NCBI GenBank assembly: GCA_030619985.1
Contig: JAUXAI010000006.1
Coordinates: forward strand, 1-35,620
Origin: a bacterium
GTDB taxonomy: Bacteria > UBP18 > UBA7526
Reading direction: 5' to 3'
DNA: 35,620 nucleotides
Shown: positions 1 to 35,620 of the stretch, in pieces
How positions within the stretch are numbered: position 1 is the stretch's first letter
How the letters are laid out: every line of letters begins with the position of its first letter
Translations under genes and position numbers: made by a program
The notes under the pieces: generated by a model
What the model was told of the DNA's origin: nothing
The model's database searches: none
The model's input: the letters and a program-made list of their open reading frames with translations, nothing else

Positions 1-399
1 GATGTCTATGAGGCATTGACCCACCCTCGAGTCTATAGGAAGAGGTTCCCGCCCCATGAGGCCATGAGGATGATTGTTGACTCCTCAAGGGACCTCTTTT
101 CCTTACACACAATAAAGGAATTGATGAGGGAACTGGGCACCTATCCCATAGGGAGCATAGTGAGATTGGATTCCAGAGAGATCGGGAGGGTCATTGGGGC
201 CAATAAGTGTTTTCCCTTGAGGCCCAGAATACTCATCCTCTTCGACCGGGATGGTCAGCGACTTAAGGAGCCCAAGGAGGTCGACTTAGTGAAGAGTGGT
301 CTCCTCCACATAGTAGAGCCCATTGATGAGGAGAAGTTAGAGTCTGAATTGGGAAGGAGCGATTGGTGGATAAACCTCTGGCGAAGCGTGGGAGAGTGA
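1..399 (+). CDS. HD-GYP-type (c-di-GMP phosphodiesterase-like) protein, C-terminal part, truncated by window start
   Basis: Reading frame is open from base 1 (DVYEALTHPRVYRKRF...), the conserved C-terminal part of HD-GYP domains; closely resembles the C-terminus of the next gene. Confidence 0.75.
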   Translation, partial: DVYEALTHPRVYRKRFPPHEAMRMIVDSSRDLFSLHTIKELMRELGTYPIGSIVRLDSREIGRVIGANKCFPLRPRILILFDRDGQRLKEPKEVDLVKSGLLHIVEPIDEEKLESELGRSDWWINLWRSVGE

Positions 400-400
400 G

Positions 401-448
401 GTAGACGAATAAGGGAAACGGGGAATGGGTGAATCGGAGAAAGGATGA
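401..448. repeat. Degenerate 8-bp tandem repeat (consensus about AACGGGGA)
   Basis: Reads as GTAGACGA ATAAGGGA AACGGGGA ATGGGTGA ATCGGAGA AAGGATGA directly after the stop codon of the preceding gene. Confidence 0.6.
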
Positions 449-525
449 GTCATGCGTTGTGAGTTAAAACACAGCATGCAGAACATAAAATAAACTGACG
501 AATTGAGTAGAAGGTAGGAGAGATC

Positions 526-1539
526 GTGGTGCGGATGGCGGATTTCTTTAAGAAGGCGCGAGAGGAAGAAAAAGTTAAGAAAGAGGAGAAGCCCCTCGAG
601 CCCGGGGTAAGCCTGGCCAAGATAGCCAAGGAGAAAGAACCAGAGGAAAGACCAGAGGCCATATATGAAGAGGCCCTCTCCCTGATAGAGAAGATATTGA
701 AGGAGGCGGGGAAGGGAAGGATAGAGAGCCATCAGGAGCTCCCCCCTCTAATAACAAAGATAGTTAATTCCCTATCGAAGAGGGATGATGGCCTGGTTAT
801 CTTAGCGAGCGAGAGGGCAACAGAGGAGAACTACCTCTATGCCCATTCTATAAACGTCTCTATCTTAGCCATCAAGGTCGGGCTGGGGTTGAGTTATGAG
901 AGGGATAAATTGGTTGATTTAGGAGTGAGTGCTTTTCTCCATGACGTGGGGATGGTGAGGGTCATAGAGATCGCTCAATTACCGAGGAAGCTGACGAAAG
1001 AGGAGTATGAGGAGATAAAGAAGCACCCTAAGTACGGGAAAGAGATATTAGAGAAAATAAGGAAAATCTCAAAGTCAGCCGTAGAGACCGCCTACCGGCA
1101 GCATGAGAGGCTCAAGGGCCAGGGATACCCAGAAGGGGTAAAGGAAGAGGAGGTGCACGAGTATGCCCAGATAGTGGGCCTGGTGGATGTCTATGAGGCC
1201 TTAACCCATCCTCGGGTCTATCGCAAGAAAATGACACCCTGTAAGGCGCTTGAGATCATAATAGACTATAGCGAGGATTTATTTGCTCCCCAGATGGTGA
1301 AGACCCTTGTAAATCAACTCTCCCTTTATCCCATTGGGAGCTGGGTAAAATTGAATACCGGAGAAATAGGAAGGGTAATCGGAGCCAATAAGAATTCCCC
1401 TTCCCGACCAATAATAAATATCATTCTTGGCCCGGATAGTGAGAGACTGAAGGAGGCCAAGAGGTTGAACCTTCTCCAGCATCACTACATATCTATTAAG
1501 GAGGCTCTTAGTGAAGAAAAAATACCTGAAGAAAAGTAG
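526..1539 (+). CDS. HD-GYP-domain protein, divergent active site
   Basis: FLHDVG...KKHPKYG...QHERLKGQGYPEG...VDVYEALTHPRVYR in order. Alternative ATG start at 535. Confidence 0.8.
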   Translation: MVRMADFFKKAREEEKVKKEEKPLEPGVSLAKIAKEKEPEERPEAIYEEALSLIEKILKEAGKGRIESHQELPPLITKIVNSLSKRDDGLVILASERATEENYLYAHSINVSILAIKVGLGLSYERDKLVDLGVSAFLHDVGMVRVIEIAQLPRKLTKEEYEEIKKHPKYGKEILEKIRKISKSAVETAYRQHERLKGQGYPEGVKEEEVHEYAQIVGLVDVYEALTHPRVYRKKMTPCKALEIIIDYSEDLFAPQMVKTLVNQLSLYPIGSWVKLNTGEIGRVIGANKNSPSRPIINIILGPDSERLKEAKRLNLLQHHYISIKEALSEEKIPEEK

Positions 1540-3946
1540 TCTTGCCTTAGGAGTATTGATCCTATGCCTTATGTTTTCCCTTTCCCTTTCTGCTCAGAAG
1601 AAGGAGATACACCTCATTACGGTTGAGGTCCAGGATATGAGGGAGAAGGCCATAGTCTCCCTGAGTTCTGATGGAAGGTTAGCGCCCAGGGCCTTTCAGT
1701 TAAAGGACCCCCCCAGGCTGCGCATATATCTGCCAGGGACTATCCTCAGCTGGGAGGAGAAAGAGATATCCTATAAAGCGGGCCTAGTGGAGAGGATAAA
1801 GGCCGAGCAGTATAGTGAGAAACCCCTTATCGTTAAGGTCGATATCTATCTCGCCTATCCCACCTCCTATACCATGGAGGTGGATGAGAGATTGCTTACC
1901 TTAGAGCTCGACAAGGAGGGGATCTTCACTCCCAAGGAGCAGGCGAAAGAGGCTAAGAGATATTATAAGGAAGGAAAGCGCCATTATAAGAGGAGAGAGT
2001 TTGAAGAGGCCATCTTAGATTTTGAGAAAGCACTGGACTTCGATCCCAGGTTGGTGAGAGCAGAGAACTATATCCAAAAGGCAAAGAAGGGGATGAGGGA
2101 AGAGGAGAAATTGGAGAGGGAGAGGCTGGAGAGGTTAAAGGCCCGAGAGATAGAAAGAGCAAGCAAGAGAGAGGAAGAGAGAAAAAGCCAAACCATTAAG
2201 AAGCACTATACCTTGGGGAAGGCCCTCTATCAGGAAGGGAAGCTCCAGAAGGCCATCTCCCAGTGGGATAAAGTACTAGCCCTGAATCCAAAACATAAGG
2301 GCGCTCTAAAGAATAAGAAGAAAACAGAAGAAGAATTGAGAGAAGTCTTCGCTAAAAGAAAGAAAGAAGAGAAGGAGAAAAGAATCACCCGTTATTATGA
2401 AGAGGGAAGGGCTCACTATGGGAAGGGTGAGTTCTCTCTTGCCTTAGCCTCCTTCGAAAAGGTACTAAAACTCGATCCTGAGAATAAAAAAGCCCTTAAA
2501 TACCGAGAGAGATGCAAGGTAGCACTGGCCAGAGAGGCTGAGGAGAAAAAGCTTGTTGAGGCCCGTCTCCGGGGGAGGGAAGAGGTCTACCTCCGTAAGA
2601 CGCGAGAGGAGTTGGAAAAGGAGAGGAAGATATTAGAACTGAAGGCTGCCCGAAAGGAAGCGAGAGAGATAGAGGAAGTGAGGATTGCCCGAAGAGTAGA
2701 AGAGGCGGTTGGCTTGGAGGTAGAAGAGATAGAGGTGAGGGAACTTCCCAAGGAGACCCAGGTAATCATCATCCCTACGGGAAGAGTAGTCTATTCCTCC
2801 TTTGAACTGAAGGATCCTCCAAGATTGGTCATCGATATCCCGGATACTATTTTGAAGTGGGAAAAGAAAGAAATGGAAATAGAGAAAGGGGCTATCCATA
2901 GGATAAGGTGTGGCCAGTTCCAGGAGGAGCCTCCCATCAGTCGAGTGGTGATAGACTTCAAGGTGCCAGGAGTCGAATATCGGGTGGGGAGAGAAGGAAA
3001 TAAGATTCTGGTAAGCATCGCTAAGCCTCTGGCAGTGCGGGAAGAGGTGAGGGAGAGGAGAGAAGAGGTTACTATCCCCAAAGAACCCAAGGAATATATT
3101 ATCGGAATTGGTGACCTATTGGATATCTCTGTCTGGGGGTATGATGAGTTGGCCAAGGAGGTCACCGTCCGCTCAGATGGAAAGATATCCTTCCCCTTAA
3201 TTGGGGATGTCCAGGCAAGCGATCTCACCCCCAGCCGATTAGATAAGAAGATAACCAAAGGATTGGCCCTCTATGTCAAGGAGCCCCAGGTGACGGTCAT
3301 TGTCAAGGAGGTGGCGGCTGTTCGACCAGAGGTGGTGAGGAAGAATAAGGTCTTCATCTTAGGTCAGGTCAAGAGCCCGGGAATATATAGGTTTGCTGAG
3401 GAAGTGAGTTTCACTGAGGCCATTACCTTAGCAGGAGGGGTGACCAAGGAGGCCTCTTTTGAGAAGGTGACCGTTACTACAAAGGAGGGGAAGGTCATCC
3501 CCATTAACCTCAACCGACTCCTCATCCAGGGGGATAAGAGCGAGGATATCATGCTTCAGAATGGAGATACCATATACATTGCAGAGGCCAAGAAGGTTCT
3601 CATCTTAGGAGAGGTGAAAAGCCCTGGAGCTTACAATTTACCGGAGAAGAAGATCGGGGTCTTGGGGGGGATCGGTGGCTTGGCGGGAAGCTATACAGAG
3701 GATGCGGTATTGAAGACCGTGGCCCTCTTGAGGTGGAGCCCGGATCGTCCCCAGATGATCCTGGTCGATATGAAAAAGATCCTGCGCAAGGGAGAACTCC
3801 AGAGGGATATCACCCTGGAGCCCGGGGATATCATCTTCGTTCCCACAAGGGTCATTGCCAGCATCAATTATGTGATAAGACAGATCATGCCTTCTTTGAG
3901 GGCGGCAGAATGGATGGAGGAGTGGAGGAGATGGCCAACAGAATAA
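1511..3946 (+). CDS. Polysaccharide export protein (Wza/OPX-like) with two AMIN-like domains, TPR repeats, Poly_export and SLBB domains
   Basis: GTG start with signal-like N-terminus; two AMIN-like blocks (FQLKDPPRLRIYLPGTILSW, FELKDPPRLVIDIPDTILKW); three TPR-like units; IGIGDLLDISVWGYDELAKEVTVRSDGKISFPLIGDVQ; SLBB-like VFILGQVKSPGIYRF and VLILGEVKSPGAYNL. Confidence 0.85.
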   Translation: MKKKYLKKSSLALGVLILCLMFSLSLSAQKKEIHLITVEVQDMREKAIVSLSSDGRLAPRAFQLKDPPRLRIYLPGTILSWEEKEISYKAGLVERIKAEQYSEKPLIVKVDIYLAYPTSYTMEVDERLLTLELDKEGIFTPKEQAKEAKRYYKEGKRHYKRREFEEAILDFEKALDFDPRLVRAENYIQKAKKGMREEEKLERERLERLKAREIERASKREEERKSQTIKKHYTLGKALYQEGKLQKAISQWDKVLALNPKHKGALKNKKKTEEELREVFAKRKKEEKEKRITRYYEEGRAHYGKGEFSLALASFEKVLKLDPENKKALKYRERCKVALAREAEEKKLVEARLRGREEVYLRKTREELEKERKILELKAARKEAREIEEVRIARRVEEAVGLEVEEIEVRELPKETQVIIIPTGRVVYSSFELKDPPRLVIDIPDTILKWEKKEMEIEKGAIHRIRCGQFQEEPPISRVVIDFKVPGVEYRVGREGNKILVSIAKPLAVREEVRERREEVTIPKEPKEYIIGIGDLLDISVWGYDELAKEVTVRSDGKISFPLIGDVQASDLTPSRLDKKITKGLALYVKEPQVTVIVKEVAAVRPEVVRKNKVFILGQVKSPGIYRFAEEVSFTEAITLAGGVTKEASFEKVTVTTKEGKVIPINLNRLLIQGDKSEDIMLQNGDTIYIAEAKKVLILGEVKSPGAYNLPEKKIGVLGGIGGLAGSYTEDAVLKTVALLRWSPDRPQMILVDMKKILRKGELQRDITLEPGDIIFVPTRVIASINYVIRQIMPSLRAAEWMEEWRRWPTE

Positions 3947-3975
3947 TCTCTGGGAAGTTTTAAAGGAGAGTAAAT

Positions 3976-5883
3976 ATGCCAAGATATGAGATGAGTTTCT
4001 ACGATTACTGGAGGATTATCAGGAGGAGGCAGTGGGTCATCATCCTATCCTTCATCGCTGTCTTGGGGACGACCATAGCCTTCACCCAGATGCAGATCCC
4101 CATCTATCGTGCCTCAACGACTATCAAGATTGAGGAGCGCAAGTCAATGGCTGGCTTGCTTGTTGAATTATTAACCTGGGGCCCGGGAGATACCATGGCC
4201 ACCTCAGCAGAGATCATTAAGAGTAGGCCAATAATCGATGAGGTAGCTAAGAGGATGGGCCTGGTCACTGAGGCTACTCCCAAGGAAGAGAAAGATAGGA
4301 TAGCGAGTGGTCTTCAGGGAGCCGTCTCTGTGAAGAGGGAGGGAATGACCAATATCCTACGCATCATGGCCACTACAGACAATCCCCAGAAGGCGGTCCG
4401 CTTAGCAAATACTACGGCAGAGGCCTTCATCGCCTATAATTTTGAGGAAAGAAGAAAAGATGCTCGGATGGTGCGGAAGTTCATTGAGGAACAGTTAGCA
4501 GGGGTGGAGGAGAAGCTAAGGGTAGCGGAGGAGAAACTGAAGGCCTTTCGGGAGAAGGGGAAGGGAACCGGGATCACCGGTGCCTTGACGGCAAGATTCA
4601 TTGACCTCCGATTCAAGCTCTCCGGTCTCCTGCGTAGATATACTGAGAGGCATCCTGAGGTGATTAAGATAAAGGAGGAGATGGAGAATCTGAGAAAGGA
4701 GATGAAGCTCGCTCCGGCAGAAGAGATAGAACTAACCAGGATTATGAGGGAGGTCTCGGCCAATGAGAGCCTCTATCTCATGCTCCAGAAGAAATTCAAG
4801 GAGGCCCAGATAAGGGAGGCGGAGAAGGTAGGAACGGTGAGCGTTATCGACCGGGCAGTGGGAGCGGGCCTGGTAAGCCCCAATAAGAAGCTTAACTTCG
4901 GAGTGGGAGCGGTTATGGGGCTCATGTTAGGCCTCCTCTTTGCCTTTGTTACTGAGAGTCTGGACACCTCAGTGGGGACCATAGAGGAGGTGGAGGCCTA
5001 TCTCAAGGTCCCGGTCTTGGGGGTCATTCCCCACATCCCGGAAGCACGGGAGGAGGTCCCCTTCTGGAGGAGGCATCGGGTTAAGGTCAAGGAAAAGGGC
5101 ACCAGATTGAGGGAGCAACTCATCGTCCACTGGAATCCAAAATCCACGGTCTCTGAGGCCTATCGAAGCCTCCAGACCAATATCGACTTCACCAGAATGG
5201 GGAAGAAGGGGGATACCTTGCTCTTCGTGAGCGCCGAGCCACGGGAGGGGAAGACATTAACCGTCTGTAATTGTGCCGTGGCCTTTGCCCAGATGGGGAA
5301 GAAGGTGCTCCTCGTAGAGAGCGACCTGCGCCGTCCGGTACTCCATCGCATCTTTGGGCTGAAGAAGGAGCCGGGCCTGACAGACATTTTGATAAAGAAA
5401 CTCAAGGCACAAGAAGCCATAAGGACTACCACGGATATCATATTGGGTGATCTGAAGATGGAGGAGGTATTAAAGACCCCGGGATTGGATAATCTAAGTG
5501 TTCTTACTTCAGGACACCTCCCGCCCAATCCCACAGAACTCTTGGGTTCCCCAGAGATGAGGGAACTGATAAGTGAATTCAAGACGAAGTATGACGTCAT
5601 CCTCTTCGATTCCTCCCCTGTCCTTCCGGTAACGGATGGCACCATATTGGGTGCTCAGGTGGATGGAGTGGTCATGGTCTATCAGGTGGGAAGGGCCGCC
5701 CGGGGTGCTCTAAGGAGGGCCAAGGTGCAATTGGATAATGCCAAGGCCCATATCTTGGGCATTGTTCTTAACGATATCCGGGCAGCGGAGATGCGCCTCG
5801 CCCCCCATTACTACTACCGCTACCGATACTATGGGGAGAGGGGGGAGAGAAGGGGCATCTTCCGAAGAAGAAAGAAGAGCTAA
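3976..5883 (+). CDS. Wzz chain-length determinant fused to CpsD-type BY-kinase
   Basis: N-terminal Wzz-like region, coiled coil, second TM; EPREGKT Walker A, LLVESDLRRP Walker A', VILFDSSP Walker B; C-terminal tyrosine cluster HYYYRYRYYGERG. Confidence 0.9.
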   Translation: MPRYEMSFYDYWRIIRRRQWVIILSFIAVLGTTIAFTQMQIPIYRASTTIKIEERKSMAGLLVELLTWGPGDTMATSAEIIKSRPIIDEVAKRMGLVTEATPKEEKDRIASGLQGAVSVKREGMTNILRIMATTDNPQKAVRLANTTAEAFIAYNFEERRKDARMVRKFIEEQLAGVEEKLRVAEEKLKAFREKGKGTGITGALTARFIDLRFKLSGLLRRYTERHPEVIKIKEEMENLRKEMKLAPAEEIELTRIMREVSANESLYLMLQKKFKEAQIREAEKVGTVSVIDRAVGAGLVSPNKKLNFGVGAVMGLMLGLLFAFVTESLDTSVGTIEEVEAYLKVPVLGVIPHIPEAREEVPFWRRHRVKVKEKGTRLREQLIVHWNPKSTVSEAYRSLQTNIDFTRMGKKGDTLLFVSAEPREGKTLTVCNCAVAFAQMGKKVLLVESDLRRPVLHRIFGLKKEPGLTDILIKKLKAQEAIRTTTDIILGDLKMEEVLKTPGLDNLSVLTSGHLPPNPTELLGSPEMRELISEFKTKYDVILFDSSPVLPVTDGTILGAQVDGVVMVYQVGRAARGALRRAKVQLDNAKAHILGIVLNDIRAAEMRLAPHYYYRYRYYGERGERRGIFRRRKKS

Positions 5884-5950
5884 GTCGCAGGTCGCAGGTC
5901 TTTAGGATTTAATATCTGCTATAGGACCTGGCGACTTTGCGACTTTTTTT
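5882..5950 (+). terminator. Rho-independent-like terminator built from a short-period repeat
   Basis: AAGTCGCAGGTCGCAGGTC ... GACCTGGCGACTTTGCGACTT followed by a T run, at the stop of the BY-kinase gene. Confidence 0.6.
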
Positions 5951-5955
5951 ATTGT

Positions 5956-6115
5956 ATCGGAATTTGAATAAATTCAATTCCGACCGCCCCTTGCCCTTCG
6001 GGTCAAGGAGCGGGACTGCAATAGGCACAGAGACGATACGACCCAGCCTCTTTGACAAAAGGGGCTGTCCGACCTTCGTCGGCCATAGCCGACTTCGGTC
6101 GGCGAAGGCCGAAGG
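5956..6115. repeat. Cluster of back-to-back inverted repeats/hairpins
   Basis: CGGAATTTGAATAAATTCAATTCCG; CCTTGCCCTTCGGGTCAAGG; AGCCTCTTTGACAAAAGGGGCT; CCGACCTTCGTCGGCCATAGCCGACTTCGGTCGG. Confidence 0.6.
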
Positions 6116-6129
6116 AAGATAGAGCACGA

Positions 6130-7548
6130 GTGAAACGAGTGCCTATCTGGTTGAGGGGAAAGAGATTGATTAAAAAATCTGGTCAGATAAACGTAAGAGC
6201 GATATTCCTATTCCTGCTTATCGTTGCTCTAGCCCTCTTCATAGGGAGTAATGTCGTCAAACTTCCCCCGAGGATAATGATCGGCCTGGCCTGTGGGGTA
6301 ATAATAGGCATCATTACCTTAGTGAGGACGGATATCGCCTTGGGGATCATAATCTTTAGCATGCTTTTATCTCCAGAATTAACGGTGGCTGGGGTTCCGG
6401 GAAGGGCGGTGGTCATTCGAATAGAGGACTTTCTGCTCATTGGGGTCATCTTCACCTGGTTAGCAAAGACGGCTATCAATAAGGAACTGGGACTATTGGT
6501 CCGCACTCCCTTGAACCTGCCCATCATTGCTTATATATCAGTCTGTCTTCTCTTCACTCTGAAAGGGGTGATCATTGGGGATGTGGGCTATCCCAGGAAG
6601 AGTTTATTCTATCTTTTGAAGTATAGCGAATATTTCCTCCTCTATTTCTTAGTAGCAAATAATATCAGAAGTAAGAGAGAGGTAAAGAATTTTCTCTTCG
6701 TCTTTTTAATCGTCTGTTTCATCATTTGCTTCTATGGCTACTTCCAGATGGCCCAGGGCATAACCAGGATCACCGCTCCCTTTGAGGGTCCCAAGGGGGA
6801 GCCCAATACCTTGGGAGGATATCTCTTATTCATGTTCCCCATCGCTTCTGGCCTCGCTCTCTATAACCCTTCCCGAATGGGACGCCTCTGGTCAGGGGCT
6901 TTAGCCTGCTTCATGATTCCTCCCTTTTTATTCACCCTATCCCGGGGTTCCTTCTTAGCCTTCCCCTTTATGTTCCTTACCCTTATCCTGCTGACCAGAG
7001 AGAAGAGACTCATCCTCACCATAATACTGGTCTCCTTTCTTATCCTAAGTCCCATCATACTACCTCATTCAGTGAAGGGACGTATAACAGGCACCTTTAA
7101 GGGCAGAGAATATGAGATCGGACCGATACACACCCCTTTGGCTACCTCTGCTGGAGCAAGGGTGGAGAGCTGGAAGTATGTCTTCAGAGCATGGAAGGAG
7201 CGGCCTCTCTTAGGTTATGGAATCACGGGATTTGCTTTCATCGATAGCCAATTTGTACGCACCATTGCTGAATTGGGCCTCATTGGACTGTTGGTCTTCA
7301 TCTGGCTATTAGTAGCCATATTTAGAAGTGGCCTGAGAGTCTATAGAAAAATAGAGGACCGCTTCTCTCAAGGGTTAACATTGGGCTTTCTGGCGGGCTT
7401 CATCGGCCTGGTCATCTTAGCCATGACAGCCAATGCCTTCATCATTGTACGCATTATGGAACCCTTCTGGTTCATCGCCGCCATAGTCATAATGCTCCCT
7501 AAGATTATGGCAGAAGAAGAACATCTGCCATCAGAGGCCAAAATATGA
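6130..7548 (+). CDS. O-antigen ligase/polymerase (Wzy/WaaL-like) membrane protein
   Basis: Multiple TM segments; TLSRGSFLAF and ARVESWKYVFRAWKERPLLGYGITGF motifs of the O-antigen ligase family. The supplied ORF starts at TTG 6052 inside hairpin repeats; GTG 6130 is a more plausible start. Confidence 0.8.
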   Translation: MKRVPIWLRGKRLIKKSGQINVRAIFLFLLIVALALFIGSNVVKLPPRIMIGLACGVIIGIITLVRTDIALGIIIFSMLLSPELTVAGVPGRAVVIRIEDFLLIGVIFTWLAKTAINKELGLLVRTPLNLPIIAYISVCLLFTLKGVIIGDVGYPRKSLFYLLKYSEYFLLYFLVANNIRSKREVKNFLFVFLIVCFIICFYGYFQMAQGITRITAPFEGPKGEPNTLGGYLLFMFPIASGLALYNPSRMGRLWSGALACFMIPPFLFTLSRGSFLAFPFMFLTLILLTREKRLILTIILVSFLILSPIILPHSVKGRITGTFKGREYEIGPIHTPLATSAGARVESWKYVFRAWKERPLLGYGITGFAFIDSQFVRTIAELGLIGLLVFIWLLVAIFRSGLRVYRKIEDRFSQGLTLGFLAGFIGLVILAMTANAFIIVRIMEPFWFIAAIVIMLPKIMAEEEHLPSEAKI

Positions 7549-8516
7549 GGATATTGGTTACTGGCGGTGCAGGTTATGTAGGAAGTCATACGGTAAAAGA
7601 ACTATTGGCCAGAGACCATTATCCCATTGTCTATGATAATCTTTCTCAGGGGCATAAAGAGGCAGTTTTAAGTGGGGAATTAATTGTAGGTGACCTGGCT
7701 AATCAGGAAGAATTGAGAAAATGCTTTGATAAATATAAAATTGAAGTGGTGATTCATTTCGCTGCCAGTTGCTATGTTGCGGAATCAGTCAAAAATCCTG
7801 CCTGGTACTATGAAAATAATGTAGTTAACGGTTTGAATCTGTTAAAAGTAATGCTTGAGTTCGGGGTGAAGAAGATAGTATTTTCCTCTTCCTGCGCTGT
7901 TTATGGTATTCCAGCAAAAATTTCTATTCCGGAATCGCACCCCTTAAATCCGATCAATCCGTATGGAATGACCAAACTTATCTTTGAAAAGATTTTAAAG
8001 GATTACGAAGGAGCCTATAAAATGAAGTATATTTCCTTAAGATATTTCAATGCTGCAGGAGCAGATGAAAGTGGAAAGATAGGTGAGGATCACAATCCGG
8101 AAACCCACCTCATTCCTCTCGTCTTACAAACTGCTTTAGGACAAAAGAAAAATATCGAAATTTTTGGAACAGATTATAATACTCCTGATAAAACCTGCAT
8201 TAGGGACTATATTCATGTGAGCGATCTAGCAAGAGCCCATATTTTGGCTCTGGAGAAATTGACTAAAGAAGAATCTAGTGATATCTTTAACTTAGGCCTT
8301 GGAAAAGGATATTCTGTAAGAGAAGTTATTGAAACTGCCCGGAAAATTACGAAGAAACCAATAAAAATAGTGGAAACTGGGAGGCGAGCCGGTGATCTTC
8401 CCCAATTAGTAGCAGATGCCAGTAAAGCCGAGAGAGAACTAAACTGGAAGCCTAAGTATACTAAGTTAGAAAATATTATTCAAACTGCCTGGAGATGGCA
8501 TAAGAATAATCCATAG
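7545..8516 (+). CDS. galE: UDP-glucose 4-epimerase
   Basis: MRILVTGGAGYVGSHTVKELL; YGMTK catalytic motif; RYFNAAGADESGKIGEDHNPETHLIPLVLQ; ATGA overlap with the upstream gene. Confidence 0.93.
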   Translation: MRILVTGGAGYVGSHTVKELLARDHYPIVYDNLSQGHKEAVLSGELIVGDLANQEELRKCFDKYKIEVVIHFAASCYVAESVKNPAWYYENNVVNGLNLLKVMLEFGVKKIVFSSSCAVYGIPAKISIPESHPLNPINPYGMTKLIFEKILKDYEGAYKMKYISLRYFNAAGADESGKIGEDHNPETHLIPLVLQTALGQKKNIEIFGTDYNTPDKTCIRDYIHVSDLARAHILALEKLTKEESSDIFNLGLGKGYSVREVIETARKITKKPIKIVETGRRAGDLPQLVADASKAERELNWKPKYTKLENIIQTAWRWHKNNP

Positions 8517-8668
8517 AAAATGAAGAAATTATTAAAGAGGCTACTTCGAGAAAACAGGCATTCACCATACAATTTTAGATATTACTAAAACTATAATCTC
8601 CCTCTATAAAAAAAAGAGGCTTAGCTGAGTAAGAAAATTACTGTAAAATATTTAAGTTTCTAAAGAAA

Positions 8669-9829
8669 ATGAAAATTTATTTTTTTTCCTATGCCTATGA
8701 GGTTGGAATTTCTGGAGATATCGGTGGATTCAGGAAATTATGGGAACTGGCAGATAGATTGCAAAAACAAGGCCATAAAGTAAGAATTTTCTTTCCAAAA
8801 CTACCTAAACATTATCCACTGAAACCAATATCTTACACTTCTTACCCTTTGTTTAATTTTTCTCTTTTACGTGCTATAAGTGCTTATCTTTCAATGTTTT
8901 TTTATGCACTGGTTCAGGGCCTTAGAGAAAAACCAGACATAATTTATTTTCGCACCTCGCCAAATATGCTTCCCATAACTCTTGGCAAATGTTTAGGAGC
9001 CAAGACAGTTTTAGAGGTAAATGCCAGTTTTCACGAGTTTCATAAGACAGTAAGGGTATCATTTTTGCGCCATTTTATATTTTCAGTCACAGAAAGGTTT
9101 AACGTAGCCTTTAGCAATAAGATTATCGTTCTTACTCCTGGCCTAAAAGAGATGTTGTTAAAACAGTATAAAGTATCTCCTGATAAAATTGATGTTGTCC
9201 CTAGTGGTACGGATACAGAACATTTTTCTTCCCAAGATCCCAGAGAATCAAAGAAAAAAATTGGACTGAATCCAGGCCGTCCTGTTATTGGTTTTGCAGG
9301 AATTTTCTATCCTCATCAGGGAGTTGATACGCTCATCCGTGCAGCTAAGTACATATTAAAATCATATCCAGATACGCTTTTTCTTATTGTTGGAGAAGGT
9401 GTTATGGGCAGATACTGGAAAGATTTGGTAGAATCTGAAGGCGTAGAAAGTTCGTTTATTTTTACCGGACAGATTCCCTATGAGAAGATGCCCGTCCATT
9501 TTAATTCAATGGATATCTTTGTTGCTCCTTTTGCTTCTAACCGAGGCGAAACTTCTCCTCTAAAAGTGTTTGATGCGCTAGCTTGTGGAAAGGTTGTTGT
9601 AGCTTCAGATATACCTTCAATTCATTTACTTGCTAAAGAATTCAATGGTTCTATTGTGACTGTACCTCCAGATGACTCAATTATATTGGCACGGACAGTA
9701 ATTGAATTGCTATCTGATGAAGAAAGAAGGAATAAATTAGCAAAAGATGGACGGGGAATTATTTCGGAAAGATACTCTTGGGAAGCAATTGCCAATCAGG
9801 TAACAAGTGTTTTAAAAACCGTAGGCTAG
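8669..9829 (+). CDS. Glycosyltransferase, GT4-like
   Basis: GFAGIFYPHQGVDTLIRAAKYI...VGEGVMGRYW...FTGQIPYEKMP...PFASNRGETSPLKVFDALACGKVVVAS. Confidence 0.88.
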   Translation: MKIYFFSYAYEVGISGDIGGFRKLWELADRLQKQGHKVRIFFPKLPKHYPLKPISYTSYPLFNFSLLRAISAYLSMFFYALVQGLREKPDIIYFRTSPNMLPITLGKCLGAKTVLEVNASFHEFHKTVRVSFLRHFIFSVTERFNVAFSNKIIVLTPGLKEMLLKQYKVSPDKIDVVPSGTDTEHFSSQDPRESKKKIGLNPGRPVIGFAGIFYPHQGVDTLIRAAKYILKSYPDTLFLIVGEGVMGRYWKDLVESEGVESSFIFTGQIPYEKMPVHFNSMDIFVAPFASNRGETSPLKVFDALACGKVVVASDIPSIHLLAKEFNGSIVTVPPDDSIILARTVIELLSDEERRNKLAKDGRGIISERYSWEAIANQVTSVLKTVG

Positions 9830-9847
9830 ATGTACTGATGGGTAAAA

Positions 9848-10690
9848 ATGCTAAGTAAAAATAAATTCTATAAATTTCTCTTCAACTATCAGTCTTTACA
9901 TTATGAAGAATTTTCTGAAAAAGACCCTCGATTTACCCTTAAGAAGAGATACGTTGACTATGCATTAAAAAATAGATATCGATTTTACATTACGCTAAAA
10001 TATGCACTTAAGCATTTCTCATCTTACACTTTAAAAGTTTTAGACTTAGGAACTTACCCGGGAACAATGCTTCGCATTTTAAAAGAGTTTTTGCTTGATT
10101 ATAAAATTGATTTATATGGAGCAGGATTACGCATTACTCCTGATTTTGTAAAAATGATGAAGGATAGAACCAATGCGACAATTATGGCGGTCAACCTTGA
10201 CCCAAAGAATGAACAATTAAAAAATAAAAATTATCCGAACCAAATTCCGTTAGAAGATAAAAGCATGGATTTTATTTTTGCTCTTGAAATAATTGAGCAT
10301 TTAACTTCGCCTATTCATATGCTTTGTGAAGCGGGGAGGGTTTTGAAAAAAGGAGGCAAAATATTAATTACTACACCAAATGTTACAAGAATTGGCTCAG
10401 TGTTCAAGTTGTTAATAGGGAAATCAAATCTTGATCGTCTTATGCCAATAGATTACTATGATGAGAGCGATGAATGGCGACCACATTTTCGTGAATTCTC
10501 AATGGAGGAGTTAGTTAGTTTATTGTCTAAAGTTGACTTCGAGGTTGTGGATAAGGCATTTTTTAATTGCACTGAGAGATATTTCGATATCAAAACAATG
10601 AAACGCCGATTAATCGACTTATGCAAGTCTCCATTTTATTGTATACCACATTTTAGGGATACGATTTTGGTGGTTGCAAAGAAGATATAG
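9848..10690 (+). CDS. Class I SAM-dependent methyltransferase
   Basis: VLDLGTYPGTMLRIL...MDFIFALEIIEHLTSPIHMLCEAGRVLKKGGKILITTPN. Confidence 0.85.
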   Translation: MLSKNKFYKFLFNYQSLHYEEFSEKDPRFTLKKRYVDYALKNRYRFYITLKYALKHFSSYTLKVLDLGTYPGTMLRILKEFLLDYKIDLYGAGLRITPDFVKMMKDRTNATIMAVNLDPKNEQLKNKNYPNQIPLEDKSMDFIFALEIIEHLTSPIHMLCEAGRVLKKGGKILITTPNVTRIGSVFKLLIGKSNLDRLMPIDYYDESDEWRPHFREFSMEELVSLLSKVDFEVVDKAFFNCTERYFDIKTMKRRLIDLCKSPFYCIPHFRDTILVVAKKI

Positions 10691-10800
10691 CAATTCAGAA
10701 ATCTATTATGCTAAGTCCTTATTATCTGAAGTCCTATTATTACTGTTTTAGATCTTTTTTAAAGAATTTAAGTTCCTATTAAAAAACTTAAGGAATTAAG

Positions 10801-11790
10801 TTGAAAGTTCTATTTATACCTTTTTACTCAAAACTGTGGGCTAGCAGTAGGCATCGTGTCTATCTTTATATAGAAAGGCTTCAACAAAAAGGAATTATAT
10901 GTAAAGTTTTAAAGCCACATCGCACTAATTTCTTCTCTCGAGTAATATATGCAATTAGGTTAATGTTCTACCTCCTTAAAACAGATATCGTCTTCATACA
11001 AAAAAGAGTTTTTCTAAAATATCTTTTTCGCTTGATAAGGTTATTCAATAATAGAATCATTTTTGATTTTGATGATGCAATATTTTTATTTCCGGATGTT
11101 GAACCTATATTAGTTAAAATATTGAAAGGTTGTAAACATATTATCGCAGGAAATGAGTATTTAAAAAGTTATGCTTTAAAATATAATAAAAACGTTACGG
11201 TTATTCCAACTCCAATTGATTGCAAAGAGTATAAACCTATTATGAATCATCAAGAAGAAAAAGATTTAGTAATTATAGGTTGGATTGGGATGAGTAATAA
11301 TTTGCTTTATTTGGAAAAATTGAAGGAAGTTTTCAATAGAATTTATGAAAAGAAAGGAGATGAAGTAAAATTAAAAGTTATATGCGATAAGCCATTCCTT
11401 TTAAAAAAATTAGAAGTAATTAATCAAATATGGGAATTAGATTTAGAACTGGAAGTTTTGAGGACAATTGATATTGGAGTTATGCCATTAACAGATGATC
11501 AGTGGACAAGAGGAAAATGTACATATAAGGCTTTATTATTTATGAGTTTGGGAATTCCAGTGGTAGCTTCACCTATTGGCATGAACAAGGAAGTTATTCA
11601 AGATGGAGTAAATGGTTTTTTAGCTAATTCAGATAATGAATGGTTTGAAAAGTTGTCTCGCCTGATTGATGATAAAAAGCTTCGATATAGTATAGGAATG
11701 GAGGGAAGAAAAACTGTTGAAGAGCGTTACTCATACAAAGCGGTTTTATCTAAGTTGATTGAGGTTTTTGATAAAACTTTAAAAGCCTAA
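10801..11790 (+). CDS. Glycosyltransferase, GT4-like
   Basis: TTG start; IGWIGMSNNLLYLEKL...DIGVMPLTDDQWTRGKCTYKALLFMSLGIPVVASPIGMNKEVI. Confidence 0.8.
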   Translation: MKVLFIPFYSKLWASSRHRVYLYIERLQQKGIICKVLKPHRTNFFSRVIYAIRLMFYLLKTDIVFIQKRVFLKYLFRLIRLFNNRIIFDFDDAIFLFPDVEPILVKILKGCKHIIAGNEYLKSYALKYNKNVTVIPTPIDCKEYKPIMNHQEEKDLVIIGWIGMSNNLLYLEKLKEVFNRIYEKKGDEVKLKVICDKPFLLKKLEVINQIWELDLELEVLRTIDIGVMPLTDDQWTRGKCTYKALLFMSLGIPVVASPIGMNKEVIQDGVNGFLANSDNEWFEKLSRLIDDKKLRYSIGMEGRKTVEERYSYKAVLSKLIEVFDKTLKA

Positions 11791-11833
11791 AATATTTTTA
11801 AAACTTCAATTCTTAATATTTGATGGAGGTTAT

Positions 11834-12472
11834 ATGTTAAATTATTTAGCTAATAAGTTTAAGTTAATAGCTAAAAAAATTACACGTAGGAATATTATTT
11901 TTTGTTTAAACCCAAAAAATATTTATTTTTTATTTAAAGAAAAAAAAATAAATTTTTTACTGAATGAAATAAGGTTTAAAAGCAAAGTTTGCTTACATTT
12001 GGGATGTGGACAGCAACTAATAGATGGATACATTAATATTGACTTACACAATAAAAAGGCTGATAAGAATTTAGACGTTTGTGACCTCAAAGAGTTTGCT
12101 GATGAAAGTGTAGATTTAATTGAAAACCATCATTTAATAGAGCATCTCTCTTTTGAAGAAGCAAAAAAAGCTTTTAGAGAATGGAAAAGAATTTTAAAGC
12201 CAAATGGATGGTTAATAGTAACTACACCCCATTTAGAAAGAGTTATGGAGTTATGGAAAAGATTGAATGAGCAGGAGAAATGGAATTACGGCATTAAAAT
12301 GATATACGGCTTTCAAGATAATGTTGGTCTGTTTCACAAGAGTGGATATACACCCAAACGAATAAAAAAGATTTTGACAGATGAAGGATTTGGCATTGAG
12401 CTATTGTGGGATTACTATCCAGTCAGACGAAAATGCCCTACTTTTATTTGTATAGCAAGGAAAAAGGCGTAA
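11834..12472 (+). CDS. SAM-dependent methyltransferase
   Basis: VCLHLGCGQQLIDGYINIDL...HHLIEHLSFEEAKKAFREWKRILKPNGWLIVTTPH. Confidence 0.82.
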   Translation: MLNYLANKFKLIAKKITRRNIIFCLNPKNIYFLFKEKKINFLLNEIRFKSKVCLHLGCGQQLIDGYINIDLHNKKADKNLDVCDLKEFADESVDLIENHHLIEHLSFEEAKKAFREWKRILKPNGWLIVTTPHLERVMELWKRLNEQEKWNYGIKMIYGFQDNVGLFHKSGYTPKRIKKILTDEGFGIELLWDYYPVRRKCPTFICIARKKA

Positions 12473-12547
12473 AAAGGGATTAGAATTCATAAGTTTTAAG
12501 TTAAGGATTATTGAAAATGTTTTGTTTAGAATGGATATCTATGTGAA

Positions 12548-12958
12548 ATGAAACAAAAAATAAAGATTTTATATACAATTGAAAATATTTTTTTGGCGGA
12601 GGAGAGAAAGTATTTGACCAAATTATCAATGGTTTAGATAAAGAAAAATATGAAATTTACGTTGCCTGCTTACCAGGTGGAATATTTGAAGAGAAGATAA
12701 AAACTTCTGCAAAACTTTTATCTCTGGACTTGCAAAGCAGGTTTAATTTAGTAAATACTTATCAATTAGCGAAAATAATGAAAGAAAAAAAGATTGATAT
12801 CGTTCATAGCCAGGGAGCTAGGGCTGATTTTTGCCAGGATAGCAGCGGGGCTAGCAAAAGTGTCGGCTGTAGCATCTGCTGTCGTTATGCCAGTCGAAGG
12901 ATTTGATGTGTGGCTATTAGGGAAAGCAATATATGTTAGATCATTTTTAAAGAGATAA
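12548..12958 (+). pseudogene. Frameshifted, truncated glycosyltransferase; paralogue of the N-terminal third of 21959..23116
   Basis: MKQKIKILYTIENIFF(frameshift)GGE..VFDQIINGLDKEKYEIYVACLPGG...AKIMKEKKIDIVHSQGARADF(frameshift)ARIAAGLAKVSAVASAVVMPVEGFDVWLLGKAIYV vs MKFKILFVIENIFFGGGERAFSQIIRGLDKEKYEVYVVCSKSG...AKIMKEKGIQIVHSQGGRADFFARIAAKIAKVPAVVSTVAMPVEGYDVGLLKKAIYV. Confidence 0.85.
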
Positions 12959-12961
12959 TAT

Positions 12962-13714
12962 ATGACTTCTGATTTGCAGGCCCGATTAGAATGTAAAACC
13001 GACACGCAATACATTGTTAATCTTTCAGGATATGCCTGGGGGGTAGAACAGGTGGGTTCTTTGGAAGACTCAGTGGTATTGGATGCAGCCTGTGGTGCTG
13101 GATATGGTTCGTTTTACTTAGCTGAGAAAGCTCGCATAGTGGTAGGTATCGATAAATCGAAAATAGGCATCGGGTATTGCAAAAAAAATTATAAAGCAGA
13201 TAACCTTATGTTTGTTCAAATGGATTGCTTGGAAATGGCCTTTAGAAATCACACCTTTAATTTTGTTTTTTCATTGGAAACGATTGAACATGTGACTGAT
13301 GATAGGATGTTTTTGTCAGAAATGTGTCGGGTTTTAAAAAAGGAGGGGGCTTTTATTATTTCGACTCCACACGGAAAAAAAGGAGTAAAACCAACAACTC
13401 CGTCCCATTTCAGAGAGTATACCCCAGAAGAGTTCCGGAATTTATTAAAAGAATATTTCAAGGACGTCGTATTGTATGGGCGGCGGTTGAAACCGGAACT
13501 TTTACGGCTAGAGAATAACCTAGATGCAGTAAGAAAATGGGATAAGCTGGGATTCCGTAAGTTTATTCCTAGAAAAATAAGACATTCGATAGGAAATTGG
13601 GTTGCCAGGAGGTCTGGTGATATCACTTTGAACGAGGTGAGCGTAAAACACATCGATTACACTAAAGACCTTCAAGGTGCGATTACCTTGATAGCTGTTT
13701 GTAAAAAAATATAA
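12962..13714 (+). CDS. SAM-dependent methyltransferase
   Basis: VVLDAACGAGYGSFYLAEKARIVVGIDKSKIGIGYC...FVFSLETIEHVTDDRMFLSEMCRVLKKEGAFIISTPHG. Confidence 0.87.
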   Translation: MTSDLQARLECKTDTQYIVNLSGYAWGVEQVGSLEDSVVLDAACGAGYGSFYLAEKARIVVGIDKSKIGIGYCKKNYKADNLMFVQMDCLEMAFRNHTFNFVFSLETIEHVTDDRMFLSEMCRVLKKEGAFIISTPHGKKGVKPTTPSHFREYTPEEFRNLLKEYFKDVVLYGRRLKPELLRLENNLDAVRKWDKLGFRKFIPRKIRHSIGNWVARRSGDITLNEVSVKHIDYTKDLQGAITLIAVCKKI

Positions 13715-13811
13715 AATAGGAATTCAGCTAAGGATTTAATGACCGATAAAACCGTTGTGATATTTGATTATTATTATCCAAATCCAAGTTCTCCCCTGGC
13801 CATATGTAAAA

Positions 13812-14528
13812 ATGAATAAAAATTTTTTTAAGAAATTTAAATATTATATAAAAAGACCTGTAGATGTATTTAGATGTATCTTCGAAGATTATCCTTCAAA
13901 ACTTAAGAGGATGGATTATGATGATTACTGGATTGATAAAGCACCTTTCAAATTTTCGGGAAGATATCCGGTATTCGCTGAGATAATAGAAGAAAATTCT
14001 ACGCTTTTTGATATCGGGTGTGGTAACGGTGCAACTCTTAAATTTTTAATAGAGAAAAAAAATATAAGAGGTGAAGGTGTTGATATATCCCATGAGGCAA
14101 TTAAGGTGGCAAGGTCCAAGGGAATTGAAGCCTTTGTGGCTGATATAGGAACTCCAGAGTTTCAGATTACTAAAGAATATGATTATATTATTATTTCCGA
14201 AGTCCTTGAGCACATTTCTAATCCTGAAGATGTAATGGAAAAAGTGAAAGGCAAATTTAATAAAATGTTAATAGTCTCAATTCCAAACATTGGACATTAT
14301 ATGCATCGTCTTCGTTTGCTGTTTGGCCATTTTCCAATTCAGTGGGCATTTCACCCTAGTGAACATTTAAGATTCTGGACAGTTAAAGATTTTAAGAAAT
14401 GGGTCAGTGACCTTGGATTCAAAATTTTTGGTATGCGTACACATTCAGGAGTTCCATTTTTGCGTAAATGCATGCCCAGCTTATTTGCTGACAGCATAGT
14501 ATTTCTTTTAAAAGTTAAGAAAAATTAA
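13812..14528 (+). CDS. SAM-dependent methyltransferase (MetW-like)
   Basis: STLFDIGCGNGATLKFLIEKKNIRGEGVDISHEAIKVARSKGIEAFVADI...ISEVLEHISNPEDVM. ATG at 13812 chosen over the ATT-initiated ORF at 13764. Confidence 0.85.
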   Translation: MNKNFFKKFKYYIKRPVDVFRCIFEDYPSKLKRMDYDDYWIDKAPFKFSGRYPVFAEIIEENSTLFDIGCGNGATLKFLIEKKNIRGEGVDISHEAIKVARSKGIEAFVADIGTPEFQITKEYDYIIISEVLEHISNPEDVMEKVKGKFNKMLIVSIPNIGHYMHRLRLLFGHFPIQWAFHPSEHLRFWTVKDFKKWVSDLGFKIFGMRTHSGVPFLRKCMPSLFADSIVFLLKVKKN

Positions 14529-14536
14529 CTATAAAG

Positions 14537-15757
14537 ATGGAAACTAGCATGAATATTTGTATTTTAACCAAATCCACCCTTAGTCATCAAATGGGAGGGA
14601 TGGAAGTTCACGCCCAAACCTTAAGTGAATTAGCAATTGAATTAGGCCATTCAGTTACGGTTATTACTACTAGGCACCCAGAGGGAATAGAGTTCGAAGA
14701 AAATAATGGCATTTCCTTTCATTATTTAATAGACACAAGAACTTCCCGCTACAGCAAATATTGGTGGAAGGAAAGCGCAAAAAAGATCCTCCAGTTACAT
14801 AATAAAAATAGATTTGATGTAATCTGGGCTGAAAGTTTTTCTGGCTATTACTATGCCTGCAAAGTCAAACCCTTAATCAATATCCCAATTATTTCTATAA
14901 TGCAAGGAGGAGGGATTATCGGGGTTATAAAAAGCGGATGGAGTTCTATCTCGTCATTTAAAGAATTCTTCAATTTTATGGGAAAGTATTTGCCAGAATC
15001 TATATTTTTGTCATTGCCTCTATTCTGGAAGACATTGAAATATTCAGATGTAATAGTTGCAGTAAGCAATGAGACTGCCAAATCAATACAGAGAGAGTTT
15101 TTTATTGACCCTAAAAAGATATCTGTGATTTATAATGGTGTTGATACCGATGTCTTTAAACCCGATGAAAATAAAAGAATGACTATAAGAAATAAATATT
15201 CTCTAAGTGATGAAACCAAGGTAATTATAATGGCAGGGATTGTACATAGACAGAAAGGTATGCATATAGGACTGAAAGCTTTTACTCAAATAAAGAAAGA
15301 AGTTCCTAATTGTAAAATGATAATTGTAGGAAATGGTCCGCAGCTTGATTCCTTAAAAAATTTGGCAAATAATTTAAATATTGAAGATGATGTTATATTT
15401 TGCGGATTTGTTTCTAATAAAGACACCTCATTTTACTATAATGCTGCTGACCTTTTTCTTAACCCTACTGTCCGAGTAGAAGGACTTCCTATTGTTATAG
15501 TTGAGGCATTAGCTTGTGGTTTGCCTTCGGTTGTTACGTGTATTGGAGGAGTAAAATCTACAATAAATGACGGAGTTAGTGGATTCTTTGTAGAGCCTGG
15601 AAATGTAAATATGTTGGTTGAAAAGTCAATTGAGATCTTGAACAACCCTGACCTTATGGTTAAGTTTAGCAGAAATGCAAGGCAAAAAGCTGTTAATGAA
15701 TTTAACAGGGATATTATGATTAACAATTATCTTAAGGTTTCCAAGGGCTTGGTATAA
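14537..15757 (+). CDS. Glycosyltransferase, GT4-like
   Basis: NICILTKSTLSHQMGGMEVHAQTLSELAIELGHSVTVIT...MAGIVHRQKGMHIGLKAF...VEGLPIVIVEALACGLPSVVT. Confidence 0.92.
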   Translation: METSMNICILTKSTLSHQMGGMEVHAQTLSELAIELGHSVTVITTRHPEGIEFEENNGISFHYLIDTRTSRYSKYWWKESAKKILQLHNKNRFDVIWAESFSGYYYACKVKPLINIPIISIMQGGGIIGVIKSGWSSISSFKEFFNFMGKYLPESIFLSLPLFWKTLKYSDVIVAVSNETAKSIQREFFIDPKKISVIYNGVDTDVFKPDENKRMTIRNKYSLSDETKVIIMAGIVHRQKGMHIGLKAFTQIKKEVPNCKMIIVGNGPQLDSLKNLANNLNIEDDVIFCGFVSNKDTSFYYNAADLFLNPTVRVEGLPIVIVEALACGLPSVVTCIGGVKSTINDGVSGFFVEPGNVNMLVEKSIEILNNPDLMVKFSRNARQKAVNEFNRDIMINNYLKVSKGLV

Positions 15758-16467
15758 TGGGTAAGATTGAAACGGAAAGAAGGCTTTATGAGGATATTTG
15801 GGAACGAAAAGCAAAGTATATAAAAAATAGCCCTTTGCCCTTGAGAGTAATTGCAGGAGCGGAACTTGCCTCTGGTGGAAAAAGATTACTTGATATTGGT
15901 TGTGGAGATGGATCTTTGGCAATTCAGGTAAAAGAGAAGTATGACGAGGTTTATGGAATAGAATTTTCTGACAAAGCAGCAGAGCTGGCTAAGGAAAAGG
16001 GAGTAATTGTTTCTATCTCCAATCTAAATTACGAGAGTTTGCCTTACGAAGATTGTTTCTTCGATACTGCTGTTTGTTTGGATATTATCGAGCACATTTT
16101 TGACCCGGCCAGATTAGTTAAAGAAACTTTACGGATACTAAGACCCGGGGGATGCATCATTCTTTCTACGCCTAATATACGATATATCTATTGTTTAATT
16201 CCTCTTATTTTCAAAGGGCGTTTTCCCAAGACTTCATCAGATTTGGAAAGCTATGATGGGGGACATATCCATTACTTTACGTTCAAGGATGTAGAGCTTT
16301 TACTTGGAGATGTTGGATTCAAAAAGATAGAGAAATTTGGTTTATTTCAGTGGGAGAGTTTTAATTTTGCAGGAAAGATAAAGGATATAATAAAAAATAT
16401 TTTCGGAAGAAATTTTAAAAGGGAATTCTTTTCAAGTGGAGTAATTGTCAGGGCAACGAAAACCTAA
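15757..16467 (+). CDS. SAM-dependent methyltransferase (MetW-like)
   Basis: RLLDIGCGDGSLAIQVKEKYDEVYGIEFSDKAAELAKEKGV...AVCLDIIEHIFDPARLVKETLRILRPGGCIILSTPN; TAATG overlap with the upstream gene. Confidence 0.9.
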   Translation: MGKIETERRLYEDIWERKAKYIKNSPLPLRVIAGAELASGGKRLLDIGCGDGSLAIQVKEKYDEVYGIEFSDKAAELAKEKGVIVSISNLNYESLPYEDCFFDTAVCLDIIEHIFDPARLVKETLRILRPGGCIILSTPNIRYIYCLIPLIFKGRFPKTSSDLESYDGGHIHYFTFKDVELLLGDVGFKKIEKFGLFQWESFNFAGKIKDIIKNIFGRNFKREFFSSGVIVRATKT

Positions 16468-16487
16468 GATTCAAAAATACTAAAAAG

Positions 16488-17285
16488 ATGGGGGATAATA
16501 TGGCGAAATATTCCTTAGCTCAAATAAAAGGAGCCTATGTACAGAAAAAAGATTGGGAATGGCAATTTCCCGTCAGCTACTATTTGTTTAGACCAATATC
16601 ATTCTATCTGACCTATCTGGTAATTCGTATTACCGATTCACCAAGCTGTGTTGCCTGGGTAGGATTTTTCATTGGTCTACTTGGATGCCTCTCTTTCTTA
16701 TTTATTCCGCACCTGACAATTTGGTTAGGTATCATATTGCTAATTATTTTTGCTATCCTTGACGCAGTTGATGGGAATATTGCCCGGGTAAGTAAAAATG
16801 TAACCTATTACGGGAAATTTTTGGATGGAATACTCGGTGTAGTTATAGAAGGGAGTTTTTGCTTTTGGTTAGGATTAGGTTTGTATTTAAACCCAATCGA
16901 CTTACATGGGTTAGGTTCCCTGGGCTCGGGAGATGAAGGTAAGCTTCTTGTGTTTCTATCAGGTGTGATTATTATGTGCGGGAGACTTTATAGCGCTATA
17001 TTCCAGGGAAGTTACTATGCGAATTTGATTCGAAAGAATCAGAATAATGTTATATCCGAGGGAAGTATTACAGATGCTTTTAAAAGTTCTACTTACAGAA
17101 AATATCGATGGTATTTATTGTTCATTAATCTTAATGCATTCAATTTACAACTCATAATATTGGCATTATGTGCAGCACTTAAGATAGTAGATTTATTTTT
17201 GTTCTTTTTCGCAATATATTATCTATTCCGTTTATTAGCTACAATGGTATTTTATATCTACCGCGCGCAAAAAAATCTATATTAA
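16488..17285 (+). CDS. CDP-alcohol phosphatidyltransferase-like membrane protein
   Basis: DAVDGNIARVSKNVTYYGKFLDGILG matches D-x2-DG-x2-AR-x8-G-x3-D but has G at the last Asp position; multiple TM segments. Confidence 0.8.
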   Translation: MGDNMAKYSLAQIKGAYVQKKDWEWQFPVSYYLFRPISFYLTYLVIRITDSPSCVAWVGFFIGLLGCLSFLFIPHLTIWLGIILLIIFAILDAVDGNIARVSKNVTYYGKFLDGILGVVIEGSFCFWLGLGLYLNPIDLHGLGSLGSGDEGKLLVFLSGVIIMCGRLYSAIFQGSYYANLIRKNQNNVISEGSITDAFKSSTYRKYRWYLLFINLNAFNLQLIILALCAALKIVDLFLFFFAIYYLFRLLATMVFYIYRAQKNLY

Positions 17286-17313
17286 AGTGTTAAATGCCAA
17301 GTCTAACACTTTT
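17284..17313 (+). terminator. Weak hairpin terminator candidate
   Basis: AAAGTGTTA-N11-TAACACTTT followed by TCTAAAA; the T run is short. Confidence 0.35.
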
Positions 17314-17349
17314 CTAAAAATTAAAGAACAGGGGAAATTTTAAATATTA

Positions 17350-18918
17350 ATGGAACAAAGCACATCAAAAAAAATTATTAGAAATACCATTTTTAACGCA
17401 ATTGGGCGTTTTTGGAAAATCTTAGTTGCCTTAGTTTTAACACCATATATCATTGGGCATATTGGGATTGAAAGATATGGAATCTGGGCGATTGTTGGGG
17501 TGCTTACTGGTTATTTTGGCCTGCTTGATTTTGGAATCGGGACTTCTTTTGTAAAGTATATCTCTGAATTTTATACCAAGAAAGATTATGAAAAAATAAA
17601 TCAGGTTGTCAATACTGGTTTTATCTTTTATTCAATATTTGCAATACTGGTTATTACTTTGGCCTTTTTCATTATTAATCCCCTACTTGCTTTCTTTAAA
17701 ATTCCTCCCCATCTATACAACGAAGCATTATTCGTCTTTCTACTTGGGATTATCCTCTTTGGTATTTCCAATGCCTTAAGTCCCTTTGGAGCAATTCAAG
17801 GTGGCTTGCAGCGGATGGATATTAGTAATAAAGTAGCAATAGCCATCTCTATACCAATGATTGCGGGAACAATCTTTTTTTTGGAAAGAGGATATGGACT
17901 GCCAGGACTTATGGTCAATAATGCCATTATCCTTGTCATAAGTAGTATAATCAGTATCATTATTGCCTTTAGGATATTGCCAGCGTTAAGATTTAGTCCT
18001 TTTTTATTCAACAGGAAGATGTTTAAAAAGTTATTTGGATTTGGGTATAAGTTACAGGTAACCAGAATATCTGGAATGGTCTCACTGCATATTGATAAAT
18101 TGTTGATTACCTATTTTTTATCCGTTGGCTTAGTAACCTTCTATCAATTGGGAAGTTCAATTGTTGGGTATGCAAAATTAATACCCCTCTTACTGACTAC
18201 AGCCCTCTTGCCTGCTTTTTCAGAAATGGATGCTAAAGGGGAAAGAGAAAAACTAATTGAGGGATATATTAGAGTGACTAAATACCTAAGTCTTGTTATC
18301 TTCCCCCTTTTTACCCTCCTGATTATCTCGGCACCCCATATTATGATGGTCTGGATGGGACATGGTTATGAAAAGTCTGTCTGGATTATCCAGATATTGG
18401 CAATCGGTTGGTTATTCAATACGTTGTTCGGCGGGGTAGGTGCCCCGGTACTGCAGGCGGTTGGAAAACCCCAGATTCAGATGCGTGGCGCCTTAATTAA
18501 CATCATTCTAAATCTTACCTTGAGCATTATATTGATAATAAATTTTGGTTTCATGGGTGTCGTATTAGGAACATCCATTTCTATATTTTTAGCCATCGGA
18601 TATTTTGTCAGAGAGTTACATAAGGAACTTAAATTGCCTTTGCTAAATTTCTTGAAAAAAATAATTTTGAATCCGATGATTATTTGTATATGTATTGGCT
18701 TACCTATTTGGACCATAAGTCATTGGTTACAAATACTTCTAATTAATCCAGGTCGCATGACGAGTTTGTTCATTTTTCTCATACAAGCAATATTGTTCTT
18801 TGGTTTCTATCTAATCGCTTTACAATATAAAAAGCCTTTTGATAGAAGAGATGTTGCTCTAATTAGAGACAAAATACCTTTCATGGGAAATTTGATGGAA
18901 GTTTTTTGTGTTAAATGA
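17350..18918 (+). CDS. Polysaccharide flippase (Wzx-like)
   Basis: Multi-TM protein; N-terminus SKKIIRNTIFNAIGRFWKILVALVLTPYIIGHIGIERYGIWAIVGVLTGYFGLLDFGIGTSFVKYISEF. Confidence 0.88.
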   Translation: MEQSTSKKIIRNTIFNAIGRFWKILVALVLTPYIIGHIGIERYGIWAIVGVLTGYFGLLDFGIGTSFVKYISEFYTKKDYEKINQVVNTGFIFYSIFAILVITLAFFIINPLLAFFKIPPHLYNEALFVFLLGIILFGISNALSPFGAIQGGLQRMDISNKVAIAISIPMIAGTIFFLERGYGLPGLMVNNAIILVISSIISIIIAFRILPALRFSPFLFNRKMFKKLFGFGYKLQVTRISGMVSLHIDKLLITYFLSVGLVTFYQLGSSIVGYAKLIPLLLTTALLPAFSEMDAKGEREKLIEGYIRVTKYLSLVIFPLFTLLIISAPHIMMVWMGHGYEKSVWIIQILAIGWLFNTLFGGVGAPVLQAVGKPQIQMRGALINIILNLTLSIILIINFGFMGVVLGTSISIFLAIGYFVRELHKELKLPLLNFLKKIILNPMIICICIGLPIWTISHWLQILLINPGRMTSLFIFLIQAILFFGFYLIALQYKKPFDRRDVALIRDKIPFMGNLMEVFCVK

Positions 18919-18952
18919 ACCCGGGATAATAAATTCATTGAGGCATTAGGCT

Positions 18953-20914
18953 ATGTTTAGAAAAATCCTAAAGGCGGTTAAGAACCCCAGATTGATCTGG
19001 CAGTATATTTTACTCATTCCTATAAAAATAGCGTTTAGAGACCGGTCTGACCGGTTCAAAAGATTAATCCTTCTCACAATAGGATTAATTAAGTATGCGC
19101 GGGGGCTAAAGAATGAGGCAAGGGCATACTGGAGAAACGCGGGATTTCAAAAATACACTGATAAAGATATAGTTAAGGCCAGCTATGAGGATGAGAAATA
19201 CTACGAAATATTAGAAGATGAAAATTATAAGACTTATATAAATTCAGCAAAAAGACTTGTTCTTTCTACATTCCCCAGAAAGGATGATGAAATTTACGAC
19301 GTTGGATGTGGAAGGGGATTTCTTGTTAAAGAGCTGCAAAAAGAGGGTTATACAAAAACAATTGGAACAGAAGTTTCAAGGTGGGCGATTGAGCATAAGG
19401 TTACTGAACAGGTTTACCTGAAAAGCCCGGCCGATTTTAAAGATAATCAATTTAAGGTGGTGTCCCTTATCAGTATTCTGGAACACCTTAAAGAGGAAGA
19501 ACTTCACTCCTTTTTAAAAGAAATAGCGCGAATAACCTCTGACTATATTGTCTGTTGCATCCCGCTTTATCCGAACAATCTATTTAATTTTTTTGTTTAC
19601 GCCAAAGAGCATCGCATATTTGAAAGAAGAGAGTGGTGGGATAAAGAATTTAAGAAGGTAGGCTTTTACCCTTGGGCTTTGCCCAGAGAGCCCTTACCTT
19701 TTGTTGCACCGTTTGTTTACAGAAAGGTGAAGGTGTTTGATAAGGAAAACAAGCAGTTAAAGAAAGCAACAGAGATTAAAGATTCTTCTCAGATTCATTT
19801 TGCCATTGATCTTTCTTATTCAAATGCATTTACCTGGGTGACTGTCAAACTTGCTCTGGCTTTGGATTCTTTAGGTTATGGAGTATCCATTAATCCATCA
19901 TCTCTTCCTGATACGATTGCGGTTGAAGACCGGGTGCAATTAGAACAATTGATGAGAAAAGCTCCAGGTAAAAAAGTTCAGATAAAATGGTCACATTATT
20001 GGAAATCTTATTTGAAGCAGAAATTGAATGGAAACTTAAATTTAGAGATTTTTGCTATAAATTATTTCTTTCAAGATAATAATAAAAAGAAATTTGATCA
20101 TTGGGTTAAAAGTATTCTTAACAATAATTATTATAAATTGCCTGTAAGTACCTTTTGCCGGGATGTGCTAATAGAAGCAGGTATCTCGAAAGACAGATGT
20201 TTTGTGCTGCCTCTTGGTTTTTCACCAGAAATAATGAAGGTAAAGGCAAAATTGAATCTTCCAACAACGAAAAAATTCAAATTTCTGGCAATTACCAATG
20301 CCCATGACCCTGATAGGTATGGAAGTGATGTCTTAATGAAAGCTTTCACCCAAGCCTTTTCTGGGGAAGACGATGTTGTTTTAGTAATCAAGGATTATGG
20401 TGGAAGAGATCCTAACATTGAAGAGGCGATCCGCCAGTATCAAGGCAACCCAGAAATAGTATATATCACTCAATTTCTCCCCAAAGATGTCTTAATAAGG
20501 ATATATAACTCATGCGATGCCTTTGTATCTTCTTTTAGAGGAGAAGGATTCGGTATGAAAATATTAGACGCAATGGCTTGTGGTTTACCAACGATATTAC
20601 CTCTCTTTAGTGGTCCTACTGAGTATGCTTGTCCTCAAAACTGCTTTCCAGTCGAGTACAAAATTGTTCCAATGGGAAATTGCTTGGATACAAAAAATCT
20701 ACAGATTGGAAATAATCCCCATTGGTGTGAAGTAAAGGTCGATAGTTTAATTGAGGTGATGCGTTTTGTGTATGAAAACTTTGAAGAAGCAAAGAAGGTG
20801 GCGCTGAAGAGTAGAAAATTTATACTGTCCAAATTTTCGTGGGAACAAGTAGCAAAGAGGTTAGTAAAAATCATTGATAACCTGACAGATGCAGGGAACT
20901 CCCTGAAAAGATGA
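18953..20914 (+). CDS. Bifunctional SAM methyltransferase - glycosyltransferase fusion
   Basis: N-terminal IYDVGCGRGFLVKELQKEGYTKTIGTEVSRWAIEH; C-terminal GT4-like FLAITNAHDPDRYGSDVLMKAFTQAF...IYNSCDAFVSSFRGEGFGMKILDAMACGLPTILP. Confidence 0.85.
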   Translation: MFRKILKAVKNPRLIWQYILLIPIKIAFRDRSDRFKRLILLTIGLIKYARGLKNEARAYWRNAGFQKYTDKDIVKASYEDEKYYEILEDENYKTYINSAKRLVLSTFPRKDDEIYDVGCGRGFLVKELQKEGYTKTIGTEVSRWAIEHKVTEQVYLKSPADFKDNQFKVVSLISILEHLKEEELHSFLKEIARITSDYIVCCIPLYPNNLFNFFVYAKEHRIFERREWWDKEFKKVGFYPWALPREPLPFVAPFVYRKVKVFDKENKQLKKATEIKDSSQIHFAIDLSYSNAFTWVTVKLALALDSLGYGVSINPSSLPDTIAVEDRVQLEQLMRKAPGKKVQIKWSHYWKSYLKQKLNGNLNLEIFAINYFFQDNNKKKFDHWVKSILNNNYYKLPVSTFCRDVLIEAGISKDRCFVLPLGFSPEIMKVKAKLNLPTTKKFKFLAITNAHDPDRYGSDVLMKAFTQAFSGEDDVVLVIKDYGGRDPNIEEAIRQYQGNPEIVYITQFLPKDVLIRIYNSCDAFVSSFRGEGFGMKILDAMACGLPTILPLFSGPTEYACPQNCFPVEYKIVPMGNCLDTKNLQIGNNPHWCEVKVDSLIEVMRFVYENFEEAKKVALKSRKFILSKFSWEQVAKRLVKIIDNLTDAGNSLKR

Positions 20915-21900
20915 AATTAACCATAGTCATCCCCACTTACAACCGAAAAGAAATTCTCAAAAAGTGTCTTAATGCCCTTTTTAGGCAGACTTATCCTAAA
21001 TCTGAATACGAGATTATTGTTGTAGACGATGGGTCAACAGATGGGACCGAAGAATTGGTCAAATCTATGATGAATAATTTTAATTACAGGTTGCGATATT
21101 ACAAACTTCAACATAGGAGGGGGCCGGCAGCAGCAAGAAATTTAGGTGTCAAATATGCATCTGGCAAGATATGCCTATTTTTGGATGATGACGTTGAAGC
21201 TTCCGAATGGGTAGTTGAAGAACACGTTAATTGCCATAAAAAGTTTGGAAATAATGTTGCATGTTTAGGGTACACAAAATGTCATCCTGCTCTTGAATTT
21301 ACTCCGTTTATGAAATATATTTCAAATATCGGCCCTTATCTCGATCCCTCTTCAATAAAAGACAATTTGGAAGATCTTCCTTTTAACTACTTCGTGACTG
21401 CCAATATTTCGGTAAGTAGAACAAGGTTGCTTGAGGCAGGTCTATTCGATGAAGATTTTTATCCAGCCTATGAAGATGAAGAATTGGGATATCGTCTGAA
21501 ACAGAGAGGATTGAAAATTATTTTTGGCCATAAGGCGGTGGCTTACCATAGTCACCCAATAGATCTCAATAAATACTGTAAGCGTCAATTTAATGTTGGT
21601 CGTGCAGTATTGATTTTTTATAGGAAGCATCCGGAGATAAAAAAATTCGAGGAGATGGTAAAAAATAAAGATGGAACTATAGTTGTTTTGAAATCAAATC
21701 GATCAAAAATTGAAAAATTGAAAGAAATAACAAAATGTATGCTTTCAAATAAACTTACAATTTTTTTACTGAAAAAGCTAATTACATTTTTTATCTCCAT
21801 TAGATTAAAAATAGGTTATCGTTTCTGCTTTAACTTAGTAGCGAGATACTATTTAGTTAAGGGATTATTAGCAGAAGAGAATAAAGAGAAAAGAAGGTAA
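20911..21900 (+). CDS. Glycosyltransferase family 2
   Basis: KLTIVIPTYNRKEILKKCLNALFRQTYPKSEYEIIVVDDGSTDGTEELV...GPAAARNLGVKYASGKICLFLDDDVE. Confidence 0.93.
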   Translation: MKLTIVIPTYNRKEILKKCLNALFRQTYPKSEYEIIVVDDGSTDGTEELVKSMMNNFNYRLRYYKLQHRRGPAAARNLGVKYASGKICLFLDDDVEASEWVVEEHVNCHKKFGNNVACLGYTKCHPALEFTPFMKYISNIGPYLDPSSIKDNLEDLPFNYFVTANISVSRTRLLEAGLFDEDFYPAYEDEELGYRLKQRGLKIIFGHKAVAYHSHPIDLNKYCKRQFNVGRAVLIFYRKHPEIKKFEEMVKNKDGTIVVLKSNRSKIEKLKEITKCMLSNKLTIFLLKKLITFFISIRLKIGYRFCFNLVARYYLVKGLLAEENKEKRR

Positions 21901-21958
21901 CTATATATTGTTTCAGTAATGTAAAATTGGTATTTAGTGAGAATACATCATAAATGAA

Positions 21959-23116
21959 ATGAAATTTAAAATTTTATTTGTAATTGAAAATATTTTTTTT
22001 GGCGGTGGAGAAAGGGCTTTCTCGCAGATTATCCGAGGGTTAGATAAAGAAAAATATGAAGTTTACGTTGTTTGTTCAAAAAGCGGTGAATTTATTGAAA
22101 AAATAAAATCTTCTGTAGAAATAATACCCTTTAAGTTTCGAAATGGGCTAAGCGTAGCAAGGATTCATAAATTAGCAAAAATTATGAAAGAAAAGGGTAT
22201 CCAAATTGTTCACAGCCAGGGAGGAAGGGCTGATTTTTTCGCTAGGATTGCTGCGAAAATAGCAAAAGTTCCAGCTGTAGTATCTACTGTTGCCATGCCG
22301 GTGGAGGGATATGATGTAGGATTATTGAAGAAGGCAATATATGTGGTGTTAGACCGTTTTAGCGAAAGGTTCGTTGATAAATTTATTGTCGTATCGGAAG
22401 CGCTTAGGATGAGACTAGTTAGAAAGCATTTAATTCCACATAAGAAAGTAATTAAAATTTATAATGGGGTAGAAGTTAATCCAGACGTAGAAAGTGAGAT
22501 AGAGGATGTAAGGAATAAGATAATGCATGAATTTATGATTCCTCAAAATACAGTGCTTGTCGGAACGATAGGGAGATTAGTCTGGCAGAAGGGATTACCT
22601 TATTTTATTCAAGCAATAAGGCACATAGCAAATAGTAAATGGCAAATGGTAGATAAAATAAAGTATTTAATTGTTGGGGAAGGAAAAGAGAGAAAGAATT
22701 TAGAACTAAAAATTAAAAAATTAGGACTAAGTAGTAGAGTTATCTTTACTGGTTTTAGAAAAGACGTTAAGGAAATTTTATCTGCATTAGATATTTTTGT
22801 TTTACCATCAATTCGTGAAGGTCAACCCATTATACTTCTGGAAGCAATGGCTATGAGTAAACCAATTGTGGCTACGGATATTGAGGGAGTAAATGAAACA
22901 GTAGTTGATGACTTAACGGGCATACTTGTTCAACCGAAAGATTCCTCTGCTTTGGCTGAAGCAATAGTTTCTTTATTAAAAGATAGTAAAAAAGCTCAAG
23001 AAATGGGCCAGATGGCAAGAAAAGCTGTGGAAGAAAAATTCAACATTGAAGATAAGATAAAACAGCATGAGCAACTATATGAAACAGTTATTGCTGAAAA
23101 ATTAGGAGCCTGCTGA
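21959..23116 (+). CDS. Glycosyltransferase, GT4
   Basis: LFVIENIFFGGGERAFSQIIRGL...GTIGRLVWQKGLPYFIQAI...VLPSIREGQPIILLEAMAMSKPIVATDIEGVNE. Confidence 0.92.
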   Translation: MKFKILFVIENIFFGGGERAFSQIIRGLDKEKYEVYVVCSKSGEFIEKIKSSVEIIPFKFRNGLSVARIHKLAKIMKEKGIQIVHSQGGRADFFARIAAKIAKVPAVVSTVAMPVEGYDVGLLKKAIYVVLDRFSERFVDKFIVVSEALRMRLVRKHLIPHKKVIKIYNGVEVNPDVESEIEDVRNKIMHEFMIPQNTVLVGTIGRLVWQKGLPYFIQAIRHIANSKWQMVDKIKYLIVGEGKERKNLELKIKKLGLSSRVIFTGFRKDVKEILSALDIFVLPSIREGQPIILLEAMAMSKPIVATDIEGVNETVVDDLTGILVQPKDSSALAEAIVSLLKDSKKAQEMGQMARKAVEEKFNIEDKIKQHEQLYETVIAEKLGAC

Positions 23117-25092
23117 TGTGCGGTATTTGTGGAACAGTGGGGTTCTCGAATAAAGAGTTATTAGAGAAGATGTGCGATGTAATGAAGCATCGGGGGCCGG
23201 ATGATGAAGGAATGTATCTGTCCAAAGTCCAAAGTCCAAAGTCCAAAGTCCAGGTGGGATTGGGGGTGAGGAGACTTAAGGTCATTGATTTGGAGACCGG
23301 GCATCAGCCGATACATAATGAGGACGAGACTATCTGGATTGTCTCTAATGGTGAAATCTATAACTATAAGGATTTAAGGATTGATTTAAAAAAGAGGGGC
23401 CACAGATTTTATACTAAGAGCGATACTGAGGTTATTGTTCATCTCTATGAAGAGTATGGCGAGGATTGTGTCAAAAAATTGAGGGGAATGTTTGCCTTTG
23501 CCATCTGGGACGAGAAGAAAGAGAAACTCTTTTTGGCCCGCGATAGATTAGGCATCAAGCCCCTCTATTATTTTTCCCATAACAGAGAATTATTATTTGC
23601 TTCTACCATTAAGTCTATCTTCCAATCTTCGAAGATTGGAAGGGAGGTAAATCTTAGGGCTTTGGACTATTATCTAACCTTTCTCTATGTCCCTGCGCCA
23701 GAGACTATGTTCAAAGGGATAAAAAAGCTCCTTCCCGGCCATATCTTGGTTTATGCGAATGGCGAGATCAGTGTTAAACAATACTGGGACTTACCGATCA
23801 CCGATCACTCCGCCCCGGAGGGGCGAGACCCCGCCTCTGGCGGGCGATCACCGATCACCGTTCACGACGAAAAGTATTATGCTGAGAGGATTTATGAGCT
23901 TTTGAAAGAGGCGGTTGAGGAGAGGTTGATGAGTGAAGTCCCTTTGGGCGCTTTCCTGTCCGGTGGCATAGATTCAAGTATTGTGGTTGGTTTGATGAGT
24001 AGAATAATGGACCAGCCGGTCAAGACCTTCTCCATCGGCTATGGGAAAGAGGCCCAGGCATATAACGAACTAAAATATAGCCGTTTAGTAGCGAAGCACT
24101 TCAAAACAGATCATCGGGAATTCATAGTGGAGCCAAAAGTAATTGAACTCTTACCAAAACTTATCTGGCACCTTGAAGAACCCTTTGCCGATTCCTCTGC
24201 CATTGTAACCTATTTAGTCTCTCAGGTAGCAAGAGAGCACGTTACCGTTGCCCTCACGGGTATCGGGGGCGATGAGGCCTTTGGAGGCTATCCCAGGTAT
24301 CTGGGAACTCGTTTTGCAGAGAGTTATCTAAAGATTCCTGAATTTTTGAGAGAGAAAGTAATATCGAGGATTGTTAATGGATTGCCAGAGTCAACCAAGG
24401 GAAGTCATCTCGCCAATAGGCTAAAAAGGTTTATTCGCTTTTCCCCTCTTCCTCCAGAAGAAAGATACATCAGCTGGCTCTCCTTCTTCGATGAAGAGGC
24501 GAGAGGAGAGCTCTATTCTGGGACCTATCAGGATACTATGGAAATCCATAAGTCCTACTTTGAGAAAGCGGGGGCAGAGGATTTTCTGGATAGGGTCTTT
24601 TATGTAGATGTCAAGACCTATCTCCCTGATGATCTCCTCTTTACGGGTGATAGGATGAGTATGGCTAATTCCTTGGAACTGAGGGTCCCCTTCTGTGATC
24701 ACAGACTCTTAGAATTCTCTGCCACTATTCCTCAGGAGATGAAGATAAGGGGATGGCACCTGAAGTATTTGTTGAAGAAGTCTATGTCAGAACTGCTACC
24801 TCCTGCCATCTTAAAGAGAGGGAAGCAGGGGTTCATGGTTCCCCTCGGTATATGGTTCCAGAGGGAGTTAAAAGATTTCACTTCTGAGATTTTATTGGGA
24901 CCTAAGGCGAGTGAAAGAGGATACTTTAAATCCGACTATGTAAAGAGGCTACTGGAAGAACATTATAGTGGAAGAAAAGACAATACTCACCGAATCTGGG
25001 CTTTGTTGGTCTTTGAACTGTGGCATAGAACCTTCATTGATAGTAACGACTTCTTTAAACCCTTAGAATTACCTGGGTTACTAAAAGACTAA
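23116..25092 (+). CDS. asnB: Asparagine synthase (glutamine-hydrolysing)
   Basis: MCGICGTVGF (N-terminal nucleophile Cys), MKHRGPDDEG, SNGEIYNY, LSGGIDSS PP-loop, GDRMSMANSLELRVPFCDHRLLEF. Confidence 0.93.
   Translation: MCGICGTVGFSNKELLEKMCDVMKHRGPDDEGMYLSKVQSPKSKVQVGLGVRRLKVIDLETGHQPIHNEDETIWIVSNGEIYNYKDLRIDLKKRGHRFYTKSDTEVIVHLYEEYGEDCVKKLRGMFAFAIWDEKKEKLFLARDRLGIKPLYYFSHNRELLFASTIKSIFQSSKIGREVNLRALDYYLTFLYVPAPETMFKGIKKLLPGHILVYANGEISVKQYWDLPITDHSAPEGRDPASGGRSPITVHDEKYYAERIYELLKEAVEERLMSEVPLGAFLSGGIDSSIVVGLMSRIMDQPVKTFSIGYGKEAQAYNELKYSRLVAKHFKTDHREFIVEPKVIELLPKLIWHLEEPFADSSAIVTYLVSQVAREHVTVALTGIGGDEAFGGYPRYLGTRFAESYLKIPEFLREKVISRIVNGLPESTKGSHLANRLKRFIRFSPLPPEERYISWLSFFDEEARGELYSGTYQDTMEIHKSYFEKAGAEDFLDRVFYVDVKTYLPDDLLFTGDRMSMANSLELRVPFCDHRLLEFSATIPQEMKIRGWHLKYLLKKSMSELLPPAILKRGKQGFMVPLGIWFQRELKDFTSEILLGPKASERGYFKSDYVKRLLEEHYSGRKDNTHRIWALLVFELWHRTFIDSNDFFKPLELPGLLKD
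23221..23252. repeat. Heptanucleotide tandem repeat (TCCAAAG)4 + TCCA inside asnB
   Basis: tccaaagtccaaagtccaaagtccaaagtcca read directly. Confidence 0.97.
23619..23642. repeat. Perfect 24-bp palindrome inside asnB
   Basis: CTTCCAATCTTC|GAAGATTGGAAG. Confidence 0.97.
23794..23865. repeat. In-frame repeat block in asnB: CCGATCA heptamers around two GC-rich hairpins
   Basis: CCGATCACCGATCAC TCCGCCCCGGAGGGGCGAGACCCCGCCTCTGGCGGG CGATCACCGATCACCGTTCAC; encodes ITDHSAPEGRDPASGGRSPITVH. Confidence 0.9.
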
Positions 25093-26162
25093 TGGAAGTA
25101 AGAAAAAAGATTAGACTGGAAAATATTCAGAAAATCCTAGTAATAAAGTTGGCTGGGATTGGAGATATAATTCTAGCTACTCCCGCCTTAAGAGCGCTGA
25201 GGAGAAAATTTCCTCAAGCCTATATCGCCCTTCTTACTACTCCCCGGGCAGCAGAAATCATCAAAGGCTCCCCCTATCTTGATGAACTCTTCTTTTTAAG
25301 CTCCACAAGCAAGAATTTGGGAGGAGTAATCAATCTAATCCGATCATTGCGTAGAAAACGATTCGATGTGGCGATTAACCTCTATAATCTCTTTACTCTA
25401 AGAGGGGCCTTTAAGGTAGCACTCCTTATGTACTTAATTGGGGTTCGATATCGGGTTGGTCGCGACACCGATAGTCGGGGCTTCTTCTATACTATCAAGG
25501 TGCCCGATGAGCGATTCTCTGAAAGGCACGAGGTAGAGTATAATCTGGATGTGGTGCAGGCCTTAGGCGCTGATATAAAAGATAAAAAATTGGAGATTCC
25601 TATCTCTGATAAAGATAGAGAATATGTTCAAGAATTTCTTAAGCAGAATGGAATTGGTGAGGATGATTTAGTGGTCGGCCTTAATCCCGGGGCTTTTCGT
25701 CCCTCTCGCCGTTGGGGTAAAGAGAGTTTTGCTCGAGTAGGAGATGAGCTTGTTAAAAGATATCAAGCAAAGATAATCATTACTGGTGGGCCAGAGGAAA
25801 TAGAACTGGCTCAGAAAATAGCAGATATGATAAAAATAGAACTGATCATTGCCACAGGAGAAGTAACCATTAAACAATTGGTATCTTTAATCGAAAGATG
25901 TAATCTGTTTATCAGTAATGATACTGGCGCTATGCATATGGCTGCAGCAATGAAGACCCCTCTCGTGGCTCTTTTTGGTCCTGGCCTCCTGGCAAGGTAT
26001 GGCCCTTATGGAGATCGAAATAGATATGTCGTTGTCAAAAAAGATGTAGAGTGTAGCCCCTGTTATAAATTCAAATGCCGGAAGCATCTCTGTATGAAGT
26101 TAATTACTGTGGAAGATGTTCTGCAGGCAGCAGAAGAGTTGTTAAGAAGATTTCCAAAATGA
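25092..26162 (+). CDS. Glycosyltransferase family 9 (ADP-heptose:LPS heptosyltransferase-like)
   Basis: ILVIKLAGIGDIILATPALRALRRKFPQAYIALLTT...NPGAFRPSRRWGKESFARVGDEL...NLFISNDTGAMHMAAAMKTPLVALFGP. Confidence 0.92.
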   Translation: MEVRKKIRLENIQKILVIKLAGIGDIILATPALRALRRKFPQAYIALLTTPRAAEIIKGSPYLDELFFLSSTSKNLGGVINLIRSLRRKRFDVAINLYNLFTLRGAFKVALLMYLIGVRYRVGRDTDSRGFFYTIKVPDERFSERHEVEYNLDVVQALGADIKDKKLEIPISDKDREYVQEFLKQNGIGEDDLVVGLNPGAFRPSRRWGKESFARVGDELVKRYQAKIIITGGPEEIELAQKIADMIKIELIIATGEVTIKQLVSLIERCNLFISNDTGAMHMAAAMKTPLVALFGPGLLARYGPYGDRNRYVVVKKDVECSPCYKFKCRKHLCMKLITVEDVLQAAEELLRRFPK

Positions 26163-27337
26163 AGAGGATTAAGGTATTGCATGTTCATACCTTACCAGTA
26201 ATCAGTGGCTCGGGAATAAATACTTTTTTGACTATGAAAGGGCTGGATAGGAATAAGTATGAGGTAGATTTAGCCTGTGCCCCGGGGGGGACATTGATAG
26301 ATAGGGTTAAGGAAGAGGGCTTAGGATTCTTCCCCATAAATCATTTTAGACAGAAGATTAGTCCTCTTCATGATCTCTTAGCCCTATTTGAACTAACTCG
26401 TTTGATGAGGCAGAAGAGGTATGATATCGTCCATACCCATAATTCCAAGGCGGGTTTCATTGGTCGTTTAGCAGCCAAGATCGCTGGAATACCCATAATC
26501 GTCCATACTATCCATGGCTTTGCCTTCCACGAATATGAGAGGCCCCCTCGGAGGGTATTATTCATTTTGTTGGAAAGACTTGCTGCCCGACTGTGTGACA
26601 AGTTAATTACCATTTCAGAGCCGCTTAAAGAGTGGGGTCTAAGATTAAAGATTGGTAGACCAGAGAAGTATGTCACTATCTATAGCGGCATTGAGGCCGA
26701 GAAGTTTAAAATTAACATCAATATCAATGAGAAGAAGGGAGAATTAGGAATAAGTTCAGAGGAGAAGGTAATTGGTGTGGTGGCCAAACTCTGGGAGGGA
26801 AAGGGGCATAAGACCATCTTAGAAGCCGCTCCTCAGGTCATTAAAGAAATACCGAATGTCAAATTCCTCTTTGTTGGTGAGGGATACTTGAGGAATAGAT
26901 TAGAGAAGCAGGTTAGAAAAATGGGTCTATCCAACAAAGTTATCTTTACTGGATTCAGAACCGACATTCCAGAGATTACCGCTACCTTTGATCTCGCTTT
27001 GCTCGTTTCCCTATTTGAGGGAATGGGAAGGGTATTGTTGGAGGCCATGGTCTTAGGCAAGCCAGTAGTAGCCACTAAGGTGGGAGGTATCGTGGATGTA
27101 GTAAGAGATGGGGAGACTGGGATATTGGTTCCACCGGGAGATGCAGATGCTTTGGCCAAAGCGATTGTTACTATATTAAAAGATGAAAAATTAGCCCGAA
27201 GGATGGGAGAGGCAGGGAAGAAGAGAATAGATGAAAGATTTACTGCTCGGACTATGGTGAAAAAGATTTCTGAAGTCTATGAAGAACTGATTGAAAGCAC
27301 AGATGAGCACAGATGGAAACAGATAAGCCATTCATAG
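26159..27337 (+). CDS. Glycosyltransferase, GT4
   Basis: MKRIKVLHVHTLPVISGSGINTFLTMKGLDRNKYEVDLACAPGG...VVAKLWEGKGHKTILEAAPQVIKEIPNVKFLFVGEG...LLEAMVLGKPVVATKVGGIVDVV. ATGA start at 26159 chosen over the supplied ORF start 26075. Confidence 0.92.
   Translation: MKRIKVLHVHTLPVISGSGINTFLTMKGLDRNKYEVDLACAPGGTLIDRVKEEGLGFFPINHFRQKISPLHDLLALFELTRLMRQKRYDIVHTHNSKAGFIGRLAAKIAGIPIIVHTIHGFAFHEYERPPRRVLFILLERLAARLCDKLITISEPLKEWGLRLKIGRPEKYVTIYSGIEAEKFKINININEKKGELGISSEEKVIGVVAKLWEGKGHKTILEAAPQVIKEIPNVKFLFVGEGYLRNRLEKQVRKMGLSNKVIFTGFRTDIPEITATFDLALLVSLFEGMGRVLLEAMVLGKPVVATKVGGIVDVVRDGETGILVPPGDADALAKAIVTILKDEKLARRMGEAGKKRIDERFTARTMVKKISEVYEELIESTDEHRWKQISHS
27298..27330. repeat. Outer repeat (left), cACAGATGnGCACAGATGG type
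   Basis: agcacagatgagcacagatggaaacagataagcc; complementary to units in 27816-27903. Confidence 0.7.
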
Positions 27338-27342
27338 AATGT

Positions 27343-27408
27343 GAAATCCGAAGCACGAAATCCGAAATCCTAAACAAATTCGAATGCCCGAAACTCAAAA
27401 TCCAAAAC
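27343..27408. repeat. Inner imperfect inverted repeat (left), heptameric GAAATCC units
   Basis: GAAATCC GAAGCAC GAAATCC GAAATCC TAAACAAATTCGAATGCCCGAAACTCAAAATCCAAAAC. Confidence 0.75.
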
Positions 27409-27746
27409 AAAGACGATACGACCTAGAAGAAAGAACCTTCCTGTTTGCTAAAAGAGTAAATAAGTATGTCAATAGACTTCCCAGGACAATCTCCAATATT
27501 GAAAATGGGAAACAACTGGTAAGAGCAGCAGGTTCTGTGGGAGCAAATTACATTGAAGCCAACGAAGCCCTGAGTAAAAAAGATTTTACTATGAGAATTA
27601 AAATCTGTCGTAAAGAATCAAAGGAAAGTAGATATTGGCTAAGATTAACAGAACCCCTGAAAGATGACCAAAAAGAAAAGGATAGTTTAATTCAAGAAGC
27701 TACAGAACTTATGAAAATCTTTGGTTCCATACTGCAGAAAACATAA
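27384..27746 (+). CDS. Four-helix-bundle protein (23S rRNA intervening-sequence / Avd-like family)
   Basis: YDLEERTFLFAKRVNKYVNRLPRTISNIENGKQLVRAAGSVGANYIEANEALSKKDFTMRIKICRKESKESRYWLRL is diagnostic of this family. Confidence 0.88.
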   Translation: MPETQNPKQRRYDLEERTFLFAKRVNKYVNRLPRTISNIENGKQLVRAAGSVGANYIEANEALSKKDFTMRIKICRKESKESRYWLRLTEPLKDDQKEKDSLIQEATELMKIFGSILQKT

Positions 27747-27811
27747 GTTTTGAACATTTGAGATTTGGATTTAGAGATTGTTTAGTATTTCGATATTCGA
27801 ATTTCGAAATT
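27747..27811. repeat. Inner imperfect inverted repeat (right), heptameric ATTTCGA units
   Basis: GTTTTGAACATTTGAGATTTGGATTTAGAGATTGTTTAGTATTTCGATATTCGAATTTCGAAATT; partner of 27343-27408. Confidence 0.75.
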
Positions 27812-27815
27812 ATAG

Positions 27816-27903
27816 AATCTGCGCTAATCTGTGAAAATATCTGTGCCCATCTGTGACAGCAATCTGTGCTAATCTGTGAAAAAATCTGCGCCAATCTGTG
27901 TCT
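27816..27903. repeat. Outer repeat (right), AATCTGTGCT / AATCTGTGAAA units
   Basis: aatctgcgctaatctgtgaaaatatctgtgcccatctgtgacagcaatctgtgctaatctgtgaaaaaatctgcgccaatctgtg. Confidence 0.85.
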
Positions 27904-27920
27904 AAAAAGGAGGTATAGAA

Positions 27921-28976
27921 ATGATTAATTATGGAGATGTTTTCTTTACTTTTGCCATTGCTCTGGCTGTTTCTTTCTTTCTGACCCCGTTTATGAGGAG
28001 AATAGCCCTAAGGAAGGGGATTGTCGACCGACCGGGAGGGAGGAAGGTCCATAAAAAGCCCATCCCCTACTTAGGTGGGGTGGCCATCTATCTCGCCTTT
28101 ATCTCTGCTTTATTCTTTGCTTCCTGCCTGGAAGAGTTGCTCAGGAGTGAATATCTGGTAGGCCTCTTCTTAGGGGGAACGTTCATTGTAGTTATAGGTT
28201 TGTTCGATGATATCAAAGGAATGCGACCCTCCCTTAAATTTCTAGGACAGATATTAGCAGCCTCTATTCTATTCAAGTATGGGTTTAGAATAGAATACAT
28301 TCTCAATCCCTTTGCTGGCGGGATCATTCATTTCCCTCCGGCTTTGAGCTTCTTCGTTACTCTATTGTGGATTGTGGCCCTGACCAACGCCATAAACCTG
28401 ATCGATGGATTGGATGGCCTGGCTGCGGGGGTGGCCATCATCGCCTCTTCTGTCCTCTTCATCGTCTCTCTGCAGCGTTCCAACCTCCTGGCTATCTTCA
28501 TCTGTGTAGCCATTATGGGCTCCAGCTTGGGTTTCTTGAGATATAACTTCCATCCGGCTCGAATATTCATGGGCGATGCGGGAAGTATGCTCCTGGGCTT
28601 CCTTTTAGCTGCCCTGGGAACCATCGGCGTCAGCAAAGGAATGACCGCGGTCACTTTAATGGTTCCTCTCGTTGCCCTGGGAATACCAACCTATGATACC
28701 CTTTTGGCCATCTTCCGCCGGCTCCTAAAGAGGAAGTCTATCTTCATCGCCAATAAGAAGCACCTCCACCATCGCCTCTTAGATATGGGCCTATCCCATA
28801 GAGAGGCTGTTTTACTTGTTTACTTTGTCTCCATCTATCTGGGAATAATGGGCTACCTCTTCACCCTCATTCCTCTCAGATATGCCTTCATCCTCCTCAT
28901 TCTGCTTAGTATGGGGACCTTTGCTGGAATGAGAACCCTGGGCTTCATAGAAAGAAGAATAAGCAGGAAACGATGA
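27921..28976 (+). CDS. Undecaprenyl-phosphate sugar-1-phosphate transferase (WecA/MraY family)
   Basis: GGRKVHKKPIPYLGGVAIY; FDDIKGMRPSLKFLGQ; NAINLIDGLDGLAAG; FMGDAGSMLLGF; KHLHHRLLDMGLSHREAV. Confidence 0.93.
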   Translation: MINYGDVFFTFAIALAVSFFLTPFMRRIALRKGIVDRPGGRKVHKKPIPYLGGVAIYLAFISALFFASCLEELLRSEYLVGLFLGGTFIVVIGLFDDIKGMRPSLKFLGQILAASILFKYGFRIEYILNPFAGGIIHFPPALSFFVTLLWIVALTNAINLIDGLDGLAAGVAIIASSVLFIVSLQRSNLLAIFICVAIMGSSLGFLRYNFHPARIFMGDAGSMLLGFLLAALGTIGVSKGMTAVTLMVPLVALGIPTYDTLLAIFRRLLKRKSIFIANKKHLHHRLLDMGLSHREAVLLVYFVSIYLGIMGYLFTLIPLRYAFILLILLSMGTFAGMRTLGFIERRISRKR

Positions 28977-30463
28977 AATGTAAGCACCTACTTTTCTACT
29001 TTCTTACTTTCCTACTCTTTACTTCTTTTTTAATAGGGCCAGCCTTTGCTATAGAATATACCCTCGTTCCAGGGGTCATCGGCATTCATACCGATATGGG
29101 CACCGGGGTTCATTCCTTGGAGGAAATAGCAAAAAAACTTGAAGAAAGAGGTATTCCCATAGCAATCGTCACAGAACATGCTCTTATCAGGTGCGAGTAT
29201 GGGCTCTTTCCCCTACGACGAATAGTGAGAAGAGCATTCACAGAGAAATCCTTGTTGGACTATGGGGTAGAGAATTACCTCAACTATATATCCCGAATAA
29301 ATAGTTCCCATCCTAAAATGGTCATCATTCCTGGGACAGAGGTTGCCCCCTTCTACTACTGGACAGGGAGTTACTTTAAGACAAAAGATCTGACCATGCA
29401 TAACTGGCATAAGCAGTTCCTGGTCGTTGGACTGGATGAGGCTCAAGATTTTAAGAATCTACCCATGGTCTCGAATCCCTTCTCAGCCCATTACACCTGG
29501 AGAAGCATCTATCTCCTCTGGCCCTTCCTACCCCTGGTCCTGGGTATTTGGCTAATCAGGAAGCGCAGAGCCCAGCGGCTCAGATTTGAGGATCGTCTCT
29601 TTACCATTCCGTCTCACCCCCATCGTATTTTGGGGATAATAATAATCATTCTCTCCGGGTTATTTCTATTTAACAACTTCCCTTTCAAAATTGCCCCTTA
29701 TGACCAATATCATGGAGACCAAGGAGAGACTCCTTACCAAGGTTTGATAGACTATGCCAATCAGGGAGATGCCCTCACCTTCTGGAGCCTTCCTGAAGCG
29801 ACCACAGATGTAAAGAGAGGGGAGGTGAGGTCCTATACTCCTCCTTTTCCAGAATCCCTGTTAGCTACTCATAACTACTCTGGCTTCACTGCCTTCTACG
29901 AAGGATGGAGAATAGTTGCCAAACCAGGTGGTATCTGGGATGAGATACTGAAGGAATACTGCGAAGGAAAGAGGGAGAGGCCGGTCTGGGCCATAGGGGA
30001 AATAGATTATCGCGGCGGCACGGGTAAAAAAATCGACAGCGTTCAAACTGTATTCCTAATTCCCCAATTGAATGAGGAAGCAGTACTCGATGCCTTGAGG
30101 AAGGGGAGGATGTATGCTCTTGATAACCGCGGGGAGGGAACCCTCTCATTAGATAGTTTTGTAGTAAAGAATAATAATAAAGTAGCCTTAATGGGCGAGA
30201 CACTCCTTTCCCGAGATAGACCTACCATCTCCATTAGAGTCTCTCGCCCTGCTCCTGAGGAAGGAGGGATCAAGATAAGACTGATCCGAAAAGGGGAAAT
30301 CATCAAGACTTTCGATGTCGAGAACTCAGAAGAGATCATTTATGAGGATGATTACTATAAAACTGGAGAGAAGATCTACTACCGCCTGGACATCGCTGCC
30401 CGGGGAAGTAAAATAATCTCCAATCCCATATTCGTAAAGTTTACCCCGTTGGAGACGGAATAA
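28973..30463 (+). CDS. PHP-domain-like exported/membrane protein
   Basis: Signal-like N-terminus; GIHTDMGTGVHSLEEIAKKLEERGIPIAIVTEHA resembles the PHP N-terminal motif but lacks the first His of HxH; two internal TM segments; C-terminal beta-rich region. Confidence 0.55.
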   Translation: MKCKHLLFYFLTFLLFTSFLIGPAFAIEYTLVPGVIGIHTDMGTGVHSLEEIAKKLEERGIPIAIVTEHALIRCEYGLFPLRRIVRRAFTEKSLLDYGVENYLNYISRINSSHPKMVIIPGTEVAPFYYWTGSYFKTKDLTMHNWHKQFLVVGLDEAQDFKNLPMVSNPFSAHYTWRSIYLLWPFLPLVLGIWLIRKRRAQRLRFEDRLFTIPSHPHRILGIIIIILSGLFLFNNFPFKIAPYDQYHGDQGETPYQGLIDYANQGDALTFWSLPEATTDVKRGEVRSYTPPFPESLLATHNYSGFTAFYEGWRIVAKPGGIWDEILKEYCEGKRERPVWAIGEIDYRGGTGKKIDSVQTVFLIPQLNEEAVLDALRKGRMYALDNRGEGTLSLDSFVVKNNNKVALMGETLLSRDRPTISIRVSRPAPEEGGIKIRLIRKGEIIKTFDVENSEEIIYEDDYYKTGEKIYYRLDIAARGSKIISNPIFVKFTPLETE

Positions 30464-30467
30464 AATG

Positions 30468-30531
30468 GAGAAAGTGGGCAGATGGGAAGCTGAGTAAAAA
30501 GCTCACTTTCTCACTTTCTCGCCAGCTCGCC
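30468..30531. repeat. 8-bp-period intergenic repeat with inverted symmetry
   Basis: GAGAAAGT GGGCAGAT GGGAAGCT GAGTAAAA AGCTCACT TTCTCACT TTCTCGCC AGCTCGCC. Confidence 0.7.
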
Positions 30532-30548
30532 TGCAAGGGGTTTGCCAA

Positions 30549-32930
30549 ATGAAGGGAAGGATTCTGTTTCGAATAATAGAAGGGGGACTCCTTTCTATCA
30601 TCCTCTATACCCCTCTCATCCATGCCACGAAGGGGATTGGCACCTTAACCACTACCTATATTCTCATCCTCTTCCTGAGCATGCTCTGGCTCTTGAGGAT
30701 GAATGGCCAGAGAAGTTTTAGATTCATAAATAGTCCCCTAAATCTTCCCTTGGCACTCTTTTTTCTTTTTGCTCTTCTCTCCACCCTTTTCTCTATCAAT
30801 AGAGGAGCGAGTCTCAGTGAACTCTATAAGGTCATTCTCTTCATTTTACTTTATTTCCTTTTAATCAATAATCTTAAAGAGAAATATCAATTCAGGTCTC
30901 TTTTTCTTGCTATCCTGAGTATAGGAGGCATTGTTGCTGCTTATGGGCTCTATCAGTATTTTTCCCATTGGCCGAATTTAACTGAAATTTCCTCTACCTT
31001 CCCTCCCAATCCTAACTCCTTGGCCGGCTATCTCCTCTTAATCATTCCCCTGGCCTTTGTCTATGCCCTATTCGCTTCCCCCAAGTGGCTTTCCAGGATG
31101 AGCTTTGTTATCTCCTTTCTTACTTATTCCTGTCTCTTTGCCACCCATTCTCGAGGAGGACGATTGGCCCTCTTTGGTTCCCTGATCCTTTTCCTCATTC
31201 TCGTCTTCAAGTATCTAAAGAGAGAAGAGCTTCTAAAGGCAAGATGGAGATTCTTAACCTTGGTTCTATTGCTCATCTTTCTCTCGGGAACCTTCTCTTC
31301 CCTCTGTCTCATTCCCAAGCCCTCTTCAGTCCAGCAGATTCCCCAGGTAGAGGAGGCTAACTCTTCTCCGAGAATCGAGGCCCAGGGCCCAAGATATCCC
31401 CTTCGGGAATACTTCCATAGGGGTTTCACCCCTCTGGCGGGGATTTTTCCTGCAACAGTTCGGAAAAATTCCCTGTCACCCCTTGAGGGCAAGCAGATTC
31501 TTTCCCCCAACCCCCCTAATCCTCAGCATCGGAATTATTCAAATTCCGATGCTTCAAGCGATATCCTCTTGGGAGAACCACTTTCCTTCCGTTCCTTCTC
31601 TTTCCAGAGAACCTCGACCAATAAGTTCATCTTCGATAGGCTTAAAATCTGGGGAAGAACCTTGGAGATCATAAGGGACTATCCCCTTTTGGGTAGCGGG
31701 ATGGGGACTTACGGGATAATATTCAAGAGGCATAAGATCCCTACCCCCTTGACTTCCGGAACCATTGCCCGCTATGGTCAATCGGCAAGATTCGCTCATA
31801 ACGAATATCTTCAGATAGCAGCAGAGACTGGCCTCCCCACCCTAATAATCTTCTTATGGATAATAACTCTCATCCTCCGCACCGGCCTAAGGACCTTAAA
31901 AGAGTCTCAAGTAGCACAGGAGGTTTACGGTAAACGGTTAACGGTTAACGGTAAACCATTTATAACCATCGGCCTCCTCTCTGGCCTAACTGGGGTTCTC
32001 CTTCACAGTTTCATCGACTTCGTCCTCCGTCCCCCAGCAACAGATATCTTATTCATCTACTTCATTGCTTTCATCATGCTCCAAGCGAAGACAGGGGACA
32101 GGGGGACAGGGAGACAAAGAGACGGTGAGACGGGGAAACGGAGAAACGGGGAAATCCGTCAACCAGACTTTCTCTTCCGCCATCTTTACCAGAGCCGCAT
32201 TATCCGGGGTAGCCTCATCATCTGTGTTGCCTTAATCCTCGCTGGCCAGGCAACTCTTCCCTTGATAGCCTATAGACACTATAGAAAAGGGATCGACCAT
32301 CAAAAGAATAAGGCCTTCGATCAAGCAATATCCTCTTATCTCACCGCTCAGAGATTAGAGCCCACCAACGACCGCTATCATAAGAACCTAGGAGACCTCT
32401 ATCGCCACCTGGCTCTTCTCTCTAAAGAAGAGAGGAGTTTCTGGCTGGAGAAGGCCACTGAGGAATGTGAGAAGATGGTCAGGTTGAGCCCTCGGGATAA
32501 TCATTACAGGAGGGATTTAGGGGTCATCTATTGGCTCGCCTCCCAGGGAAGGGACAGGCTCCTGATGAATAAGGCCATCACCCAGTTTAAGGAATCTCTG
32601 AGGATCGATCCCACCTTCCCATTTTCTTCTTTCGCTTTAGGGGTCATCTATGCTAAGATAGGTTGGGTAGATAAGGCGATTGAGAGGTTTGAAAGAGCAG
32701 TCTACTACGAGCCAAATTATGCCGAGGCCCGCTATAACCTGGCCACCCTCTATGCTTCCCGGGGCTTATTCAAGAAAGCGATTGCTGAATATCAAGAGAT
32801 TGTTGAGATAGAGAATAAGAATCTATTTCCTAAAGTATCCTGTGGTTACGAGAAGGCCCTGCTCAGCTTCGATTACTCCCTGGCCCATCACGGATTGAGA
32901 AGCTCTCTTAAAAAAGTGGCCAAATTTTGA
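30549..32930 (+). CDS. O-antigen ligase/polymerase-like membrane protein with C-terminal TPR repeats
   Basis: Multi-TM; ATHSRGGRLALF; RLKIWGRTLEIIRDYPLLGSGMGTYGIIF; ARFAHNEYLQIAAETGLPTLIIF; then TPR units such as FALGVIYAKIGWVDKAIERFERAVYYEPNYAEARYNLATLYASRGLFKKAIAEY. Confidence 0.88.
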   Translation: MKGRILFRIIEGGLLSIILYTPLIHATKGIGTLTTTYILILFLSMLWLLRMNGQRSFRFINSPLNLPLALFFLFALLSTLFSINRGASLSELYKVILFILLYFLLINNLKEKYQFRSLFLAILSIGGIVAAYGLYQYFSHWPNLTEISSTFPPNPNSLAGYLLLIIPLAFVYALFASPKWLSRMSFVISFLTYSCLFATHSRGGRLALFGSLILFLILVFKYLKREELLKARWRFLTLVLLLIFLSGTFSSLCLIPKPSSVQQIPQVEEANSSPRIEAQGPRYPLREYFHRGFTPLAGIFPATVRKNSLSPLEGKQILSPNPPNPQHRNYSNSDASSDILLGEPLSFRSFSFQRTSTNKFIFDRLKIWGRTLEIIRDYPLLGSGMGTYGIIFKRHKIPTPLTSGTIARYGQSARFAHNEYLQIAAETGLPTLIIFLWIITLILRTGLRTLKESQVAQEVYGKRLTVNGKPFITIGLLSGLTGVLLHSFIDFVLRPPATDILFIYFIAFIMLQAKTGDRGTGRQRDGETGKRRNGEIRQPDFLFRHLYQSRIIRGSLIICVALILAGQATLPLIAYRHYRKGIDHQKNKAFDQAISSYLTAQRLEPTNDRYHKNLGDLYRHLALLSKEERSFWLEKATEECEKMVRLSPRDNHYRRDLGVIYWLASQGRDRLLMNKAITQFKESLRIDPTFPFSSFALGVIYAKIGWVDKAIERFERAVYYEPNYAEARYNLATLYASRGLFKKAIAEYQEIVEIENKNLFPKVSCGYEKALLSFDYSLAHHGLRSSLKKVAKF
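31526..31552. repeat. Perfect inverted repeat inside CDS
   Basis: GCATCGGAATT-ATTCA-AATTCCGATGC. Confidence 0.95.
31922..31957. repeat. Five heptamers inside CDS, overall near-palindromic
   Basis: GGTTTAC GGTAAAC GGTTAAC GGTTAAC GGTAAAC C; encodes VYGKRLTVNGKP. Confidence 0.93.
32090..32152. repeat. 8-bp-period tandem repeat inside CDS
   Basis: GACAGGG GACAGGGG GACAGGGA GACAAAGA GACGGTGA GACGGGGA AACGGAGA AACGGGGA; encodes TGDRGTGRQRDGETGKRRNGE. Confidence 0.93.
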
Positions 32931-33209
32931 CCCCGCCCCCATTTGTATTAGAGAAAACTTCTTTTAATTCGGCGCTTGAGATTGGCAAGCGAGGTTCCAT
33001 GATGTTTCAATTTTTGCTCACGTTCTCTAGCATCTTTTGGGATACGATAAGTTTCATAATATATCAAAATCCAATTTTTGTCTTTTGCCCAATGTTCTTG
33101 TATCCTCCGTCTCAAATCCGTGGTGGAACCAATATAAATTTTATGTGAAATTCTATTCTGAATAATATAGACGTATGACATAAGAACAAAATGGGGGCGG
33201 GGGTTGACA
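32925..33209 (-). mobile_element. Putative minimal GIY-YIG cassette bounded by inverted repeats
   Basis: Left TTTTGACCCCGCCCCCATTTG (32925-32945), right CAAAATGGGGGCGGGGGTTGACA (33187-33209), with one GIY-YIG gene filling the interval. Confidence 0.6.
32948..33181 (-). CDS. Standalone GIY-YIG endonuclease
   Basis: MSYVYIIQNRISHKIYIGSTTDLRRRIQEHW...REREQKLKHHGT. Confidence 0.88.
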   Translation of the reverse strand: MSYVYIIQNRISHKIYIGSTTDLRRRIQEHWAKDKNWILIYYETYRIPKDAREREQKLKHHGTSLANLKRRIKRSFL

Positions 33210-33232
33210 AGCATCTTTTAATTTGATATACT
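33204..33232 (+). promoter_or_regulatory. Sigma70-type promoter
   Basis: TTGACA (33204-33209) - 17 bp - TATACT (33227-33232), upstream of the regulator gene at 33292. Confidence 0.75.
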
Positions 33233-33291
33233 ATTTATGAATTCTCAATAATTTGAAGATACAAAAAGTCCTTTTAGAGTAGGAGGAGATA

Positions 33292-33579
33292 ATGAAGGAT
33301 TTGAGACAGTCGGAGAAGGTCTTTAAGGCTTTAGGGTCCAGGACGCGGCTGAAGCTCTTGAGGCTTCTCTGGCAGGAGGGGGAGTTACCGGTGACCCTCA
33401 TTGCCCGGAGGTCGGGGATGACCATTGCCCGGGTCTCACGTAACTTGGGAATTCTGGAGAATGTAGGATTGGTGAAGACCAAGGAGACCAGAACCTGGGT
33501 CTTCTATTCCATCAATACCAATCCCTCGCATCCCTGGCAGGGGCTTTTGCTCAAACTCCTCAAAGAAGGATTTAAATAA
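33292..33579 (+). CDS. ArsR-like winged-helix transcriptional regulator
   Basis: VFKALGSRTRLKLLRLLWQEGELPVTLIARRSGMTIARVSRNLGILENVGLVKTKETRTWVFYSI. Confidence 0.85.
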   Translation: MKDLRQSEKVFKALGSRTRLKLLRLLWQEGELPVTLIARRSGMTIARVSRNLGILENVGLVKTKETRTWVFYSINTNPSHPWQGLLLKLLKEGFK

Positions 33580-33587
33580 TAATTAAG

Positions 33588-34670
33588 ATGAAAAGGATAA
33601 TTCTTGCCCTCATCCTAATAGTTCTATTAGCATCCCTTTTTCTTCTTAGAAAGAGTGCCTTAGAGAGGAGGCTGGAAGGGAAAGAGAGGCTTTCTTTTCT
33701 CATAATCGGTCTGGAGGGGGTAGAGGAACCGCAGAGCTTGAAAGATATCTTGCTTATTAACTACCAGCCCAATACTAAGAGAATAGCCTTGGTAATTATA
33801 CCACCCCAGACCCTGGTCACTGAATCTATGAAGCTGAGCACCCTTTACCGTCAGAAGGGGTATCTCCTGGTGAAAGAGACCCTGGAGGGTCTCTTGGATT
33901 TAGAGATCCCTTTCTATGTTGTGCTCGATGACCAAGATATAGTCAGAATTATTAACCTTCTGGGAGGAATAGAAGTAGAGATCAATCAGCCCCTTCCTTA
34001 TGGGAATGGCTTTCTAGAGGGGAAGAGGAGGTTATCTGGGAAAGAATGTCTGGCCTACTTGGAGTTTGAGGAACCTCGTTTTGGCGAGTTCGGCAAATTC
34101 TCCCGCTGGCAGAGATTCATCTGGACCCTCATCCAGAGATTTGGAGACTTTTCCCCAGACTCTAAATTAGCAAGAGAACTCCTCAAAAGTTCCCTCCTTA
34201 CCAACCTTAAGGTAAAGGATATCCTGGCCTTGGCTCAGGAAGCAGAAAATATAAGAGAGGCTGGGATAGAGGTAGAAAAGATTCCGGGCAGAACCATTTA
34301 TAGAGACTGGATGAGCTACTGGCAGGTGGATACTTTAGCTACCTCTCAATTATTCAAGGAACTCAGTAGAGAACTGGGGAAGGGAGAAGGAATCATCCGG
34401 GTTGAGGTCCTGAATGGCTGTGGTAGAGGGGGGATCGCCTTCCAAGTGGCTCAAGACTTAAGAAGAGAGGGCCTGGATGTGGTAAATATCGGAAATGCCC
34501 GGAACTTCAAGTATAGAAAGACGCTCATCTTGAATAGAAGCGGGAAGAAGGGATTGGCTCGGGAGGTAGCCAGGGTAGTAGGCTGTGGTGAGCCCCAAGA
34601 TAGGATAGAGAAGAAGGCCCTGGTTGATGTCACAGTCATCATCGGTCGAGATTACCTGAGGATAGAATAA
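33588..34670 (+). CDS. LytR-CpsA-Psr (LCP) family protein with LytR_C domain
   Basis: Single N-terminal TM; LINYQPNTKRIALVIIPPQTLV...YVVLDDQDIVRIINLLGGIEVEI...LSGKECLAYL; C-terminal VEVLNGCGRGGIAFQVAQDLRREGLDVVNIGNA. Confidence 0.83.
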   Translation: MKRIILALILIVLLASLFLLRKSALERRLEGKERLSFLIIGLEGVEEPQSLKDILLINYQPNTKRIALVIIPPQTLVTESMKLSTLYRQKGYLLVKETLEGLLDLEIPFYVVLDDQDIVRIINLLGGIEVEINQPLPYGNGFLEGKRRLSGKECLAYLEFEEPRFGEFGKFSRWQRFIWTLIQRFGDFSPDSKLARELLKSSLLTNLKVKDILALAQEAENIREAGIEVEKIPGRTIYRDWMSYWQVDTLATSQLFKELSRELGKGEGIIRVEVLNGCGRGGIAFQVAQDLRREGLDVVNIGNARNFKYRKTLILNRSGKKGLAREVARVVGCGEPQDRIEKKALVDVTVIIGRDYLRIE

Positions 34671-35416
34671 TGACCATTGAGAAGACGAGAATCGTCCAAT
34701 TGAGGAAGATCATTAAAGAGAAAAAGATTCATACCTTATTCCAGCCCATTGTTTCTTTAAAAGATCAGAAGCTCTTGGGGTATGAAGCCCTGAGTCGGGG
34801 ACCAGAGGGCATGGCCCTGGAGAAACCGGCTCTCTTGTTTAAAACAGCAAATGCCAGTAGTATGACTTTAAAATTAGAGAATCTCTGTCACAGGCAGGCC
34901 ATCAAGAGCGCCCAAAGACTTCCTAAAGGACTGAAACTCTTTCTCAATATTGAAACTCCGGTATTGGATAGCCGCCTATACCAGAGGTTGGACTATCTTA
35001 AAGAATCGGCCTTGAGGCCAGAAGATATTGTTCTTGAGATCACAGAGAGAAGTGCAATAAAAGATATCAAAGATTTTAAGAAAAACATGGCCCTCTTTCG
35101 CAGGAAGGGTTTTCATTTTGCTCTGGATGATACCGGAACAGGCTATAATAACATAAAGGTCTTTTGGGAATTGAAGCCAGAATACCTCAAATTACCTGCT
35201 TTCCTGATGCGAAATATAGAGCGGGATCCCCTGAAAGAAAAGTTTATTAAGGTCTTGGTAGACTGCGCAAAGGGGGCAAAAGCAAAGACAATCGCTGAGG
35301 CAGTAGAGAGAAGAACAGAGCTTAAGGTTCTGCGTAGGCTGGGAGTAGACTTTGGTCAGGGGTATCTCTTCGCCCGGCCAGGGAAGCCCTTTCCCAAGCC
35401 CAGAAAAGTAAAATAG
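34670..35416 (+). CDS. EAL-domain protein (c-di-GMP phosphodiesterase-like)
   Basis: FQPIVSLKDQKLLGYEALSRGP; FLNIET; IVLEITERSAI; FALDDTGTGYNNI; AEAVE; DFGQGYLFARP. Confidence 0.88.
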   Translation: MTIEKTRIVQLRKIIKEKKIHTLFQPIVSLKDQKLLGYEALSRGPEGMALEKPALLFKTANASSMTLKLENLCHRQAIKSAQRLPKGLKLFLNIETPVLDSRLYQRLDYLKESALRPEDIVLEITERSAIKDIKDFKKNMALFRRKGFHFALDDTGTGYNNIKVFWELKPEYLKLPAFLMRNIERDPLKEKFIKVLVDCAKGAKAKTIAEAVERRTELKVLRRLGVDFGQGYLFARPGKPFPKPRKVK

Positions 35417-35467
35417 TTGGACTGGTTGGAATAGTTGGATTGGTTTAGTATATTAGGAAATTGGTGA

Positions 35468-35499
35468 ATTAGTTGGAATAGAAGTGTAATCCAACTAAT
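35468..35499. repeat. Inverted repeat upstream of argS
   Basis: ATTAGTTGGA-N12-TCCAACTAAT, preceded by TAGTTGGAC TGGTTGGAA TAGTTGGAT TGGTTTAG (9-bp period). Confidence 0.8.
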
Positions 35500-35528
35500 T
35501 TCCTTGTCAATCTGAATAGTGAATTGCG

Positions 35529-35620
35529 ATGGAGATTAGAGAAAAAATCATTGAGTCTCTTCAAGAGGCTCTTAAGAAAATTAAGGTGAAGAAGTATCCA
35601 GAGGTCCTTCTGGAGAGACC
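35529..35620 (+). CDS. argS: Arginyl-tRNA synthetase, N-terminus, truncated by window end
   Basis: MEIREKIIESLQEALKKIKVKKYPEVLLERP resembles the ArgS N-terminal domain start; open to the window end. Confidence 0.7.
   Translation, partial: MEIREKIIESLQEALKKIKVKKYPEVLLER

Follow-up and report, generated by a model that had tools for sequence, protein, structure and literature searches.

The stretch of DNA analysed here (the window; 35,620 nucleotides of contig JAUXAI010000006.1) contains a small cassette that is probably the autonomous copy of an IS/MITE-like family of mobile elements whose sole protein is a GIY-YIG nuclease, as judged from sequence comparison of the window's own genome (G000, 84% complete), its sister genome (G002) and more distant ones. 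The element would be about 270–320 bp long, with inverted terminal arms (core CCCCGC(A/C)CC) around one stand-alone GIY-YIG gene. It would enter T..A-type tetranucleotides (TGAA, TCAA, TTGA, TTCA, TTTA), 4 bp being duplicated on entry, and its internally deleted, nuclease-free copies would spread as hairpin elements of 25–130 bp, similar to MITEs or REP sequences.

The two arms of the window cassette are 14 nt long, 100% complementary and spaced 244 nt apart, and one extra G is found at the right end, between the arm and the right TTGA (Table 1). This perfect pairing gives the unit an arm score of 14, a value of at least 12 being reached by 1/767 control positions under the same scoring and a value of at least 13 by none (0/767), which bears out the sequence-only reading that the gene is framed by inverted repeats. 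An alternative, longer form of the gene would start at an ATG at 33214, its reading frame crossing the right-hand arm. The promoter-like site downstream of the cassette appears to have been preserved through the TTGA duplication.

Table 1. Features of the cassette and of its surroundings in the window
Feature	Position	Strand	Remarks
O-antigen ligase/TPR gene	30549..32930	+	stop codon within left TTGA
Left TTGA direct repeat, putative 4-bp target-site duplication	32927..32930	.	includes upstream gene's TGA stop
Left terminal inverted repeat CCCCGCCCCCATTT	32931..32944	+	core CCCCGC[AC]CC, found genome-wide
GIY-YIG nuclease ORF, 78 aa + stop	32948..33184	minus	codons 32951-33184, stop codon 32948-32950; Pfam PF01541
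Right terminal inverted repeat AAATGGGGGCGGGG(G)	33189..33203	minus	arm proper 33189-33202
Right TTGA direct repeat	33204..33207	.	first four bases of TTGACA −35 box
Promoter-like site (TTGACA, 17 bp, TATACT) of downstream HTH gene	33204..33232	+	from sequence; conserved in L117 and L119; promoter function inferred
HTH regulator gene	33292..33579	+	G004 ortholog has a short element at its ATGAA start

The protein is a member of the GIY-YIG nuclease superfamily, as seen from its fold and its catalytic Y, Y, R and E. A Pfam search gave PF01541, the GIY-YIG domain, as the sole family (E 7e-11, above the cut-off) and no recognised transposase for the window ORF. The motif residues, already described as apparently intact, are Y6, Y17, R27, H31 and E44 (A2 numbering), and they are invariant across 28 relatives. 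The AlphaFold2 model (pLDDT 95.6) consists of one compact GIY-YIG domain, with no additional DNA-binding domain. The closest solved sequences and folds are those of the UPF0213 proteins (1zg2, 1ywl) and of SLX1, a structure-specific nuclease of branched DNA, and this kinship is consistent with a nuclease acting on hairpin or flap ends. To our knowledge, neither SLX1 nor the functionally uncharacterised UPF0213 proteins are enzymes of mobile elements.

The arm core delimits dozens of 25–130-bp hairpin elements in the window genome and its family. The pattern ACCCCGC[AC]CC[AT]TTTT (≤2 mismatches) is found at 113 sites in G000 (11 when the pattern is reversed as a control), and these sites pair up in inverted orientation with 25–130 bp between them and no gene enclosed. 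Such gene-free pairs are also present in five other genomes of the family and in G061 (Wolfebacteria), which contains nuclease cassettes with related arms as well. The ends are therefore common to many copies, the opposite of what would have spoken against a mobile unit in the sequence-only reading, which had also pointed to pairs of ends lacking the nuclease as something to look for; these hairpins are such pairs. The copies that it proposed to search for in this and related genomes exist for the ends and not for the whole cassette, which a genome search found once in G000. Among 380 Patescibacteria genomes searched, short palindromes with the canonical arm are common only in G061, so that the short derivatives are not universal; outside G061, the cassettes of Patescibacteria carry different arm sequences.

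Exact 4-bp direct repeats flank 28 of the 51 paired elements, whereas random re-pairing of the flanks (1000 trials) gave 5.7 on average and at most 13. They comprise TGAA (12), TCAA (6), TTGA (3), TTCA, TATA and TAAA (2 each) and CTCA (1); inverted flanks, among the same 51 elements, are limited to cases in which the repeat is itself palindromic. Within 941 kb of G002, 18 of 30 short pairs have 4-bp direct repeats. The family thus has the short target-site duplication of an insertion sequence, the window copy having TTGA on both sides with its one extra G. In structured RNAs, the insertions lack a clear 4-bp duplication.

Empty counterparts of filled sites, proposed earlier as a check on mobility, were found in three places. 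In a nested insertion of G002 at ATGAA, an inner hairpin lies inside an outer one (...AAAATGAA-element-TGAATATTGA...), the empty state being that of the intact outer hairpins L039 and L071 (AAAATGAATATTGA). At the HTH gene, the start codon is filled in G004 (AATGAA-element-TGAAGGATTTG) and empty in the window genome and in G001 (ATGAAGGATTTG). Finally, the right junction of the window cassette corresponds to an element-free TTGACA promoter in G001 (L117) and G003 (L119), in an alignment that covers the right side only, the upstream genes being different. The nuclease gene is absent from this same promoter in G001 and G003, contrary to the idea of a fixed, syntenic housekeeping gene. The region of the HTH ortholog in G003 (L119) holds runs of N, so that the split HTH match there represents an assembly gap rather than an insertion.

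Most relatives of the nuclease in Patescibacteria and Omnitrophota share this architecture. Of the 45 relatives that belong to the LKxxG/F class, 37 have flanking inverted repeats scoring at least 12, a score reached by a single one of the 767 control positions; the arm sequences vary from element to element, with complementarity kept within each. The arms are mostly absent from lower-scoring GIY-YIG relatives, and are therefore a property of the LKxxG/F class and of part of a second class, with a KYLK motif, rather than of all small GIY-YIG proteins. As in insertion sequences, there are terminal inverted repeats and copies at unrelated sites, the window cassette itself being single-copy.

The KYLK class was observed at L163, L169, L182, L186, L187, L196, L013, L192, L288 and L290; its arms differ, being CCCCGTAGTAGAAATTT-like in some cases and ATCCCGTTAGAGA-like in others. 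A decayed cassette of this class is found in G003 (L255:1400-1850), with arms ACCCCGTTGGAGAT and TTTA on both sides, at the GFSLLE start of a prepilin. In L009, L014, L020, L024, L025 and L027 (~1300-1800 in each), small GIY-YIG genes have tRNA copies, partial or complete, on one or both sides; the frame enters the tRNA sequence in several of them, CCCC arms are absent, and they may constitute a separate, tRNA-associated type. Tandem GIY-YIG ORFs with identical predicted protein sequences are present at L262 and L266 (G060:C10:11024-11582, Omnitrophota).

The cassette is linked to the short hairpins by a 130-bp element of the window genome (G000:C48; L064/L269), which has standard arms, TTCA/TTCA flanks and one open frame, IYYVYLLKSCEKTWIYVGFASDLSRHLQEHSQ, corresponding to the start of the GIY-YIG domain. 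The match of this fragment has an E value of 1e-9 (search space set to 1000), compared with 0.8 for the best shuffled element, and it is the one short element with a statistically clear nuclease remnant. By its sequence, this is an internal-deletion derivative of the nuclease cassette, which implies that short hairpins can arise from cassettes by deletion. Being short non-coding copies with ends in common with an autonomous element, the short elements have the defining character of MITEs. A 230-bp, TGAA-flanked element (L207:14602) considered as a second decayed cassette was discarded, its match being 2.4 bits and below the shuffled controls.

Comparison of sites and genomes demonstrates, at the level of sequence, the mobility of the family, its ends, the length of its duplication and the cassette origin of at least one short element. 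From these features we infer that the nuclease catalyses the movement. It would recognise or cut the hairpin ends and make a 4-nt staggered cut at the target, after which host ligase and polymerase would complete the insertion by joining the ends and filling in the gaps. DNA hydrolysis is the usual activity of the GIY-YIG fold; strand joining by this fold is not known to us.

The hairpins and the cassette could instead be moved in trans by another, unlinked transposase, the GIY-YIG gene being a passenger between two ends, an explanation that we consider rather unlikely. It is kept alive by genomes of the family that contain many hairpins and no detected intact cassette: an intact nuclease with canonical arms was not found in G001 or G003-G005, despite many short elements, in assemblies that are 53–85% complete. 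Moreover, GIY-YIG proteins are not established transposases, and in the Tsy transposon such a nuclease has an accessory, dispensable role (PMC10293859). Against a passenger role, it is the same nuclease subfamily that is framed by arms across phyla, and a fragment of its gene is retained in the C48 element. In addition, in 941 kb of G002, good arm pairs enclose no cassette-type proteins other than two GIY-YIG ORFs; another pair surrounds an ordinary host gene situated between hairpins. Three transposase families were searched for: Y1_Tnp (PF01797) by a profile search of G000 only, where none was found, and DDE_Tnp_1 and rve, of which there are none in G000 or G002; weak or partial rve matches occur in G003, G004 and G061.

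A free-standing homing endonuclease unit, spreading into a homologous empty allele through double-strand-break repair, is a highly improbable explanation. GIY-YIG nucleases are classic homing enzymes, there are weak matches to phage homing families, and GIY-YIG ORFs are known from rRNA insertions of CPR bacteria (PMC11270868). However, the relatives are not confined to homologous sites: they are located in 16S and 23S rRNA, in RNase P RNA, next to tRNAs, in prepilin leader codons and in intergenic gaps. A patescibacterial genome (G422) contains two 310-bp cassettes, 89.4% identical, whose flanks are unrelated and whose duplications differ (TCAA in one, TTGA in the other); conserved terminal repeats together with 4-bp duplications are not expected from homing. 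The unrelated sites, the 4-bp duplications and the unrelated flanks in G422 point to a transposition-like process, so that of the two possibilities in the sequence-only reading, a free-standing homing or a mini-mobile element, the second is retained and the first abandoned. No relatives of the nuclease were found in phage or plasmid collections at E 1e-6. A chance placement of the gene between ordinary terminators of transcription or hairpins of the host is hardly credible: GC-rich inverted repeats at gene ends do look like terminators, but the empty/filled pairs contradict this explanation, as do an arm sequence found genome-wide, direct-repeat flanks, nested insertions and the presence of arms within rRNA, RNase P RNA and prepilin codons.

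The insertions in RNase P RNA adjoin the conserved AGGAAAGTCC, as seen with Rfam and by inspection of the flanks, and the RNase P genes L134 and L140 contain a second, nuclease-free hairpin elsewhere in the gene, with the same or similar arms. Compared with rRNA intervening sequences, the relatives include copies in rRNA, the window copy is located between genes, and the cassette ORF, a GIY-YIG protein, does not encode the four-helix IVS protein.

Insertions would survive through repair by the element of what it breaks, its ends and the duplication rebuilding a stop codon or a GTG/ATG start; in prepilin leaders they would restore the glycine at −1, and on structured RNAs they would form a longer stem. 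The element's last G and the TG of the duplication together make a GTG start codon in 20 of 58 short elements (99 of 2000 random positions), and a stop codon is present at the upstream junction in 12 of 58 (61 of 2000). An AAGG in the arm, ahead of the start codon, is a possible ribosome-binding site. In prepilin genes the cassette is located in the GFT codons, and joining the flanks minus one TTTA yields MRGFTLIEVMLAVV (L133) or, from a GTG start, QGFTLVEILVVVG (L127). The clean cases are L133 and L127/L004 only, L135 having been rejected as its ATG is out of frame. The nuclease ORF crosses the right arm into the pilin, forming fusions of 231–236 aa in which the element end provides a glycine before FTLxE; the N-methylation motif was confirmed by Pfam in two of three fusions, and nuclease and pilin may be parted by prepilin peptidase. 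In structured RNAs, the arms would form an added outward stem. Repair of this kind at start codons, stop codons and prepilin leaders is an example of selection for harmless insertion.

The family is an IS/MITE variant, a family of mobile elements that encode a nuclease where a recognised transposase would be expected, and it may constitute a class of its own should the nuclease prove to be the mover. The arguments seem to us evenly balanced as to a broader proposal, that these are DNA transposons of a new class, the part of the transposase being taken by a stand-alone GIY-YIG nuclease of ~80 residues. Few known autonomous mobile elements would then be as small (~280 bp), palindromic repeats in several candidate phyla would derive from the element, and its ends would serve at the same time as stop codon, as ribosome-binding site with start codon, as glycine of a prepilin leader or as RNA stem, thereby making insertions nearly harmless. 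With insertion sequences and MITEs it shares one gene, terminal inverted repeats, a short target duplication and internally deleted derivatives, but its gene encodes a GIY-YIG nuclease of 78–90 aa and the whole unit, of ~300 bp, is smaller than any IS known to us. REP/RAYT systems are similar in combining many small hairpins with a single enzyme gene that has this hairpin at its flanks. Here, in contrast, the enzyme is a GIY-YIG protein and there are 4-bp duplications, and membership was rejected on the absence of the Y1 (IS200-like) transposase from G000.

Rickettsia palindromic elements, also short, palindromic, non-coding mobile units found in part in genes and RNAs, enter, like other small repeats, protein genes, RNase P RNA and tmRNA, with the mover unknown (PMC2229807). 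They differ from the present elements in sequence and hosts, and the cassette, which has ends in common with the hairpins, is here a candidate for the autonomous partner. The means by which small palindromic repeats spread through bacterial genomes, RNase P RNA and protein genes among their sites, have been an open question (PMC2229807). The repeats described here match a tiny GIY-YIG cassette in their ends, in the length of the duplication and in one remnant of the nuclease gene, and the question thereby becomes directly testable.

A survey of CPR rRNA genes (PMC11270868, J Bacteriol 2024) described GIY-YIG ORFs inside rRNA, in insertions outside group I/II introns and at varied stem-loop sites, and judged them to be outside homing. 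That survey probably recorded the elements described here, in one of the types of site that they occupy. The words "inverted" and "hairpin" do not appear in the text of that survey, to which conserved arms, 4-bp duplications, nuclease-free relatives and non-rRNA sites are added here. No account of an arm-flanked GIY-YIG element, or of GIY-YIG as the sole gene with terminal repeats and target duplications, was found in the literature searched (without subscription papers and preprints). If the nuclease is the mover, an enzyme class would be added to DNA transposition, and the GIY-YIG rRNA insertions of candidate phyla would be explained.

Two other features of the window were observed. A gene for a four-helix bundle protein (TIGR02436, E 1e-20) is located between genes at 27384-27746. 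TIGR02436 proteins are of the kind found in rRNA intervening sequences. This gene had been thought to follow the same logic as the nuclease cassette, which is not supported, there being no CCCC arms around it; its flanks contain repeated AATCTGTG phrases instead. The asparagine synthase gene contains, in frame, a GC-rich palindromic stretch at 23807-23845 (CTCCGCCCCGGAGGGGCGAGACCCCGCCTCTGGCGGGCG), possibly another small repeat insertion.
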